From Bacteroidaceae bacterium (GTDB lineage Bacteria; Bacteroidota; Bacteroidia; Bacteroidales; Bacteroidaceae): DNA of 64,000 nt. This document shows, in pieces, positions 1 through 64,000 of this stretch; within the stretch, counting starts at the first letter, position 1; every line of letters begins with the position of its first letter. Below the pieces are notes generated by a model, which saw only the letters and a program-made list of their open reading frames with translations, made no database searches and was not told the DNA's origin. The DNA lies in NCBI GenBank assembly GCA_024401275.1, contig JAKSLJ010000012.1, positions 1 to 64,000 on the forward strand. The letters run 5' to 3'. The position numbers were made by a program, and so were the translations under genes.

Positions 1-212
1 GCACATCCCCACCAATAGCAGTGGTACTTGCCTTCGTAGTAGAGAAAACCGCAAGGATCACTTATCCAACCATGTCGCTGACTGAAGTGATACTGGTTGC
101 GATAATGCTCCTTGTAAAGGTTATCCCCAGAAACGACTTTATACTCTTGGGCACTTGCACCCAAGAGTATAAAGCACATACATAATAGGGAGGTAAGAAC
201 TTTCCTATTCAT
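1..212 (-). CDS. GH32 fructan hydrolase, N-terminal part only
   Basis: The gene starts at 212 and runs off the left edge, so only about 70 residues are visible. A signal peptide ends near ASAQ. The mature start resembles glycoside hydrolase family 32: YRNQYHFS followed by WISDPCG, matching the family motif WMNDPNG whose Asp is the nucleophile. The Asn-to-Ser and Asn-to-Cys changes around that Asp are unusual but the Asp is kept. It is the last visible gene of the first fructan PUL, 76 bp after the next GH32 gene. A secreted levanase, inulinase or fructosidase is likely; the remaining catalytic residues lie outside the window. Confidence 0.8.
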   Translation of the reverse strand, partial: MNRKVLTSLLCMCFILLGASAQEYKVVSGDNLYKEHYRNQYHFSQRHGWISDPCGFLYYEGKYHCYWWGC

Positions 213-221
213 TTACAATTT

Positions 222-288
222 TGTTCGCTTCGCGAGGCTAAAGGGTAAAGGCCTTCAGCCTCAACTTGAGCTTGTGAAAGTTGAATAC
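222..288. repeat. Intergenic spacer with a palindromic repeat
   Basis: This spacer between two GH32 genes contains a hairpin: TCAACTT at about 260 pairs with AAGTTGA at about 279. A close copy lies at 31143-31173, also just downstream of a minus-strand stop codon. The repeated position suggests a 3'-end hairpin or weak terminator on the minus strand. No long T-run follows, so termination is uncertain. Confidence 0.45.
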
Positions 289-1884
289 TTAATACTGCGA
301 TACCTTAACGTCGCTGATTGTTACGTCGTTGAAGTAAGTATGGATAGCCCAACAGTTCTTCTGAAGACCGTAGATACGCTGAGTGCAACCATAGTCGCCA
401 TTGATGTACATAGTAACAACAGAGTTGTCAGTGTAGATATCAACATGGTAAGTGTTGTCTGCTGGACGAGGGAAGATGTAACCATCAGCACCAGGAATGA
501 AACCCTTGCCCATATAGCCGTTCTGCTCAAAGTTGACCTTGCGACGACCATTCTCCCATTCTGGGTTGACAACGAGAGTGTAGTACTTTCCATCTTCAGC
601 CTCAATCTGAGTTGGCTCACCTGTGTTCTTGTCAATTTCAGTTACGAGTCTTGAACCATGACAGAAGCTGACGCCGAAACGGTCACCATCGTTGGCAGTC
701 TTAGCTGTGAAGGAGATATGGTTGTGTGTGCCGAGACGATTGTACATAACAAAGTCTTCTCCAGTCTTCATAACCTTAACCTCTGCAGGTTTGTCGTACT
801 TAGCGTCCATAGCAGGAACCTTACCAACAGTAAGTGTACCATTCTCATGCTGAATGAGCTTGTGGCATACGAGAGCACCAGACCAGTTTGGTTCTCCGCT
901 TGCACCTATGTTGATATTCTTATCGTCGTTAGTTACACCTGAACGGTATGGAGACCAGCCCCAAATGTAGCGGTCAGTGCCGTTGGAAGCAGTCTTACCA
1001 GCATAGAAGGCACGAGTGTCAAGAACGCCTTCCTTGTCATCCTTTGGCCACCAACGACCTGGATCAGTGAAGCAAATCTTCAAGTCATGCCAAGTAGGAG
1101 CCATCATGTACTTAACCTTGCGACTCCAGTCTGTACGCAAAGCTTCGCTATATACGAGATACCAGTAGTCGCCCATCTTGAAGATGTCTGGACATTCACA
1201 CATACGGTCCCAAATCATAGGGAACTCTTCTACATAAGTCCAATCCTTCATGTTGCTTGATTCGAACTCAGCAAACTTGAGCTTGCTTGAGATAACCATG
1301 TGCCACTTGCCGTCTTCGGCCTTGAAGATCTGTGGGTCGCGGAAGTCTGTCTCTGAGAAACCATAGTCAGCACCCTTGAGAACCCATGCCTTATCCTTAG
1401 TCCAAGTCTTGAAGTCAGGAGAAGTTGCACGCATCACAACTTCCTTTGAAGTGTGGCCAGTGTAGTAGATATAGTAGAGACCATCAGCCTCGTTGTACAA
1501 AGCGCAACCAGTACCGAGAGCAGCATCAGCCTCGTTCTTTGACTTACCTGTAGGGAGAACTTCGCCGAGAGCCTGATAGTTGGCACCGTCCTTAGTGCTG
1601 ACACCATAGAATGGGTGGAAGCAGTAAGGGTCGTTGTTGTTGAACTCCTGGAGATAGAGCACCTTGAACTCGCCTGCCTTCTGGTCGTAGAAAGGCATTG
1701 GGTCACCTACACGACCGATTTCTGGCATGTAGTAAGTGCTGAAACTTGCATCCTCTGTAGGAGTGAAGAACGATGTGGTGCCAGCCCAATCCTTAGGAGC
1801 ATCACCATCGAAAGTTTCTTCGCTGCACGCTGTCAGCGTGAGAGCTGACAGCATGAGACCTGATAATATGATATTTTTCACCAT
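289..1884 (-). CDS. GH32-family lipoprotein, likely fructan hydrolase
   Basis: This 531-residue lipoprotein has its lipobox Cys at residue 20 (LTAC). Three GH32 catalytic positions are recognisable: Asp61 in GRVGDP (nucleophile), Asp183 in FRDPQ (transition-state stabiliser) and Glu230 in CECPD (general acid). The C-terminal part fits the GH32 beta-sandwich. It lies between a DUF4960 lipoprotein and a second GH32 in a SusC/D operon, so a surface or periplasmic role in cleaving levan, inulin or fructo-oligosaccharides is inferred. Endo or exo action, and linkage preference, cannot be told from sequence. Confidence 0.85.
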   Translation of the reverse strand: MVKNIILSGLMLSALTLTACSEETFDGDAPKDWAGTTSFFTPTEDASFSTYYMPEIGRVGDPMPFYDQKAGEFKVLYLQEFNNNDPYCFHPFYGVSTKDGANYQALGEVLPTGKSKNEADAALGTGCALYNEADGLYYIYYTGHTSKEVVMRATSPDFKTWTKDKAWVLKGADYGFSETDFRDPQIFKAEDGKWHMVISSKLKFAEFESSNMKDWTYVEEFPMIWDRMCECPDIFKMGDYWYLVYSEALRTDWSRKVKYMMAPTWHDLKICFTDPGRWWPKDDKEGVLDTRAFYAGKTASNGTDRYIWGWSPYRSGVTNDDKNINIGASGEPNWSGALVCHKLIQHENGTLTVGKVPAMDAKYDKPAEVKVMKTGEDFVMYNRLGTHNHISFTAKTANDGDRFGVSFCHGSRLVTEIDKNTGEPTQIEAEDGKYYTLVVNPEWENGRRKVNFEQNGYMGKGFIPGADGYIFPRPADNTYHVDIYTDNSVVTMYINGDYGCTQRIYGLQKNCWAIHTYFNDVTISDVKVSQY

Positions 1885-1930
1885 AATGGAATTTACTAAT
1901 TTACGGATTTACAATTTGTTTGCCTTTGCA

Positions 1931-2005
1931 TGTAGGGCGAAGTTTACTGAGCCGCCTAATTGGAAGGCGTTGGTTGTTTACCGGCTCGGAAATCCTCGCC
2001 CTACA
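1931..2005. repeat. Palindromic element, family A, complete copy
   Basis: Inverted arms lie at 1931-1954 (TGTAGGGCGA..., degenerate) and 1982-2005 (CGGCTCGGAA...CCCTACA), separated by about 27 bp. The same arms occur at 29431-29505, 34008-34065, 56500-56522 (single arm) and inside a coding region at 22441-22463. Here it sits between the DUF4960 and GH32 genes and would form a long hairpin in the operon transcript. Confidence 0.85.
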
Positions 2006-2025
2006 TTTCATAGGTGGGCTTCTTC

Positions 2026-3417
2026 TTATTTTGTCAAATAGTTGATAGCATTCTTAGTCATGATGGCGATGTTCTTGTGGAACTTCTCTTCGTAGCCATC
2101 CTCGAATGTGTAAGAGTACCAGTCGTAGCAGCCTGAGCCGATACAGATGATGCCACCCTTACCGTCGTGAGCTGGGTATTCCCATGCTACGATAGCACCG
2201 TCGCCACCAACACCGATGATTCTACCGCCATTGCGAGTTTCCCAGTAACTGTGGCTTGGATAGTTACCCCAGTCGCTACCGATATGGTACTGAGCAGTAG
2301 AGTTAGTGATGTGGTAACCCTTATCTGTACAGTAGATGCGGCCTGTATCGTCGCCATCGATAGTACCTTCGAAGAGTGGGTGAGAAGGATCGTACTTGAT
2401 GAAGTCCCAAGGACCGCCACAAAGTTCTGCGCTGTCCTCGTTGCCACCCCAGCAGTTCTGTGGAGTTGTCCACTCGTCGTCGCCAGTTACGCCGATGAAT
2501 GAAGGGAGGATAGTAGCGTAGCGAGTAAGGAGGAGAGCACCGCCGCGCTCGTAGAAGTCGCGGAGCTGGTTCTTGGCATCAAGAGCCTCAGGAGCCTTCT
2601 GGATGAATGGATCGTGACCATCAACGCCACCGTCCTGATGGAAGTGCCACCACATGATCTTACACTGAGAGATGTCGATAGTACCTGCCTGGAGATCAGC
2701 GAATGAAGCGTACATAGACTCTGGAACATTTGCGAGCATCCAAGTGCAAGCTTCGAGAGCCTCTGGATCGAGCTTAGACATGTCAGAAGCTGCACCGAGG
2801 AAGAGTGCCTTTGGCTTGTCGATAGCGATTACCTTTACAACATACTTGCTTGAAGCAGTGTTGTTTGATACTGTGAAAGTAACAGGCGCAGAGAAGTCCT
2901 GAGGAGCACCGCTGAGAGGATCAACAGTTGCGTTCTTAGAGAGCTCAATAGTAGGGATGGCATTCTTGATGTCAACGCTACCTGGCACATAGACAGTGAT
3001 AGTCTTAGCATCCTGATCAATCATACCGTTGTAGATACCATTGATGACGAATGAGTAGATCTTAGCCTCGTCACGGAGAACAGAGAGAGTCCAGTCGAGA
3101 TACATATCGCCAGCAGCAACGTGGATGTTCTGGTCGGCGCTCATGTCGAGAGTCTGACCCGGTGCAACATTTGCAGTAGCACCGTCAGCAATCTTAAGAC
3201 CTGTAATCTTCATGGCATTTACAGGAGCTGTCTCTGGAATTCTTACTACGATAGAGCGAGAAGCCAAATCGATAGTGCCTTCATAGCCATCAAGCGCAAT
3301 CTGCTCTACAAGGCAGTTGCCGCTGAGGTCGAGTGAGCAGTCATCGTTCTTGTCGCATGATGCGAAAGCGAAGAGCACTGCCACGGCACACATTATATAT
3401 TTATATATTGCTTTCAT
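2026..3417 (-). CDS. DUF4960 surface lipoprotein of PUL 1
   Basis: This 463-residue lipoprotein (Cys21) holds the SusE-like position after SusD. Two Ig-like or DUF5018-like repeats fill roughly residues 25-200. A DUF4960 domain follows from about 205 to the end, with Trp- and Gly-rich motifs (MWWHFHQDGG, GGALLLTRYAT). DUF4960 proteins are found in Bacteroides fructan PULs, where the B. thetaiotaomicron member is a levan-binding surface protein; that role is inferred here. The start at 3417 gives a standard signal peptide. The second PUL encodes a DUF4960 protein with a different N-terminal half. Confidence 0.85.
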   Translation of the reverse strand: MKAIYKYIMCAVAVLFAFASCDKNDDCSLDLSGNCLVEQIALDGYEGTIDLASRSIVVRIPETAPVNAMKITGLKIADGATANVAPGQTLDMSADQNIHVAAGDMYLDWTLSVLRDEAKIYSFVINGIYNGMIDQDAKTITVYVPGSVDIKNAIPTIELSKNATVDPLSGAPQDFSAPVTFTVSNNTASSKYVVKVIAIDKPKALFLGAASDMSKLDPEALEACTWMLANVPESMYASFADLQAGTIDISQCKIMWWHFHQDGGVDGHDPFIQKAPEALDAKNQLRDFYERGGALLLTRYATILPSFIGVTGDDEWTTPQNCWGGNEDSAELCGGPWDFIKYDPSHPLFEGTIDGDDTGRIYCTDKGYHITNSTAQYHIGSDWGNYPSHSYWETRNGGRIIGVGGDGAIVAWEYPAHDGKGGIICIGSGCYDWYSYTFEDGYEEKFHKNIAIMTKNAINYLTK

Positions 3418-3460
3418 TTTTTTATTTATGATGTATGATTTATGATGTATGATTTGTTTG

Positions 3461-3480
3461 CCCTACCGATAACGGTAGGG
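3461..3480 (-). terminator. Hairpin between susD and the DUF4960 gene
   Basis: CCCTACCG and CGGTAGGG form a perfect 8-bp stem with a 4-base loop, 11 bp after the susD stop codon. No strong T-run follows. It may attenuate downstream expression or protect the upstream susC-susD mRNA from 3' decay. A tandem 14-bp repeat (ATTTATGATGTATG twice) lies beside it at about 3424-3452. Confidence 0.5.
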
Positions 3481-3490
3481 AGATAATCAA

Positions 3491-5257
3491 TTACCAATTA
3501 CCGATATTCTGCTTGTAGTTGTTGTTAGAAGCAGAGATCTGGCTGTGTGGGATTGGGAGATATTCGTTCTTGTTGGCAGTGAACTTAGCGCCATCATAGA
3601 TGTTGCAGCGTCCCTTCTCAATATCGAAGTACTCATTGAGAACATTCTCTGCATCGCCCCAGCGAACGAGGTCGAAGAAGCGCTCTGACTCCATAGCGAG
3701 CTCAAGACGACGCTCCATCTTGACAATCTTGAGAGCGTCTTCCTTAGAATATGAGCCACCATCATACTTCTTACAGTAGATCTTAACACCATACTTCACT
3801 GGATAATTGCTGATAGTCTGAGTAGAACCGGCAGCACGCTCACGAATCTTGTTTACGAGGTTTACAGCCTCTCCACCTTGATTGAGCTGCGCGTAAGCCT
3901 CAGCACGCATAAGGATAACGTCAGCATAACGGAAGACGATGCGGTTCATTGAAGACGCCCAGAAAGAACCCTTGATGAGGTACTGGTCGATGAGAGCTGG
4001 GTCAACATTGTGCTTGAGTGTTACGTTGTAACCATAGAGACCACCGGAACGGCTCCAGTTAGAAGACTCGTCCATCATGAAATTAGGGTTGAACATGTAA
4101 GGAAGACCTGGCATACCAACAGTGAGGAAGAGACGTGGGTCAGCATTGTCTGCTGCCATATCGTAATTCTTTGCGTTATAGCTGTCGAGGTATGGACGGC
4201 CCTTGTCGTCAGTGCGGAAAGCATTTACTAGGTTCTGCGATGGCTTGTAGAAGTCGCAACCACCATCTGTTACATTAACGATGTTAGGGCAGATAAGACC
4301 GTAACCGAAGTTAAGGCTACCATACTTTGTACCATCGTTGCGAGAGTACTGAATAGCCCAGAGAGACTCGCAGCCGTTCTCGAACTGCTCTTCAGGACGG
4401 AAGTTGTTGTGGATGTCCTTCTCAAGGTCATAACCACCATCCTTGTAAAGGGCAGGGTCAGTGTATTTGAGAACCTGATTGAGGTCAGCCTCGTTGATAG
4501 AAGTTACCTTATGGCTTGAAGAATCGTCCTGTCGATAAGCTTTGTAAAGGTAAACCTTAGCGAGGAAAGCAGCGCAGGCAGCCTTTGTAGGACGACCCTT
4601 GTCAGCTTGAGTATCAGGAAGAATGCCGAAAGCATATTCAAGATCGTCAGCGATGACTTTCCAACCTTCGTCGTTGCTATACTCTGTGTTTGAAATCTTG
4701 CTATAATCGTCGTAAGAGAGATTAGAATCTATTACGAAAGGAATGTTCTTGAAGAGACGCTTGAGCTGGAAGTGTGCGTAAGCACGGAGGAAATGGAGCT
4801 CAGCAAGACGCTGATTCTTCTGTTTGAAGCTTGCGTCGCAACCCTCTACAGCGTGGATTGCCGCATTAACACGAGAGATAGAGTTGTAGAGGCGAACCCA
4901 GATGTCGTTGAGGTTCCAGCTTGTTGGAAGCACGCCCTGCTCAACCTCGAGCTGATGGAACACGTCACCGTCGTTTGTTGTAGAACCGCCCTTGTAAGCA
5001 TCGTCTGAACGAACATCATAGTTCCAGAGCGAGAAAGAAGCGTTGATATCCTCAGAAGTAGCAAAGATAGCGTATGCTGAGGTCACCTGCTTGTCGGCGT
5101 ATTCAGGAGTGTTGACCTGCTCATCAGAGAGAGTACCCTGTGGCACCTGCTCGCTGAGGAAGTCGGAACATGAGGTGAGGCCCATCGCACCAACTAGGCA
5201 GAGAGAGCCTAACCAAGCCTTCCCAAGGGGAAGGATGTTTATATGTTTTGTATTCAT
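3491..5257 (-). CDS. SusD-family glycan-binding lipoprotein, PUL 1
   Basis: This 588-residue SusD/RagB protein has its lipobox Cys at residue 30 and a typical SusD start (CSDFLSEQVPQG). A TPR-like region with the usual YAHFQL and FLAKVYLYKAY segments follows, and the C-terminal half carries the conserved RRLELAMESERFFDLVRW motif. It caps the SusC transporter at the outer membrane and binds oligosaccharide. Residues 5-17 (HINILPLGKAWLG) are encoded by a repeat element and recur in an unrelated lipoprotein at 12078. The gene lies 113 bp after susC. Confidence 0.95.
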   Translation of the reverse strand: MNTKHINILPLGKAWLGSLCLVGAMGLTSCSDFLSEQVPQGTLSDEQVNTPEYADKQVTSAYAIFATSEDINASFSLWNYDVRSDDAYKGGSTTNDGDVFHQLEVEQGVLPTSWNLNDIWVRLYNSISRVNAAIHAVEGCDASFKQKNQRLAELHFLRAYAHFQLKRLFKNIPFVIDSNLSYDDYSKISNTEYSNDEGWKVIADDLEYAFGILPDTQADKGRPTKAACAAFLAKVYLYKAYRQDDSSSHKVTSINEADLNQVLKYTDPALYKDGGYDLEKDIHNNFRPEEQFENGCESLWAIQYSRNDGTKYGSLNFGYGLICPNIVNVTDGGCDFYKPSQNLVNAFRTDDKGRPYLDSYNAKNYDMAADNADPRLFLTVGMPGLPYMFNPNFMMDESSNWSRSGGLYGYNVTLKHNVDPALIDQYLIKGSFWASSMNRIVFRYADVILMRAEAYAQLNQGGEAVNLVNKIRERAAGSTQTISNYPVKYGVKIYCKKYDGGSYSKEDALKIVKMERRLELAMESERFFDLVRWGDAENVLNEYFDIEKGRCNIYDGAKFTANKNEYLPIPHSQISASNNNYKQNIGNW

Positions 5258-5354
5258 ATATTTTGCTATTTAACAAATTACTATTTACCCCTTTTTGCAC
5301 CCAACCATTCAGAAGCTATTGAACACCCCTCCCTTGGGGAGGGCTTGGGTGGGC
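5207..5354. repeat. MITE-like inverted-repeat element at the susC-susD junction
   Basis: The left arm is 5207-5240 and the right arm 5322-5354. The arms are imperfect inverted copies (GCCTAACCAAGCC... against ...GGCTTGGGTGGGC). The same arrangement occurs at 12028-12188 in PUL 2. Thirty-nine bases (5207-5245) are identical to 12028-12066. The left arm lies inside the susD reading frame and encodes part of its signal peptide; the right arm lies just downstream of susC. Related GC-rich palindromes are scattered through the window. Confidence 0.8.
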
Positions 5355-5370
5355 TTCGGGGCGCTGTATT

Positions 5371-8300
5371 TTAGAATGATACGTTGAGACCAAATGTTAC
5401 ATTCATTGGAATTGGGTAACCGAATGTAGGAACTTCAGGATCGTTACCACTGTAGTTACCGCTCTTGATAGTAAGTACGTTCTGTGCAGAGAGATACATG
5501 CGGAGGCGGCTCATGCAGAGCTTCTTTGCGATAGCCTCTGGGAAGTTGTAACCGAACTGTACAGTACGGAGCTTGAGGTAAGATCCGTTTTCAACGTAGT
5601 ATGTTGACATACGAGTCTCGTTGTTAGTATCCATTGTAGTAAGAGCAGGGATTGTAGAGCCTGTGTTTGTTGGAGACCATGCATCGAGAACGCGGATACC
5701 CTTGTTGAGGTTTGGCACGTTTACACCTGCCCAAAGGTCAGTCTGCTGCTTGTAGTCCTTAGTGATCACATCAACACCCTGAACGCCCTGCCAGAACATT
5801 GTGAAGTCGAAGTTCTTGTACTGGATATAAGCGTTGAGACCGTAAGTGAATGCTGGTGATGGATCGTAAATCCACTTCTGGTCCTTAGAGTTTACGACGC
5901 CGTCGCCATTGAGGTCCTTGAAGCGCATACGACCTACAGCAGCACCTTCCTGAGTAGCGTGGTTGTCAACTTCATCCTGGTTCTGGAAGATTCCGTCGAA
6001 GACGTAACCTACCTGTGCACCCATTGGATGACCAACAACGCTTTCAACGCCGTTACCACCGAATGTTCCGTTTGCTGCGATTGTCTCAGGAAGCTTTGTT
6101 ACCTCGTTGTAGTTTGTACCGATGTTACCATTGATGTCATACTGGAGTTCGCCAGCCTTACCACGGTAACCGATGTTAAGTTCAAGACCGCGGTTGAGCA
6201 TCTCACCAGCGTTGATCCACATCCAAGAGCCTTCACCCATAACGGCTACGCCAGGCATGTGAACAAGGATGTCGGTGGTCTTCTTGTTATACCAGTCGAG
6301 AGCACCATAGAGAGCACCGTTGAGGAAGCCGAAGTCAATACCGAAGTTAGTCTGAGTAGTAGTTTCCCACTTGATATCATCGTTACCAATCTGGTCACGC
6401 TTGAAACCTGAGTCGAGAATCTGACCACCGTTTGTACCCTGAATATCATAGCCTGTGTTGTAAGAGTCACCACCGAAGTTAAGGCTACCAGTAGTAGTAT
6501 AGAGAGTATAGCGAGCATTGTTGTCAATCTCCTGGTTACCTGTCTGACCCCATGATGCACGGAGCTTAAGGTTCTCAATCCAAGAAGCGTTGTCCTTGAG
6601 CCACTTCTCTTCACTTATGCGCCAACCGAGAGAGATTGATGGGAATGTACCGTACTTGTTGTTCTTACCAAAGCGGCTTGAACCGTCGCGACGGATAGTG
6701 AGGCTTGCGAGATACTTGTCTGCGTAAGTATAGTTAGCCTTACCGAAGAAAGAAACGAGTGAGTAGCCACCGCCACCACCGTAAGCCTTGTCAGTTCCTT
6801 CAGTACCTGCTGATGGCCACATGTAGTCTGGGTTGAGAACAGCGAAGTCTTGACGATAGCCTGAGAACCAAACATCGTCCTGACGGTTGAGCTCCATACC
6901 GACCATTGCGTCGGCACGATGAGCGCCCTTCTCAAACTTGTATGTTGCAATGGCATTCCACATCCACTTCATCCAGTGCTCCTGCTTAGCCTCAACGCCA
7001 TTCTCGTCGCGTGATACGTTACCACCAACAACTGGATAAGTGAAGAAGCGCTGCTGCTTCTGGCTGTAGTCAATACCGAAAGTAGTGCGAACGTTGAAGT
7101 CCTTGAAGAGAGCGAGGTTCAAGTGAACATCACCGAATGTACGCCAGTAGTTATAGCGGTTGTCCTTTGCACGAGAGAGAGTTGAGAGTGGATTCTCGCG
7201 GTCAGCATAACCACCAGTGAGGTTAGCGTAGTTGCCATTTATATTATAAATAGGATAGTTAGGGTTGAACTGGAGAGCATTCTCAAGGAAACCACCAGGA
7301 GCAGAAGCCTCATCAGTGCGGTTCAAAGTGAAGTTCTCGCCGATAGTGAGAATGTCGTCAATGAGTTTGTACTCTGTGTTGATACGAGCAGAGAAGCGCT
7401 CGAAGTCTGAATTCTTGATGACACCGAGGTTCTTGTAGTAACCGAGAGAGAAGAAAGAAGAACCCTTTTCGTTGCCATTACTTACGTTTACGTTATAGTT
7501 TTGTACGATACCAGTGCGTGTAGATTCCTTGAACCAGTCTGTGTTTGAAGCCTGGACAGTGTTGTTAGCGTCGAGATACTGACTCATCTGAACGCCGTTG
7601 AGTTGAGGGTTGCCATTCTGGTCATAGCCCCAGTTGAAGTGATAGCCGAGATTGTTGTTGTTTGGATCAAGACCGTCGTTTACGCGAGCCTGCCAGAAAG
7701 CCTGTCCCCACTGCTCTGCGTTGAGCACCTTCATGCGGTGAGCATACATTGAAGCAGCAACGCTTGCGTCGAAATCCACCTGAACCTTACCGTTCTTACC
7801 ACGCTTTGTAGTGATGATGATGACACCATTTGCTGCACGTGAACCGTAGATAGAAGCAGAAGCGGCATCCTTCAATACCTGGATAGACTCGATATCAGAA
7901 CCGTTGAGCTCGTGCATACCAGCCTTTGTTGGCACACCATCGATGATGTAGAGAGGGTCGTTGTTGTTGAGCGTACCGTTACCACGGATACGAACAGTAG
8001 CAGCACCAGAAGGGTTACCGTCGGCACTGATGTTCATACCAGGCACACGACCTTGGAGAGCCTTCATCGGGTTGTTTTCGTTCTGCTTAGCAAGCTCGCT
8101 AACGCTTACTACACTGACAGCACCAGTGAGGTCTGCCTTACGCTGAGTGGTATAACCTGTTACCACTACTTCCTGGAGAGAGTTTGCCTCATCTTCCATG
8201 ACAACGTTCATCTGTGCCGAAGCAGGAAGAACCATAGTTTGCATACCAACGTATGTAAACTGAAGCTGCGCGCCATTGGCAACGCTCAGAGTAAAGTTTC

Positions 8301-8484
8301 CGTCGAAGTCGGTGATGACAGCATTGCTCTCATTGCCCACCTCCTTGACAGTCGCTCCGATGATAGGGTCGCCATACTGCTTGTCAGTAACGGTTCCCTT
8401 GACCTCAATGTTCTGCGCCATCGCCGAAAGCGAGCAACAGAGCATTACGATCACGGAGAGAAAGATTCTTGCGATTTTCTTCAT
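5371..8484 (-). CDS. SusC-family TonB-dependent transporter, PUL 1
   Basis: This 1037-residue outer-membrane transporter has a signal peptide (cleavage near residue 23), a carboxypeptidase-regulatory-like domain (about 26-103), a TonB-box-like EVVVTGY (105-111), a plug domain with the SusC signature (YIIDGVP, SIYGSRAANGVIIITTK), and a beta-barrel ending in Phe. It imports oligosaccharides with SusD and TonB energy. The GH32/DUF4960 context suggests fructo-oligosaccharide cargo. The first ~130 residues are nearly the same as in the second SusC of this window, while plug and barrel diverge. Confidence 0.96.
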   Translation of the reverse strand: MKKIARIFLSVIVMLCCSLSAMAQNIEVKGTVTDKQYGDPIIGATVKEVGNESNAVITDFDGNFTLSVANGAQLQFTYVGMQTMVLPASAQMNVVMEDEANSLQEVVVTGYTTQRKADLTGAVSVVSVSELAKQNENNPMKALQGRVPGMNISADGNPSGAATVRIRGNGTLNNNDPLYIIDGVPTKAGMHELNGSDIESIQVLKDAASASIYGSRAANGVIIITTKRGKNGKVQVDFDASVAASMYAHRMKVLNAEQWGQAFWQARVNDGLDPNNNNLGYHFNWGYDQNGNPQLNGVQMSQYLDANNTVQASNTDWFKESTRTGIVQNYNVNVSNGNEKGSSFFSLGYYKNLGVIKNSDFERFSARINTEYKLIDDILTIGENFTLNRTDEASAPGGFLENALQFNPNYPIYNINGNYANLTGGYADRENPLSTLSRAKDNRYNYWRTFGDVHLNLALFKDFNVRTTFGIDYSQKQQRFFTYPVVGGNVSRDENGVEAKQEHWMKWMWNAIATYKFEKGAHRADAMVGMELNRQDDVWFSGYRQDFAVLNPDYMWPSAGTEGTDKAYGGGGGYSLVSFFGKANYTYADKYLASLTIRRDGSSRFGKNNKYGTFPSISLGWRISEEKWLKDNASWIENLKLRASWGQTGNQEIDNNARYTLYTTTGSLNFGGDSYNTGYDIQGTNGGQILDSGFKRDQIGNDDIKWETTTQTNFGIDFGFLNGALYGALDWYNKKTTDILVHMPGVAVMGEGSWMWINAGEMLNRGLELNIGYRGKAGELQYDINGNIGTNYNEVTKLPETIAANGTFGGNGVESVVGHPMGAQVGYVFDGIFQNQDEVDNHATQEGAAVGRMRFKDLNGDGVVNSKDQKWIYDPSPAFTYGLNAYIQYKNFDFTMFWQGVQGVDVITKDYKQQTDLWAGVNVPNLNKGIRVLDAWSPTNTGSTIPALTTMDTNNETRMSTYYVENGSYLKLRTVQFGYNFPEAIAKKLCMSRLRMYLSAQNVLTIKSGNYSGNDPEVPTFGYPIPMNVTFGLNVSF

Positions 8485-8541
8485 GATTGTTTTTTTTGTT
8501 TTTGGTTATTATTAATTTTTGATTTTCGGTAAAACGTGTTG

Positions 8542-8549
8542 CAAAATTA
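8542..8549 (-). promoter_or_regulatory. Likely -7 box of the PUL 1 susC promoter
   Basis: On the minus strand this reads TAATTTTG, matching the Bacteroidetes TAnnTTTG box, 58 bp before the susC start. No TTTG -33 box is seen, as expected for an activated promoter. Two short dyads centred near 8587 (GTTTC/GAAAC) and 8609 (TTC/GAA), about 22 bp apart, lie upstream and could be activator sites. Confidence 0.5.
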
Positions 8550-8676
8550 GTAATATAATATTAACACGCCCGATAAAAATGTTTCCCAGAAACAAAAAAA
8601 TCGTTCATCGGAGAATCTTTGCATAAAAAAGAAGAAAAGTTGTAGTGTTTTATGCCCTTTTCCCCCACAAGACGCT

Positions 8677-10209
8677 TTAACTCTTTACAAACTCGCTTGG
8701 AGAGAGCCCATGATACTCCTTGAAACACTTTGCAAAATAGCTCGGAGTAGAGAATCCAACAAGGTAACATACTTCTTGTATGGTATGTCCGCCATTCTCG
8801 AGCAGCAGAGCCGCCTGTTTGAGTCGTGCAATGCGCAAGAGTTCCTTAGGACCATAGCCCGTTTCCTCCTTCACGCGGTGATAGAATTGGCTGCGTCCCA
8901 TGGCAAGTTCCACGGCAAGATCGTCGGCTGTGATGTCGGGATTGTGGAGATTAGCAGAGAGCACTTCCTGAAGTCGCAACACGAAATTGCCCTTCTTTCC
9001 GTCTTCGCTGGAACCATTTCCCTCCCCTTGCACAGGAAGTGGAGAAGCGCCTTCGGCGGTATCCATCCTTTCTGACAAATATTGCAGAAGCCTCTTCTCC
9101 GCCTCAAGACGCAGGTGTTTGTTTTTCTTGTTGGTCCTATGCATATAAACGCCAAGGAATACGCAGAACACTACTACCAAAACACAAGCAATGAGTCCCA
9201 TCTCTGTGATGGAAAGCAGATGGCGAACACCTGATAGTTTTTCGCCAAGACGCTCATTATCTGCATTTATGGAGAGAATAGTCTCGTCCTGTGCACGCAT
9301 GGCAGTCGCATTGCCTTTGTCAACAACAATCGGGCGGATGAGTGTATCACGCCATTCAAGTTTATCACCTTCCATGATTCTTATTGCAGCCTGCATAGCC
9401 ATCTTGCCACCTGTAGGGTAGCGAACGGTAGCCGTCATCTCGCCGCGGTCAATCATATCGATGCCCTCTCCGCAAATACCATCAACACCTATGAAGGTAA
9501 TACGGTCTTCCGCATGATGCTTACGGGCTTCAAGCACAGCATCGAAGACCATACCGTCGTTATGGCAGAAGATGATGTATTTGTCGGTGGTGTTAAGCAG
9601 AAGGGTCTCAACCATGGCACGGCATGTCTCGCGCTCCCAGTTGCAGTTGAAGCTTTGACACGAGAGCCCATACTTCTCCAATTCCTGCACAAAACCGCTA
9701 TGGCGATCCTGCACTGGGGCTGCCGTAATGTTGCCCTGCATTTCCACAATCTTCTCTCCCTTATATATATTATGTACGTACTCGCCCGCGAGACGACCCA
9801 CTTCAAGATTATCACCAGCCACGAAAGCGTCATAGCGCGGAGTGTTTGCCTTGCGATCTACGAGGACAACAGGTATGCCTCTAGCCTTTACCTTGTCTAT
9901 CGTCTTGCTGATGTCGTCAACACTCCATGGCGAGACGATAAGCAAGTCAATTCCCATATCAACCAGTTCTTCTATCTGGCGGCACTGAAGTTCGGGATCG
10001 TCATCTGCCACCTTGACGGCGACTTCCACATTGTCATGGAGGGTCGCTTCACGGCGAATCTCGCCGTTCATGGTCTGGCGCCACATGCCACCGGCACATT
10101 GAGACACGCCCACAAGGCGACTTTTATGACTGCCATCGAATGACATGTAGGTACAGGCGATGCCGATAATCGATACTATGAGAAAGATTAATTTAATAGC
10201 GATTTTCAT
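8677..10209 (-). CDS. Membrane-bound sugar-binding AraC-type regulator, PUL 1
   Basis: This 510-residue protein has an N-terminal membrane segment with a Cys at residue 19, a periplasmic-binding domain of the ribose/fructose type (about 32-300; GVSQC, LLIVSP, VVLVDRK, GVDG), one transmembrane helix (about 335-357), a short linker and a C-terminal AraC helix-turn-helix domain (about 408-510). It resembles the two ends of a Bacteroides hybrid two-component system, but histidine kinase, ATPase and receiver are absent. It probably senses a periplasmic sugar and acts directly on DNA from the membrane. Linker residues about 386-400 (ASPLPVQGEG) look repeat-derived. It probably controls the adjacent susC operon. 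Confidence 0.88.
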   Translation of the reverse strand: MKIAIKLIFLIVSIIGIACTYMSFDGSHKSRLVGVSQCAGGMWRQTMNGEIRREATLHDNVEVAVKVADDDPELQCRQIEELVDMGIDLLIVSPWSVDDISKTIDKVKARGIPVVLVDRKANTPRYDAFVAGDNLEVGRLAGEYVHNIYKGEKIVEMQGNITAAPVQDRHSGFVQELEKYGLSCQSFNCNWERETCRAMVETLLLNTTDKYIIFCHNDGMVFDAVLEARKHHAEDRITFIGVDGICGEGIDMIDRGEMTATVRYPTGGKMAMQAAIRIMEGDKLEWRDTLIRPIVVDKGNATAMRAQDETILSINADNERLGEKLSGVRHLLSITEMGLIACVLVVVFCVFLGVYMHRTNKKNKHLRLEAEKRLLQYLSERMDTAEGASPLPVQGEGNGSSEDGKKGNFVLRLQEVLSANLHNPDITADDLAVELAMGRSQFYHRVKEETGYGPKELLRIARLKQAALLLENGGHTIQEVCYLVGFSTPSYFAKCFKEYHGLSPSEFVKS

Positions 10210-10234
10210 GATTGTATGTCTGTTTTACAAGTTG

Positions 10235-10265
10235 CAAAATTACGAAGTTTTTCGCTTTTTGCAAC
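10235..10265 (-). promoter_or_regulatory. Likely promoter of the PUL 1 regulator
   Basis: A TAATTTTG -7 box (10235-10242, minus strand) lies 25 bp before the start codon. An imperfect -33 (GTTG on the minus strand) lies near 10262-10265. The palindrome array at 10275-10360 begins just upstream of -33, where an activator would bind. Confidence 0.5.
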
Positions 10266-10274
10266 ACACTCATG

Positions 10275-10360
10275 GACTTTTGTTTCAAAATCCTTTGACT
10301 TTTGTGTCAAACCCCTCTGACTTTTGCCCAAAAACTCAAGAGTTTTGCTTCAAAAAATGC
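10275..10360. repeat. Array of four short palindromes at 22-bp spacing
   Basis: Four units begin near 10275, 10297, 10319 and 10340. Each starts GACTTTTG or GAGTTTTG and holds a small dyad of the form TTTTG-N3-CAAAA, centred near 10284, 10306, 10328 and 10349. Spacing of 21-22 bp puts the dyads on one face of the helix. A further A6-TGCA-T6 palindrome is at 10352-10367. It lies upstream of the regulator promoter. It could be an operator array or a mobile repeat type; compare 17154-17228 and 56580-56790. Confidence 0.7.
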
Positions 10361-10397
10361 ATTTTTTGAACTGTTTTCCATAGAGTTCTTCAATGAA

Positions 10398-10439
10398 AAA
10401 GGCTAAAGGCACCAAACTAAGTGATATCCTTTAGCCTTT
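10398..10439 (-). terminator. Terminator of PUL 2
   Basis: A perfect 12-bp stem (AAAGGCTAAAGG with CCTTTAGCCTTT), followed on the minus strand by a T-run, lies 44 bp past the stop of the last PUL 2 gene. A second hairpin at 10445-10468 (ATGGTTTCA/TGAAACCAT) precedes it, giving a tandem terminator. Confidence 0.8.
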
Positions 10440-10482
10440 ATCTTATGGTTTCAGGAGTTTGAAACCATATTGAAACCTCAAA

Positions 10483-12078
10483 TTAGATCGACATGAGATA
10501 GTCGATACAGTTCTTAGCGAACTTGAGGATGTTATCCTGCTGTGGGTTGTTCTTTGGTGTAGCACTCTTGTCAGGTGTGCCGTCGCTGTTCTTCATTGAG
10601 AACTCGAAGCCACCATTGCCGACGCAGAGCACTGAACCGCCACGGAAATAGCCGTTAGGTGCCTTTGGCGCTGCCTTGGCTTCCCACACGTTGAGCTGCT
10701 GGAGCTGTTCCCACTGTCCGTCCCATGTGCCGAGAGGATAGATGCCGTGCTCCTGTGTGAGTGCGTCATAGCAAGCGTTGGTATGGATGTCGGCTTCCGT
10801 GAGCTTAGCCTGAATGCCTGCGAGGCAGAAGTTATGGTCTTCTGTCCATCCTGCGCCCTTGCATGGTACGAGACGGCGACCGCTGTCTTCTGTCTCTATC
10901 TTCATGCCCTTGAACACTGGGTGGGTTGTGAAGTTCACGATATGGTCATCACCCTTGAAGGCTGCACCCATCTTCCAGAGGTCTGGGTTCCATCCGCCAG
11001 GACCACAGTTGATAGAGCGACCGTCGCCACCAGCATCCTTCATCATCTGGAGGTCGAGACGCTCGATGTAGCCAAGGTATGCTACGGCGTGCTGCCAGAG
11101 GAGGAGGTTACCGCCATCCTGTACGAACGCCTTTACGAATGGTGCTGCAGCTGCGGCTGTCTCTGCGCCATTGAGATTCCATACGTCTGCCTCATTGCCT
11201 GTCTCTACATCGAACATCCAGAAGAGCATGCGGTAAGGAGAGAGGTCGGCTGCTGACTTGACATCGCCGAAATAGAGGAACTTGCCCTCTGGATAGTTGG
11301 CGTGGAACCAGAGCCATGCTGAAGCTTCGTCGTCGTCGCCTTCGGCAACACACTTGTCAGGAGTAGCATACTGAGAGAGGAACGCGAACTTTGTCTTGCC
11401 GATAAGGAGTGAAGCGGCTACAGGGAGTGACTTGCCTTCGGCATTTACCGATACAACTTCCACTGTCCATGTCTCGCCGAACTTCACGTCAGAGATTGTC
11501 ATGGTCTTGGCAGAAGCGTCGAGCGACTTTGTCTGCTTGGCAGCTGCGTCCTTGTAGTATGTTACCTCATAGCCTGTAGCGTCAGAGCTTGGATTCCATG
11601 ACACGACAAGGTTCTGCGTAACGCCGTCAGCCTGCTCCTCCTGCTTGAGGATGAGGTCTGTAACCTTCTGTGCGCCGTTGCGGGTGTATTTGATGACAGT
11701 ACCAGGAGAGAGTACTTCCTGACCGTCAACAATCTTCTTGTACTTAAGGAGGAATTCATACTCTACGCCTGTTTCAAGGTTGGCGAAAGTGAATGTGCTA
11801 GCATCCTGCTTTGTGAGTTCCTGCTGCATGCCCCAGTCGCGATAAACGGCGATGTACATGTCGGCACCGTTGCTGGCAGGAGTCCATGAGATAGTGTAGT
11901 CGTAATTGTTTACGCCGCTCGGACCACTTGTGATGGAAGCTGCGTCAGGTGCAGAGAGTATCATATCGCCTGCGCCAGGGAGGTCTCTATCCTGGCAAGA
12001 AGCGAAAGCCACTAGAGCCAGGAAGAAGCCTAACCAAGCCTTCCCAAGGGGAAGGATGTTTATATGTCTTAAAGTCAT
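10483..12078 (-). CDS. DUF4960 surface lipoprotein of PUL 2
   Basis: This 531-residue lipoprotein (Cys28) has two fibronectin-III-like domains (about 40-130 and 135-225, with TISWTPASNG and LVVSWNPSSDATGYEV) followed by a DUF4960 domain (about 230 to the end; LLLWQHAVAYLG, GGSVLCVGNGGFEFSM). It is the third gene of the susC-susD operon, the usual place for a surface glycan-binding protein. Residues 5-17 are identical to those of the unrelated SusD of PUL 1 because both are encoded by the same repeat. Fructan binding is inferred from the domain family. Confidence 0.85.
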   Translation of the reverse strand: MTLRHINILPLGKAWLGFFLALVAFASCQDRDLPGAGDMILSAPDAASITSGPSGVNNYDYTISWTPASNGADMYIAVYRDWGMQQELTKQDASTFTFANLETGVEYEFLLKYKKIVDGQEVLSPGTVIKYTRNGAQKVTDLILKQEEQADGVTQNLVVSWNPSSDATGYEVTYYKDAAAKQTKSLDASAKTMTISDVKFGETWTVEVVSVNAEGKSLPVAASLLIGKTKFAFLSQYATPDKCVAEGDDDEASAWLWFHANYPEGKFLYFGDVKSAADLSPYRMLFWMFDVETGNEADVWNLNGAETAAAAAPFVKAFVQDGGNLLLWQHAVAYLGYIERLDLQMMKDAGGDGRSINCGPGGWNPDLWKMGAAFKGDDHIVNFTTHPVFKGMKIETEDSGRRLVPCKGAGWTEDHNFCLAGIQAKLTEADIHTNACYDALTQEHGIYPLGTWDGQWEQLQQLNVWEAKAAPKAPNGYFRGGSVLCVGNGGFEFSMKNSDGTPDKSATPKNNPQQDNILKFAKNCIDYLMSI

Positions 12079-12188
12079 AATGTAATTTACAATTTTACGG
12101 ATTTACAATTTACGGATTTATTACCTTATTGCCCCCACCCTTTCAAAAGCTATTGAACATCCCTCCCTTTGGGAGGGCTTGGGTGGGC
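12028..12188. repeat. MITE-like inverted-repeat element at the susD-DUF4960 junction
   Basis: This is the second copy of the element at 5207-5354: left arm 12028-12061, right arm 12156-12188. The middle parts differ, apart from a short shared stretch (AAGCTATTGAAC) before the right arm. The left arm encodes part of the DUF4960 signal peptide; the right arm lies just past the susD stop. Confidence 0.8.
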
Positions 12189-12190
12189 TT

Positions 12191-13906
12191 TTAATATCCC
12201 TTATTCTGATGATAGAGACCAGGAACATAGTTGATCTGGTTAGAGGCGATTGGGAAGTATTCGTTCTTCTCCTTTGTGAAGTGTGCCTGCTTGAGATAAC
12301 CTGCGTAGCCCTTGCCTTCATACTTTGAGTCTGCCTCTTCTGCGAAGTATGTGTTGAGAGTTGTAGAAAGCATACCCCAACGACGGAGGTCGAAGAAGCG
12401 GTGGCCTTCCATAGCGAGCTCAAGGCGACGCTCCCAACGGAGTGCCTGGCGAGCATAGTCCTTGTCTGGGAAGCTTGGATACTCAATGATCTCGCACTGC
12501 TCTGCAGCATAGTCAATATAGTTCTCGATAGACTTTGCAGCACGACGGCGAATCTTGTTGATTACCTCGAGTGCCTTGCCGAGTTCGTTGAGCTCAATCT
12601 GTGCCTCTGCCTTCATGAGCATAACATCGGCAGTACGGAAGACATAGTCGTTGACGCCGAATGCCTGCCATGGGTTGTCGTAGTATTCACCCTTTGAGCG
12701 CTGTGGCACTTCCTTCATGCTTGTGTAGAAACCGTAGTCGGCAGGGTTGCGGCTGTTGTCCATAGTGAGAGTGAAGAGCTCCTCGTACTTGTAAGGGAAT
12801 GTAGGCATTCCGACTGTGTGGAAGAGACGTGGGTCCCACCTCTGTCCTGTAGTCGCACCGTTGACAGGGTATGTGTTGTGGTCCTTATTGTACTCATCGA
12901 ACATTGGCAGACCGTTCTTTGTCTTGAACGCATTGACGAGGTTCTGTGATGGCTTGTGGAAGTCCCAACCGCATGACCAGATGCCCCAGCAGCCGTTGAG
13001 CATGTTCGACCAGTTGGCACGACCGAACTGTGTGCCGTCGTCAGCCTTGTTGGAGTGCTGAACAGCGAAGACGCTTTCCACTGAGTTCTTGTTGCTTACC
13101 ATGAAGACATCGCCGAAGCTTGGAAGGATGTCATAGCCGTCAGCAAGCACTTCGTCGGCATACTTCACTACATTTTCCATCTTCTTGGTGTCAACATGAG
13201 CATAGCCTGTTGTTGACTCATAGCCGTCGCCGTAAGCCCAGTTGAGGTAAACCTTTGCGAGGTAAGCAGAAGCGGCAGCGCGAGTGGCACGACCTGTCTG
13301 GCTTGGACCTGTAGCAGGGAGATTATCGTGAGCGTAAGTGAACTCTTTTACGAGGAACTGCATAACCTCATCGTGGCTTGACTGCTTTGTAGCCTCGATC
13401 TGCGCGTTGTCCATGTTCTCGAGTACGAGTGGCACTTCGTACCACATCTGCTGGAGCTTGTAATAGAAGTGAGCACGGAGGAAACGAGCCTCTGCATAGA
13501 GAGTCTTGTTCTGGTCGGCCACCTCACCGTCAGCACCTTTCATAGACTCGATGGCGCGGTTGCAGCGAGAGATTGCCACATAGAGACGGTACCAGAGTTC
13601 GTCGAACTCACCGCGGTCGTTTGTAAGTGAAGAGAACACCTCCATTGGGTGATAGCCTGTATCGCCAAGACCAGAACCGCCCTTGTAGCAGTCGTCGGCA
13701 GACATGTCGCCGTATGGCCAGAGGTTGAAAGGATAAGAGTACCAGTCGTCGCCCATAGAAGCGTAAGCGGCTGTTACGAGGTTCTCAGGATGGCTGAATG
13801 CAGTTTCCTGATCGAGCATTCCCTGTGGCTTTGTATCGTCAACGCTACATGCGGTGAAGCCCACAGCAACCAAAAGTGATGCTATATATAAATGAATCTT
13901 CTTCAT
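12191..13906 (-). CDS. SusD-family glycan-binding lipoprotein, PUL 2
   Basis: This 571-residue SusD/RagB lipoprotein has its Cys at residue 20 (GFTACS). Conserved segments include FLRAHFYYKLQQMW, AYLAKVYLNWAYG and the C-terminal WERRLELAMEGHRFFDLRRW. It should form the lid of the PUL 2 SusC. The gene begins 76 bp after susC. It is clearly diverged from the SusD of PUL 1, so the two loci probably take up different chain lengths or linkages. Confidence 0.95.
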   Translation of the reverse strand: MKKIHLYIASLLVAVGFTACSVDDTKPQGMLDQETAFSHPENLVTAAYASMGDDWYSYPFNLWPYGDMSADDCYKGGSGLGDTGYHPMEVFSSLTNDRGEFDELWYRLYVAISRCNRAIESMKGADGEVADQNKTLYAEARFLRAHFYYKLQQMWYEVPLVLENMDNAQIEATKQSSHDEVMQFLVKEFTYAHDNLPATGPSQTGRATRAAASAYLAKVYLNWAYGDGYESTTGYAHVDTKKMENVVKYADEVLADGYDILPSFGDVFMVSNKNSVESVFAVQHSNKADDGTQFGRANWSNMLNGCWGIWSCGWDFHKPSQNLVNAFKTKNGLPMFDEYNKDHNTYPVNGATTGQRWDPRLFHTVGMPTFPYKYEELFTLTMDNSRNPADYGFYTSMKEVPQRSKGEYYDNPWQAFGVNDYVFRTADVMLMKAEAQIELNELGKALEVINKIRRRAAKSIENYIDYAAEQCEIIEYPSFPDKDYARQALRWERRLELAMEGHRFFDLRRWGMLSTTLNTYFAEEADSKYEGKGYAGYLKQAHFTKEKNEYFPIASNQINYVPGLYHQNKGY

Positions 13907-13942
13907 TGTCTTTTTTCTATTTTATTATTTGCTAAACTATTC

Positions 13943-13980
13943 ACTCCCCGTCCTATAAGGAAGGGGTTGGGGGAAGGTCT
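13943..13980. repeat. GC-rich palindromic element between susC and susD, PUL 2
   Basis: The segment has the form CACTCCCCGTCC-TATA-AGGAAGGGGTTGGGGGAAGG, an imperfect hairpin of the C-run/G-run family seen across the window. It ends beside the susC stop codon and may serve as an intra-operon hairpin. Confidence 0.6.
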
Positions 13981-13982
13981 TT

Positions 13983-16900
13983 TTAGAATCCGAGCTGCAC
14001 ACCTACAGTGAATGATGCTGTGTGTGGATATGCGAATGAAGGATTCTCTGGGTCAGTGCAAGTAAGTGCGCTTGACTTGATAGTCCAAAGGTTCTCGCCA
14101 GAAACATATACACGAGCTTTGTTGAAGTTGATCTTCTTGAGGAGCTGGTGGTCGAAAGTGTAACCGAGCTGGAGAGTGCGGAGCTTAGCATAAGAACCAT
14201 TCTCAACGAAGTAAGTAGAGAGACGACCTTCGTCAGCACTGTTGCTGAGGGTAAGAGCAGGGATGCTTGAGCCTGTGTTGCCTGCGTGCCATGCGTCAAG
14301 AAGGCGGTTACCCTTGTTTGAACCTGGGTCTGTGAGCGACCAGAAGTCTGTCTGGTACTTCTGGCTGTTGATTACATCAACACCAGCAACGCCCTGCCAG
14401 AACATGTTGAAGTCGAAGTTCTTGTACTCAAGGTCAACATTGAGACCCCATGAGAAGTCTGGTACTGGGTTGAAGATCCATGTGCGGTCAGCTTCTGAGA
14501 TCTTGCCGTCGCCGTTGAGGTCAGCATACTTGAGACCGCCTACGCGAGCTGCTGGCTGACCAGCCATGAGCACTTCTTCCTTTGACTGATAGAGACCTTC
14601 CACTACATAACCGAGGAGAGAGCCGTAAGCGCGACCGTCGTCAGCGAGGTTGTGGAAGTCGTTGTGCTCGTAAGAGTTCTTTGACTTCTCTGGGAGGAAT
14701 GTAACCTTGTTGCGGAAGAAGTCGAGGTTGCCGTTGACATTGTACTTAAGACCGAAGGCTGTTGTGCCACGGTAGCCAAGGTTGAACTCGAAACCGTTGT
14801 TCTTCATTGTAGGACCGTTGATCCATGTAGCACCACCTTCACCGATTGCACCGAGGTAAGCAGGCTGCACGAGCATATCCTTAGTCTCCTTGAGGAAGAC
14901 GTCGAAGCTACCGTAGAGGTCGCCATTGAAGAACTGGAAATCAGAACCGAAGTTCCACTGTGAAGTAGTCTCCCACTTGAGGTCCTTGTTCTCAGACTGA
15001 GTCTTGATATAGCCTGAAGGGAACACGCCTGAGTTCTGGAGGTTTACGTCGTAAGCTGTTGATGTGCCGCGATCAGCACCGTAGTCAGCACGGTAGAGAC
15101 CGAAGTGAGCGATGTTGGAATTCATGGCCTGGTTACCAGTCTGACCCCATGATGCACGAACCTTGATGTCGCGAACCCAGTCAGCCTTGATATACTTTGA
15201 AATACGGTAACCGAGAGAAGCAGCAGGGAAAGTACCATACTGGTGGTTTTCACCGAAACGGCTTGAACCGTCATGACGGATTGTGAAAGAAGCGAGGAGA
15301 ACATCCTGCCAGTTGTAGTCAACCTTACCGAAGTAAGACATGAGCTTGTAAGCATCGCCGGCACCTGTAACGGTCTGGATGCCAGTACCAGCGTTAGGCC
15401 ACATGTAGTCGTAGTTCTCGAGAACATAGTTCACGCGGCGAGCAGAGAAGTCAAGACCGTTATCCTGGTGAGTCTCAAGACCAGCGAGGATAGTGAAGTT
15501 GTGATCCTGAACATCGAATGTATATTGAGCTGTGTTTGACCAAGTCCACTTTGTTGACTGGCTCTGTGACATTGTAGAAGCGTTAGTGTCGTTGTTTACG
15601 ACATCTGAGTGCCACTGGTAAGTCACGCTGCGGATATTGGCATTTGTATAGTCAAGACCGAAGTTAGAGCGGATGAGGAGTCCCTTGATAGGAGTGATGT
15701 CAACGTATGCGTTGGCAAAGAGACGCCACTTCTTGAGACGGTTGTTGCGGTTATGGTAGAGCTCGCGGAGAGGGTTCTGACGGTCAGACATACCACCTAC
15801 AGGACCTGAGAATGTAGTTCCGTCAATCTCATAGAGAGGAAGTGTTGGAGCCATCTTGAGAGCGCTTTCCATAGGAGCGCAATCTACATTATTAGAATAA
15901 GAGATTGTAGCATTCTCGCCAAGGCTGATGATGCTGTTGATCTTATATACTGAGTTGAGACGACCTGTGAAGTTCTCGAAGTCAGTGTATTTCAAGACGC
16001 CGGTTGCCTTCTTGTAGCCGAAAGAGAAGAGTGAAGAACCCTTGTCGTTAGCCTTTGAGAGCGAGAGGTCATAGTTCTGCGTAATACCTGTACGGCTGAT
16101 GGCATCTACCCAGTCAGTATCGCTGAAGAGCATGCTGCGCTTGTTGTTCATGAAGTAAGAACCTGTAGTCTCGTCGAAGTAGCGACCGTTTACAGTGTAG
16201 TTCTCATACTTGCCTGTAGCTGGGTTGAAGGCTGTTACAGGCACACCGTTTGGTGCGTTGAATGTCAAGCCGTATGTGTTTCCGTAGATTTCTGGGTTAA
16301 CACCGTCGTTGAGAGCTGCCTGAGCCATGGCTGTAGCATACTGCTGCGTGTTGAGAAGGCTCATCTTCTGGCTCATCCATGAACCTGTGATGGAAGCATT
16401 GAAGTCGATGTTTACCTTATCGCCCTTCTTACCCTTCTTTGTTGTGATGATGATCACACCATTTGCAGCGCGCGAACCATAGATAGATGCTGAAGCGGCA
16501 TCTTTGAGAACCTGCATTGACTCGATGTCGGCAGAGTTGAGAGTATTCATCGAACCGCTGTAAGGCACACCGTCAAGGATGATGAGTGGAGCTGTGCTTG
16601 AACCGCCCATAGAGCCGAAACCACGAATCTGGATGTTTGCCTCACCTGCAGGCGAACCGCTGCTTGTGATGGTCATACCGGCTACCTTACCCTGAAGACC
16701 TGACATTGGGTCGGTTGAGCTTGGCTTGAAGTCCTTGTTGTCAACGATGCCTACAGAACCTGTGAGGTCTGCCTTACGCTGAACTTGGTAACCTGTTACC
16801 ACAACTTCCTGAAGCGAGTTTGCCTCGTCTTCCATGACAACATTCATCTGTGCTGAAGCAGGGAGAGTGACAGTCTGCATACCAACATAAGTAAACTGCA

Positions 16901-17120
16901 ACTGAGCGCCGCTTGCAACGCTGATGGTAAAGTTACCGTCGAAGTCGGTGATGACGGCATTGCTCGTACTGCCCACCTCCTTGACAGTTGCTCCGATGAT
17001 AGGGTCGCCATACTGCTTGTCAGTGACTGTACCCTTAACCTCTATGTTCTGTGCCATCGCCGAAAGCGAGCAACAGAGCATCATGAGCACGGAGAGAAAA
17101 ATCTTTTGGATCTTTTTCAT
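13983..17120 (-). CDS. SusC-family TonB-dependent transporter, PUL 2
   Basis: This 1045-residue outer-membrane transporter has a signal peptide, a carboxypeptidase-regulatory-like domain, a TonB-box-like EVVVTGY (105-111), a plug with ILDGVPYSGSM and SIYGSRAANGVIIITTKKG, and a barrel ending QLGF. It works with the SusD downstream to import oligosaccharides. Its first ~130 residues are almost identical to the PUL 1 SusC; the rest is much less similar, which suggests recombination or gene conversion at the 5' end. Confidence 0.96.
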   Translation of the reverse strand: MKKIQKIFLSVLMMLCCSLSAMAQNIEVKGTVTDKQYGDPIIGATVKEVGSTSNAVITDFDGNFTISVASGAQLQFTYVGMQTVTLPASAQMNVVMEDEANSLQEVVVTGYQVQRKADLTGSVGIVDNKDFKPSSTDPMSGLQGKVAGMTITSSGSPAGEANIQIRGFGSMGGSSTAPLIILDGVPYSGSMNTLNSADIESMQVLKDAASASIYGSRAANGVIIITTKKGKKGDKVNIDFNASITGSWMSQKMSLLNTQQYATAMAQAALNDGVNPEIYGNTYGLTFNAPNGVPVTAFNPATGKYENYTVNGRYFDETTGSYFMNNKRSMLFSDTDWVDAISRTGITQNYDLSLSKANDKGSSLFSFGYKKATGVLKYTDFENFTGRLNSVYKINSIISLGENATISYSNNVDCAPMESALKMAPTLPLYEIDGTTFSGPVGGMSDRQNPLRELYHNRNNRLKKWRLFANAYVDITPIKGLLIRSNFGLDYTNANIRSVTYQWHSDVVNNDTNASTMSQSQSTKWTWSNTAQYTFDVQDHNFTILAGLETHQDNGLDFSARRVNYVLENYDYMWPNAGTGIQTVTGAGDAYKLMSYFGKVDYNWQDVLLASFTIRHDGSSRFGENHQYGTFPAASLGYRISKYIKADWVRDIKVRASWGQTGNQAMNSNIAHFGLYRADYGADRGTSTAYDVNLQNSGVFPSGYIKTQSENKDLKWETTSQWNFGSDFQFFNGDLYGSFDVFLKETKDMLVQPAYLGAIGEGGATWINGPTMKNNGFEFNLGYRGTTAFGLKYNVNGNLDFFRNKVTFLPEKSKNSYEHNDFHNLADDGRAYGSLLGYVVEGLYQSKEEVLMAGQPAARVGGLKYADLNGDGKISEADRTWIFNPVPDFSWGLNVDLEYKNFDFNMFWQGVAGVDVINSQKYQTDFWSLTDPGSNKGNRLLDAWHAGNTGSSIPALTLSNSADEGRLSTYFVENGSYAKLRTLQLGYTFDHQLLKKINFNKARVYVSGENLWTIKSSALTCTDPENPSFAYPHTASFTVGVQLGF

Positions 17121-17153
17121 AATTAGTACTTGATAGGTTGTTATTTATAATGT

Positions 17154-17228
17154 AATTTTTGTATCGTCCTCGGACAAAATTTCGTATCTCCCTCAGACGA
17201 AATTTTGTATTTTTCTCGGACAAAATTA
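17154..17228. repeat. Array of short palindromes at 23-bp spacing upstream of susC, PUL 2
   Basis: Units carry an AATT or AAATTT core (centres near 17156, 17180, 17203 and 17226), a GTAT at 17161, 17184 and 17207, and CTCGGAC or CTCAGAC between cores. The period is 23 bp. The last unit contains a possible minus-strand -7 box, TAATTTTG (17221-17228), so most of the array would lie in the 5' leader of susC. Operator or RNA function is possible; see also 10275-10360. Confidence 0.65.
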
Positions 17229-17268
17229 CTACTACCTATTATAAACACCCTTAAATATTGATACAACG

Positions 17269-17305
17269 ACTCCCAAATTCGTTGCTAAGAAACAAATTTG
17301 GGAGT
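17269..17305 (-). terminator. Hairpin after the PUL 2 regulator
   Basis: ACTCCCAAATT and the inverted AATTTGGGAGT form a long stem around a short loop, 36 bp past the stop of the regulator and upstream of susC. It probably ends the regulator transcript. It could also be an operator for the susC promoter, since it lies about 40 bp upstream of the likely -7 box. Confidence 0.6.
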
Positions 17306-17340
17306 TAATGTTACATTTTTTACCAATTATGCAATACTGA

Positions 17341-19044
17341 TTAGGCATTACGCATTATCTCTGTAGGTGACTTTCCGAACAAATCCCTATAGCATTTCGT
17401 GAAATAAGATGGAGAAGAGAAGCCTACCCTATATGCTATTTCGGAGATTGTAAGCGAGGAGTCTGCCAGCAATTGATGACCTCGTTTCAAGCGTTCCTCG
17501 CGGATTATTTCAACAGGCGACTTACCAGTCAGTGCCTTTACCTTTCTATATAATTGCACGCGAGAGAGGCACATCACATCACCTATATCCTCAACTGACA
17601 AATCGGAATTTGAAAGACGTTCATCAACAGCTGCAAGGAACTTGCTTAGGAACTCATTCTCGCGACGGAACTGCTTCTCGTTTCCGTTGATAATGTCCTC
17701 GCCGGTTTCCTCTACATCGTCGCTCTTTTGGTTAAGCGAAATTTCAATTATCTTGTCTCGTTGCTCCTCAAGTTCGTCGCGCTGACGCTCAGCTACTTCC
17801 TTCTCCTGCATCAGTTGCTTGTTTGTAACTGACAATTGAGAATTGATAACGGACAATTGCTGGTTGGCTTCTGAGATTTTCTTTTGGCTCTCCTCCAATT
17901 CCTGGTTTTTATCTTCTAGTATCCGGTTCAGCTTATGCTTGGTCTGATAACCATGGATAGAAAGACCAAGAAGTATGGCTATTATCAGGATGAAAGTCAA
18001 GATAACGCCTATCGCCACCTGCTGATTGTTTATATATTCCTGCATGCTGCTTGCCTGCGAATGCATCTTACGCAGATAGTCAGCCTGGCGCACCACTTCT
18101 TCGTGCTGCAGAAGAAGGACTTTCGCATTCTGGCTCGTAACTACACTCGATTTGAGGAAGCTCTCCTTTGGCACAGGCTTGCCTTCAAGGACATCAATGG
18201 CGAGTTGTAGAAGTTCGTCTCCATGAGTAGGATAGATAGCGGAGGCAGTCAATACAGAGTCTGCCACTTGACGAATGCCACCATTCTCTGTAGGCAAGGC
18301 ATCAACACCTAGATAAAGTATGTTGCCATTGTCCATACCATGCTCCTTGATTACGCGGCGTGCTCCTACTGTCATACGGTCGTTACCACCATAAACGGCA
18401 TCTATCCTTCCGTCGTATTCCTTCAGAATCATGCGCATTGCTGTCTCGCCGGAAGCCTCTGTCCAGTCACCACTCTGGTATGCCACGATCTGCATCTCAG
18501 GATACTTCTTCAGGGCATTCGCAAAGCCGTCGTGACGTTCCTGAGCAGGCGAAGATCCTTTAAGACCACCTATCTCCACAACATTTCCCTTGCCACCGAG
18601 TTTTCCCGCAAGATACAGTCCAAGCATCTCGCCGATATGATAGTTGTCGGCACCCATGAAAGCTGTAAACTGTTCGTTGTTTGTCTTGCGGTCATAAAGC
18701 ACCACTGGTATCTTCTTCGCATACGCCTTGCCGATGGCATTCGTGAGATTATCCACTTGGTTTGGCGATACGATGAGGAGATCAATGCCGGAGTTCACGA
18801 GAGAGTCAATCTGCTTCTCTTGAAGTTGGCTATCGTCGTGTGCAGAAGTGAAGCGCAGCTCCACCCCCTCGTTGAAGTAAGTAGCCATAATAAGCTCATC
18901 TTGAAGCTTTGCACGCCACGAGTCTTCAGAACATTGCGATACACCTATTATATATTTAGGAGTCTCTTTGCCGCAGGAACTTACGAAAAAAGCCACTAGC
19001 ACGGAGGCAATCAGCAGCATGTTTATTTTCAAAATCTTAATCAT
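17341..19044 (-). CDS. Membrane-bound sugar-binding AraC-type regulator, PUL 2
   Basis: This 567-residue protein has an N-terminal hydrophobic segment with a lipobox-like VSSC (Cys24), a periplasmic-binding domain (about 31-315; GVSQCSEDSWR, LLIVSPNQ, VVLYDRKT, GVDALP), one transmembrane helix (about 343-364), a coiled coil (about 368-436) and an AraC helix-turn-helix domain (about 465-565). The binding domain resembles that of Bacteroides fructose-sensing hybrid two-component systems, but kinase and receiver are missing. The coiled coil may dimerise the DNA-binding domains on ligand binding. Residues about 396-411 (QLSVINSQLSVTNKQL) come from a short DNA repeat. Confidence 0.88.
   Translation of the reverse strand: MIKILKINMLLIASVLVAFFVSSCGKETPKYIIGVSQCSEDSWRAKLQDELIMATYFNEGVELRFTSAHDDSQLQEKQIDSLVNSGIDLLIVSPNQVDNLTNAIGKAYAKKIPVVLYDRKTNNEQFTAFMGADNYHIGEMLGLYLAGKLGGKGNVVEIGGLKGSSPAQERHDGFANALKKYPEMQIVAYQSGDWTEASGETAMRMILKEYDGRIDAVYGGNDRMTVGARRVIKEHGMDNGNILYLGVDALPTENGGIRQVADSVLTASAIYPTHGDELLQLAIDVLEGKPVPKESFLKSSVVTSQNAKVLLLQHEEVVRQADYLRKMHSQASSMQEYINNQQVAIGVILTFILIIAILLGLSIHGYQTKHKLNRILEDKNQELEESQKKISEANQQLSVINSQLSVTNKQLMQEKEVAERQRDELEEQRDKIIEISLNQKSDDVEETGEDIINGNEKQFRRENEFLSKFLAAVDERLSNSDLSVEDIGDVMCLSRVQLYRKVKALTGKSPVEIIREERLKRGHQLLADSSLTISEIAYRVGFSSPSYFTKCYRDLFGKSPTEIMRNA
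17829..17860. repeat. Short AATTG repeat inside the PUL 2 regulator
   Basis: Repeated ACAATTG, GAATTGA and ACAATTG units form an imperfect palindromic repeat that encodes the heptad-like QLSVINSQLSVTN segment of the coiled coil. Similar AATT-rich simple repeats occur between genes in this window (28246-28285, 12080-12120). An in-frame repeat insertion that extended the coiled coil is inferred. Confidence 0.5.
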
Positions 19045-19087
19045 GTTGAAGTTGTAGGTTAATTCATTATATCATCACAAACTGATG

Positions 19088-19119
19088 CAAAGGTAAAAGT
19101 TTTTTTTCAAATAGCCAAA
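19088..19119 (-). promoter_or_regulatory. Promoter of the PUL 2 regulator
   Basis: On the minus strand a TTTG -33 box (19116-19119) and a TACCTTTG -7 box (19088-19095) are separated by 20 bp, a good Bacteroidetes match. The start codon is 43 bp downstream. Confidence 0.7.
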
Positions 19120-19175
19120 TTTTTACAAAAAAGGTTGTTACAGTAATCGTTTTTTAGCAAAAATGGTTGCTGCAT

Positions 19176-21332
19176 CTAATGCTCCAACTCGAACTCCATG
19201 AGTCCGCCTTTCATCAATTCTGCGTGGGTGACTATGAGCGTCTTCAGTCGCTTTCCGTTCAAGCGGCATTCCTTGACGCGCTTGCTGCCGACATTGCTAT
19301 TGACGCGGATGGTGAGCGTCTTGCCGTTGGAGAGGGCTATAGTGGACTCCTCTACGGTAGGGGCAATGATGTAATAGAAGTCCTGACCGGCATTAGGGAA
19401 CAGGCCGAGGCTGACGAACACGAACCATGACGCCATGCTTCCAGTGTCCTCGTTCTCAGGAAATCCTGTGAGGTCGTAGCCCTTCTCTGCCAGATGGTGT
19501 GCCCAATAGGAACTGAGGTCGGGACGATCGGCGTGGTGGAAGGCGAAGGTGCAGAGGAAGCCAGGTTCGTTGGTGTTGGCTATACGACCGGTTTCAATGC
19601 CGTACGACAGGCGCTCAACGAAGCGATCCTTGCCGCCCATGAGCTTTATGAGTGTCGCGAAATCGTGGGGAACATAGAAGCTGTACATCCATGAGATGCC
19701 TTCATAGAAAGGCTTGTCCCACGAACCGCCCCACTCCGATACAGGCAGATTGCAGAAAGAACCGTCCTCACGACGAGCATCTATGAAGCCGCGGTAGCCT
19801 TGGTCTTCCAGATTAGGGTTCCAAAGGTTCTGTCAGTTCTTGCTGCGCTTCAGATACTTGCGGTAGTCGGTGGTGTGACCGAGCTTCTTTGCCATGAGGG
19901 CTGCCGAATAGTCGTTGTAAGAGAACTCCAGAGTCTGCGAACAACTCATGCTGCGCTCTGGGATATAGTTCATAGTGCGATAAGCGCTCACCGTGCTTTC
20001 CTTGTAACCGATGCGGAAGTTGTCTGCATTGTGCTTCACTATCTTATACACATCGTTCCAGTCAACACCCGGAATATCCTTCAGGCAAGCCTCCGCAAGC
20101 ATGTGGTCGATGTCGTTTCCTCCCTGGTCGCCATTGCGTGAGCGTCCTGCCACAAAGCCGTCGTAAACAGCTCCGTCACGCTTGAAGATGTCGATGACCG
20201 TATTGATATTGCCGCTCACCGTAGGTTGGTCAACGAGCATAAGCAGCGGATATAGGCTGCGGAAGGTGTCCCAATAGGCGTAGTTGTCGTCCCAAAAAGA
20301 ACGCTCTTGAGAGTCGGGAGCATAACGATTGTCGGCAGTGCGGTCGGAGATGGCAGTGAACACGCGGAAGAGCGAAGAGTAGAATATCGTCTTCATGTCT
20401 TCCGATGCCGTCTTGATGCGAAGGCATTGCAAGCGGTTGTCCCATTCGCGACGAGCATTATCGCTGACGGTCTGGAAGTTCCAATGGTCGATGTCTTTGT
20501 CCATAAGCTTCAGGGCATGCTCCGCACTTACGAACGACACAGCTACCTTCATGCGAACGACAGGATTCTTCTTCGTATTAAAAGAAATGTACGCGCCTGC
20601 GTGCGTCTGGTCATGGTCTGTGGAAATGGCATTCTGTCCCTCGAATGTTTCCGCACCTTTCCATGTTCCCCATGCCTCGACATCTGCGTCATATCTTGCC
20701 ACACAATGGAAGGTGACAGGTCCTGCTGGCCATCCACCGCTATAAGTAAGCTCCATCTTTATGAGCTTGGCGTCGGCATCGACGACGATTGCAGTATGCT
20801 CCACCTTACCGTTCATCTCCGTCGCGATGTCGCTGGCAATGGCTTGTGCTGCATCCAGGAGAACATGTCCGCGCTCATTGTTGTTGAAAGAGAACTGATA
20901 CATTGCGGAATGGTGGGCAGGAGCCAACTCAACATCAACATTGTATCTGTCGAGATGCGTAGCGTAGTAGTAAGCCTTGGTGACATCCTTTGAGTGAGGC
21001 GAGAGATGATCGGCAAGGAGAGTGTGCAGTTCGCCCGACTGTGGAGACACAAGAAAATGACCGTATGAACTCCATCCTGTACCGCTCACATGCAGTTGTC
21101 CGAAGCCCATGATAGGTTCCTTCGGGTCATAGTCGTCCATGCTGCCTTTCGGAGTCTGCGGTGATGGCGATATGCTGCTGTATGGTGTGCGCGGACCGAT
21201 GACGCAGTTATTGCCACGGTGGTCTATTACGCCAAGACTTGTGTTGATATAGTCAGAGAGATGCTGTGCGTTCTGCGCTGAAACGCTCAGCGATGCTATC
21301 AGCAGTGATGCTAGTAAAAGAATGTGTTTCAT
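19176..21332 (-). pseudogene. GH92 alpha-mannosidase with an internal TGA stop
   Basis: The frame encodes a 718-residue GH92-type protein with a signal peptide (SVSAQ). GH92 hallmarks include GTGWSSYGHF, YWDTFRSLYPLL, NTNEPGFLCTF (acid Glu of the NEP motif) and GFPENEDTGSMASWF (the Asp-containing motif). One in-frame TGA at 19833-19835 splits it into 499 and about 218 residues. The context KRSKN-stop-QNLWNP matches the GH92 pattern N-W-x-N-L, so TGG to TGA is the simplest explanation. Both catalytic motifs lie after the stop, so the product is probably inactive unless TGA is read through or the base is a sequencing error. It has its own promoter. Confidence 0.85.
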
Positions 21333-21355
21333 AGTTGTTTTGCCGGTTCTGGCGG

Positions 21356-21386
21356 CAAAGATAACATTTATTTCATTAATAACAAA
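21356..21386 (-). promoter_or_regulatory. Promoter of the GH92 gene
   Basis: On the minus strand TTTG (21383-21386) and TATCTTTG (21356-21363) are separated by 19 bp, with the start codon 23 bp downstream. An intact promoter suggests the stop mutation is recent. Confidence 0.65.
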
Positions 21387-21459
21387 ACTTTTTCACTAGT
21401 TTTGTCATGTTTTGCCCTTCCTTTCACCATAAAAAACACGTACAATAAATGAATAAGAA

Positions 21460-21488
21460 GTACAGTTCGTGAAATTCACGGATTGTAC
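21460..21488. promoter_or_regulatory. 29-bp dyad operator upstream of the twin small peptides
   Basis: The dyad reads GTACA-N3-CGTGAA-A-TTCACG-N3-TGTAC. It lies 19 bp upstream of the -33 box. The same dyad at the same distance from -33 precedes the secreted protein gene ending at 31186. It is probably the binding site of an activator shared by the two transcription units; the protein is unknown. Confidence 0.75.
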
Positions 21489-21507
21489 GTTTTGTTTTCA
21501 TAGAGTG

Positions 21508-21540
21508 TTTGTTAATAGCGAAAAGAACTCCCTACCTTTG
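21508..21540 (+). promoter_or_regulatory. Promoter of the twin small-peptide genes
   Basis: A TTTG -33 box (21508-21511) and a TACCTTTG -7 box (21533-21540) are separated by 21 bp. Sequence from about 21440 to 21573 is close to the inverted sequence at 31680-31800, including promoter, early leader and dyad. The leader to the first start codon is about 80 bases. Confidence 0.8.
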
Positions 21541-21625
21541 CATCGTCAAACAAAGAAAATGACACTCAAAACAAACTTAAAACATTAAACTAAAAAACAT
21601 TAACTCATTAAAAACTCAAAACATT

Positions 21626-21754
21626 ATGAAAAAGTTTTTCGCAACATTCAAGAACGCTGTTAAGGCATTAGTAGAAGGCAACACTCAGTTGACACACTAT
21701 CAAGTTCTCTGCCCAGTTTCATGCTACTATATGAACCACACAGCATGGCGCTAA
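21626..21754 (+). CDS. 42-residue peptide of unknown function, copy 1
   Basis: This small gene begins ATGAAAAAG and encodes MKKFFATFKNAVKALVEG, then a middle region, then CYYMNHTAWR at the end. It aligns without gaps to the 42-residue product of the next gene, with 17 identical positions. Shared features are MKK, ATFKN, KA, YQ-x-L, CYY and a Trp just before the last residue. The N-terminal half can form a basic amphipathic helix; there is no clear signal peptide or transmembrane segment. A good promoter, shared operator, paralogous neighbour and terminator support a real gene. A membrane-active peptide, peptide signal or small regulator are all possible. No modification enzyme is nearby. Confidence 0.75.
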   Translation: MKKFFATFKNAVKALVEGNTQLTHYQVLCPVSCYYMNHTAWR

Positions 21755-21760
21755 ACAAAT

Positions 21761-21801
21761 AACCCCCTCCGACTCCCCCACAGGGAGGAGGGAAGTACCC
21801 C
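21761..21801. repeat. GC-rich palindromic element between the twin peptide genes
   Basis: CCCCCTCCGACTCCCCC-ACA-GGGAGGAGGGAAGTACCCC forms an imperfect hairpin of the window-wide C-run/G-run family. It lies seven bases after the first peptide stop. Confidence 0.65.
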
Positions 21802-21861
21802 AAAGCATTAAACCAAAAACATTAACTCAAAAAAATAACACATAAAAAGCAAACCTACATT

Positions 21862-21990
21862 ATGAAAAAGATAAACGCAACATTCAAGAATATACTCAAA
21901 GCAGTAGAAAAAGCCAGCGAAAAGATGGCACAGTACCAGGATCTTGACTCCGCTTTATGCTATTACGCAGCCCGCAGTATGTGGCACTAA
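21862..21990 (+). CDS. 42-residue peptide of unknown function, copy 2
   Basis: This paralogue of the preceding gene also has exactly 42 residues: it starts MKKINATFKNILKAVEKA and ends CYYAARSMWH. The N-terminal half is predicted to be a Lys-rich amphipathic helix. The conserved C-terminal part has YQ-x-L, then CYY and a Trp at position 41. One Cys (position 33) is shared with copy 1, which has an extra Cys at 29. It sits 107 bp downstream of copy 1 and is followed by a terminator, so both are probably one transcript. Function is unknown. Confidence 0.75.
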   Translation: MKKINATFKNILKAVEKASEKMAQYQDLDSALCYYAARSMWH

Positions 21991-22044
21991 GCAGAGAACC
22001 ATAAAAATTGGAGAACTTATCAACACGATATGCCAATAATATCA

Positions 22045-22079
22045 GTCGCCTCCTGCCCGTAAAAAGGACAGGAGACGAC
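22045..22079 (+). terminator. Terminator after the twin peptide genes
   Basis: GTCGCCTCCTGCCC and GGACAGGAGACGAC form a strong, slightly imperfect stem around GTAAAAA. It lies between convergent genes and could serve both strands. Confidence 0.75.
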
Positions 22080-22103
22080 TTCGTTATGTATTGAAAAAAA
22101 CTA

Positions 22104-22700
22104 TCAGTTAACTTGTGGTCTCGCGCCCGGACCGATCATAGGACGACCATTGCCGAACATCTTGCCGTTGCCACGATTGCCACCACGCATACCGCCGTTA
22201 AACTGCATACCCTGCTTGCTGCGACCGTGGAAGCCATTCTTGCCACCGTGGTTTCTCATGCCTACTGACTTCAAGAGGAACTGTGCCTGACGAGGATTGA
22301 GTTCCTTGCAGAACTTATCGAAGTACTTCTCCTGAACATCGAGACGCTTGCGCTCAGCGGCAAACTGTTGCTTTACCTTAGCGCTAACCTCTGCATCTGT
22401 CATCTGCTTTGGAGCTTCAGGCTTCTGCTTGCCAGCCTCTGTAGGGCGAGGATTTCCGAGCCGTCCTTCAGCAGGAAAAGTTTCCTTCATCTCCTTCATA
22501 TAAGCCTCGTAGATAGGCTTCACCTTTGCTGACTGTGCATCTGAAAGCATGAGTTTCTTAGCCACTCTCTGCCACTGCATATCTACCATCTGCTCCTGTG
22601 TAGGACGCTTACGACCATTCTCCTTTGGCTCCTGCTGAGCCATTACCATTGTACTTGCTGAAAGCATCAGCATTGCGATAAATAACTTGATTGATTTCAT
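22104..22700 (-). CDS. Spy/CpxP-like periplasmic protein with a repeat-derived insert
   Basis: This 198-residue protein has a signal peptide (cleavage near VMAQ), a mostly helical, charged middle (MLSDAQSAKVKPIYEAYM; VKQQFAAERKRL; LNPRQAQFLLKSV) and a Gly/Arg/Asn-rich tail. The helical part resembles Bacteroidetes periplasmic proteins of the Spy/CpxP (LTxxQ) type; chaperone or envelope-stress activity is inferred. Residues about 79-87 (GRLGNPRPT) are encoded by a single arm of palindromic family A (22441-22463), inserted in frame between helices. Confidence 0.7.
   Translation of the reverse strand: MKSIKLFIAMLMLSASTMVMAQQEPKENGRKRPTQEQMVDMQWQRVAKKLMLSDAQSAKVKPIYEAYMKEMKETFPAEGRLGNPRPTEAGKQKPEAPKQMTDAEVSAKVKQQFAAERKRLDVQEKYFDKFCKELNPRQAQFLLKSVGMRNHGGKNGFHGRSKQGMQFNGGMRGGNRGNGKMFGNGRPMIGPGARPQVN
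22441..22463. repeat. Family A palindrome arm inside a coding region
   Basis: The sequence equals the left arm of the intergenic element at 29431-29454 (GTAGGGCGAG...CGAGCCG). On the minus strand it encodes RLGNPRPT in frame. The neighbouring bases show no matching second arm. Confidence 0.85.
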
Positions 22701-22860
22701 AATCTTTTTGTTGTTGGTTATTGACTTTAGTTTCTTTGTGCATACCTTTAAGCATGTATTCAGTAGTCCGGATTCTTACGTCGTACAATAATATGAACAG
22801 TCTAGAAGGCCTTAGGTAAAACGGGAGAAAACTAAAAAAAGTTAAAAGACCTTTTACTAG

Positions 22861-25188
22861 TTATTTCGCCGTCACCGTTGCTGCGGTAGCATTTGTAGTG
22901 ACCGTTGGATTTATGAAGAACACATCGTTTACGTTGACATCGCAAGCCATTGGCTTCTCAGTTCCTAGCTTTACAGTTATGCTGCCCTTACCTAGATTCG
23001 GAGCTGTGAGAAGGCTGAGGGAGTTCAACACGTTAGCTGCAAACTTGTATGTGCAGATAGGAGTGCCGGATGTGTTGCAGAGGGTGTAGTAGTAGGAAGG
23101 GGAATAGCTTGATGGCGAAGAGCCGAGATAGTAGCCTTGCGTAGAAGAACCGATGCTCGACGAACCGCCACCGCCCTGCGAACCGCCTGCGCTGACGGCT
23201 ATGCCACCTGTGACGACGATGTAGGAATTGTTGTCGCAGTCCAAGCCTTCCTCAGGAGAGTTCTTTGTGGTATAGGCGAAGACGTTGCCACCGGAGATTG
23301 TTATCGCTCCTGTACGACCATAGTTTGAATCCACAGCATCGTTGCCGTTTGTGTAACAAACCGTTGTGCCGCCTGAAAAAGTGATCTTGCCAGCGGAGTT
23401 GATGCAGTCGTCGTAGCACTGGAAATAGTGCGTGCCACCGCTGATTGTCACCGCAGTCTTTGACTCAAGACCTTCAGCGCCATCGGTTGCCGTGGTGACA
23501 TAAAGGCTGCCACCCTTGATGTAAGCAGCACCTTCAGCCTTTATAGCCTTAGACGAAGAACCAGAGCTTGCCGAGCCTCCACCACCAGGACCACCAGGCC
23601 ATCCACCGCCCCAGCCTCCGCCGGGACGACCACCGCCACCAGTGTTGCCGCCCGATGTGTTGCCACTGAGTGAAGTGCCTGTAGTGGCAATCTTCATTAC
23701 AGGACCTGTACCGTCAGCCTTGCCGATGACCAGTTCGCCATCAGCCTTCAAGCCCTTGCCGCCAGTACCTGTCATCTTGATGTCGAAAGTACCGCCTTCG
23801 ATGGTGATGTTCTTGTCGCAGTTGATGGCTTTCGCTGTGTAGTTATCTGACGTTCCAGCTTGACCGTTGCAAGAATTTACTATTGTATAGTTGCCGTCGG
23901 TAATGAGGATGCTCTCGTCAGCCGAGATGGCGCGAGAGGCATTGCCCGTGGTAGCCGTAACATTCAGCGTGCCACCATTGCCAACATAATGACCAGTCTT
24001 TACGGCAGAGCAGTATGAGGCGTCTGTGCCTTCGAGAACCATCGTACCGCTGATGTTGGCAGTTACCGTGCCACCATTGAGCGTAAATGTACCGATGTTC
24101 TCACTGTTGCCGACCTTAAAACCCTTGCTTGCTGCTCCGCTTGCGGTAATGTTTACCACCGTGCCATCGTCAGCGATAGTCACGTTGCCGTTAGCATCAA
24201 TGCCACGACTGTCGTCGCCAGTAGCAGTGATAGTGATGTTCGTAGGCATCTTTGAGCTGTTGATGGTCACATCAGTGTCAGCCTTTATGCCCGCAGCACC
24301 AGCGGCTGTAACCTCAATGTTGTATGTGCCGCCCTGGATAAGTACGCTGCCGTCTGGGTAGTCCTCTTCGTATGGTTCTACGCCGCTAAGCTCTGCCTGA
24401 ATGCCATCACCACCAATGTTCTTGATGCTTACGGTATAGCCGTTAGAGAGGAAGTATTGTCCGCAGTGGATGCCATCGCTTGCCGCACCAAGGATGTTGA
24501 TTTTGCCCTCAGACTTCTTCAGCTGGACATACTCCTTGGCAGAGATGGCGTGCTTGGTGTTGCCTGTGACATTAAGCGTACCGGTCTTGTCTATCTCAAG
24601 GTGTCCCTTGCAGTAGAGCGCAGCCTTCTGCTTGCCGCCAGTGGCATCAACGAGGTTGTTCACGGTACCTTTCTTCAGTTCCATGGCAATGCGCTTACCG
24701 CACTCAATGTCGATGGCAGCACCCTTTTTGCTTGTAATGCTTACGCCATTGAGCACGAAGGTTGCCTTGTATGCACCATTATAAAGGAACGAACCGTTAG
24801 TGGTTTCGCCCGAGAGTGTGAAGGTAAGCTCGGTAAGCACGTTGCTGTTGTTTACTGTTACGTATGCACCGTCTGCCGTAGCTGTCACGCCTTCCATAAG
24901 GAAAGGATTGACAACAGAAGCAGTCTCGCCATCGTATTTAACGGTGAAGGCTGCTGGCATCTCGCCGTAAGAGAGGCTTATGCCAGTGGCAGCAACATCC
25001 ACGAGATTGCCGTCATTGCTGGCAATAGTCAGAAGAGAACCGTCTTCGCTGAACTTCAGGGAGTCGATGGCAGCCGTAGAGACAGCATCAGTCACTCCGT
25101 CTGCGTGCTTAATCATAAGCGCACGCTGCGCCATTGCCGCATGAAAGGCAAAGGCAGAGAATAGTATTATGGATAGAATTTTTTTCAT
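22861..25188 (-). CDS. Cthe_2159-type carbohydrate-binding beta-helix protein, secreted
   Basis: This 775-residue protein has a signal peptide (AAMAQ). Residues 25-80 resemble the N-terminal domain common in Bacteroidetes surface proteins. A long repetitive region (about 90-640) has recurring G-x-I-x-A-x-G and SGGT/IEGGT turns (GIKADTDVTI, GIDANGNVTI, GLKADGELVI), typical of the Cthe_2159 carbohydrate-binding right-handed beta-helix family. A Gly/Ser-rich segment (about 510-550) interrupts the helix. The C-terminal ~70 residues form a separate beta domain. It is the last gene of an operon headed by a LytS/LytTR pair. Binding to plant polysaccharide is inferred from the family. Confidence 0.75.
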   Translation of the reverse strand: MKKILSIILFSAFAFHAAMAQRALMIKHADGVTDAVSTAAIDSLKFSEDGSLLTIASNDGNLVDVAATGISLSYGEMPAAFTVKYDGETASVVNPFLMEGVTATADGAYVTVNNSNVLTELTFTLSGETTNGSFLYNGAYKATFVLNGVSITSKKGAAIDIECGKRIAMELKKGTVNNLVDATGGKQKAALYCKGHLEIDKTGTLNVTGNTKHAISAKEYVQLKKSEGKINILGAASDGIHCGQYFLSNGYTVSIKNIGGDGIQAELSGVEPYEEDYPDGSVLIQGGTYNIEVTAAGAAGIKADTDVTINSSKMPTNITITATGDDSRGIDANGNVTIADDGTVVNITASGAASKGFKVGNSENIGTFTLNGGTVTANISGTMVLEGTDASYCSAVKTGHYVGNGGTLNVTATTGNASRAISADESILITDGNYTIVNSCNGQAGTSDNYTAKAINCDKNITIEGGTFDIKMTGTGGKGLKADGELVIGKADGTGPVMKIATTGTSLSGNTSGGNTGGGGRPGGGWGGGWPGGPGGGGSASSGSSSKAIKAEGAAYIKGGSLYVTTATDGAEGLESKTAVTISGGTHYFQCYDDCINSAGKITFSGGTTVCYTNGNDAVDSNYGRTGAITISGGNVFAYTTKNSPEEGLDCDNNSYIVVTGGIAVSAGGSQGGGGSSSIGSSTQGYYLGSSPSSYSPSYYYTLCNTSGTPICTYKFAANVLNSLSLLTAPNLGKGSITVKLGTEKPMACDVNVNDVFFINPTVTTNATAATVTAK

Positions 25189-25198
25189 AATGCCCCCC

Positions 25199-25597
25199 TT
25201 ACTTTACTAAAACCTTCTTTGACTTGTCGCCAACGGTAATCACATAAATGCCCTTCTGTGCTGGCATGGCAAATGTTTCGGTATTGCCCTTTGACACCAC
25301 CTTACCCTGAAGGTCTGTTATTACATACGCTTCGGCTCCAGAGAAGATGCTGCTGATGGCAGTAGGCGCCTGACCGAGTTCCATCACAATGATGTCATCG
25401 AGTGCGAAGACCTGCTTCGTACCGTCCTTCATTTTCACCACCATATCGGATTCCGTAAATTTGATGCTCAGCAGTTCCGACAAAACCACTGCGCTCTCGC
25501 CGTCGCTCTTGCTGATCTTGAGCGCGGGAACATCATCGGCAAGGCAGCTTCCAGCCACCATAATCGCCAATGCTGTTGATAAAAGTTTCTTATTCAT
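25199..25597 (-). CDS. Small secreted protein with a sorting-domain-like C terminus
   Basis: This 132-residue protein has a signal peptide (GSCLA). A central beta-rich part (about 25-75; LKISKSDGESAVV, IKFTESDMVV, DDIIVMELG) is similar in layout to the first domain of the downstream 775-residue protein. The end (about 90-132; VITDLQGKVVSKG, GIYVITVGDKSKKVLVK) resembles a short type A C-terminal domain of the type IX secretion system. It lies 10 bp before the 775-residue gene and is probably co-transcribed. It may be an accessory surface protein; function unknown. Confidence 0.65.
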   Translation of the reverse strand: MNKKLLSTALAIMVAGSCLADDVPALKISKSDGESAVVLSELLSIKFTESDMVVKMKDGTKQVFALDDIIVMELGQAPTAISSIFSGAEAYVITDLQGKVVSKGNTETFAMPAQKGIYVITVGDKSKKVLVK

Positions 25598-25666
25598 ATA
25601 TATATGAGATTTGGGGGTTGTTTTGGTTTTTGGTTGTTTGTCACTATCTCGATTTAGTGTTTTGTG

Positions 25667-27520
25667 TTAGTTTGCCTTTACGGATGCGGATGTGCCGCCA
25701 GAAAAGGAAGTGGCGTTCTCGTAGAGATTCATCCAAAGCTGGCCACCCTTTGGTTCTATGCCAGAGGCAAGCGAGTAGGTTCCACTGGTGAGTTTCGGAG
25801 AACTAATCAGCAGCGAAGTGCCATTGCATATTCTCGGGAGCTGGAACACCGCGAGTGGCGTACTGCCTTCGGTAAGCGCAATGTATGTTCCGGCATTGCC
25901 CGTCAGTGTGGTTGAGACGTAATGACCGCTGTATCTTGCGCCCATACCGCCTCCCATACCGCCACCGATACTTATCACCGTTGCATTGGAAATGGTAAAA
26001 GTGCTGTTTTCAAGGTCAATGCCTTCCTCGCTCCCCATAGTGCTTGCTATGCCAATCATGACACCGCCCGTAGCAGATATGCTGCCATTGGAATCTATGC
26101 CGTCGCCCACTCCATTTGAAACGGAGAAGACACGACCGCCAGACACTTCAATTGCCTTTGCTGCATTCATTCCATCGTCGTATGCACTTATCGCCACATT
26201 GCCACCAGTGACACTCAGCGTAGCCTTGCTCTCTATGCCTTCGCCATTGGTACCAGAGGTGCGCACAAAAACATTTCCGCCGGAAATCACCACATCCATA
26301 TCGCCCTTGATGCCCTTTGGCGAGACGGATGTATCGGCATTTGAGGATGCATTGCCACCCCAACCGCCTGGACGCATATTATTGGAAGACGAAGTGCCAT
26401 ACATATTGCCTGTGGTTATGATATAGATATCGCCACCTTTGATATGGAGATTCTGATCACAAGAGATGCCCTTGCCACCTTGTCCTGTGCTTTTGAGGCG
26501 AAGTTCACCACCAGTAACTACAAGCGTGCTATCGGTCTTTATGCAGGCTGCACCCGAAAGGTCGGAAGAATCTGAGGCGTCAACACCGCCTTTGGTTATT
26601 GCTACTATGCGACCTCCGTCGAAGTTTCCTGCACCATCGCTCGTAAAAGCTTTCTTGCCGGCACCTTCCGTCTGGATATTGAACACACCACCCTTCACCA
26701 CAATAGCATCGTTCGCCTTTATGCCATGACCTGCAGAAGTACCAGACTTGACCTGAATAGATATGCCTGGACGGAAGAAAAGCGCATCGTCACTTGCAAC
26801 ACCGCTCTTTCCAGCGGCATTGTTGCAGGCTATCTCAAGCGAACCTTTACCACTGAATCGCAGATCGTCCTCGCTGAAGAATACCGCCTTCTCGTCTTCT
26901 CCATTTATCTTCTTGTAGGCAGCCGAAGCGCCATCTGCCAACACTGACTTGCCTTCAAGTTGCACAAAGCAGTTGCCATTCTGGATATTGATGGCAGCAC
27001 CCTCAGGATTGGTTATTGAGACATCAGAGAGCAGCAAAGAAAACTTCTTCTCGCTATATATGCGCAAGCTTCCATTCGGAGTTGTTCCATTAACCTTCAA
27101 GGTAAGACCTTTGCTGTGAGCCTTAACCGTTACATCAGCACCATCGGCAGTTATGGTATCACCCTTGACGATGTTGTCGGTCACTACCCCACCAGCGGCA
27201 AAGGTAATGGTTGTGGTGTTCTTTGGTTCGAAGTTGTTTTCTATGTATTCATTATAGTAGGGATCGCTTTCATCAGTTGGTATAACTTCCGTTTCAGACA
27301 GAGGGCTACTGTCCATTACAACATCAAAGCTGCTGAGCATACCAAGGTCTATCAGATTGCCTGACATTCCGCCATTGCCTCCAAGGCCACCTTGTCCACC
27401 AGGACCAAAGCCAGGTCCACCGTCTTGCTGCCAATCGCCAAAGGGATTATCGGTTGTGCAAGCGCAGAGCAACGACAGAAAAGATGCCGCAAACAGGATT
27501 AGTTTTTTATGAGTTCTCAT
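25667..27520 (-). CDS. Cthe_2159-type carbohydrate-binding beta-helix lipoprotein
   Basis: This 617-residue lipoprotein (Cys21, LLCAC) has a Gly-rich linker (about 30-55), then a Cthe_2159-like repetitive beta-helix region (about 90-560) with turns such as GIKANDAIVV, GISCDQNLHI, GIKGDMDVVI and GIESKATLSV. Its start overlaps the end of the LytTR regulator gene by 14 bp, so translation is probably coupled. It and the related 775-residue protein bracket a small secreted protein. A cell-surface polysaccharide-binding or adhesion role is inferred; the Clostridium thermocellum family founder binds polysaccharide. Confidence 0.75.
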   Translation of the reverse strand: MRTHKKLILFAASFLSLLCACTTDNPFGDWQQDGGPGFGPGGQGGLGGNGGMSGNLIDLGMLSSFDVVMDSSPLSETEVIPTDESDPYYNEYIENNFEPKNTTTITFAAGGVVTDNIVKGDTITADGADVTVKAHSKGLTLKVNGTTPNGSLRIYSEKKFSLLLSDVSITNPEGAAINIQNGNCFVQLEGKSVLADGASAAYKKINGEDEKAVFFSEDDLRFSGKGSLEIACNNAAGKSGVASDDALFFRPGISIQVKSGTSAGHGIKANDAIVVKGGVFNIQTEGAGKKAFTSDGAGNFDGGRIVAITKGGVDASDSSDLSGAACIKTDSTLVVTGGELRLKSTGQGGKGISCDQNLHIKGGDIYIITTGNMYGTSSSNNMRPGGWGGNASSNADTSVSPKGIKGDMDVVISGGNVFVRTSGTNGEGIESKATLSVTGGNVAISAYDDGMNAAKAIEVSGGRVFSVSNGVGDGIDSNGSISATGGVMIGIASTMGSEEGIDLENSTFTISNATVISIGGGMGGGMGARYSGHYVSTTLTGNAGTYIALTEGSTPLAVFQLPRICNGTSLLISSPKLTSGTYSLASGIEPKGGQLWMNLYENATSFSGGTSASVKAN

Positions 27521-28247
27521 TTATACGCTGAATATTTATCGTTCTTTCGTCAATGTATTTCTGCACCTCGTCCTTATACATATCGCTGATTGGGAGAAGG
27601 GTGTCATCACTAAGCTTAATACGCATCTTGGAAATCTCCTGTACTTTATTCATATTAACTATATAGGAGCGATGAATGCGAAGGAAACTGTCGGTAGGAA
27701 GGATGTCAGCAAGCTTCTTCATACTCATCAGGAACATAAGCTTCTCGCCGTTGTCCAGATGAAGTTTCAAGTATTCACTCTTTGACTCCACATAGACAAT
27801 CTGCTTTAGACTGACACGCACGGTGCGGTAGTCGGCCTTTACGAAAAGCGTGTCGCCTGCAAGACTCTGTTCCTTCAGCGCAGCCTTCTCCAGTTCATAC
27901 TGATGCTTCACCTTGGCAGCCGACTTCTGGAACTCAGGCATTCCGAAAGGTTTCAGCAGATAGTCAATGGCATTTACCTTGAAGCCTTCGAGAGCATACT
28001 GGCTGTATGCCGTCGTGAATACGATGAGCGGCGGATCTGCCAACGAGCGAACAAAGTCGAGACCATTCAGATCGGGCATGTTGATATCGACAAAGATGGC
28101 GTCAACCTCTTCCTCGTCCAACACTTTCATAGCCTCAAAGGCATCTTGGCAGGCGGCGATCAGGTGCAGGAAAGGCGACTTCTCTATCATCGTACGGAGT
28201 TGAAGGAGTGCCAACGGCTCGTCGTCTATTGCTAAACATTTTATCAT
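27507..28247 (-). CDS. LytTR-family response regulator
   Basis: This 246-residue protein has a receiver domain (1-120; DDE at the acidic pocket, phospho-acceptor Asp54 in FVDINMPD, Lys in YLLKPF) and a LytTR DNA-binding domain (about 140-240; LFVKADYRTVRV, SFLRIHRSYIVNM). It is the partner of the kinase ending at 28297 and probably controls the surface-protein operon it belongs to. Confidence 0.93.
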   Translation of the reverse strand: MIKCLAIDDEPLALLQLRTMIEKSPFLHLIAACQDAFEAMKVLDEEEVDAIFVDINMPDLNGLDFVRSLADPPLIVFTTAYSQYALEGFKVNAIDYLLKPFGMPEFQKSAAKVKHQYELEKAALKEQSLAGDTLFVKADYRTVRVSLKQIVYVESKSEYLKLHLDNGEKLMFLMSMKKLADILPTDSFLRIHRSYIVNMNKVQEISKMRIKLSDDTLLPISDMYKDEVQKYIDERTINIQRINENS

Positions 28248-28296
28248 TTCATTTACAATTTACCATTTACAATGTACAATTTGAAAGCGACTACAC

Positions 28297-29415
28297 TTAT
28301 CCCTTCAATTCAAGTGTTACACGATATTGTTCCGGATTGTCGTCTTCTACATTAAGCTTATAGTCGCCCTCGTATATCAAATCCAGACGCTTGCGAACAT
28401 TCTCCAAACCAATGCCGCCACTATCATTGCTTTGTTTCAGCAGATGGCGACTGTTACAGCATTCAAAATAAATTGTCTTGTTGTCTTCCCCCACCGCAAG
28501 AGCTATGCGTATAAACGAAGGCTGCTGATAGCTCACGCCATGCTTGAACGCATTCTCAATGAAGGTTACAAGAAGCAGAGGTGGTATCTGTATGCCATTT
28601 GTCACGGTTGGCATCTGGCTAACTATCTCCACCTTATCGTTGTAACGCAGTTTCATCAGCGAGAGATACTGCGTAATGAAGTCTATCTCTTGCGACAGTA
28701 GCACCATCGGACTGTTACTTTCGTATAACGTGTAGCGCATCAGTTTCGACAGTTCCACAAGACTTCGCTTCGCCTTCTCCTGGTCAATGTCTATGAGCAC
28801 ATGGATGTTGTTGAGCGTATTCATGAAGAAGTGTGGATTTATCTGATATTTCAGATAGTCTAACTCCTGCTTTAGGTGCTGCTGTTCCAATTCCGTAAGT
28901 CTGCGACGCTGCTCCTGTGACTTCATCATAGCGTCTGCTCCAAGGTTCACGCCGAGCATCAGAAGGGCTATTATCAGGCGCGCAATATCGGGAGGCGCCA
29001 ACAACGGATGTCTATGAGGCTTGCGGAAGTCAGGATGCTCTGGTCTCTTTTCTGAACGCTCAGACTTCTTTTTTTCACATTCAGAGCGATTGGCATGTTC
29101 TATTATTGGTCTTCCATGATGAGGATCGCGTGGAGTATTCCTAGTAAACAGTGCAAAGCCCGAAAGCATCACCACCACAGTCAGCGCATATATCCAATAG
29201 CGTTTGCGGGCATAGAGCAGTGGGATGAGCAGATAATGATGCAAAAGAAAGAGCAGGAAGAATGCTGACAAGAAGGTATATGTTCTGCCTAAATCGTGCC
29301 AGTCGAACTGCAAGTTCTCTGCCACATTGTAGTAATACCGCAACAATAATGGACAGACAAAAACGACTGCCCAAATTGCTGCAATACCAATATTAACAAC
29401 CTTATTAGTCTTCAT
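28297..29415 (-). CDS. LytS/YehU-type sensor histidine kinase
   Basis: This 372-residue protein has several N-terminal membrane helices (about 8-26, 47-68, 72-92, 145-163) with a charged loop between the last two, then a His_kinase domain with the phospho-acceptor His195 in YQINPHFFMNTLNNI and an ATPase domain (FIENAFKHGVSY, GGIGLENVRKRL). A longer frame to 29532 exists, but its first 39 codons run through family A repeat 29431-29505, so the start at 29415 (MKTNKVV) was chosen. It pairs with the adjacent LytTR regulator; the stimulus is unknown. Confidence 0.92.
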   Translation of the reverse strand: MKTNKVVNIGIAAIWAVVFVCPLLLRYYYNVAENLQFDWHDLGRTYTFLSAFFLLFLLHHYLLIPLLYARKRYWIYALTVVVMLSGFALFTRNTPRDPHHGRPIIEHANRSECEKKKSERSEKRPEHPDFRKPHRHPLLAPPDIARLIIALLMLGVNLGADAMMKSQEQRRRLTELEQQHLKQELDYLKYQINPHFFMNTLNNIHVLIDIDQEKAKRSLVELSKLMRYTLYESNSPMVLLSQEIDFITQYLSLMKLRYNDKVEIVSQMPTVTNGIQIPPLLLVTFIENAFKHGVSYQQPSFIRIALAVGEDNKTIYFECCNSRHLLKQSNDSGGIGLENVRKRLDLIYEGDYKLNVEDDNPEQYRVTLELKG

Positions 29416-29430
29416 TCCTGTTTTTTGTAT

Positions 29431-29505
29431 TGTAGGGCGAGGATTTCCGAGCCGCCATTTAGGTTTTATTGTGCGGTGAAACGGCTCGGAAATCCTCGCC
29501 CTACA
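29431..29505. repeat. Palindromic element, family A, best complete copy
   Basis: Arms at 29431-29454 and 29482-29505 are perfect inverted copies over 24 bp with a 27-bp loop. It lies immediately upstream of the kinase gene. Confidence 0.9.
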
Positions 29506-29601
29506 TTTTCCTTTCCCCATAAAGCAATGCAAAGGTAATAATTTTCATCTTATCTCAAAAATATAATCAACGAAATGAGCTTTTATCTCAATGTTTTAGC
29601 T

Positions 29602-30819
29602 TCATATTGCCCTCAGAGCCTGATACTTTCGTGACAGGAATGCTTGTGCAAGGAAAACAATTGAGATGACTACTCCGACCATGTATGGAGCATTGGCAGA
29701 GCCGATTGCCTCGCTGATAGGACTTACTATCAATGGAGATGTAAACTGTCCCATATACATTGCAGCAGATATCAATGGCATGACGGTTGTTGCCGCATCC
29801 TTTCCGCCCTTTATGGAGGCAATGGTGTTCAGATACGGCATGCCAATGCCATTGGCTAAGCCTACGAAGAATGCACCAGCAAGAAGAAGTGGTGTGGATA
29901 CTCCGATAGCAAACATAGCATAGCCTATGATGAATGTCAGCGGAGCCATGTATTTGACCGTTCGGCTCATATTGCTCATTATCCACCCGAAGACAATGCC
30001 GACAATGGCTGCAACGACATCCAAACCAACCATTATCAGCGTGATGTCATTGCCTGTAAGAGCTTCATTAGCCCGAGCGGTCATGGCAAAGTTTGTTGGG
30101 AATATGAAGAATAGCAACATCTGCAGATACATGCCAACCACAGATGGCGCAAAGCGCATCAGCGATGCTATTGGCCGCCCTTCTTTCTTGCGGGCTTGGG
30201 TTATCCCCGTCTCACTTTCGTAATAATCCGGGGCATCGTCCATTGTTGACGCTCCAGTCTTTAGTTTCTCGTTCGGGAGGTTTAATGCCACCAACATAAG
30301 TGCTGGTAGCCCAAGAAGATACACAAGGAAGGCAAAGTTCCAACTGATGTTGGCTAGAAGACCGCTGAGAAGAGTTGCTATTACACCACCGAGCTGGCTC
30401 ATGAATGCACCAAGTCCCATCAGACGAGGCTGGTCTTCTGGCGGGAAATAGAACGAAAGAAGTCCTGTAGAAAGAGGCATAATCATTCCTACACTGACAC
30501 CTAGAAGTGCTCTGAGGGCGAGTATTGTCCAGATGTCTTCTACAAGGAATGCTCCTGCACCGAACACGACATACATAAGTAATCCTGAGACAGCGATAGT
30601 CTTTGTGCGCATCATTTGGCACAACAAAGGAAAAAACAAGTTTGTGATAATGATAGTAAGCGCTGGCAAACTGACTATCAATTGTACAAGAAGATTGCTC
30701 TTGTCAGCAAAATGCGTTCTGATTACACCAAGTGCAGGAGCCATTGCAGCACCCGCCATAACGGTAAGAAGTGAGATAGACAGGATGGTGAATGTAAGTT
30801 TTCCGTTTTTCTTTTTCAT
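29602..30819 (-). CDS. MFS transporter
   Basis: This 405-residue protein has about 12 predicted membrane helices and MFS signatures (FLLQMMRTKTI-type loop 2-3, RALLGVSVGMIMPLSTGLLSFYF in helices 4-5). A charged central loop (about 185-215) separates the two halves. The family resembles drug or sugar exporters; the substrate is not evident. It stands alone, with a long leader from its own promoter. Confidence 0.88.
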   Translation of the reverse strand: MKKKNGKLTFTILSISLLTVMAGAAMAPALGVIRTHFADKSNLLVQLIVSLPALTIIITNLFFPLLCQMMRTKTIAVSGLLMYVVFGAGAFLVEDIWTILALRALLGVSVGMIMPLSTGLLSFYFPPEDQPRLMGLGAFMSQLGGVIATLLSGLLANISWNFAFLVYLLGLPALMLVALNLPNEKLKTGASTMDDAPDYYESETGITQARKKEGRPIASLMRFAPSVVGMYLQMLLFFIFPTNFAMTARANEALTGNDITLIMVGLDVVAAIVGIVFGWIMSNMSRTVKYMAPLTFIIGYAMFAIGVSTPLLLAGAFFVGLANGIGMPYLNTIASIKGGKDAATTVMPLISAAMYMGQFTSPLIVSPISEAIGSANAPYMVGVVISIVFLAQAFLSRKYQALRAI

Positions 30820-30850
30820 AATAATTATTGATTGAAGATTCTTTTATGGA

Positions 30851-30872
30851 GGTGTCGTGCCCTCACGACACC
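30851..30872 (-). promoter_or_regulatory. Leader hairpin of the MFS gene
   Basis: GGTGTCGTG and CACGACACC form a perfect 9-bp stem with a 4-base loop, 32 bp upstream of the start codon. It is in the ~135-base leader, so it could affect translation. It may instead be a repeat remnant. Confidence 0.5.
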
Positions 30873-30961
30873 AATACTGGAGTTTTACAGCTCTACCAAG
30901 CTGCAATTTCTTCAGCATCTACAATCCTGTACGAACCTTGGAAAACCTACGAAATGCGCTG

Positions 30962-30992
30962 CAAAGTTAATGATTTTCTCTTTCTTACCAAA
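30962..30992 (-). promoter_or_regulatory. Promoter of the MFS gene
   Basis: On the minus strand TTTG (30989-30992) and TAACTTTG (30962-30969) are separated by 19 bp. Confidence 0.65.
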
Positions 30993-31185
30993 ATAAAATC
31001 AACGAAAAGAACTTTAATCTCAACGATTTTTATGAATTAAATCATAACCGCTAAAGACTAATGGTAACTCTGCTTACGCCTGAAACACAACTGAAAAAGG
31101 CTAATAGCTAACGGTGCCATTACCCATTAGCTATTAGCCATTAGCCTCAACTTGAGCACATGCGAAAGTTGAATATTCTTACCTG

Positions 31186-31593
31186 TTACCAATTAAATAT
31201 TTTGTCGAGCAATTTGCCGACGTTGTCGCGGTTTGTGACGCCGCTGTCGCGCCATGTTCTGCCGTTGTTGCTATAAGAATCTCTTCTGCTATCTCTACGC
31301 ATAGCGTCAGCGCAGCGATCCATCTTACGGTCTATTTCACTATTAGGTATGATGTTCTCATCAATGTTGTTATGCTCGCGGGCACTCTTATATGCCTTCA
31401 TTGCTTCCTCATAGTGACCGAGACGAAACTCGTCGTCACCCTTGTTCATGTAGTCCTTGACATGCACCTCGTGGATTCTGTGGTTAACGGCCTTATAGTC
31501 GCTTCCATCCAAGGTTGACTGTGCGTTTACTTCTGTTACGTTTACTGTGAACATTGCTGCTACGAGAGCTGCGATAGCGAATAACTTTTTCAT
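31186..31593 (-). CDS. Small secreted TPR-like protein
   Basis: This 135-residue protein has a signal peptide (cleavage near VNAQ), one tetratricopeptide-like helix pair (about 50-75; MNKGDDEFRLGHYEEAMKAYKSA) and a basic, Arg/Asp/Ser-rich C-terminal part (RRDSRRDSYSNN). One TPR unit is enough for a small binding surface but not a full superhelix. Its promoter and upstream dyad are shared with the twin 42-residue peptide genes, so it probably responds to the same signal. Function unknown. Confidence 0.75.
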   Translation of the reverse strand: MKKLFAIAALVAAMFTVNVTEVNAQSTLDGSDYKAVNHRIHEVHVKDYMNKGDDEFRLGHYEEAMKAYKSAREHNNIDENIIPNSEIDRKMDRCADAMRRDSRRDSYSNNGRTWRDSGVTNRDNVGKLLDKIFNW

Positions 31594-31700
31594 AATGTTT
31601 GAGTTTTTAAGTGTTAATGTTTTGAGTTTAATGTTTTTAATTTTTAATACTAAAGTTTAAAGTTTGAAGTTTTGAGTGTCATTTTCTTTGTTTGACGATG

Positions 31701-31733
31701 CAAAGGTAGGGAGTTATTCTCATTCTTTACAAA
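31701..31733 (-). promoter_or_regulatory. Promoter of the secreted TPR-like gene
   Basis: On the minus strand TTTG (31730-31733) and TACCTTTG (31701-31708) are separated by 21 bp, identical in layout to the twin-peptide promoter. The leader is about 100 bases, with repeated A/T-rich short motifs. Confidence 0.8.
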
Positions 31734-31752
31734 CACATTATGAAAACAAAAC

Positions 31753-31781
31753 GTACAATCTGTGAATTTCACAAACTGTAC
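31753..31781. promoter_or_regulatory. 29-bp dyad operator, second copy
   Basis: The dyad reads GTACA-N3-TGTGAA-T-TTCACA-N3-TGTAC and lies 19 bp from the -33 box, as at 21460-21488. Sequence outside the dyad (about 20 bp further upstream) is also conserved between the two sites. Confidence 0.75.
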
Positions 31782-32065
31782 GTCTTATTCATTCTATGTA
31801 CAGAAAAATGGAGCCACCTCAATCCATAAATAATCAAAAAAACAGTCAACTCGTTTTAGAATAAGCAGAAAAGTAGTCAACCAAAATCGTCAAAATACAT
31901 CTCGCGTTTTCAAATGACGTAAATCATCAACTAACACCGCATAACACCGCTTTTTCATGATTACACAACAACAATGTGGAAATTATTTTATAATTTTGCA
32001 TTTGGAGGTATTGTGCCACTCGTTACAAACGATACTAGGCACATAAACATTGAAGCAATTGAAAT
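31782..32065. other. Intergenic region between divergent genes
   Basis: This AT-rich stretch contains the conserved outer part of the dyad region (to about 31800) and a plus-strand -7 box TAATTTTG (31991-31998) for the glycosyltransferase gene, without a clear -33. Nothing else is recognisable. Confidence 0.5.
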
Positions 32066-32782
32066 ATGAAAAAAGAAGCATTTACCATCTATGCACCCGT
32101 ATATAACGAGATCGATTCTCTCCCTCGATTAGAGCAGGCCTTGGATGAATATAGTAAAAGTATAGAGGTTGAGCGTGATGTGTTTGTTCTGTTCGTAAAC
32201 GACGGATCTACAGATGGCTCAGAAGAGGCGCTAAATGAAATGTGTGCTCGCCATACCCATTGGACAGTTCTGCATTTTGACCGTAATTATGGAAACTCAT
32301 CTGCCTTTAAGGCGGCTATTGACTACTGCCAGACGCCATTGTTGGGCCACATAGATGCTGATCTGCAGACCAATCCCGAAGATTTCAATCTGATGCTGCC
32401 ACATATGGATGAATTTGCTTTGGTCTGTGGCGATCGAGTAAAGCGTAATGACAATTGGCTAAGAAAAGCCAGTACTGCTGTCGCTAATAAGTGGAGACAA
32501 CTATTCACCGGAGACAATTTTCATGATGTGACCAGTCCTCTCAAGATTATGCGGACGAAATATGCCAAGCAGATGCCTTTCTTCAACGGATCACATCGCT
32601 TTATTCCGGTAACGTTCCAGATGATGGGACTTCCTGTTCGTGTTGTTCCTATTAGACATTATCCGCGTGCTGCAGGCGAAGCCAAATATGGCCTTTTTAA
32701 TCGAGTGTTTGGAGGTGTGGCTGCCGATAGTTTTGCCTATGGCTGGATGATTAGACGATATCTGAAGTATAATTTCAAGTAA
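32066..32782 (+). CDS. GT2 glycosyltransferase, polyprenyl-phosphate sugar type
   Basis: This 238-residue GT-A protein has the family start IYAPVYNEIDSL, the FVNDGSTDGSEE nucleotide-binding segment, the DAD metal site (HIDADLQTNPED) and a VTSPLKIMRT region. It resembles DPM1/ArnC-type enzymes that move a sugar from a nucleotide to polyprenyl phosphate, but lacks the C-terminal membrane helices of ArnC. It converges, 10 bp apart, on a LAB_N membrane protein, a pairing that suggests lipid A or envelope glycan modification. Confidence 0.85.
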   Translation: MKKEAFTIYAPVYNEIDSLPRLEQALDEYSKSIEVERDVFVLFVNDGSTDGSEEALNEMCARHTHWTVLHFDRNYGNSSAFKAAIDYCQTPLLGHIDADLQTNPEDFNLMLPHMDEFALVCGDRVKRNDNWLRKASTAVANKWRQLFTGDNFHDVTSPLKIMRTKYAKQMPFFNGSHRFIPVTFQMMGLPVRVVPIRHYPRAAGEAKYGLFNRVFGGVAADSFAYGWMIRRYLKYNFK

Positions 32783-32792
32783 AGTATTTGTG

Positions 32793-33419
32793 CTAATCCT
32801 CATTCTTGCGGAGGCCAATCATGATGTTGCGAATGGTAGGGATGATGCCGACCTGACCGATTACCAGCACCCAATCATGTCGTATGATGCCATAAGCGAT
32901 GATTAGCAAACCTCCGACCAACGCAAAATACCAGAAGAGCAGTGGTAGTAACGATTCGCCTCGCTTGACGCAATACAACCATTGCACGATGAAGCGTGTC
33001 TTATAGACTATCTGTCCGGCAACACCTAGCAGAATAAGCCACAATGGAATCATATTGTTGTGTAGAAAATCTGCTGCGAAACTGCCCCAACCCGAGATTA
33101 CTACAGGTATTAGTGCTAGGGGAATCAGGGCTTGAACGATGGGTATAAACTTGGGGACGCATTCATAGAGCCCTTTCGCGCGTATGTTCCATATATATAT
33201 GTAGTACGACAGGTACTCGCCCAAGAGTATCGATACATCATTTCTTAGCCAGCCATAGTAAAACAAGATTGATGAGCCGATGATGCTGAATATCCAAAAT
33301 AGCGACGGCGACTCAATCCGTCCCTTCTTTTCGGTCAGATACCATTGAATAATACTTCGACCAGTATAGAAAAACTGAGCCGAAAAACCAATAAGGTATA
33401 TCCATAGCGGGCTGTCCAT
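32793..33419 (-). CDS. Membrane protein with tandem LAB_N domains
   Basis: The product has 208 residues from the Met at 33419 (MDSPLWIYLIG). About six membrane helices form two or three repeats of the lipid A biosynthesis N-terminal (LAB_N) motif: FSAQFFYTGRSIIQWYLTEKKG and GVAGQIVYKTRFIVQWLYCVKRGE. The frame extends to 33485, but the extra residues are polar and not part of the domain. LAB_N proteins are linked to lipid A modification; the neighbouring GT2 supports an envelope lipid role. A flippase-like function is possible but unproven. Confidence 0.82.
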   Translation of the reverse strand: MDSPLWIYLIGFSAQFFYTGRSIIQWYLTEKKGRIESPSLFWIFSIIGSSILFYYGWLRNDVSILLGEYLSYYIYIWNIRAKGLYECVPKFIPIVQALIPLALIPVVISGWGSFAADFLHNNMIPLWLILLGVAGQIVYKTRFIVQWLYCVKRGESLLPLLFWYFALVGGLLIIAYGIIRHDWVLVIGQVGIIPTIRNIMIGLRKNED

Positions 33420-33571
33420 CTTACAAAAGCTTAATTTACCATTGCTCGAAAAGTGATTGATTGGGTATGACAAATGCGAGTGCAAAGTTAGTTATTTTTA
33501 TGTAATATCAGCATGATTATTTCATTTTTTTGTATTGGGAGCGTGAATAAATGTTAGTTTTAAATCAAAAT

Positions 33572-33611
33572 GCCATCCGCTGGTACTTCTTTTGCGCTAC
33601 CAACGGATGGC
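33572..33611 (-). terminator. Hairpin after the DUF3307 gene
   Basis: GCCATCCG and CGGATGGC pair as an outer stem, with GGTA and TACC continuing it, downstream of the DUF3307 transcript. No long T-run follows on the minus strand, but A/T-rich sequence does. Confidence 0.55.
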
Positions 33612-33640
33612 TAACAATATATTTATGAAAAGTTTCGCTC

Positions 33641-33697
33641 TTATTTCATTGCGTAAACCTCGTTGCACTGGTCAATGGCTGCCTGGATGTTGTCCAT
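33641..33697 (-). CDS. Possible 18-residue coupled ORF
   Basis: The ATG overlaps the stop codon of the DUF3307 gene (TAATG) and opens an 18-residue frame, MDNIQAAIDQCNEVYAMK. The overlap suggests coupled translation, and the hairpin 30 bp downstream puts it within the transcript. It is too short to test from sequence alone. It may be chance or a degraded tail. Confidence 0.25.
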   Translation of the reverse strand: MDNIQAAIDQCNEVYAMK

Positions 33698-33990
33698 TAT
33701 AACAAATATACCAGACACAGCAGATAATGCAATGCCTGATCCTGCCAAGAGTTGATCTTGCCATAGCGAGCTTTCAATGCGTCAATGGGGAAATGCAACA
33801 CGGAAATCACCGCCAACTGCCAACCGAAGCCAAAACATAGATAGAAGGGAAGAGAATATAATACACAATGAGCAAACAAGTGATACCAGTTCTCACCTTT
33901 CGTATTGGCAAGGAATGAATTCTGGAAAAGAAAGTCTCCAACAATATGACAAATTATAATCTTGTAGATTAATTCAAACATATTCATCAA
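33697..33990 (-). CDS. DUF3307 family membrane protein
   Basis: This 97-residue protein fits DUF3307: HIVGDFLFQNSFLANTKG, then HLFAHCVLYSLPF, LHFPIDALKARYG and DQALHYLLCLVYLL, forming about three membrane helices with conserved His and Asp residues. Function is unknown. A family A palindrome (34008-34065) lies just upstream. Confidence 0.8.
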   Translation of the reverse strand: MMNMFELIYKIIICHIVGDFLFQNSFLANTKGENWYHLFAHCVLYSLPFYLCFGFGWQLAVISVLHFPIDALKARYGKINSWQDQALHYLLCLVYLL

Positions 33991-34007
33991 TGATAATCAG
34001 TATGCAA

Positions 34008-34065
34008 GTAGGGCGAGGATTTTCGAGCCGTTTCAATTGCGGCGGCTCAGAAATCTTCGCCCTAC
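34008..34065. repeat. Palindromic element, family A
   Basis: Arms at 34008-34030 and 34043-34065 are inverted copies with two mismatches and a 12-bp loop. It lies between the DUF3307 gene and frdB. Confidence 0.85.
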
Positions 34066-34079
34066 AAGAGAGAATTTAT

Positions 34080-34122
34080 CTCCCTCCCCCTACATAATGG
34101 GGGAGGGTTGGGGAGAGGGTCT
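34080..34122 (-). repeat. GC-rich palindrome after frdB, possible terminator
   Basis: CTCCCTCCCCC-TACATAAT-GGGGGAGGG forms a strong hairpin one base after the frdB stop. It belongs to the C-run/G-run family, and by position could end the frdCAB transcript. Confidence 0.65.
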
Positions 34123-34123
34123 T

Positions 34124-34876
34124 TTAGTCAGCAAGCTTCGCCTTGATGAACTCGCGATTGAGGCGAGCAATGTTAGCGATAGACTCGTTCTTTGGACATT
34201 CAGCTTCGCAAGCGCGAGTGTTTGTACAGTTACCGAAGCCGAGCTCTTCCATCTTGGCAACCATAGCCTTAGCACGCTTAGCAGCCTCAGGACGACCCTG
34301 TGGGAGAAGTGCAAGCTGTGATACCTTAGAAGAAACGAAGAGCATAGCAGAACCGTTCTTACATGCAGCTACGCAGCAACCGCAACCGATACATGTAGCA
34401 GCGTCCATAGCCTCGTCAGCAGCCTCCTTAGGGATAAGGATAGCGTTAGCGTCCTGAGCCTGTCCTGTACGGATAGAAGTGTAACCACCTGCCTGGATGA
34501 TCTTGTCGAATGCTGAGCGGTCAACCATACAGTCCTTGATTACAGGGAAACCAGCTGAACGCCATGGCTCAACAGTGATAACATCACCGTCGTTGAACTT
34601 ACGCATGTAGAGCTGGCAAGTTGTAGCGCCCTGGTTTGGTCCGTGTGGGTGTCCGTTTACGTAGAGTGAGCACATACCGCAGATACCCTCGCGGCAGTCG
34701 TGGTCGAAGACGAAAGGCTCCTGGCCTTCGTTGATGAGCTGCTCGTTCATGATGTCGAGCATCTCGAGGAATGAAGTGTCGTCAGGGATGTTAGTCATCT
34801 GACGCTCGTCGAAATGACCCTTATCCTTAGGACCGTTCTGCTTCCAATATTTGATTGTAAAAGAAATATTTGCCAT
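34124..34876 (-). CDS. frdB: Fumarate reductase/succinate dehydrogenase iron-sulfur subunit
   Basis: This 250-residue protein carries three Fe-S clusters. The [2Fe-2S] ligands are in CREGICGMC plus a later Cys (TTCQLYM). The two C-terminal cluster motifs are CIGCGCCVAAC and the CTNTRACEAECPK region. It passes electrons between the quinone site in FrdC and FAD in FrdA. It is the third gene of frdC-frdA-frdB, 6 bp after frdA. In Bacteroidales the complex reduces fumarate to succinate as the end of fermentation. Confidence 0.96.
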   Translation of the reverse strand: MANISFTIKYWKQNGPKDKGHFDERQMTNIPDDTSFLEMLDIMNEQLINEGQEPFVFDHDCREGICGMCSLYVNGHPHGPNQGATTCQLYMRKFNDGDVITVEPWRSAGFPVIKDCMVDRSAFDKIIQAGGYTSIRTGQAQDANAILIPKEAADEAMDAATCIGCGCCVAACKNGSAMLFVSSKVSQLALLPQGRPEAAKRAKAMVAKMEELGFGNCTNTRACEAECPKNESIANIARLNREFIKAKLAD

Positions 34877-34882
34877 GTGATA

Positions 34883-36862
34883 TTAGTTCTTATAGTTACG
34901 TGTCTGAACCTTGATTGCTTCGTACTCGAGAGGTTCCTTGATGAGTTCAGGAGCAGTCTCGTCGTTGTTCTGGTAGTTCCAGCAACCTACGTAGAAGAAG
35001 TTCTCGTCGTCGCGCTTAGCCTCGCCTTCCTCTGTCTGGTACTCCTCGCGGAAGTGACCACCACAAGACTCGTTACGAGAGAGTGCGTCGTTAGCAACAA
35101 GCTCACCCATGATGATGAAGTCACGGAGGTGGATTGCCTTGTCGAGCTCTACGTTGAGACCTTCCTTATCGCCAGGGATGAAGAGGTTTGTATTGAATTC
35201 CTTGCGGAGTTCCTTGAGAAGCTTGAGACCTTCCTTAAGACCTTCTGCTGTACGTCCCATACCAACGTGCTCCCACATGATGTGGCCGAGCTCCTTGTGG
35301 ATAGAGTCAACAGAACGCTTACCCTTGATGTTCATGAGGCGATCGATTTCAGCCTGAACAGCCTTCTCAGCCTCGTCGAACTCAGGACGATCAGTAGCAA
35401 CCTTTGGCCAGAGAGCCTGGTCAGCGAGGTAGTTCTGAATAGTATAAGGAAGAACGAAGTAACCGTCAGCAAGACCCTGCATGAGAGCAGAAGCACCGAG
35501 ACGGTTAGCACCGTGGTCAGAGAAGTTACACTCACCGATAGCGAAGAGACCAGGGATAGAAGTCTGGAGCTCATAGTCAACCCAGATACCACCCATTGTG
35601 TAGTGAACAGCAGGGAAGATCATCATTGGCTTGTAGTAGTCGATGCCATTAGCTGACTTAACGAACTCGCCTGGGTTAACGTCAGTGATTTCCTCGTACA
35701 TATCGAAGAGGTTACCGTAGCGCTGGCGAACAACATCAATACCGAGACGCTGGATAGACTCTGAGAAGTCGAGGAATACAGCGAGACCAGTGTTGTTTAC
35801 ACCGAAGCCCTTGTCGCAACGCTCCTTGGCAGCACGTGAAGCAACGTCACGTGGAACGAGGTTACCGAATGCTGGGTAACGGCGCTCGAGGTAGTAGTCG
35901 CGATCCTCTTCTGGGATATCCCAACCGTTCTTTGTGCCTGCCTGGAGAGCCTGAGCATCTTCGAGCTTCTTTGGCACCCAGATACGACCATCGTTACGGA
36001 GTGACTCAGACATAAGAGTAAGCTTAGACTGGTTCTCACCGTGAACAGGGATACAAGTAGGGTGAATCTGAACGTATGATGGGTTTGCGAAGTAAGCACC
36101 CTTGCGGTAGCACTGAACAGCAGCTGTACAGTTACAGCCCATAGCGTTTGTAGAAAGGAAGTAAGCGTTACCGTAACCACCAGTAGCGATAACTACAGCG
36201 TTAGCAGTGAAGCGCTCGAGTTCACCTGTTACAAGGTTCTTAGCGATGATACCGCGTGCGTGACCGTCAACGATTACGAGGTCTTCCATCTCATAGCGAG
36301 TGAAGAGCTTTACCTTGCCAGCCTGAACCTGTGCAGAGAGTGAAGAGTAAGCACCGAGGAGGAGCTGCTGACCTGTCTGACCCTTAGCGTAGAATGTACG
36401 AGATACCTGAGCACCACCGAATGAACGGTTAGCGAGCATACCGCCGTATTCACGAGCGAAAGGAACACCCTGAGCAACACACTGGTCGATGATGTCGTTT
36501 GATACTTCAGCAAGACGGTAAACATTAGCCTCGCGAGCACGATAGTCACCACCCTTTACAGTATCGTAGAAGAGGCGATATACTGAGTCGCCGTCATTCT
36601 GGTAGTTCTTTGCTGCATTGATACCACCCTGTGCAGCGATAGAGTGTGCACGACGTGGAGAGTCCTGGATGCAGAAGTTAAGCACATTGAAGCCCATCTC
36701 ACCGAGAGAAGCAGCAGCACTTGCACCAGCAAGACCTGTACCTACCACGATGACATCAAGCTTCAGCTTATTCTTTGGGTTCACCAAGCGCTGGTGAGCC
36801 TTATAGTTGGTCCATTTTTCTGCTACTGGACCTTCTGGTATTCTTGAATTAATTGTAGTCAT
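34883..36862 (-). CDS. frdA: Fumarate reductase/succinate dehydrogenase flavoprotein subunit
   Basis: This 659-residue FAD protein has a Rossmann start ([21 protein letters not shown]), the FAD-linking His region [11 protein letters not shown], substrate-site motifs QIHPTCIP and [10 protein letters not shown], and the C-terminal helical domain. Its length and N-terminal extension match the type B enzymes with a diheme cytochrome b, as in Bacteroides and Wolinella. It catalyses fumarate reduction with electrons from menaquinol. Confidence 0.97.
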
Positions 36863-36933
36863 TTTTGTTTTTGTTTTTTCGAGATTTCGATTATTCGAAG
36901 TTTCGATTTTCCCTATCCCCTAATACTATTAAA

Positions 36934-36960
36934 AGTTCCCCCTTCGGGGGTTAGGGGGCT
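36934..36960. repeat. C-run/G-run palindrome between frdC and frdA
   Basis: AGTTCCCCC-TT-CGGGGG-TTAGGGGGCT matches copies at 61709-61735 (inverted) and 61812-61839. It lies just downstream of frdC. Confidence 0.8.
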
Positions 36961-36964
36961 ATTT

Positions 36965-37639
36965 TTATCCGCAGATGCCTGTTGCGAAAGCAATTACTAC
37001 TGCTGCGAAGCCGAGCATGAGGACAGTTGTGTAAGCAACGCCGATGAGCTTCCAACGGTTGAACCAAGTCTTACCGTTCCATCCGAGAGTGTGCATTGAG
37101 CTCCAGAAACCGTGAGAAAGGTGGAACCAGATAGATGCAAGCCATACGAGGTAGAGAACCACGTGGATTGGATCCTTGAAAGTGTGCTGGATGAAGTAGT
37201 AACCGTCTGTTGGAGCTGGAGTAGAGAACTCGCCAGCACCCATGAGCTCTGCGAGCATCATCTTTGACCAGAAGTCATAGAGGTGAAGAGCAAGGCCAAG
37301 GAAGATGATGATACCAAGAACGAGCATGTTCTTAGAAGCCCACTCAACCTTTGGATTAGAGCCTGTTACGGCATACTTCTCAGGACCACGAGCTTTACGG
37401 TTCTGAGCATTCAGGATGAAAGCGTACACGATGTGAAGTACAGCGAGAGCAGCCAAACCGATAGTTGCCACTACAGCATACCAGTTGGCACCAAGGAACT
37501 CACAAATCATGTTGTAGCCTTCGCCTGAGAAGAGAGCAACGACATTCATACACATGTGGAATGTCAAGAACAAGATAAGAGCAACGCCTGTGAGAGACAT
37601 CACTACTTTTCTTCCGATAGGTGAATTAATTAACCACAT
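36965..37639 (-). CDS. frdC: Fumarate reductase/succinate dehydrogenase cytochrome b subunit
   Basis: This 224-residue membrane protein has five predicted helices with His residues in several of them (FLTFHMCMN, VLHIVYAF, LALHLYDF, FIQHTFKDPIHVVLYL, IWFHLSHGFWS). Size and helix number match the diheme cytochrome b of type B complexes. It anchors FrdAB and oxidises menaquinol. It is first in the operon, with a -7 box TAACTTTG at 37711-37718. Confidence 0.94.
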   Translation of the reverse strand: MWLINSPIGRKVVMSLTGVALILFLTFHMCMNVVALFSGEGYNMICEFLGANWYAVVATIGLAALAVLHIVYAFILNAQNRKARGPEKYAVTGSNPKVEWASKNMLVLGIIIFLGLALHLYDFWSKMMLAELMGAGEFSTPAPTDGYYFIQHTFKDPIHVVLYLVWLASIWFHLSHGFWSSMHTLGWNGKTWFNRWKLIGVAYTTVLMLGFAAVVIAFATGICG

Positions 37640-37710
37640 AAGTTTTAAAAATTTATAAATTGTTTTTGTTATTTTCGATAGATGTAAAGGCTAACATAAA
37701 TATCGCGGCG

Positions 37711-37718
37711 CAAAGTTA
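37711..37718 (-). promoter_or_regulatory. Likely -7 box of the frdCAB promoter
   Basis: It reads TAACTTTG on the minus strand, 72 bp before frdC. No exact TTTG -33 is found at the usual distance. Confidence 0.5.
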
Positions 37719-37827
37719 CTACATTTTTGAATATAAAGCAACTTTTTACGGGAAAAACCTCATAATTTTTCCGTTTTACACCACAAATAAGCAACTCTAT
37801 GTTGCAATTTCATTTGCCTTTTTTACA

Positions 37828-39135
37828 TTATGAAGCCTTTTCCTCCTCCTTTGGCAGCACAAGATTGAGCAAAACTGCAAGCAAGAAGACTACTGCTACG
37901 CAGTTCTGTGCAAAGACTGTCTGAACGATTTCAGGGAAGAGTTTGAACATGTCTTGCGCTGCTGTGAAGCCAAGACCAACGCTGAGCGAAAGCGAAACGA
38001 TGATCATGTTGCGCTGAGAGAAACCACTGCGAGACATCATTTCGAAACCGGCAAAGAGAATGGAGCCGAACATCATGATGGTACAACCGCCGAGAACAGC
38101 CTGCGGAATGGAAGTTAGCACAAAGCCGACAACAGGGAAAAGTCCACCGAGAATCATGATGCAAGCACCTGTAGCAATGGCAAAGCGATTTACCACACCA
38201 GTCATTGCAGAAAGTCCCACATTCTGACTGAAGGAAGTGATCGGAGTACAGCCGAAGATTCCGGAAAGCGAACTAATGAAGCCGTCGCAAGTTATGGCAT
38301 TACCCATCTCCTGCTGATGCGGATTTCTGCCAAGCGCACTATTGCAGAGAGCAGATGTATCGCCGATAGTCTCTGTTGCAGAAACAAGGAAAATGGCAAC
38401 GATAGATAGAATTGCGCCGATATTGAATTCCGGAGTAAAAGGCAACAACTTAGGAAGAGAAATGACAGAACAGTTTGCAAGTCCAGAGAAATCTACCATG
38501 CCCATGCAGACTGCCAGCACATAACCTACCACCAAGCCGATAAGAACTGACAATGAGCGCATTACGCCTTTCGCAAAAACTTGACAGACAAGACATACAA
38601 GAAGAGTTACCGATCCGACAATCCAGTTGTTGGCTGAACCGAAATCAGCAGCACCTTGTCCGCCAGCGAAAGAGTTCGCTCCGATAGGAAGAAGCGAGAA
38701 ACCGATGGCGATAACGACAGTTGCTGCCACGACATGCGGAATGAGTTTTATCCAATACTTGGCACAAAGTCCGAGCAGACCTTCAACAATACCGCCCACA
38801 ATTACAGCACCGATGAGAGTTCCCATGCCCATGGTTGTTCCGATGGCGATGGCGAGAGAGAGGAAAGTGAAACTGATACCCATCACGATAGGCAGTCGAG
38901 AGCCTATGCGCCATATAGGATAAAGTTGGATAAGCGTACCTATTCCGGCAATCACCATACAGTTCTGTACGAGAATACTACTAAGCTCCTTGTCTATTCC
39001 CACCACATTGGCGAGGATGATGATTGGAGTGATATTGCTGACGAACATCGCCAAAACATGCTGCAATCCAAAAGGAACAGCCTGAGCCAACGGCACTCTG
39101 CCGTCAAGCTGATAGAGATTTGATTTGTCTGCCAT
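37828..39135 (-). CDS. Xanthine/uracil permease, NCS2 family
   Basis: This 435-residue protein has about 14 membrane helices and NCS2 motifs: the QH-type first helix (GLQHVLAMF), SATETIGDTSAL in helix 8 and ITSFSQNVGLSAMTGV in helix 10. The latter patterns favour xanthine or uric-acid transporters. Its start overlaps the xpt stop (TAATG), so it is probably co-translated with xanthine phosphoribosyltransferase. Together they take up xanthine and trap it as XMP. Confidence 0.92.
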   Translation of the reverse strand: MADKSNLYQLDGRVPLAQAVPFGLQHVLAMFVSNITPIIILANVVGIDKELSSILVQNCMVIAGIGTLIQLYPIWRIGSRLPIVMGISFTFLSLAIAIGTTMGMGTLIGAVIVGGIVEGLLGLCAKYWIKLIPHVVAATVVIAIGFSLLPIGANSFAGGQGAADFGSANNWIVGSVTLLVCLVCQVFAKGVMRSLSVLIGLVVGYVLAVCMGMVDFSGLANCSVISLPKLLPFTPEFNIGAILSIVAIFLVSATETIGDTSALCNSALGRNPHQQEMGNAITCDGFISSLSGIFGCTPITSFSQNVGLSAMTGVVNRFAIATGACIMILGGLFPVVGFVLTSIPQAVLGGCTIMMFGSILFAGFEMMSRSGFSQRNMIIVSLSLSVGLGFTAAQDMFKLFPEIVQTVFAQNCVAVVFLLAVLLNLVLPKEEEKAS

Positions 39136-39716
39136 TATTGTGCCCTGAATTTTATAGTCTGTGTTTCATAGTCCATATCATCGATAATTGCTATCGACTC
39201 AAGATGGTAACCTTGCTCTCGGATAATCTTTCCGCCGTTCTGCTGTCCTTTTTCAATTACAGCACCGAGTCCGACAACCTCGCCGCCAGCCTGGTTTACG
39301 ATGTCAATGAGTGCGCCAAACGCTTTACCATCAGCAAGAAAGTCATCTACGATGAGAACCTTCTCTCCCTTTGAAAGATATGGTTTTGAGACGAAAACAT
39401 TGTTCATCTTCTTGTGAGTGAACGAATAAGCTTGCGACATATACTTGTCGTCTGTGCTGTTCACGGTAACGCCTTTCTTGGCAAACACCACCGGAACATC
39501 ATACATATTTGCGAGCATTATGGCAATGGCAATACCGCTTGCCTCAATGGTAAGCACCTTATCAACAGGAGTGCCTTTGAAACGGCGCTTGAACTCGCAA
39601 GCCACCTGGCGCATAACATCTATGTCTATCTGGTGGTTCAGAAAATTATCCACCTTCAGCACATTGCCTTCATATACTTTTCCGTCGGCAATAATCTTTT
39701 CTTCAAGGAAATTCAT
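39135..39716 (-). CDS. xpt: Xanthine phosphoribosyltransferase
   Basis: This 193-residue type I phosphoribosyltransferase has the PRPP motif VLIVDDFLADGKA, the family start LEEKIIADGKVYEGNVLKVD and the TIEASGIAIA segment. It converts xanthine and PRPP to XMP. It is the first gene of a two-gene operon with the permease. No purine riboswitch was recognised in the leader. Confidence 0.95.
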   Translation of the reverse strand: MNFLEEKIIADGKVYEGNVLKVDNFLNHQIDIDVMRQVACEFKRRFKGTPVDKVLTIEASGIAIAIMLANMYDVPVVFAKKGVTVNSTDDKYMSQAYSFTHKKMNNVFVSKPYLSKGEKVLIVDDFLADGKAFGALIDIVNQAGGEVVGLGAVIEKGQQNGGKIIREQGYHLESIAIIDDMDYETQTIKFRAQ

Positions 39717-39740
39717 AAGTAAGTGAACTTATTTGTTTTT

Positions 39741-39897
39741 TTAATCAAGAATTTAAGTAGGTTTAGCTCGGCGGTCCAAAGGAGAAAGCCAATTTAAGAT
39801 TTTTCTTTGACTAGTTTTTTTCTTCGATTCATTAGAATTCCTTAGAATTTAAGATCGTAGCGAGCATGAAATCCTTAATTCTTTAATTCTTGATCAA
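39741..39897. repeat. Inverted-repeat element upstream of xpt
   Basis: TTAATCAAGAATTTAAG (39741-39757) and its inverted copy at 39881-39897 match at 15 of 17 positions and enclose AT-rich sequence with further AATT repeats. It fills most of the gap between xpt and the Tsx-like gene. It may be a MITE relic or a regulatory fold in the xpt leader. Confidence 0.5.
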
Positions 39898-39925
39898 AAT
39901 AATATTTTTGAACAGTAACTTAGTA

Positions 39926-40651
39926 TTAGAATTGATATTTGAGAGCGATGGTTGGATTCACGAAGAACTTCTTGTCGTTGGCATAATTCACGATGAAATT
40001 ATTACTCAACTCCACCTCAGTACCGATGCTAAAGTGCTTGCTTGCATTATACCAAAGCTGTGGTTCTGAGAGAATTACGAGCTGTCCGTGACCATTTGCC
40101 TGTACTCCACGCCAAAAATCAATGAAGCCAGAGAATGTCATTTTGTCCTGAGCAAAGCGAGTGCTCCAAACACCAGTCAGCTGAGCACTTGAATAAGACT
40201 TCTCGCCACCTGCGCCATGAAAGAACTGCTTGTAGAGAAGCTGCACCGAATAAGTTGTGGAGAAGTCTGCATTATGACCGTTAAATGCACCACCCACCAA
40301 TGCTGCCGGCTGGAAACGTGCTCCATAAGAGTTGTCCTTTCCTACAGTAACACCGCCATCCAACTCCACATGAGCCGCAAACGGGCTCTGCTTTCCGAGA
40401 TTGAACTCGCGCGAAATCTCCGCATAAGCTCCTGTCATTCCCTGACGAGTGGCATCAAGGTCAACGAAATAATACCACGAACCGAGCTCATCGGCATTGA
40501 ACTGCTCTATCGTGAGAGTAGCTTTCTGGCGGTCGCCTTCCTCGTCTGGATAGATGGCGCTACCGAAGTCATAATGCAACTGAAGGTTCTGGGCTGAAAG
40601 GTTTGCCGCAGCAAAGAAAAGTGAGCAAAGAATAAAAGATAGTTTTTTCAT
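39926..40651 (-). CDS. DUF5020 outer-membrane protein, Tsx-like channel
   Basis: The product has 241 residues from MKKLSF at 40651; the longer frame to 40792 would precede the promoter. It has a signal peptide (LSAQ), then alternating beta strands with aromatic girdles (YDFGSAIYPDEEG, WYYFVDLDATRQG, YAEISREFNLG) ending KYQF, typical of a small outer-membrane barrel. DUF5020 members resemble the nucleoside channel Tsx. The neighbouring xpt and xanthine permease fit a role in purine base or nucleoside entry. Confidence 0.78.
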   Translation of the reverse strand: MKKLSFILCSLFFAAANLSAQNLQLHYDFGSAIYPDEEGDRQKATLTIEQFNADELGSWYYFVDLDATRQGMTGAYAEISREFNLGKQSPFAAHVELDGGVTVGKDNSYGARFQPAALVGGAFNGHNADFSTTYSVQLLYKQFFHGAGGEKSYSSAQLTGVWSTRFAQDKMTFSGFIDFWRGVQANGHGQLVILSEPQLWYNASKHFSIGTEVELSNNFIVNYANDKKFFVNPTIALKYQF

Positions 40652-40678
40652 AGCGTTAACATAGTATAAATTTCGCGG

Positions 40679-40709
40679 CAAAGTTAACATTTTTTTTGAT
40701 TCTACCAAA
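40679..40709 (-). promoter_or_regulatory. Promoter of the Tsx-like gene
   Basis: On the minus strand TTTG (40706-40709) and TAACTTTG (40679-40686) are separated by 19 bp, with the start codon 27 bp downstream. This supports the 40651 start. Confidence 0.7.
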
Positions 40710-40791
40710 ACAATCAGCACAAAAACACACAGTCTGCCACATGTTTCCACTTTTAATTTTTTCACATTACCGCAAAAAACACAAGAGAACA

Positions 40792-40822
40792 TTTGCAGAT
40801 TGTCTTTTTTTCATTAATTTTG
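40792..40822 (+). promoter_or_regulatory. Promoter of the S9 peptidase
   Basis: TTTG (40792-40795) and TAATTTTG (40815-40822) are separated by 19 bp, 26 bp before the start codon at 40849. Confidence 0.7.
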
Positions 40823-40848
40823 CAGCGTCATATATTCAAGAAAACATT

Positions 40849-43350
40849 ATGAAAAGAATTCTTTCCGCACTGCTTCTCGCCAGTGCTTTCACCACAGCCT
40901 CGGCACAAAACCAGAAGATAGAATCGTTTCGCTACGCAGGTCCTTACGCTATTTCGCAGCCTGTAATGATAGATTCCGTAACATCGGACAACAAGAAGTT
41001 CGACGCAAAGTCGCTGCTCTCTGCCAACCTTAACCTTGAAACCGTCAAGGATGCTACGCAGAGCGTGGACTCCATATTGCCGGTAAACAAGGGCGAGACT
41101 CCGACGCTCAACCTTCTCTATGCGAAAATTTCAAACACATCTTTCGCCAAGGCAAAGATCAACATCAATAAACTCCAGAACTTCAAGCTGTTCGTTGACG
41201 GCAAAGAGCAGTCGTCGGGCGCAGAACTCTCACTGACTCCACGCACTCACGACATCGTGATAAAGTATCTTTCAATGCCGAATGAATCCGACACAGCACT
41301 TGTCAGCATCGAGAGCAAGTCTGACATCACGCTTTTGGCGAATCCGGAAAAGGGCGATGGAAAGGCTACATATTTTGCGGAAGCAGGAGTTAAGGCAAAA
41401 TCAACCTATTACATAAAACCTTCAAACGACGGACTTTATTACATCCAGATTGACCGTCAGCGTTTCCCTGACAACAGCACCGTCTGGACTTACTCACTGA
41501 AAGAGACAAAGGGCAACCGCGTCATTCTTTCTTCCAACAAATCAATAAGTTGGACTCCTTCTGGCGATCATCTTTTCTATAAATACAATGACACCAAGGA
41601 GGGCAGGCAACTCATCTTCGTTGACGCAAAGACTCTCTCTGAGACCATCGTCTGCAAGAAGATGCCGAGCGACCAGGTTACCATCATGCCAAACCACAAG
41701 CAAGCCATCGTTTCAAAGCGCGTGGAAGGCCAGAAAGCTGACGACGACAAGCATCTTTACTTGCATCCGGAAGACCGCGTTCCGGGTTGGAGAGACCGCA
41801 CACAGCTTCAGTTGTTCGACTTTGAGACTGGACTCACAACACCTATCACATACGGAAACCGCGCCTTGTGGCTGAACGACATCAGCCGCGACAGCCGTTA
41901 CCTCATACTCTCTGTCAATACCGAGGAGATTGAGAGCATGCGCCCAACGCTTTTCTCTACCCTACTCCGCCTTGATCTTCAGACCATGAAGACTGACACT
42001 CTCATCGCGAAAGACGGTTTCCTTGCCGGTTCTGCAATATCTCCTGACGGAAAGAAGATTGCCATAAAGGCATCACCGGAATTTGCCGACCGCATAGGCT
42101 GCACGCTGCCAAAGGACAAATATCCTAATATATACGACTATCAGCTCTACATTCTCGACATAGAAAAGGCTATTTCCAAGCAGTCTGGAGCCATCGTTCC
42201 TATGACTAAGGACTTCAATCCTTCAATTGAAGAATACAACTGGAGCGCTTACGACAACAACATCTACTTCTCTGCTCAGGACAAGGACCTTATTCGCCTA
42301 TATCAGCTTGATACTAAGACAAATAAGATAAAGAAGATGGAGATTCCTTCCGAATGCATAGCCCACTTCTACCTAGCCGACAATTCGCCACTTATCGGCA
42401 TCGGAACCTCGGGCATCGTTGACTACGGAAAGACTTACTGGCTCAATGCCAAAACGCTGAAAACCACGCTCATAGAGGACATTCACAAGCGCGAGCTTTC
42501 CGACTACGCCATGCCGACTTGCCATGACTTCAACTTCAAGAACTCCAACGGCGACGAAATAACTGGTTGTTATCTGCTTCCTCCGGGATTCGACGAGCAG
42601 AAGGCTGAGAAGGGCAAGTATCCTCTCCTTGTGTATTATTACGGTGGTTGTTCGCCTGTAAGTCGCTATTTCTCAACATCTTACTCATTCCCAGCTCTCG
42701 CTTCACAGGGTTATGTAGTCTATATCCTTCAGCCTCGCGGTTGCTCAGGTTTCGGTCAGGAATTCTCAGCATGGCATTGCAACACAGCCGGCGATCCACA
42801 GACACAGGACATCATCGAAGGCACAAAGGCGTTCTGCTCTGCACATCCTTACATAAACGAGAAGAAGATGGGTGCTTTCGGTGCGTCTTACGGCGGTTTC
42901 ATGACTATGTATCTGCAGACAAAGACCGATATGTTTGCCGCTGCATGGAGCCACGCCGGCATCTCAAACCACGCATCTTACTGGGGCTTCGGCTATTGGG
43001 GCTACACTTATTCTCAGGTCAGCATGCCAGGCACTTACCCTTGGACAAACAAGGAACTCTATGTTGACCGCTCTCCGCTCTTCAATGTGCAGAAAATCAA
43101 GACTCCACTACTCTTCACTCACGGCACTGACGACCGCAATGTTCCGCCTATTGAGAGTTCGCAGATGTTCACCGCTCTCCGTCTCCTCGGTCAGCCTACA
43201 GCCTACGTTACCTTCCAAAAGGAGGGCCACCATGTTGAGAACTATTCTCGCCTCATGAACTGGCAGAACACCTTCATGGCTTGGTTCGACAAATGGCTGA
43301 AAGGCGACAGCTCATGGTGGGATAGCATCTACACTGAAGTTAAGCTATAA
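40849..43350 (+). CDS. S9-family prolyl peptidase, DPP-IV-like, secreted
   Basis: The product has 833 residues from MKRILSALLL; the upstream frame precedes the promoter. A signal peptide (TASAQ) is followed by a beta-propeller (about 200-560) and an alpha/beta hydrolase domain (about 600-833). The nucleophile is Ser680 in GASYGGF; the Asp is in HGTDDRNVP and the His in KEGHHVEN. Such periplasmic peptidases cut dipeptides or oligopeptides from N-termini, often after Pro, and support peptide use. An inverted-repeat element follows the stop. Confidence 0.92.
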   Translation: MKRILSALLLASAFTTASAQNQKIESFRYAGPYAISQPVMIDSVTSDNKKFDAKSLLSANLNLETVKDATQSVDSILPVNKGETPTLNLLYAKISNTSFAKAKININKLQNFKLFVDGKEQSSGAELSLTPRTHDIVIKYLSMPNESDTALVSIESKSDITLLANPEKGDGKATYFAEAGVKAKSTYYIKPSNDGLYYIQIDRQRFPDNSTVWTYSLKETKGNRVILSSNKSISWTPSGDHLFYKYNDTKEGRQLIFVDAKTLSETIVCKKMPSDQVTIMPNHKQAIVSKRVEGQKADDDKHLYLHPEDRVPGWRDRTQLQLFDFETGLTTPITYGNRALWLNDISRDSRYLILSVNTEEIESMRPTLFSTLLRLDLQTMKTDTLIAKDGFLAGSAISPDGKKIAIKASPEFADRIGCTLPKDKYPNIYDYQLYILDIEKAISKQSGAIVPMTKDFNPSIEEYNWSAYDNNIYFSAQDKDLIRLYQLDTKTNKIKKMEIPSECIAHFYLADNSPLIGIGTSGIVDYGKTYWLNAKTLKTTLIEDIHKRELSDYAMPTCHDFNFKNSNGDEITGCYLLPPGFDEQKAEKGKYPLLVYYYGGCSPVSRYFSTSYSFPALASQGYVVYILQPRGCSGFGQEFSAWHCNTAGDPQTQDIIEGTKAFCSAHPYINEKKMGAFGASYGGFMTMYLQTKTDMFAAAWSHAGISNHASYWGFGYWGYTYSQVSMPGTYPWTNKELYVDRSPLFNVQKIKTPLLFTHGTDDRNVPPIESSQMFTALRLLGQPTAYVTFQKEGHHVENYSRLMNWQNTFMAWFDKWLKGDSSWWDSIYTEVKL

Positions 43351-43352
43351 AT

Positions 43353-43531
43353 GTAACCCAAAAGCGTTGCCGTTACCGTTGCCTTAAAACATGCACACAC
43401 ATTCAATTTCAGCCCCTTTTATATTATTAATGATTTATCATTAATTAAAAATATATATAATATATGTACGCGAGGGCATCTAAACCTAACGCAGATTTTA
43501 CGGCAACGGTAACGGCAACGCCTTTGGGTAC
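43353..43531. mobile_element. MITE-like element with 31-bp inverted ends
   Basis: GTAACCCAAAAGCGTTGCC... at 43353-43383 and its inverted copy at 43502-43531 match over about 30 bp. They enclose about 118 bp of very AT-rich DNA with no ORF. The ends contain a repeated CGTTGCCGTTACC motif. It begins two bases after the peptidase stop. A non-autonomous mobile element is likely; no target duplication is obvious. Confidence 0.7.
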
Positions 43532-43671
43532 GCATTTTGGTTACTCTTTTGCGGCGGCTTAACGACATGAGGCGTCATTTCCATTGCACCATATAGAGCC
43601 AACTGCAAGATAGCTAATTGAGCAAATTGTAAGCATTTCGGGCATTTTGCTTACATTCTTTTTATCAGTAT
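43532..43671. other. Intergenic region with a weak hairpin
   Basis: The hairpin GTAAGCA/TGCTTAC at 43629-43654, with a 12-base loop, lies 17 bp past the stop of the esterase gene and may be its terminator. Nothing else is recognised. Confidence 0.35.
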
Positions 43672-44409
43672 TTAAAGCGGATCAATGTTCCACATGACAT
43701 GGCGGATTTGCTTCCTCCACCATGGCCAATCGTGGTCGGAATCATACCCCCAATAATCGAACCAGGCAGGAATGCCTTTCTGGCAGAGTATGGTATCAAG
43801 CTCGCGGGTAGAAGGAAGAGTGATGTCTTCCCAACGGCCCTGACCAATGGTTACGACAATCTTGTTCTTGCGATAATAATTTAGCCATGCGTGATCCTCT
43901 GGCATGTTTCGAAGGAAATCTATCGGCGAGTTGGCGTAGGTGAGTTCGTCGGCATAGAGAGGGAAGCTGTCGCTTGCGCTATAAAGACCAGACATGGCAA
44001 TGAGCGTGTCAAAGATGTCAGGACGACGGAAGAAGAAATTCGCAGCATGCATTGCACCCATGGAACAACCTGTCACCATGAATGTCTCCTGGTCCCAATA
44101 GCGGATGTTTGGCATCAGCTCATCAACGATGTAATGAAACCAGCGCTCTTGCTGCTCAATACGCCAGCGATTGTCGCCGCCTGTATTAGACCAAGTCTCC
44201 CAGTCGATTCCGTCAACGCAGATTACACGCAAGCGTCCTGCCTCTATCCAAGGCGAAAGTTCGTGAATCATGCCGCGATCGGCAAAGTCGTAGAAACGGC
44301 CGTCCTGCGAAGGGAAAGCTATCATGCCGTGGCCTTTATCGCCGAAGATTTTATACTCCATGTCGCGATTAAGGTTCTGGCTATACCATTTGTGATAAGT
44401 TACGTTCAT
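43672..44409 (-). CDS. Esterase-family alpha/beta hydrolase
   Basis: The product has 245 residues from MNVTYHKW at 44409; the longer frame would overlap the upstream gene. The fold follows the putative esterase (D-like) family: nucleophile Ser in TGCSMGAMHA, a late Asp and a His in SDHDWPWW. No signal peptide is present, so it is cytosolic. It lies 11 bp after an ATP-grasp gene and downstream of an S51-like peptidase gene, so all three are probably one operon. The substrate is unknown. Confidence 0.82.
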   Translation of the reverse strand: MNVTYHKWYSQNLNRDMEYKIFGDKGHGMIAFPSQDGRFYDFADRGMIHELSPWIEAGRLRVICVDGIDWETWSNTGGDNRWRIEQQERWFHYIVDELMPNIRYWDQETFMVTGCSMGAMHAANFFFRRPDIFDTLIAMSGLYSASDSFPLYADELTYANSPIDFLRNMPEDHAWLNYYRKNKIVVTIGQGRWEDITLPSTRELDTILCQKGIPAWFDYWGYDSDHDWPWWRKQIRHVMWNIDPL

Positions 44410-44420
44410 GATGCGGTGCC

Positions 44421-45617
44421 TTAAATGCGGTCGTAAATATCGGCAAGGAAGTTGTCCTTCTCCTGCTCTGTAGCAAACTGTGCGATATAAGTCTGGTTGC
44501 CCATTGCTGGCGCGAGAGCATCTGGCATACGGTCCCACTGCTTGAGTGCGTACTTGTATTTCTCCATCATTGCGTTATGGTCAAGACGATAAGCAACACC
44601 GTCGCGACGACCGGCAAAGACGCAGTAGTAGTTGTCAGGAGTGTTCGGCTGGTTGCTCTTGTCATAAACCACCATATCAGCCCAAATCTTATAGACATCA
44701 ACGGCATGAGCATAGTTAAGCATATCAGGAGTAAAGCCACCGCCTGGACGCATATTTACTTCAAGTGCAACGAAGTCGCCAACATTTCCAAGACCACGGT
44801 GAGCGCGATCGAGACGGAAGAACTCTAGATGGACAAAGCGGCTCTTTACATTGAACGCCTTGATAGTCTGGCGTCCCCAGAAGCGAAGGTTCTCATTCAT
44901 TTCCTTCTCTACATGATAAACAGAATCGAGGTTGTTTGCCACTATGTCGGCAATGGATGGCGGACAGATGCTCCATGACTCGAACAAAGGATTGCCATGA
45001 GAGTCGATGATGGCATCGTAATCGCAGATGTTTCCGGTAACGTATTCCTCTATTACATAGTCATTTACGTCCTTCACATTATTGAAGAACCACTCGAGGT
45101 CGGCATCGCTATTGAGCTTATATGTGCCGTTAGCTCCAACACCTACATCCGGCTTTGCAAAGATAGGATAACCAGCCTCACCAGCAAACCACTTCACTGG
45201 GTGGAAGCCCTCGCTCGCCTTAATCTGACGGGCAGTACGGATACCGCCCTGAGCGTAGAGTTTCTTCATCTCCGACTTCTCCTTGATATATCGGATGCTG
45301 TCGAGCTTGAGTCCGGTATTGATATTGAAGTCTGTACGGAGGCGCGCGTCCTGCTCAAGCCAATACTCGTTGTTTGACTCCAGCCAGTCGATACGACCGT
45401 GCTTCCAAGTGAAGAAAGCGCAAGCGCGATATACCTCGTCGTAGTTTTCAAGGCTGCTGACCTTAAAATACTCAGTGAGTGAGTTCTTGAGTTCAGGCTT
45501 CAGAGTGTCGTAAGCCTGGTCGCCGACGCCAAACACGCTGACGCCATTACTCTTGAGTGCAGCACAGAACTTCCATGCTGTATCTGGGAAGTTTGGGGAA
45601 ATATATACGAAGTTCAT
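44421..45617 (-). CDS. ATP-grasp family ligase
   Basis: This 398-residue protein has an N-terminal Rossmann-like domain (FVYISPNFPDTAWKF), an ATP-grasp fold (about 110-320; YPIFAKPDVGVGANGTY, DYVIEEYVTGNICDYDAI) and metal-binding residues in VALEVNMRPGGG. ATP-grasp enzymes join a carboxylate to an amine or thiol through an acyl phosphate. It sits between an S51-like peptidase and an esterase. A small-molecule or peptide ligase is likely; the substrates cannot be told. Confidence 0.85.
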   Translation of the reverse strand: MNFVYISPNFPDTAWKFCAALKSNGVSVFGVGDQAYDTLKPELKNSLTEYFKVSSLENYDEVYRACAFFTWKHGRIDWLESNNEYWLEQDARLRTDFNINTGLKLDSIRYIKEKSEMKKLYAQGGIRTARQIKASEGFHPVKWFAGEAGYPIFAKPDVGVGANGTYKLNSDADLEWFFNNVKDVNDYVIEEYVTGNICDYDAIIDSHGNPLFESWSICPPSIADIVANNLDSVYHVEKEMNENLRFWGRQTIKAFNVKSRFVHLEFFRLDRAHRGLGNVGDFVALEVNMRPGGGFTPDMLNYAHAVDVYKIWADMVVYDKSNQPNTPDNYYCVFAGRRDGVAYRLDHNAMMEKYKYALKQWDRMPDALAPAMGNQTYIAQFATEQEKDNFLADIYDRI

Positions 45618-45655
45618 AATGGGGATGAGCCCCTCAAGCTCCCCAAGGGGAGATA
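45618..45655. repeat. Short GC-rich palindrome upstream of the ATP-grasp gene
   Basis: GGGGATGAGCCCC and CTCCCC-AA-GGGGAG hairpins lie directly before the ATP-grasp start codon and belong to the C-run/G-run family. Confidence 0.5.
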
Positions 45656-45679
45656 TTAATAGCTTTGAGGGTATTATTG

Positions 45680-46432
45680 TTAGTTTTTGAGAGTGATCTT
45701 TGTAAGCCTTCCGTTCTTGAGGAGTTTGCGCTCATCGTCGGAACAGACATGGGTTATTCTGCCTTTATTTATTCGGAGAGCCTCGCCTCGTAGTTCGGTG
45801 ATTCCGTCTTTTATCAGGAAATAAGAACCGTCATTCAGGCAATAGATAGGATGTTGCTGACTGTCGGCGATGGCGATGTCCTTAATGATATGCTTGCCGG
45901 CAAGAACCATATCCTGCAAAGTCTGATAGTGCGGAAGGATATTCACGTCGGTGAGGGCAAGTCCCTTGCGATGATACTTATATTTTGGATCGAGCACTTC
46001 CTCGTCCATCTCTGGCGGAGAATAGACATTGTCAGCACAGTTCATTGAACCGGCACTGATGGTAAGCAGAACGCCGTCGAAGCGCTTGATGCGGGTTTTC
46101 AGTTTAATATCCTTCAGGAAATCGTTTTCCGTAGGAACATGTCCGCCGCAGATGAAAATGAAGTTTGCCTCGCTAAGCATACGCTCTGCCTGATCAACAG
46201 TTCGGCGGTCGAGAACTTCATAATGGTCAAATGCCAAATCGGCATTCTCGAAACATTCACGCACTTCCCACGCCATGCGGTCTGTTATCTCCACATCGTC
46301 AGGGAAGGACGAAATCATTACACAGCGGATAGGGTGAGTGAGGGCGGAACGGAGCTCGTCGATAAGGCCGTTCGCAGGGTTCAGGGCGCCTGCCCATCCT
46401 ATAGTATGGCTTGATGTTAGAAATAGAGTCAT
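45680..46432 (-). CDS. Peptidase S51 / class I glutamine amidotransferase-like protein
   Basis: This 250-residue protein matches the S51 family (dipeptidase E, cyanophycinase): FICGGHVPTEND carries the conserved Gly-Gly turn, and ISAGSMNC is the nucleophile elbow with catalytic Ser. A conserved His may be in NILPHYQTL. S51 enzymes act on Asp-containing peptides. It is the first gene of a probable three-gene operon with an ATP-grasp ligase and an esterase, suggesting a make-and-break cycle of a peptide-like compound. Confidence 0.82.
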   Translation of the reverse strand: MTLFLTSSHTIGWAGALNPANGLIDELRSALTHPIRCVMISSFPDDVEITDRMAWEVRECFENADLAFDHYEVLDRRTVDQAERMLSEANFIFICGGHVPTENDFLKDIKLKTRIKRFDGVLLTISAGSMNCADNVYSPPEMDEEVLDPKYKYHRKGLALTDVNILPHYQTLQDMVLAGKHIIKDIAIADSQQHPIYCLNDGSYFLIKDGITELRGEALRINKGRITHVCSDDERKLLKNGRLTKITLKN

Positions 46433-46447
46433 AGTTGTTTTTGGAAA

Positions 46448-46497
46448 GCCCGAAGGAAAAGCTTCGGGAACGGTGGCTTTTCGCGGGAACGGTGGCT
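46448..46497. repeat. Palindromic element, family C
   Basis: The hairpin CCCGAAG-GAAAAG-CTTCGGG is followed by GGGAACGGTGGCT twice (46466-46478 and 46485-46497). The inverted sequence, AGCC-CCGTTCCCGAAGC, lies inside rlmN at 61383-61411. It overlaps the last codon and stop of rsgA. Confidence 0.7.
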
Positions 46498-47533
46498 ATT
46501 CCGCTTCGCGATATTTGTTGTCATCGTCGTCCTCCATCATAGAGAGGTACGATTTGTAGCGGGATTCAGCAATATAGTGGTCTTCTATAGCACGGAGCAC
46601 AGCACAGCCAGGCTCGTGAGTGTGAGTGCAGTTGTTGAAACGGCAGTCGCGGGAGAAATGGAAGATTTCCTTGAAGTAAGAACTTATTTCCTCCGGTTTC
46701 ATGTCGAAAGAGCCAAAGCCTTTCACTCCAGGAGTGTCGATGAGCCAAGAGACCCCCTCTGAGACCTCCCCCAGCCCCTCCACAGGGAGGGGAGAAGACC
46801 CCACAGGGGGAGGATAGAGCCGTCCGGATGACACCTCCTCCCCTATGGGGAGGTCGGGAGGGGTCGGAAACGGGATCATCTCCGAGAAGGTTGTGGTGTG
46901 CTGGCCAAGATTGTAGGCATCGGAGATTTCTGATGTCTTTAGGTTGAGTCCTGGAATGAGAGAGTTGAGGAGAGTTGATTTTCCTACGCCCGAATTACCG
47001 GAAAAGAGCGAAATCTTGCCCTTGAGAACTTCCTTGAGTTTTTCAATGCCAAAGCCTGTCTGAGCAGACATTTGAATGCACTGATAGCCGATGGTTTCAT
47101 ACAGATTTACCATCATATCTTGATAGTGCTTCAGCTCGTCATCAAGGAGGTCCGTCTTGTTGAAAAGAAGAATCACCGGCACAGAATAAGCCTCTGCCGA
47201 TGCAAGAAAACGATCTATAAAAGTAGTGGATGTTTCCGGATTGGCTACAGTTACCACAAGGCACGCCTGATCGACATTGGCTGCAAGAATATGACTCTGC
47301 TTGGAGAGGTTTATAGACTTGCGGACAATGTAATTGCGGCGGTCGTGAATCTTATTGATAAAAGCCGTACCCTCCTGATTGCGAACGATTTCCACATGGT
47401 CGCCCACAGCCACAGGGTTGGTGCTTTTAATACCTTTTAGGCGAAAGTTACCCTTAATCTTACAGTCCACGGTCTCACCGCTCTCAGTGAGAACGGTGTA
47501 CCATGAACCTGTGTTCTTTATTACTAAATTCAC
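46496..47533 (-). CDS. rsgA: Ribosome small-subunit GTPase RsgA with a repeat insertion
   Basis: This 345-residue circularly permuted GTPase assists late 30S ribosome maturation. An OB-fold (1-75) is followed by the GTPase domain with G4 NKTD, G1 [10 protein letters not shown] and G3 DTPG, then a zinc-binding C-terminal region ([16 protein letters not shown]). Between the HTTTFSEM switch region and WLIDTPG there are about 38 extra residues (about 223-261), rich in Pro and Gly, encoded by a GC-rich palindromic repeat (46751-46865). Without them the length fits the usual ~305 residues. It directly follows frr. Confidence 0.93.
46751..46865. repeat. C-run/G-run palindromic element inside rsgA
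   Basis: The ends are inverted (GACCCCCTC at 46751 and GAGGGGTC near 46865), with internal CCTCCCC/GGGGAGG pairs. The frame stays open across it. It is related to the elements in rlmN and in the last gene. Confidence 0.85.
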
Positions 47534-48094
47534 TTAGATTGTCATTATTTCCTTATGCTTAGCTTCGAGCATGTCCTCAAGCTTCTTGATAAACTTGTCG
47601 TGAAGCTTCTGGAGATCGCTCTCAGCATCCTTCTCAAGGTCTTCTGAAAGACCGTCCTTGATAGCCTTCTTGAGCTTATCCTTGATGTCAGCGCGAACGT
47701 TGCGCACCTCCACCTTAGCCTTCTCAGCAATCTGACCACACTGCTTAGCGAGTTCCTTACGGCGCTCTTCTGTAGGCTGTGGAATACCAAGGCGGATAAT
47801 CTCGCCATTGTTTTCAGGAGTGATGCCCACGTTCGAGTCCATGATTGCCTTCTCAATGTCGCGGATAACCTTCTTGTCCCATGGCTTGATAGCAATGGTG
47901 CGAGCATCTGGACAAGACACATTTGCAACCTGATTGAGCGGTACCATCTGACCGTAAGAAGGAACACGAACGCCGTCAAGGATTGCCACATTAGCACGTC
48001 CGGCGCGGATTCTTGCAAGCTGTTCATCGAGGAACATAGCGGCCATTTCCATTCTTTCAGAAGCGTCCGCGAGAGTCTGTTTAACGTCTATCAT
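47534..48094 (-). CDS. frr: Ribosome recycling factor
   Basis: This 186-residue protein matches RRF: GRANVAILDGVRVPSYGQMVPLNQVANVS, TIAIKPWDKKVI, LGIPQPTEERRKEL and VRNVRADIKDKLKKA. It splits post-termination ribosomes together with EF-G. Its stop directly abuts the rsgA start, so the two ribosome-related genes are coupled. Confidence 0.97.
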   Translation of the reverse strand: MIDVKQTLADASERMEMAAMFLDEQLARIRAGRANVAILDGVRVPSYGQMVPLNQVANVSCPDARTIAIKPWDKKVIRDIEKAIMDSNVGITPENNGEIIRLGIPQPTEERRKELAKQCGQIAEKAKVEVRNVRADIKDKLKKAIKDGLSEDLEKDAESDLQKLHDKFIKKLEDMLEAKHKEIMTI

Positions 48095-48250
48095 AAGAGG
48101 TTGTATATAAGTTTATATTAGTTCGTTTATGGGTTTTTGCTTTGCAAAATTATTAAAAATCTTTGAAAACCGAAAAGTATTTGCCATTTTTCTGCAAAAA
48201 AAGCGAAATAAAAAAAAGAAATCGGCAGTTTCCTACCGATTTCATGGCTG

Positions 48251-48321
48251 TTGGACTAGGCGGATTCGAACCACCACAAACAGAACCAAAACCTGTTGTG
48301 CTACCATTACACCATAGTCCA
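48251..48321 (-). tRNA. tRNA-Gln (anticodon TTG)
   Basis: On the minus strand, acceptor arms TGGACTA and TAGTCCA pair over 7 bp. The D arm (GTGTAATGGTAGCAC), the anticodon stem ACAGG/TCTGT with loop TTTTGGT, and the T arm with GGTTCGAATCC are all present. The anticodon is TTG, for Gln. The 3' CCA is not encoded. Confidence 0.95.
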
Positions 48322-48505
48322 ATCACGAGGTGCATAGTGCGACAAAGCGCATTTTGCGGCTGCAAAGTTAGTAAAAATACACAATTTCTCGTTTGCAGCC
48401 AGCCTAATATTTAAGCAATCTTGATTATTGTCATTTTTCCGCGTAATCAAGTTTCACGACGATGACGCGAATGTTATAATATAAATAATGTGTCTCATAG
48501 CGGGT

Positions 48506-49327
48506 TTAGTACGACTCTTCCATCGTTGGGAAGCTCTTTTCTTTTACATCCGTAATATAAGAGCCGATAGCATCTGTCATGATGGCATTGAGGTCAGCAT
48601 AACGACGGAGGAACTTTGGTGAGAACCCCTTTGTCATTCCGAGCATGTCAGCAACAACAAGCACCTGACCATCAGTATCAGGACCAGCGCCGATGCCGAT
48701 TGTAGGGCAAGATACAGCCTCGGTAACTTCCTTTGCAAGGGCTGCAGGAACCTTCTCAAGCACGATGCCAAAGCAGCCTGCTTCGTCAAGGAGTTTCGCA
48801 TCAGCAAGAAGCTTTGCAGCCTCAGCATCTTCCTTGGCACGAACTGCATAAGTACCAAACTTATTGATACTCTGCGGAGTAAGTCCAAGATGACCCATCA
48901 CCGGAATACCTGCATCAAGAATGCCTTTTACGGTATCGACAATCTCCTCGCCACCTTCAAGTTTCAGTGCGTCGCATCCGCTCTCCTTCATTATCTGAAT
49001 AGCATTGCGAACACCTTCCTTACGGTCTATCTGATAAGAACCGAAAGGCATATCGCAAATCACGAGCGCACGCTTGGCAGCCTTGCCAACAGACTTTGCG
49101 TGGTAAATCATCTGCTCTACTGTAATAGGGAGAGTAGTAGCATTACCAGCCATTACATTACTTGCCGAGTCGCCTACAAGAATGCAGTCTATGCCGGCAG
49201 CATCAACGATAGATGCAATTGTATAATCATAAGAGGTGAGCATGGAAATCTTCTCGCCACGGAGTTTCATTTCCTTAAGTCTGTGAGTAGTGACTTTACG
49301 AGCGTCACTAACCAAATATTGTGCCAT
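48506..49327 (-). CDS. panB: 3-methyl-2-oxobutanoate hydroxymethyltransferase
   Basis: This 273-residue TIM-barrel enzyme makes ketopantoate from 2-oxoisovalerate and methylene-tetrahydrofolate. Motifs include [31 protein letters not shown] (Mg site), [14 protein letters not shown] and the catalytic Glu in FGIVLEKVP. It is the first step towards pantothenate; panC and panD lie about 2.6 kb away on the other strand. Confidence 0.96.
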
Positions 49328-49367
49328 AAAGATTTTTCAGATAGTTTATAAATATGTTTTTACAAAT

Positions 49368-49389
49368 AACGCGGCCTTAAGACCGCGTT
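49368..49389 (-). terminator. Terminator of the DUF4270 gene
   Basis: AACGCGG and CCGCGTT form the stem; on the minus strand it is followed by an AT-rich stretch including a short T-run near 49360. It lies 47 bp past the stop. Confidence 0.65.
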
Positions 49390-49435
49390 AATTAAGTTTC
49401 TATTATTCAGTTAATTACGTTCCTATTATTCTGAA

Positions 49436-50941
49436 TTATTCCGACATTCGGGTATAAACCACGGACATCTTCGTTTGCTGTAAAGGATTGGCACCACCCA
49501 CAAGTTTCACTGAGCTTAGTGCCATATTGTGATATATTGCAGAGACGGTAGAACCCGAACCGCTTGAAGATGAGCTTGAAGTAACAGTTACGCTAACAGG
49601 CACAAGAGCCACCTTGTTCCAGTTTTCGCCTGCTTTTCCGCTCTTTTTCAGAGAGTTCATATAGGCTACCATTCCGGCAAAATTATCAAATGTGTATGAG
49701 TTTGTTGACGAAGAGTAGGTAGCAAGGAAGGCGGTACGGCCATTAGTGAGCTTTTTCTCATTGAAGAATGTCTGCACACTGTCAGCAGGAATCATCAGCA
49801 AATACTGTGGTGCTGAATATGTATTGCCGTTGAAGCCTTCAGAATTCATGCACTGAAGAGTAACCTTTGCCTTGCTAAGACTGTCTCTTTCGTGATTATA
49901 CATAATCTCATCAACAGGGATTGACATCTCTGTATAGAGTCCTGCCGGAGTCTTCAGATAAGTGCAAGAATTGTCTGAAGCAAGCTGTTGCAGCGCATTG
50001 TTGTCGGTTTCAATGAAAGAAGTCTGCAAAACCTCGTCTGTTCCATAGAAAGTTGTAGCACCCTTGCGCTCAGGAACAGTATCACAGTCAAAGTAGCGGA
50101 AAGTTACATTCATGCTGGTACCAGCAATCGTAGCCATTGCGCCCTCACCATTATCAACTGTTATGTACATGCCGTGGCAGACCTTGTAGTTGAACTTATT
50201 GAAGTTACTGAAAGCATCATCATTCTTATCCTGCTTGCTCTGATAATAGCGGCGCATGAGATAAGTACCGTAGTTCTTATAGGTCTTTCCGTCGCGAGTA
50301 TATTCATTGTTGAGCGGAATCTTGAAAAATGTGGTATAGCCCGAAGAATTTACCGTTGCGCTATCAACAGTCTGATCAGCCATAGTGAACGACATTGACT
50401 GCAAAGGATTGTTCACATCTACATATCCTTCCTTTATCGGGTCAAAGTCTGACTTATAGACTGTACCGTCAGGAATAGGCTTCAGCAACTCATAAACCTT
50501 CAAGTGAAGTGGCTGGAGAGAGTCGCCAATAAGCTGATCCGGATAAATATAGAAGTATGTGTCATCGGCTATGACCTGATCAATTGGAATATGCGCTGGC
50601 TTTCCAAGATCGGCGTATGATGTTGAAAGGCTGCGGATAGAGTCCAGTTCAGGAAAGAGATTTCCATCGAGAATAAAGAACTGCGTCGAATAACTGCCAC
50701 GAATAGCTGCGCCGGTGTCATAGTCGCGAATACATCCGAGATTTGCTTTGGCACTTCTCGCCTGTACCGCTCCGAGCATCTTTGTCTGAGAATGCACAAG
50801 GAATGTATCCGCCTTGATAGTGAAGTTATCCATGTTGCCCGCGAGTCCAGAGCCTATATCGTCAGTGGTTTCATCGCATGAAGTGGCACAGAACAGTGCG
50901 GCAACAAACAATATGAGTGTTGAAAATTTAAAGCGATTCAT
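49436..50941 (-). CDS. DUF4270 lipoprotein
   Basis: This 501-residue lipoprotein (Cys22 in ATSCDE) matches DUF4270 with its long beta-rich body (IGDSLQPLHLKVYEL, IPLNNEYTRDGKTY, ILMIPADSVQTFFNE-type motifs). Function is unknown. Its start overlaps the end of the glycogen synthase-like gene by 14 bp, so both are probably one operon; this pair next to panC is common in Bacteroidales. Confidence 0.82.
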   Translation of the reverse strand: MNRFKFSTLILFVAALFCATSCDETTDDIGSGLAGNMDNFTIKADTFLVHSQTKMLGAVQARSAKANLGCIRDYDTGAAIRGSYSTQFFILDGNLFPELDSIRSLSTSYADLGKPAHIPIDQVIADDTYFYIYPDQLIGDSLQPLHLKVYELLKPIPDGTVYKSDFDPIKEGYVDVNNPLQSMSFTMADQTVDSATVNSSGYTTFFKIPLNNEYTRDGKTYKNYGTYLMRRYYQSKQDKNDDAFSNFNKFNYKVCHGMYITVDNGEGAMATIAGTSMNVTFRYFDCDTVPERKGATTFYGTDEVLQTSFIETDNNALQQLASDNSCTYLKTPAGLYTEMSIPVDEIMYNHERDSLSKAKVTLQCMNSEGFNGNTYSAPQYLLMIPADSVQTFFNEKKLTNGRTAFLATYSSSTNSYTFDNFAGMVAYMNSLKKSGKAGENWNKVALVPVSVTVTSSSSSSGSGSTVSAIYHNMALSSVKLVGGANPLQQTKMSVVYTRMSE

Positions 50942-51728
50942 AGAATTTCATGTAAGTATCAGCAATCTCGTCCTCTGCAACCTGCTTGTCGAGAATAGGT
51001 TTCTCTGTAGCTTTTGCATAATCAACGAGTTCGCCATCTATATCTTTTCCGGCCAAAACAATGGCATCGGAATAGTCCATAGCAAGTTTCTCAAGTTCGG
51101 TGAAATTGAATTCTTTCGAATAAGGCTTCAGCACGGACTGACGCACGCCCTTGAATTCAATGGTCTTCTTGAAAGTAGGTGCGATGCCGTTTTGGAGTTC
51201 GTTCTTGAAGAGAGACGTTACAACCTTTGCCTCCTTGAAGGCAGGATCCTCACTGAACGAGCGCTTTATGTACATTGGTACAAGCGCACTCATCCATCCC
51301 TGGCAATGGATTATGTCCGGAGTCCAGCGGAGCTTCTTGATGGTCTCCAGCACGCCACGAGCAAAGAACACAGCGCGTTCTGCATTGTCGGCATACTCTT
51401 TGCCCTCCTCGTCAAAAGCCATCTTGCGTCCAGAGAAGAAGTCATCGTTGTCAATGAAATAGACCTGGATGCGGGTTTGAGGTATTGAAGCCACTTTAAT
51501 GATGAGCGGATGGTCGGTTTCGTCGATAATAATCATTATGCGCGAAAGTCGGATGACCTCATGGAGCTGACCACGTCTTTCGTTTACGTGTCCCCATTTT
51601 GGCATGAAGGATCTTACTTCACAACCACTTTCCTGGATAGCGCGTGCAACGTTTGTGCCGAGAACCGACATTTCGGTCTCGTCCACATAAGGAGTCATCT
51701 CCTGGTTTATGTAAAGAACTTTCTTCAC
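50928..51728 (-). CDS. Glycogen synthase N-terminal-domain-like protein
   Basis: This 266-residue protein matches only the N-terminal (GT5) half of glycogen/starch synthase: YINQEMTPYVDETEMSVLG, RSFMPKWGHVNERRGQ, VYFIDNDDFF, DIIHCQGWMSALVPMYI. The C-terminal ADP-glucose-binding half is absent, and the usual KTGGL motif is replaced by DETEM, so synthase activity is doubtful. Divergent from panC. A binding or regulatory role is possible. Confidence 0.82.
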   Translation of the reverse strand: MKKVLYINQEMTPYVDETEMSVLGTNVARAIQESGCEVRSFMPKWGHVNERRGQLHEVIRLSRIMIIIDETDHPLIIKVASIPQTRIQVYFIDNDDFFSGRKMAFDEEGKEYADNAERAVFFARGVLETIKKLRWTPDIIHCQGWMSALVPMYIKRSFSEDPAFKEAKVVTSLFKNELQNGIAPTFKKTIEFKGVRQSVLKPYSKEFNFTELEKLAMDYSDAIVLAGKDIDGELVDYAKATEKPILDKQVAEDEIADTYMKFYESL

Positions 51729-51770
51729 CGTAGAATGATTTTTGCGTAGTTAAAAAGATAATTATCGCTG

Positions 51771-51778
51771 CAAAGTTA
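51771..51778 (-). promoter_or_regulatory. Likely -7 box upstream of the GT5-like gene
   Basis: It reads TAACTTTG on the minus strand, 43 bp before the start codon. No clear -33 box is seen. Confidence 0.45.
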
Positions 51779-51948
51779 ATAAAAAACAGTGAAAATAAGT
51801 CATTTTTTTTGATGTTTTTACAAAAACCTCCCTTTTTAATGACTCTTTTTAACACTTTCTCTTCCTTAATTCATAAAAAAGTGCTTATTTTGCACTCCAA
51901 ATGCACACTTACTTTACAAAGTAAGTCGAAAAAACAAAGTTTAGAAAA

Positions 51949-52797
51949 ATGATTGTATTCAATACTGTTGTTGACTTGCAGAACGCACTTTTTGCCGACC
52001 GCAAGGCTAGCAAGAAGGTTGGTATGGTGCCTACAATGGGCGCACTTCACGAGGGCCACGCATCGTTAGTAAAGCGTTCTGTGGCAGAAAACGACATCAC
52101 TGTCGTGTCGGTTTTCCTGAATCCGACACAGTTCAATGACCCAAAAGATCTGGAAAGATATCCACGCACACTTGATGCCGACTGCGAGCTCCTTGATGCT
52201 TGCGGCGCGACATACGTGTTCGCTCCTTCCGTAAAGGAGATGTACCCAACAGAAGATACTCGCAAGTTCGAATATCCTCCGGTATCTACCGTCATGGAAG
52301 GTGCTCATCGCCCAGGTCATTTCAATGGCGTTTGCCAGGTTGTCAGCAGACTGTTCTACATTGCAAAGCCTGACCGAGCATACTTCGGCGAAAAGGATTT
52401 CCAGCAGATTGCCGTAGTGAAAGCCATGGTAAAGCACCTCGGAATAAAGGTTGAAATTGTAGAATGTCCTATTATCCGCGAAGAAAACGGACTCGCAAAA
52501 TCTTCACGCAACTCCCTTCTTGCCGATGACGAGAAGGCTATTGCGCCAAAGATTTACGAAACAATGAAGGATAGCCTCGACTACGCCAAGAGCCACACCG
52601 TAAAGGAAACTCTCGACTATGTGGTGGAGAACATCAATTCCGTTGATGGACTTGAAGTGGAATACTACTCTATCGTCAATGGCGACACGCTCCTTGATGT
52701 CAACGACTGGAAGGAAGCGTCTCACGTGGTAGGTTGTATCACTGTTTATTGCGGAAAGAAACCAATCCGACTTATAGACCATATCAGATACATCTAA
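51949..52797 (+). CDS. panC: Pantoate-beta-alanine ligase
   Basis: This 282-residue enzyme has the nucleotidyltransferase HxGH motif (PTMGALHEGHASL), FLNPTQFND, RPGHFNGVCQVVSRLF, FGEKDFQQ and a KSSRNSLL-type KMSKS equivalent. It joins pantoate and beta-alanine with ATP. It is followed by panD. Confidence 0.97.
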   Translation: MIVFNTVVDLQNALFADRKASKKVGMVPTMGALHEGHASLVKRSVAENDITVVSVFLNPTQFNDPKDLERYPRTLDADCELLDACGATYVFAPSVKEMYPTEDTRKFEYPPVSTVMEGAHRPGHFNGVCQVVSRLFYIAKPDRAYFGEKDFQQIAVVKAMVKHLGIKVEIVECPIIREENGLAKSSRNSLLADDEKAIAPKIYETMKDSLDYAKSHTVKETLDYVVENINSVDGLEVEYYSIVNGDTLLDVNDWKEASHVVGCITVYCGKKPIRLIDHIRYI

Positions 52798-52868
52798 TCA
52801 AGTTATCGGATATACAAACCAAGATATCTGATATATAAAAAGTTGAAGACAAACAACTAAATACAGAA

Positions 52869-53210
52869 ATGCAGATAGAAGTTTTGAAGAGTAAGTTGCA
52901 CTGTGTGCAGGTAACAGAAGCAAACCTGAACTACATGGGCAGCATAACAATAGACGAAGATCTTATGGACGCGGCAAACCTGATTGCCGGAGAGAAGGTG
53001 GCTATTGTGAACAACAATAACGGCGAACGCTTTGAAACATACATCATCAAGGGCGAACGCGGCTCCGGCTGCATCTGCCTCAATGGCGCAGCTGCTCGTA
53101 AATGCCAGGTTGGCGATACGGTAATCATCATGTCGTATGCACTGATGGACTTTGAAGAGGCAAAGAGTTTCAAACCGTGGGTGGTATTCCCTGAGAACAA
53201 CAAGGTATGA
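52869..53210 (+). CDS. panD: Aspartate 1-decarboxylase
   Basis: This 113-residue proenzyme self-cleaves at Gly24-Ser25 (NYMGSITID) to form the pyruvoyl cofactor; [11 protein letters not shown] and INGAAAR-like ([13 protein letters not shown]) motifs are present. It supplies beta-alanine to PanC. It overlaps the next gene by 4 bp (ATGA). Confidence 0.97.
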
Positions 53211-53758
53211 GAAAGAAGTTCTTTTCGTGGTTCTTGTACAAACTGATGGGATGGAAGACCGAGATTGACGTCACATTCCCAGACAAGTTCATCATGGCAC
53301 TCGCGCCGCATACGAGCAATTGGGACTTCATCTTGGGTGAACTGTTCTGCTTAGCAGAAAATGTGCGCATCGGATTCATGATGAAGAAGGAGTGGTTTTT
53401 CTGGCCACTCGGTCCCATATTCCGCAAGCTTGGCGGCATCCCGGTACATCGAGAAAAGAACTCTAGTCTGACGGAAGCGGTGGCGGAAACGGCAAAAGCG
53501 GCTGACAAGTTTGCCCTTTGCATAACTCCAGAAGGTACGCGCAAGGCGGCAAGTAGTTGGAAAAAGGGATTTTATTACATCGCTTTGAATGCAGAAATCC
53601 CTATCCTACTCATCTCTGCCGACTATGAAAAAAAACTCATTCGCTGTACAAAGCAAGTGATTCCATCAGGAGATTACGACAAGGACATCCTGGAAATCCG
53701 CAATTATTTCAAAGGATGCAAAGGAAAACATCCTGAAAAGTTTATAGATGTAGAATGA
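53207..53758 (+). CDS. 1-acyl-glycerol-3-phosphate acyltransferase-like protein
   Basis: This 183-residue PlsC-family protein has the catalytic HxxxxD motif (HTSNWDF), an acyl-acceptor motif around [13 protein letters not shown] and PEGTR (TPEGTRKAA). It lacks clear membrane helices and is shorter than PlsC. It is overlapped by 4 bp on both sides with panD and the amidase gene, so translation is coupled. Glycerolipid or ornithine lipid acylation are both possible. Confidence 0.85.
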
Positions 53759-55491
53759 ACATTCGCAAGATAGTTACATATATCTTTACTCTGCTTCTTT
53801 GCGCTTCATGTGGCACAAAGAAGCAGATTCTTATTGGTTACACAACACCCAAGACCACTTACCATAACGGCTATCCACAATATACAGGTAATCCGTGGGT
53901 AAGCAATATGTCAAAGCCGTACAAGATTACCCAAGGTTTGGCAAACAAACACGTTTCGGTAACAAACAGTCACGGCAGATATTTCAACAACAAGAAAGGC
54001 GAATGGGACTGGCAGCGCCCATACATGAACGGCACTCGTGAGGATCTTTTCACGAGAACAATCGTCGTGCCTTACCTCATTCCAATGCTTGAAAATGCTG
54101 GAGCCAATGTGTTTACAGCCAGAGAAAGAGATTCTCAGACAAACGAGATTATTGTAGAAAAAGGTAAGGAACTCAACATCTTCGCCACTTGGCAGGATTG
54201 CCCGACTCCCGGATTTGCAGATATTAAAAAGGTTTACGACGACAACGACCACCCGTTCACTTACGGCACGACCAAGATGGTAAAGACGAGCAAACTGAAA
54301 CAATGCGAACTTCAGTTTGTTCCACGCATCACAAAAGCAGGCGATTATGCCGTATATGTTGCCTATCCAAAGTACAAGAACGAGAATGTCCCTGACGCTC
54401 ATTATACTGTCTATCACGGCGGAACTGCTACGGAGTACATAGTAAACCAGACAATCGGACAAGGAACATGGGTTTATCTCGGAACTTTCCGCTTTGAAGC
54501 TGGACAGAATCCCAACAACTGCGTCATCCTGACCAACGAGAGCAACTACAAAGGCTATATCACGGCTAACGCAGTTCGCTTCGGCGGTGGTATGGGACGC
54601 ACAAAGAGAGGCGGCAGAGTCAGCGGCGAACCTCGTTGCGTAGAGGCAGCTCGCTATAGTGCCCAATGGTACGGAGCGCCTGACCGCGTCTGGAGCACTT
54701 ACAAGCACGAGAACGATTATAACGACGACATTCGCACACGCCCAATGATGGCAAACTGGGTTGCAGGCGGCTCTTGTTTCAATCCAAAGGAAGATGGACT
54801 CGGCGTACCTCTGGAATTGGTACTTGCCGTACATAGCGATGCCGGGAAAACGACAGATTCGTCTTATATCGGCACTCTCGGAATATGCACGACAAACACC
54901 AATGAAGGCAAACTTGCAAGTGGAGCTTCCAGGGACTTATCAAAGGAACTTGCCACAAACCTGCAGCAGAACATCTACAAGGATGTAGTGAACAAGTACG
55001 GAAATTGGCGCACTCGCGGCACTTGGGACAAGAACTATGGTGAAACGCGACTTCCAGAAATGCCTTCTGCTATCGTTGAGGTTCTTTCGCATGAGAATCC
55101 CGCTGACATGGAGAAAGGCCATGATCCGGAGTTCCGCTTCACCCTTGCTCGAAGCATGTACAAGACCATTCTTCGCTTCATAGCAGAGCAGCACGGCGAG
55201 AAAGCCATCGTGCAGCCATTGCCGGTAAAGAATCTTGAGGCTTTCCCTCTGAATAACGGAAAGATGCAGGTGCAATGGCAGGCACAGTTAGACGAGACGG
55301 AACCGGGCTCAAATCCTCGCGCGTTCATTATATATATCGCTGTCGGAAACGGCGATTACAACAATGGAGATGTGGTAAAGTCTAATGCCATTGCACTCAC
55401 GGTGCAGCCGGACGCGAAATATCGCATCAAGGTTACAGCGCTGAATGATGGCGGAGAAAGCATGCCAAAAGAGATTGAGTTCAAACGTTAA
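53755..55491 (+). CDS. N-acetylmuramoyl-alanine amidase-like lipoprotein with a golvesin-type domain
   Basis: This 578-residue lipoprotein (Cys20, LLCASCG) has Amidase_3 elements in two separated parts: the first around residues 70-135 (NSHGRYFN, LENAGANVFTARERD), the second around 340-480 (LELVLAVHSDAG, MPSAIVEVLSHENPADM). A golvesin/xanthan-lyase-like beta domain (about 150-290) is inserted between them, and a fibronectin-III-like domain ends the protein. It is probably a cell-wall amidase; Bacteroidetes homologues are often labelled xanthan lyase. Confidence 0.78.
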   Translation: MNIRKIVTYIFTLLLCASCGTKKQILIGYTTPKTTYHNGYPQYTGNPWVSNMSKPYKITQGLANKHVSVTNSHGRYFNNKKGEWDWQRPYMNGTREDLFTRTIVVPYLIPMLENAGANVFTARERDSQTNEIIVEKGKELNIFATWQDCPTPGFADIKKVYDDNDHPFTYGTTKMVKTSKLKQCELQFVPRITKAGDYAVYVAYPKYKNENVPDAHYTVYHGGTATEYIVNQTIGQGTWVYLGTFRFEAGQNPNNCVILTNESNYKGYITANAVRFGGGMGRTKRGGRVSGEPRCVEAARYSAQWYGAPDRVWSTYKHENDYNDDIRTRPMMANWVAGGSCFNPKEDGLGVPLELVLAVHSDAGKTTDSSYIGTLGICTTNTNEGKLASGASRDLSKELATNLQQNIYKDVVNKYGNWRTRGTWDKNYGETRLPEMPSAIVEVLSHENPADMEKGHDPEFRFTLARSMYKTILRFIAEQHGEKAIVQPLPVKNLEAFPLNNGKMQVQWQAQLDETEPGSNPRAFIIYIAVGNGDYNNGDVVKSNAIALTVQPDAKYRIKVTALNDGGESMPKEIEFKR

Positions 55492-55542
55492 CCGTATAAC
55501 CCTGAAACAATACATCCTGGAAGCTATGCTTTCCTGGATTGT

Positions 55543-56445
55543 ATGAACAACGATATGCCAAAACAATCACTTTTCTTCCATATACTTGCCATCGTCATTG
55601 TCATTATATGGGGTACGACATTTGTATCGACAAAGATGCTGCTTGCCAGCGGATTGACGCCAGCAACCATTTTTGCCCTACGCTTTTCCGTAGCATACAT
55701 CATACTGATTTTCATCTCGCCAAAGAAACTAATGTGCAACAATGTCAGGGACGAACTTCTCATGGCGTCTCTCGGACTTACGGGCGGAAGCCTGTACTTC
55801 CTCACGGAGAACATGTCCCTTGAATACACCACGGCGACAAACACATCGCTCATCGTATGCAGCTGTCCTCTTTTCGCCACTTTGCTTTTCTGCATTTCCT
55901 ATAAGCAAAGACTCACCAAATCCCAATTGTGTGGAGCATTCTTCGCCCTTATCGGCATGGCTATCGTGGTGCTGAATGGTCAATTCGTGCTGCATCTATC
56001 GCCATTAGGAGACCTTCTTGCCTTTGCAGCTTGTGTCTGTTGGGCAATATACTCTGTAATAACAAAGCTCGTAATGTCTTCATATTCAGCAATGTTCATA
56101 AACAGGAAGGTCTTTTTCTACGGACTTCTAACCATCATTCCTTGGTTCATTGCATTCCCAAGTCATCTGCCAAATCCTGCAAGTCTGCTCCAACCAACAG
56201 TTTATGGCAATCTTCTGTTCCTCAGTTTGGTAGCATCTCTCGGTTGCTATTGCCTCTGGACGGTTTGCATAAAGAAACTTGGAGTAATCACTGCCACCAA
56301 CTATGTCTATCTGAATCCAGCAGCAACCGTATTTGCAGCGGCGCTTATTCTCAACGAAACCATCACGCCATGGTTTGTTGCCGGAACAATCTTCGTACTT
56401 ATCGGCTTGTATCTCCATAACAAAAAAATGCAGGAAAAGAACTGA
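55543..56445 (+). CDS. EamA-family (DMT) transporter
   Basis: This 300-residue protein has ten predicted membrane helices in two EamA repeats (IIWGTTFVSTKMLLASG; NYVYLNPAATVFAAALILNETITPWF). DMT proteins usually export amino acids, nucleotide bases or other metabolites; the substrate is not evident. It follows the amidase gene by 51 bp. Confidence 0.9.
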   Translation: MNNDMPKQSLFFHILAIVIVIIWGTTFVSTKMLLASGLTPATIFALRFSVAYIILIFISPKKLMCNNVRDELLMASLGLTGGSLYFLTENMSLEYTTATNTSLIVCSCPLFATLLFCISYKQRLTKSQLCGAFFALIGMAIVVLNGQFVLHLSPLGDLLAFAACVCWAIYSVITKLVMSSYSAMFINRKVFFYGLLTIIPWFIAFPSHLPNPASLLQPTVYGNLLFLSLVASLGCYCLWTVCIKKLGVITATNYVYLNPAATVFAAALILNETITPWFVAGTIFVLIGLYLHNKKMQEKN

Positions 56446-56462
56446 CTTTCCCTGCTTTTTTC
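56431..56462 (+). terminator. Terminator of the EamA gene
   Basis: The hairpin CAGG-AAAG / CTTT-CCTG (56431-56454) is followed by TTTTTT. Its left arm overlaps the last codons of the gene. Confidence 0.75.
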
Positions 56463-56499
56463 CTTTTTCTTTGACATCTCTTAACTGCCATCCCCCCCA

Positions 56500-56522
56500 G
56501 TAGGGCGAGGATTTCCGAGCCG
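56500..56522. repeat. Single family A arm
   Basis: The sequence is identical to the left arm of the complete element at 29431-29454 (minus its first base). No right arm follows. Confidence 0.8.
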
Positions 56523-56568
56523 CATTTTCAGTTCCTCCCGGCAAAAACCAACCTATTACCAAGCGAGG

Positions 56569-56790
56569 CAAAATGTTTCTCCCTGCGGGACGCCCCAGTT
56601 TCTTATAAGAAAAAGAAAAATTTCTTATAAGAAAACGACCCATTTTCTTACTAGAAAAAATATATTTTCTTCTAAGAAAATGCACCCTAATCCAGGGAGA
56701 AACATTTTGTCCCGTTTGGAGAAACATTCCATTTCCTTTGGAAAGGCATTTTGGACTCCTTGGAAAAGCCACTTGTGTTCCTTTGGGAAA
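56569..56790. repeat. Long array of short palindromes at 22-23 bp spacing
   Basis: About ten small dyads have centres near 56585, 56606, 56628, 56651, 56673, 56694, 56715, 56738, 56760 and 56782. Four have TTTCTTATAAGAAA-like cores; later ones are of the form TTTCC-N3-GGAAA. A perfect 17-bp inverted repeat (56569-56585 with 56693-56709) makes the left 141 bp symmetrical. No ORF is present. Compare 10275-10360 and 17154-17228. Confidence 0.8.
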
Positions 56791-56797
56791 AAGTTTG

Positions 56798-56829
56798 AAG
56801 GCTGCGACCAGATACCTGGTTGCAGCCTT
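56798..56829 (-). terminator. Terminator of the Gly-rich protein gene
   Basis: AAGGCTGC-ACCAG and CTGGT-GCAGCCTT form a strong stem around ATAC, followed on the minus strand by CAAACTTTTTC. It lies about 140 bp past the stop. Confidence 0.7.
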
Positions 56830-56971
56830 CACTTGCTGGTGTGTGTATATATATAATGTTTGTTGTGCGACTATCTGATTCTTGTTGCGTGGAATATGAT
56901 TTTGTTGTGTAGATTTGATTCTTGTTGTGCGGATAACGGGATATATGTTGTTTGGGCGCTATATCCAGAAT

Positions 56972-58054
56972 TTAGTGTCTGCCGCCTCCATGTGAACCGC
57001 CGCCGTGTGAACCGCCGCCGAAGCTGCCGCCACCGCGTGAACCACCGCCGAAGCTACCGCCGCCACTGCGTGAACCGCCGCTAAAGCTACCACCACTACG
57101 AGAGCTGCTTGGGCTGAAGCTGCCTGCGCTGCTGCGTGTAGATGGAGAAGAAGGAGTGCTGTATGAGCGTGTGCTAGGAGCTGCAGAAGTGCTTGACTGG
57201 CGAGAAGGGCCACGGAATGATGCGCTGCGATCAACTGTTCCCCTTGAAGAGCGATCTGTTCTGCTACCAGTTCCGCGATACATATCATCACCACCACGGT
57301 TGCCGCCACGATTCACGTCTGTACCACGATTGCCGCCACGATTTACGTCTGAACCACCATTGCCGCGATTGCCGCCACGATTCATGTCTGAACCTCCATT
57401 ACCGCGATTACCGCCACGATTCATATCAGCACCGCCATTGCCACGATTACCACCGCGATTCATGTCTGAGCCATGGTTTCCACCGTTATTGTGATGATTG
57501 TTTGAGCCACCGCGATTGAAACCGCCATGGTTGTTTGTGCCATGATAACCGTCTCTCATACCGTGTCCGCTACCTCCTGCACGATGGTGTGCGCCGAAAG
57601 TGTGGTTGCGATAGTAGCCGCCTGGGTGATTTCTCCAAGAGTGACCTCCGTGGTATGTGTGCCAGAAAGCAGGACGACCGAAGTAGTAGAATGTGCGATG
57701 TGGGTAACGAGCAAAGATGCGGAAGTGCCAGTATCCGTCGCCCCAGTAGAGAGGGCGGTAGAAATAAAGGGCATCGCAGAATGCTCTGTACTGCCAATCA
57801 ACGAGCACATAGCTCAAGTCGAGATTACGGTTTGTCCAATATACTCCGTAGAGATCAGCTTCTGAGTTCACGCCAAGAAGGTAGTCAAGGTTGATCTCGT
57901 ATGCTGCTTCATACTGGTCGTCTGTAAGATTAAGCTCGTAAGCCATCTTGTCTGTGAGGAAGAGAGCCTGCTCTCTTGCCTGCTCAAAACTCATTGCGTT
58001 TGCACCGAAAGTGGTTGCGAAGAATGCTACGATAGCGAATAAAATCTTTTTCAT
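56972..58054 (-). CDS. Secreted Gly-rich repeat protein
   Basis: This 360-residue protein has a signal peptide (GANAM). The N-terminal part (20-125) is rich in Tyr, Trp and acidic residues (NLTDDQYEAAYEINLDYLLG, YRPLYWGDGYWHF). From about 140 it becomes His/Gly/Asn-rich, with three copies of a 13-residue unit starting DMNRGGNRGNGG and two shorter DVNRGGNRG units, then Ser/Thr- and Gly/Ser-rich tails ending in SHGGG repeats. The N-terminal LTDDQ pattern resembles periplasmic LTxxQ proteins. An envelope or surface role is likely; function unknown. Confidence 0.7.
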   Translation of the reverse strand: MKKILFAIVAFFATTFGANAMSFEQAREQALFLTDKMAYELNLTDDQYEAAYEINLDYLLGVNSEADLYGVYWTNRNLDLSYVLVDWQYRAFCDALYFYRPLYWGDGYWHFRIFARYPHRTFYYFGRPAFWHTYHGGHSWRNHPGGYYRNHTFGAHHRAGGSGHGMRDGYHGTNNHGGFNRGGSNNHHNNGGNHGSDMNRGGNRGNGGADMNRGGNRGNGGSDMNRGGNRGNGGSDVNRGGNRGTDVNRGGNRGGDDMYRGTGSRTDRSSRGTVDRSASFRGPSRQSSTSAAPSTRSYSTPSSPSTRSSAGSFSPSSSRSGGSFSGGSRSGGGSFGGGSRGGGSFGGGSHGGGSHGGGRH

Positions 58055-58171
58055 ATTTGTAGTTTTTTTAGTTATTCAAATAATGGTTTTCATCTTTTTC
58101 TGCTGCAAAGTAAAGCATAATTTATGAAGAAGAATAAGGATTTCCCCTAAGTTGGGTGGGATTTTCCCTAT

Positions 58172-58206
58172 TTTGTTTAGAAAGACAAAAAAAATATGTA
58201 CATTTG
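58172..58206 (+). promoter_or_regulatory. Promoter of the Wzi-like gene
   Basis: TTTG (58172-58175) and TACATTTG (58199-58206) are separated by 23 bp, slightly longer than usual. Transcription would start near 58212, which favours translation from the Met at 58229. A divergent imperfect -7 (TTACTTTG) for the Gly-rich gene lies near 58105. Confidence 0.5.
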
Positions 58207-58228
58207 CAGCATGGAAAAGACTTCTTTT

Positions 58229-59797
58229 ATGCTAAAATACACATTATTTATATGTATGCTATTGCTGCCGTCAATGTCCTTTGCCCAGATTTACATTGAC
58301 GACGAAGATGAGGACGAAGCCGCAAAAAATGCATACTTGAAAGTAGATCTTGAAGCTCAGGCTTCACTGTCTGACAACAAGACGCCGCTCTGGCTCAACG
58401 CAAACAAGTATGGTTTGTCTTCACTTGAGAATGTCAACGGCTATGTGCGTGCATCCGCGGCGCATGAAATCTCGCCATTTGACAGCGAAGACGAAAAGCC
58501 TTTCGACTACGGTTTCGGCGTTGACATTGCCGGTGCTTACGGCTTCACGAGCACTCTGGTCGTGCAGCAGGCTTACGGCGAAGTGCGCTGGCAGAGAGGA
58601 AAACTCACTATTGGTAGCAAGGAATTCCCGATGGAGTTGAGGGACAATCAGCTCAGCACCGGAGTACAGACGCTTGGCATAAATGCCCGCCCTGTGCCAC
58701 AAGCGCGTTTGGCACTGGACGAATATTGGCCTATTCCTGGCACAAAGGGATGGCTGAACCTCAAAGGACACATTGCATACGGTGTGATGACCGACAACAA
58801 ATGGCAGAAGGAATTTACTCTTGAGAAGTCAAAATTTGTCGAGAACGGTCTCTACCACAGCAAAGCCGGCTACCTGAAGATTGGTAAAGAAGACTATGCG
58901 TTTTCGTTCACTCTTGGAGGCGAAATGGTTACTTTCTTCGGCGGCACATCGCATGTTTTGTCCAATGGTCAGATGAAAACTATAGAAAACAAGTCCGACC
59001 TGAAAGCTTTCTGGAACGCCTTCCTGCCTACCAGCAGCAGCGGAGAGGTAACGGAAACCACATACCAGAATGTTGCGGGCAACATGCTTGGCTCATGGGT
59101 GGCAAGAATTGACTATGTAAACGACTATTGGTCAGCCGGTTTCTACTTCGACCATTTCTATGAAGATCAGTCAGGAATGTTCTTCCTTGACTACGACGGC
59201 TATGGCTCTGGAGCGGAATGGCAGCAAAAGAAAGACCGACGATTCTTCATGTACAAACTCAAGGACATGCAGTTGGGATTTGACTGGAAGAGCAAATTGC
59301 CAAGTTGGTTTGATTCTTTCGTCATTGAGTACATATACACAAAGTACCAAAGCGGACCTATCTATCATGACCATACACCGGAAATACCTGACCACGTCTG
59401 CGGAGAGGACAATTACTACAACAACTACATGCAGACCCCTTATCAGCACTGGGGACAGGTAATGGGCAACCCTCTCCTACTCTCGCCGATATACAATACA
59501 GACAACATGCTGGAAGTAAAGAACAACCGCATCGCAGCTTACCATATCGGCTTTGGAGGTCATCCGACAGACGAACTGAGCTATCGCGCTCTTGCCACTT
59601 TCCAAGACGCCCTGGGCACTTACGAAAAGCCATACGACGGCTACAAGAAAAGCTTCAACTTCATGGCAGAAGCGTCTTACAAATTACCTAAGCATTGGCT
59701 CGTGACTGCCGCTGTCGGTCTTGACCGCGGAAACGTTCACGGCAACAATTCTGGCGTCCAGCTCACTGTAAGGAAGAGCCTGTTTTTCAACCCATAA
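58229..59797 (+). CDS. Capsule assembly Wzi-family outer-membrane protein
   Basis: This protein of about 522 residues has a signal peptide (SMSFAQ), an acidic mature start (YIDDEDEDEA) and a beta-barrel body with Wzi-family features (PLWLNANKYG, QAYGEVRWQRGKLTIGSKEFP, GNMLGSWVARIDY). It ends with an aromatic strand (RKSLFFNP). Wzi helps hold capsular polysaccharide at the cell surface. Upstream Mets at 58196 and 58211 lie in or at the predicted promoter start, so 58229 was chosen; 58211 remains possible. Confidence 0.85.
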   Translation: MLKYTLFICMLLLPSMSFAQIYIDDEDEDEAAKNAYLKVDLEAQASLSDNKTPLWLNANKYGLSSLENVNGYVRASAAHEISPFDSEDEKPFDYGFGVDIAGAYGFTSTLVVQQAYGEVRWQRGKLTIGSKEFPMELRDNQLSTGVQTLGINARPVPQARLALDEYWPIPGTKGWLNLKGHIAYGVMTDNKWQKEFTLEKSKFVENGLYHSKAGYLKIGKEDYAFSFTLGGEMVTFFGGTSHVLSNGQMKTIENKSDLKAFWNAFLPTSSSGEVTETTYQNVAGNMLGSWVARIDYVNDYWSAGFYFDHFYEDQSGMFFLDYDGYGSGAEWQQKKDRRFFMYKLKDMQLGFDWKSKLPSWFDSFVIEYIYTKYQSGPIYHDHTPEIPDHVCGEDNYYNNYMQTPYQHWGQVMGNPLLLSPIYNTDNMLEVKNNRIAAYHIGFGGHPTDELSYRALATFQDALGTYEKPYDGYKKSFNFMAEASYKLPKHWLVTAAVGLDRGNVHGNNSGVQLTVRKSLFFNP

Positions 59798-59822
59798 CAA
59801 CATGGAACAGCATAACGGAACA

Positions 59823-60024
59823 TTTAAGGTGGGTTCTATAAATTACCACCGAGATTTTCTTTAATGATTAATGGGTTACGTTTTGTCATCTTTCGGTTTC
59901 TTTTTGGCTCAAACTGTCAGTTAAATCAGTCGTGTAGCCCGCTACACTCCATCTTTAACTAACATTTTGAACTCAAAAATAAACTCGCAAGCTAACAAAG
60001 CTAATTTATAGAACCCACCTTAAA
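59823..60024. mobile_element. MITE with perfect 23-bp inverted ends
   Basis: The termini at 59823-59845 (TTTAAGGTGGGTTC...) and 60002-60024 are perfect inverted copies. The 202-bp element has no ORF but holds an internal hairpin (GTGTAGC/GCTACAC near 59932). The outermost TTTAA/TTAAA may include a target duplication. A non-autonomous element mobilised by an unknown transposase is likely. Confidence 0.85.
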
Positions 60025-60044
60025 TAATAAAAGCTAATTACACA

Positions 60045-60473
60045 ATGCGACATAAACTCTTATTTCCGCTCTTTTCTCTAATCGCAAGCTTACTGTTCGC
60101 CGTAAGTTGCACCTTGGAAACATCAGGCAATGGCAAACTCGATGGTGCATGGCACTTGCTGCGCATTAACGAAGAGCCGCTGGAAAGCACTCAGTTGTAT
60201 TGGAACATCCAGGGAAAAATGCTCGAGTTCAAAGACAAACAGGGCGCAAAAGGAAGATTCCTGCTTCGTTTTGAAAGGAAAAACGGCAAGCTGACGCTTT
60301 CTGACCCACATGTTTGGGGCAGAGAAAATGGCGACGCCATACTTCAGGACACCGCCAAACTAGCTCCTTTCGGTGTTGACAATCTAGACGAATCTTTTGA
60401 GATAGAAAAACTGGACAACTCCCGAATGACGTTGAAATCTTCAACTAAGAAGTTGGATTTCAGAAAGTTTTAG
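60045..60473 (+). CDS. Lipocalin-like lipoprotein
   Basis: This 142-residue lipoprotein has its Cys at residue 22 (AVSCTL). The body shows a small beta-barrel pattern beginning with GAWHLLRINEE and strands ending FEIEKLDNSRMTLKSS, as in Bacteroidetes lipocalin-like proteins. The ligand is unknown. It lies 20 bp after the MITE and 3 bp before rlmN. Confidence 0.7.
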   Translation: MRHKLLFPLFSLIASLLFAVSCTLETSGNGKLDGAWHLLRINEEPLESTQLYWNIQGKMLEFKDKQGAKGRFLLRFERKNGKLTLSDPHVWGRENGDAILQDTAKLAPFGVDNLDESFEIEKLDNSRMTLKSSTKKLDFRKF

Positions 60474-60476
60474 TAT

Positions 60477-61718
60477 ATGAAGAAACTACTCGGAAATACT
60501 CTTGACGAGCTAAAGGAAATAGCAAAGTCACTCGGAATGCCCGCTTTTACAGGTGGACAGATTGCCAAGTGGATATACGAGAAGCGCGTCACCTCCATCG
60601 ACGAGATGACAAACCTCTCCAAACAAAATCGCGAAAAGCTGGCAGCGGAATACGAAGTCGGCTTCATGCCCCCTTGTGATGCGCAGCACTCTAAGGACGG
60701 CACTATCAAGTACCTCTTCCCAGTCAGCCCCACCCCAGCCCTCCCCCCAAGGGGAGGGAGTCAAAGACATGACTCTGCGGTAGGATTTGATTCCCAGTCA
60801 AATCCTAATAATCTCTCCGCCCCCGTTCGGGGGTTGGGGGGCCCGGGAGCAGGAGGGGGGCTTCGCGTAGAAACCGTCTTCATCCCTGACCATGACCGCG
60901 CAACGCTCTGCGTTTCATGCCAGGTCGGCTGCAAGATGAACTGCCTTTTCTGCCAGACAGGAAAGCAAGGTTGGCAAGGCGACCTTACCGCAGCAGACAT
61001 TCTCAACCAGATTTTCGCTCTTCCTGAGCACGATAGACTTACAAACATCGTCTTCATGGGACAAGGCGAACCTATGGACAATCTTGATGCTGTACTCAAG
61101 GCTACTGAGATTCTCAAGGCACCTTGGGGACTTGCATGGAGTCCGAAGCGCATCACGGTAAGTTCTGTCGGCATAAAGAACAAGCTTAAGCGCTTCCTTG
61201 ACGAGAGCGACTGCCATGTGGCAATATCCATGCACACTCCTATTCATGAGCAACGCCAGCAGATAATGCCAGCCGAAAAGGCGATGTCCATTCAGGAGGT
61301 CGTAGAACTCCTGAAGCAATACCCAGCCTTCAGAGCCCTAAAGTCCAACAAGGCAGCCACAGTACTAGGCAACAGCCGAGTAGCCCCCGTTCCCGAAGCG
61401 CCCGCTTCGGGCAAAGAAGAAACTTCCCGCCAGCGCCGCCTCACATTTGAATATACCATGTTCCACGGTGTCAACGACTCCATTACCCATGCCAAGGAGA
61501 TACTGAAACTACTGCGCGGGCTTGACTGCCGCATCAACCTCATCCGCTATCACAAGATTCCAGACATTGACCTTCAAGGTTGCGACCAGAAGACAATGGA
61601 GAACTTCCGCGACTATCTCAACGCTCACGGCATAACGACAACCATCCGCGCATCTCGCGGTGAGGACATCTACGCAGCTTGCGGTCTTCTGAATACTGCA
61701 AAGCATAAGGCCCCCTAA
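60477..61718 (+). CDS. rlmN: 23S rRNA (adenine2503-C2)-methyltransferase RlmN with repeat insertions
   Basis: This 413-residue radical SAM enzyme methylates A2503 of 23S rRNA and A37 of some tRNAs. The cluster Cys are 152, 156 and 159 (CKMNCLFC); FMGQGEPMDN binds SAM; Cys402 in YAACGLLN is the methyl-carrier Cys. Two inserts break the normal sequence: residues 84-129 (Pro/Gly/Ser-rich) before VETVFIPDHDRATLC, and about 285-316 before QRRLTFEYTMFHGVND. Both hold palindromic repeats in frame. The last residues and stop (KAP-stop) come from a third repeat. Without inserts the length is about 345, as in relatives. Confidence 0.93.
   Translation: MKKLLGNTLDELKEIAKSLGMPAFTGGQIAKWIYEKRVTSIDEMTNLSKQNREKLAAEYEVGFMPPCDAQHSKDGTIKYLFPVSPTPALPPRGGSQRHDSAVGFDSQSNPNNLSAPVRGLGGPGAGGGLRVETVFIPDHDRATLCVSCQVGCKMNCLFCQTGKQGWQGDLTAADILNQIFALPEHDRLTNIVFMGQGEPMDNLDAVLKATEILKAPWGLAWSPKRITVSSVGIKNKLKRFLDESDCHVAISMHTPIHEQRQQIMPAEKAMSIQEVVELLKQYPAFRALKSNKAATVLGNSRVAPVPEAPASGKEETSRQRRLTFEYTMFHGVNDSITHAKEILKLLRGLDCRINLIRYHKIPDIDLQGCDQKTMENFRDYLNAHGITTTIRASRGEDIYAACGLLNTAKHKAP
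60726..60862. repeat. C-run/G-run palindromic element inside rlmN
   Basis: The ends are AGCCCCACCCC and GGGGGGCT. The middle shares ATGACTC, CTCTGCGGTA and AATC segments with the element at 63185-63306. The reading frame is open throughout. Confidence 0.88.
61383..61411. repeat. Family C palindrome inside rlmN
   Basis: It contains CCCGAAGCG-CC-CGCTTCGGG, preceded by AGCCCCCGTT. It encodes APVPEAPASG in frame. It is the inverted counterpart of the intergenic element at 46448-46497. Confidence 0.75.
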
Positions 61719-61839
61719 CCCCCGAAGGGGGAATTCTTAATAGAGTTCTTCGTTAGTTAGCATTTTGTTCCTATACATAAATATTATCACAGTCCCAATA
61801 AAACTATAAAAAGTTCCCCCCTTCGGGGGATAGGGGGCT
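61709..61839. repeat. Inverted pair of C-run/G-run palindromes around the rlmN stop
   Basis: Arms at 61709-61735 (GGCCCCCTAACCCCCGAAGG...) and 61812-61839 (...CCTTCGGGGGATAGGGGGCT) are inverted copies about 76 bp apart. The left arm supplies the rlmN stop codon; the right arm ends 10 bp before pdxA. It may act as a terminator between the two genes. Confidence 0.85.
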
Positions 61840-61849
61840 CTAATTTAAC

Positions 61850-62992
61850 ATGAAACCAATAATTGCAATCACTCATGGCGACACAAACGGCATTGGCTAT
61901 GAAGTGATCATAAAGACATTTGCCGCTCCGGAGATGCTTGACATCTGCACTCCGATAATCTATGGTTCACCAAAAGTAGCAAAGCACCATATAAAAGAGC
62001 TTGGCCTTGAGGCGAACTTCACCATTATAAGTTCAATAATGGACTTCCACCATGGCAGAATAAACCTCATTCCGGTTGTTGAGGAAGATGTGAAGGTGGA
62101 GTTCGGGAAACCGTCAAAAGAATCTGGCAGCGCTGCTCTCAAAGCTCTTGAGAAGGCAATGGAAGACTTCAAGGAAGGACTTTTCGAGGCTATCGTTACT
62201 GCTCCAATAAATGCAAGCAGCATGCAGTGCGATGCGTTCAAGTTCAATGGGCATACAGATTACATGGAGAACCGTATTGGAGAAGGAAAGGACTCGCTTG
62301 CCATACTGATGAACCAGCACATCCGCATTGCTCTTGCCACGACTCACAGCCCAATGTCGGAAATTTCGAAAAAGCTAACGACCGAATATATCGAGAAGAA
62401 AGTTGAGACACTCAACAAGTCGCTCAAGCAGGATTTCCTCATACTGCAGCCGCGCATTGCAGTGCTCTCGCTCAATCCTAAGGCGAATGAAGACGGAACT
62501 CTGGGCAAGGAAGAGCAAGAGATCATTGCTCCTGCAATCAAGAATCTCATGGAAAAGAAGATCATGACCTTCGGTCCGTTCCCTGCTGCAGACTTCTTTG
62601 AGCAGGCTTCTTACGAGCATTTTGATGCCGTTCTCGCCATGTACCACGACCAGGGTGTTGCTCCATTACAGGCTTTCAGTTCTGACTATGCAATAAACTA
62701 CACAGCAGGGTTGCCAATCATTCGCACATCTCCTGACTGTGGTGTCTCTTACGAAATAGCAGGAAAGAACGAAGCCGACGAGCAGTCTTTCCGCCAAGCA
62801 GTCTATGCAGCAATTGACATCATGCGCAATCGCAAGGCTCACGCAGAAGCTTATGCAAACCCGATTCCGAAGCTCTTCCATGAGCGTCGCGATGAGGGCG
62901 AGCGTCTCCGCTTCAACATTCCTACAAAAAAGCAGAAAGACGACAAGCAGAACGATAAGTCAAAAGAAGACAAAGCAAAGCAAAACGATTAA
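61850..62992 (+). CDS. pdxA: 4-hydroxythreonine-4-phosphate dehydrogenase
   Basis: This 380-residue enzyme of vitamin B6 synthesis has ITHGDTNGIGYEV, TAPINASSMQ, FNGHTDYME (metal-binding His), and MYHDQGVAPLQAF with the late TSPDCGVSYEIAGK segment. It oxidises 4-phosphohydroxy-threonine on the way to pyridoxine phosphate. The last ~22 residues are a Lys/Asp/Gln-rich tail not part of the fold. The next gene starts at the base after its stop. Confidence 0.94.
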   Translation: MKPIIAITHGDTNGIGYEVIIKTFAAPEMLDICTPIIYGSPKVAKHHIKELGLEANFTIISSIMDFHHGRINLIPVVEEDVKVEFGKPSKESGSAALKALEKAMEDFKEGLFEAIVTAPINASSMQCDAFKFNGHTDYMENRIGEGKDSLAILMNQHIRIALATTHSPMSEISKKLTTEYIEKKVETLNKSLKQDFLILQPRIAVLSLNPKANEDGTLGKEEQEIIAPAIKNLMEKKIMTFGPFPAADFFEQASYEHFDAVLAMYHDQGVAPLQAFSSDYAINYTAGLPIIRTSPDCGVSYEIAGKNEADEQSFRQAVYAAIDIMRNRKAHAEAYANPIPKLFHERRDEGERLRFNIPTKKQKDDKQNDKSKEDKAKQND

Positions 62993-64000
62993 TTGAAAAA
63001 GCTCGACAACATATTCTTCTGCATAGGTATAGTGGCATTCGCCATTATGGCTATGCAGCTTGATTTTCAGGAAGTTGTTGACGGCGTAAAGCGCGCCGGC
63101 TATTGGTTTCCTGCCGTTATCGTGCTGTGGGCATTTCTCTACATCATAAATACGGCAAGCTGGGGAATAATCATCAAAAGCCTTAGCCCCACCCCTACCC
63201 TCCCCCCAGGGGGAGGGGGAGTTAAAAATGACTCCCAAGATGAAGGCTCTGCGGTAAAAACTAATCAAAATCTCTCCCCCACTGGGGGGGGAGTCGGAGG
63301 GGGGCTCTGGCTCTACAAAGTGACCGTTGCTGGTTTCGCCTTGAACTATGCTACTCCTGGCGGACTTATGGGCGGCGAAGCCTACCGCATATCGCAGCTA
63401 ACGCAGAAAATAGGTATTGAGAAAGCATCGTCAAGCGTCATTCTCTATGTCATGACGCACATTTTCTCTCATTTCTGGTTCTGGCTCGTGTCGGCTATAT
63501 TATATATAATGTGTTATCAGCTCAGCACATCTATGTATTGCCTGCTCGCTGCCATCATGGTTTTCTGTGTGGCAGCCATACTTCTTTTCCTCAAAGGCTA
63601 CAAGAACGGAATCGTCAATTCCTTGGTAAACATCTTCGCCAAGATACCTTTCCTCAAGAAGAAGGCAAATGCTTTCATTGAGAAACACAAGGAAAAGCTT
63701 TTGAACATCGACCTACAGATAGCCACGCTCCACTCCAAGAACCGCACCACATTCTTCTTTGCCGTGTTCCTTGAGTTCATGTGTCGTGTGCTTTCCTCAT
63801 TCGAGATAATGTTCATCCTCCTCATTATCACACCCGACATCACGTTCCTTGACTCGATGCTGATTCTTGCTTTCACCTCTCTTTTTGCCAACATGCTCTT
63901 CTTCCTTCCGCTTCAGTTGGGCGGTCGCGAAGGCGGTTTCATGCTCTCCGTTTCCGGTCTTAGCATCAGCGCCAGTGCCGGAGTCTTCGTGGCTCTCATT
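62993..64000 (+). CDS. YbhN/LPG-synthase-type flippase-like membrane protein, partial
   Basis: The frame opens at TTG (62993), right after the pdxA stop, and is still open at the window end (336 codons). Membrane helices appear at about residues 5-20, 38-60, 107-125 and onwards. NYATPGGLMGGEAYRISQL and LQLGGREGGFM match the lysylphosphatidylglycerol synthetase transmembrane family (UPF0104). Residues about 65-104 are a Pro/Gly/Ser-rich insert encoded by a palindromic repeat (63185-63306), placed in a loop between helices 2 and 3. The family moves lipids or is of unknown function. No ATG lies near the domain start, so TTG was chosen. Confidence 0.82.
   Translation, partial: MKKLDNIFFCIGIVAFAIMAMQLDFQEVVDGVKRAGYWFPAVIVLWAFLYIINTASWGIIIKSLSPTPTLPPGGGGVKNDSQDEGSAVKTNQNLSPTGGGVGGGLWLYKVTVAGFALNYATPGGLMGGEAYRISQLTQKIGIEKASSSVILYVMTHIFSHFWFWLVSAILYIMCYQLSTSMYCLLAAIMVFCVAAILLFLKGYKNGIVNSLVNIFAKIPFLKKKANAFIEKHKEKLLNIDLQIATLHSKNRTTFFFAVFLEFMCRVLSSFEIMFILLIITPDITFLDSMLILAFTSLFANMLFFLPLQLGGREGGFMLSVSGLSISASAGVFVALI
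63185..63306. repeat. C-run/G-run palindromic element inside the YbhN-like gene
   Basis: The ends AGCCCCACCCC and GGGGGGCT equal those of the rlmN copy at 60726-60862, with shared internal segments. The frame passes through in the same phase: both encode SPTP-x-LPP-x-GG near the start and GGGL at the end. Confidence 0.88.

Follow-up and report, generated by a model that had tools for sequence, protein, structure and literature searches.

A repeated promoter palindrome in a Bacteroidaceae genome and its candidate activator, a STAS protein with an AraC-type DNA-binding domain

Introduction

Partner switches such as RsbU-RsbV-RsbW and SpoIIE-SpoIIAA-SpoIIAB comprise a PP2C-type phosphatase, a GHKL kinase and a STAS protein. 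In class II activation by AraC/XylS proteins, each half-site on the DNA consists of two boxes about 10 bp apart, and the last half-site lies over the -33/-35 region. Fusion of a STAS domain to a DNA-binding domain has been described for CapS, a STAS-wHTH homodimeric repressor encoded beside immune operons; CapK is an HTH-STAS-GHKL protein (PMC13373217, EMBO J 2026).

Here, a stretch of 64,000 nucleotides from a Bacteroidaceae bacterium (the window) was analysed together with the remainder of its genome (G000) and related genomes. Copies of a palindrome repeated in this DNA precede about twenty genes, most of which encode secreted proteins, and very probably act as control sites. Comparison across species indicates that an AraC-type activator fused to a stress-signalling domain may be the protein that binds it.

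Results

Two probable operator-promoters in the window

A pattern scan of the window located two core dyads, GTACANNNYGTGAAWTTCACRNNNTGTAC, with no mismatches (Table 1), and 100 shuffles contained no GTACANNNYGTGAAWTTCACRNNNTGTAC match even when three mismatches were permitted. Both dyads are followed by TTTG 19 bp on and, after 21 bp more, by TAnnTTTG (44 bp from the dyad), exactly as in the preliminary description. The conserved block and inverted orientation that it reported were also recovered: the operator-promoters sit on opposite strands, and in an ungapped alignment covering -25 to +101 (counted from the start of the dyad) they are identical at 107 of 126 positions. Beyond about -20 and +110, identity is at background level, except at +150 to +170, where 16 of 20 bases agree. 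The nested dyad described there is real, but it is the core of an array of four half-sites and not the whole element.

Table 1. Features of the two operator-promoters in the window and of the genes downstream.
Feature	Position	Strand	Basis
Half-site H1 of operator 1, forward	21440..21453	+	alignment; half-site count
Core dyad of operator 1 (H2 21460-21473 forward, H3 21475-21488 reverse)	21460..21488	+	exact match; 20-member genome-wide family
Half-site H4 of operator 1, reverse, overlaps -33 box	21497..21510	+	half-site count
TTTG -33 box, operator 1	21508..21511	+	
TACCTTTG -7 box, operator 1, 44 bp past dyad	21533..21540	+	
Twin peptide 1, 42 aa	21626..21754	+	
Twin peptide 2, 42 aa	21862..21990	+	
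135-aa secreted TPR-like protein, a paralogue of the longer C58 TPR protein	31186..31593	-	
TACCTTTG -7 box, operator 2	31701..31708	-	
TTTG -33 box, operator 2	31730..31733	-	
Half-site H4 of operator 2, overlaps -33 box	31731..31744	-	half-site count
Operator 2 core dyad, with its promoter on the - strand	31753..31781	-	exact match
Half-site H1 of operator 2	31788..31801	-	alignment; half-site count

A family of sites with fixed promoter spacing

The palindrome had been proposed to define a two-site regulon, a figure superseded by the 20 operator sites found in the genome, where the reversed control pattern gave none. A DNA profile (R1) was built on 19 of the 20. TAnnTTTG lies exactly 44 bp downstream in all 19 readable sites, the remaining one being cut by a contig end. 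Among 82 distinct dyads in the fetched loci, the promoter stands at 44-46 bp in 79 (exactly 44 in 76); two others run off an end and one has no promoter. On this tally a dispersed mobile repeat, for which many copies away from promoters would be expected, was rejected. The -7 box of the regulator promoter at L066 reads TAATTTTA instead of TAnnTTTG. The fixed spacing, together with the co-occurrence with an AraC-type domain reported below, supports the earlier proposal of an operator and promoter served by an activator. A viral origin was also considered, and the pattern had no exact match in viral_contigs; a CRP- or Rex-like site was set aside on spacing relative to the consensus.

Four half-sites and the sign of regulation

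The four half-sites (GKACA-N4-RTGAA) are ordered F-F-R-R, and the last overlaps the -33 box. They were counted in 70 of 71 rows, the dropped row being a second, reverse-strand reading of the L060 site. H1 has at least nine of ten consensus bases in 66/70 sites, vs 0.2% of shuffles. H4, the weakest half-site of the array, has at least eight of ten in 64/70 (vs 3.2% of shuffles) and stands at offset 8 in 65/70. These outer half-sites lie outside the search pattern, while the conservation of H2 and H3 is in part that of the search pattern itself. Each half-site spans 14 bp, and roughly one turn of the helix separates its two boxes, a geometry suited to a single AraC-type DNA-binding domain.

Of the 70 promoters, 25 have TTTG at -33, and the rest mostly have TCCG, TCCA, CACG or TACG. 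The bound regulator could be a repressor, given that a protein on H4 could block polymerase and that CapS, the nearest published STAS-DNA-binding protein found, is a repressor (PMC13373217). However, the array places three of its four half-sites upstream of -33 with constant spacing, and 45/70 promoters lack TTTG there, a placement that suggests dependence on an activator, and repression is considered unlikely.

A candidate regulator and its neighbours

Judged by sequence, the activator of the array is most likely a STAS-AraC protein encoded on contig C58 (G000:C58:3388-4794, - strand; chosen start conserved in five relatives). The 468-aa product begins with a STAS domain (anti-sigma-factor-antagonist type) and ends, at about residues 364-468, in a double helix-turn-helix of the AraC type, with a middle region between the two. 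The middle region is weakly APH kinase-like, under the Pfam cut-off, and has no resolved fold in the structure model (mean pLDDT 69.8, pTM 0.39). No precedent for such a protein appeared among the titles and abstract openings listed by a literature search that covered few subscription journals.

The STAS domain matches SpoIIAA/RsbV by sequence and by predicted fold, and its Ser57, invariant in 5/5 proteins, aligns with Ser58 of SpoIIAA. The AraC-type domain matched chains of SoxS, ToxT and MarA. It forms the C-terminus of the STAS-AraC protein in the window's lineage and of a membrane protein in Paludibacteraceae (HTH_18 E 1.4e-16 and 1.9e-16, respectively), with 57-61% identity between the two types. 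Two motifs, TNRHYVSD and DHTFRRLFK, which we take to be the recognition helices, are invariant in 17/17 regulators. Near paralogues from operator-free genomes carry SNRTYLSA with SEYTFRRIFK, or TNRTYLSR with SISTFRRVFF.

Partner-switch genes accompany the STAS-type regulator in four of five genomes. A kinase with a single GHKL domain, matching RsbW, and an RsbU-like phosphatase with Cache sensor, HAMP and SpoIIE domains (SpoIIE E 1e-43) are both encoded beside it in three of five genomes (G000, G096 and UBA1746). In UBA1716 the kinase gene alone is adjacent, and the 7.8-kb contig of G543 has neither. No sigma-factor gene was noticed among the neighbouring ORFs of the fetched loci, a minority of which were profile-scanned. 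The operator precedes a TPR-phosphatase-kinase-STAS gene row, contiguous in the sister genome G096 and likely so in G000, and in G544 and G550 it stands in front of the regulator gene itself; both arrangements would give feedback.

Co-occurrence of operator and AraC-type domain

Outside the window's genome the array is rare and, among the genomes searched, confined to Bacteroidales MAGs. In the genus sample (stricter filters) the operator occurs in 2/150 genomes, and the same two carry the DNA-binding domain at 99-100% identity; three further genomes past E 1e-18 have the domain at 39-40% identity. In the order sample (best 12 candidates per genome scored) both features occur together in 1/393, namely the window's own genome. 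In the G544 family sample (best five candidates) the regulator is present in 15/19 operator-bearing vs 1/281 operator-free genomes (Fisher p 8e-21, uncorrected for kinship, the counts including related, non-independent genomes), or 14/19 vs 0/281 without contig-end fragments. Both features are present in G620 and G625, which were sampled via the family and not via the operator; the likeness of their sites to the ones in G552 and G551 marks them as near relatives. The 3.5-12 kb of sequence retrieved on either side of and including the regulator gene contains an operator in 12/16 genomes, plus the window's own; in UBA1716, UBA1746, G561 and G553 that stretch holds no site with three or fewer mismatches.

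Five operator-bearing MAGs, four of the 19 in the family sample (G547, G548, G554 and G562) and G555, gave no regulator match, for which incompleteness is a conceivable cause. Such absences would also be expected if another co-inherited factor and not the STAS-AraC or membrane-AraC protein bound the array. This alternative is improbable, as the DNA-binding domain is the very part common to both regulator types, is encoded near operators in the 12 of 16 genomes noted above, and suits the half-site geometry.

Downstream genes and cassette exchange

The two window genes are unrelated, as previously stated for this pair. The twin-peptide family is confined, within the genus sample, to the two operator-bearing genomes. 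Pfam searches with window peptide 1 and with the C34 and first C15 peptides returned no families; window peptide 2 gave a single meaningless match (E 0.075). The secreted TPR-like protein matches TPR_2 under the Pfam cut-off (E 4e-4), and the leader of its gene has 71/75 bases in common with that of the C58 TPR gene.

One cassette exchange is visible in G096, where two genes are 95% identical over 263 bp, a stretch that starts at the dyad and reaches the final signal-peptide codons, and differ in the codons after it. Exchange of promoter-plus-leader cassettes, as in this sister genome, can explain the shared promoter of the unrelated window genes. The G096 stretch, and the paralogous look, by eye, of eight among the 19 first genes of G000, would also fit a 110-260 bp unit that is mainly a recombining promoter-leader cassette spread by gene conversion, its spacing being kept by copying and not by selection for a regulator. 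Between families, however, the spacers diverge, yet the half-site boxes and the 44-bp spacing persist (alignment without rows lacking a promoter at 42-48 bp or having <30 upstream bases), and copying alone is insufficient to give an AraC-type domain in 15/19 vs 1/281 genomes; we give this account little credence. Copying and regulator binding are mutually compatible.

An invertible promoter with the dyad as its recombination site, which the palindromic form and the presence on both window strands might suggest, is hardly credible and was rejected, because across the 82-dyad tally the asymmetric array has its promoter on one constant side and at a constant distance, and no second array copy was found flanking the promoter at either window site.

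Discussion

The element is probably the operator-promoter of a 20-site regulon whose activator is the STAS-AraC protein, controlled by a partner switch in the window's lineage; in Paludibacteraceae the operator and DNA-binding domain would be linked to a membrane protein instead, a reading drawn from sequence comparison. One AraC-type domain would bind each 14-bp half-site of the F-F-R-R array. As the last half-site covers the -33 region, protein bound at H4 would take over or aid the -33 contact, as in class II activation. The RsbU-like phosphatase and RsbW-like kinase, in a gene row that may form an operon, would determine, in response to a putative signal, how far the STAS serine is phosphorylated, and hence how active the DNA-binding domain fused to it is. 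The output of the partner switch would then be an AraC-type activator in place of a sigma factor.

In the second bacterial family the DNA-binding domain and four-half-site operator would have been kept, with a membrane protein as the new input. The regulon, mostly of secreted proteins, may grow partly through exchange of cassettes holding operator, promoter, leader and signal peptide, a capture that would recruit new secreted proteins and perhaps also the twin peptides. For the full chain, from an RsbU/RsbW-type switch through a fused STAS domain to an AraC-type activator without a sigma factor, with swapped input and recruitment by cassette capture, the case is evenly balanced.

The orphan palindrome can now be read as part of a testable regulon, for which a candidate activator is named, an operator of four parts described and a phospho-switch predicted, and the twin small peptides gain a regulatory context. 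If correct, partner switching in Bacteroidales would extend to a DNA-binding activator, a sensor would have been swapped while DNA-binding domain and operator were retained, and promoter-plus-signal-peptide cassettes would be a route of regulon growth.

Like RsbU-RsbV-RsbW and SpoIIE-SpoIIAA-SpoIIAB, the locus encodes together a sensor-bearing PP2C-type phosphatase, a GHKL kinase and a STAS protein. However, the STAS protein here has its own AraC-type domain, and the fetched loci had no noticed sigma-factor gene. As in AraC/XylS class II systems, each half-site has two boxes about 10 bp apart and the last overlaps the -33/-35 region, but there are four half-sites ordered F-F-R-R, and STAS or membrane segments replace the cupin-like ligand domain. 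CapK-CapS shares the fusion of STAS to a DNA-binding domain, the SpoIIAA-equivalent serine and a GHKL kinase resembling anti-sigma-factor kinases (PMC13373217). In contrast to the winged HTH of CapS, the C-terminus here is of the AraC type (HTH_18, by profile and fold matches) and an inserted region is present; unlike CapK-CapS, the present system has a kinase made up of one GHKL domain, often together with an RsbU-like phosphatase, and its operators stand at 20 scattered promoters.

Operator sites and promoter architecture

The two dyads in the window belong to a larger family of sites, very probably a regulon. Their symmetry and promoter spacings agree with the preliminary description, and 107 of 126 bases (-25 to +101) are common to both regions. 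That description's 'two-site' regulon has to be widened, given that a scan of the 3.2-Mb genome (G000) allowing up to three mismatches identified 20 dyad sites; the reversed pattern, used as a control, gave none. A sequence profile built from 19 genome sites recovered the same 20, with 42 bits at the weakest (the site cut by the end of contig C58) and then at most 17 bits, once matches of these palindromes on the other strand are set aside. TAnnTTTG lies exactly 44 bp past the dyad in all 19 readable sites.

Half-sites were counted in 70 sites from G000 and related genomes. The array consists of H1 and H2 in forward and H3 and H4 in reverse orientation, with 20 bp (39 sites), 17 bp (29) or 18 bp (2) from H1 to H2 and 1 bp between H2 and H3. 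H4 starts 8 bp past the dyad in 65/70 sites and overlaps the -33 position, which reads TTTG (25/70), TCCG (24), TCCA (7), CACG (5), TACG (5) or one of four single cases. Dyad copies away from promoters, named beforehand as evidence against a regulon, are nearly absent: across 82 dyads at all loci, the promoter stands at 44 bp in 76 and at 45-46 bp in three, two run off an end and only one lacks it.

Coordinates of the features discussed
Feature	Location	Strand
Window core dyad, twin peptides	21460-21488	+
Twin peptide 1	21626..21754	+
Twin peptide 2	21862..21990	+
Window TPR-like gene	31186..31593	-
Window core dyad, TPR-like gene	31753-31781	-
STAS-AraC gene (locus L101)	C58:3388-4794; L101:3388-4794	-
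Operator on C55	C55:6398	
YitT/DUF2179 gene	L066:3288-4157	
YitT/DUF2179 operator	L066:3185-3213	
C15 peptide pair	L012:388-510, 720-833	-
G096 leader, pair	L107:5361-5622, L109:718-980	
Gene copies, first pair	L008:452-1186, L014:125-858	
Gene copies, second pair	L008:2459-3552, L011:1008-2101	

Distribution

The operator is rare. It was found in 2/150 genomes of the genus sample (the second being G096), in 1/393 of the order sample and, allowing one mismatch, in 19/300 of the family sample of Candidatus Physcocola equi (G544). When 84,980 species genomes were scanned for the exact pattern, 44 stretches came back, all of them in MAGs whose titles read Bacteroidales, Bacteroidaceae, Prevotellaceae, Paludibacteraceae, Candidatus Physcocola or Colivivens; horse or ruminant samples appear in many of these titles, and some give no source. 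Viral contigs held no exact match to the pattern.

Genes behind the operator

Among the first genes at 19 G000 sites, 10 have lipoprotein-like leaders and, by eye, six have NAQ-type or cut signal-peptide starts and three are short-peptide loci. The products include an OMP barrel (two copies), a DUF4468 protein (two copies), TPR-like proteins, a large lipoprotein, eight ~200-aa lipoproteins that by eye seem to be paralogues, and a PTP-like lipoprotein (Pfam). The last is also under the operator in G542, a Paludibacteraceae genome (56% identity across 329 aa); further cases, judged by eye, are G543, G546 and G558. G096 shares another lipoprotein with a Colivivens MAG, at 32% identity across 163 aa with the signal peptides counted in. 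Two genes each have a nearly identical copy behind a separate operator (98.6% identity across 735 bp and 95.6% across 1102 bp); a recent duplication, gene conversion or an artefact of the MAG could account for this.

In G096 the operator again stands before a pair of the 42-aa peptides, and a single copy is found on contig C34 of G000; all five family matches among 150 genomes belong to the two genomes that carry the operator. Each of the ten pairwise comparisons gives a dN lower than dS. The peptides have a basic, amphipathic N-terminal helix (hydrophobic moment), no signal peptide was seen in them by eye, and an envelope-related role is our guess. A divergent pair on contig C15 (40 and 37 aa) sits behind the most divergent intact operator of G000. 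In Paludibacteraceae, proteins of 45-57 aa with a C-terminal hydrophobic stretch, by eye unlike the window's peptides, sometimes follow the operator (L049, L053, L059, L079).

From the dyad to the signal-peptide end, the TPR gene of G096 and another gene of that genome agree at 251 of 263 bases (95%); past it, just 2 of the 15 remaining bases agree. The likeness stops at the apparent cleavage site, which was placed by eye. The other gene, cut by the contig end after 29 codons, was assigned to DUF4468 on the match of its start to the DUF4468 gene of G000. Whole TPR proteins of G096 and G000 are 70% identical and their leaders differ (31/72 bases). One pair thus shows that a promoter-leader cassette of operator, promoter, 5'UTR and signal peptide can be transferred together, which would explain the ~130 bp common to unrelated genes.

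Candidate regulator

The operator stands before a gene whose product is a membrane protein ending in an AraC-type domain, both in Candidatus Physcocola equi (L051) and in another member of the Paludibacteraceae (L066). At L066, a YitT/DUF2179 membrane protein gene with its own operator adjoins the regulator gene. G000 has a single close relative of the domain (61% identical; runner-up 35%), located on C58 beside the 20th operator within a STAS-AraC protein. Its gene converges with two others, which encode a Cache-HAMP-SpoIIE phosphatase and an RsbW-like kinase. The operator on C55 probably drives the TPR-phosphatase-kinase row, since there is an overlap of exactly 55 bases between C55 and C58; the link counts as likely but falls short of proof, because 71/75 leader bases are common to C58 and the TPR gene of the window. 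The arrangement is contiguous in G096, lone STAS gene included.

The domain occurs at 57-99% identity in 16/22 operator-bearing genomes tested, followed by a gap down to 39%; in G556, one of the six without it, a short open frame is filled by an N-terminal piece of the membrane regulator. In the G544 family sample, matches passing E 1e-15 were found in 22/300 genomes: close relatives (66-100% identity, or fragments like that of G556) in 16, and 32-41% matches, which were left out of the regulator count, in six. Close relatives were present in 15/19 operator-bearing vs 1/281 operator-free genomes; the sole exception, G682, has a fragment of 47 residues where a contig starts.

Anatomy and co-occurrence make it very likely that the AraC-type domain binds the array; that the regulator is an activator is probable, and partner-switch control in the window's lineage is moderately favoured. 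In the proposed mechanism, the domain would bind the operator and activate the promoter, and a phospho-switch would set regulator activity. TNRHYVSD and DHTFRRLFK are invariant in 17/17 regulators of both types. A simple hydropathy count gives 4-6 hydrophobic segments in the 12 Paludibacteraceae regulators and 0-2 in the STAS type; the five regulators from the window's lineage have the order STAS-(APH-like)-AraC. In STAS-type proteins the middle region reads HGN where APH kinases carry HGD; it appears to lack their usual catalytic motif and so may, tentatively, be a pseudokinase.
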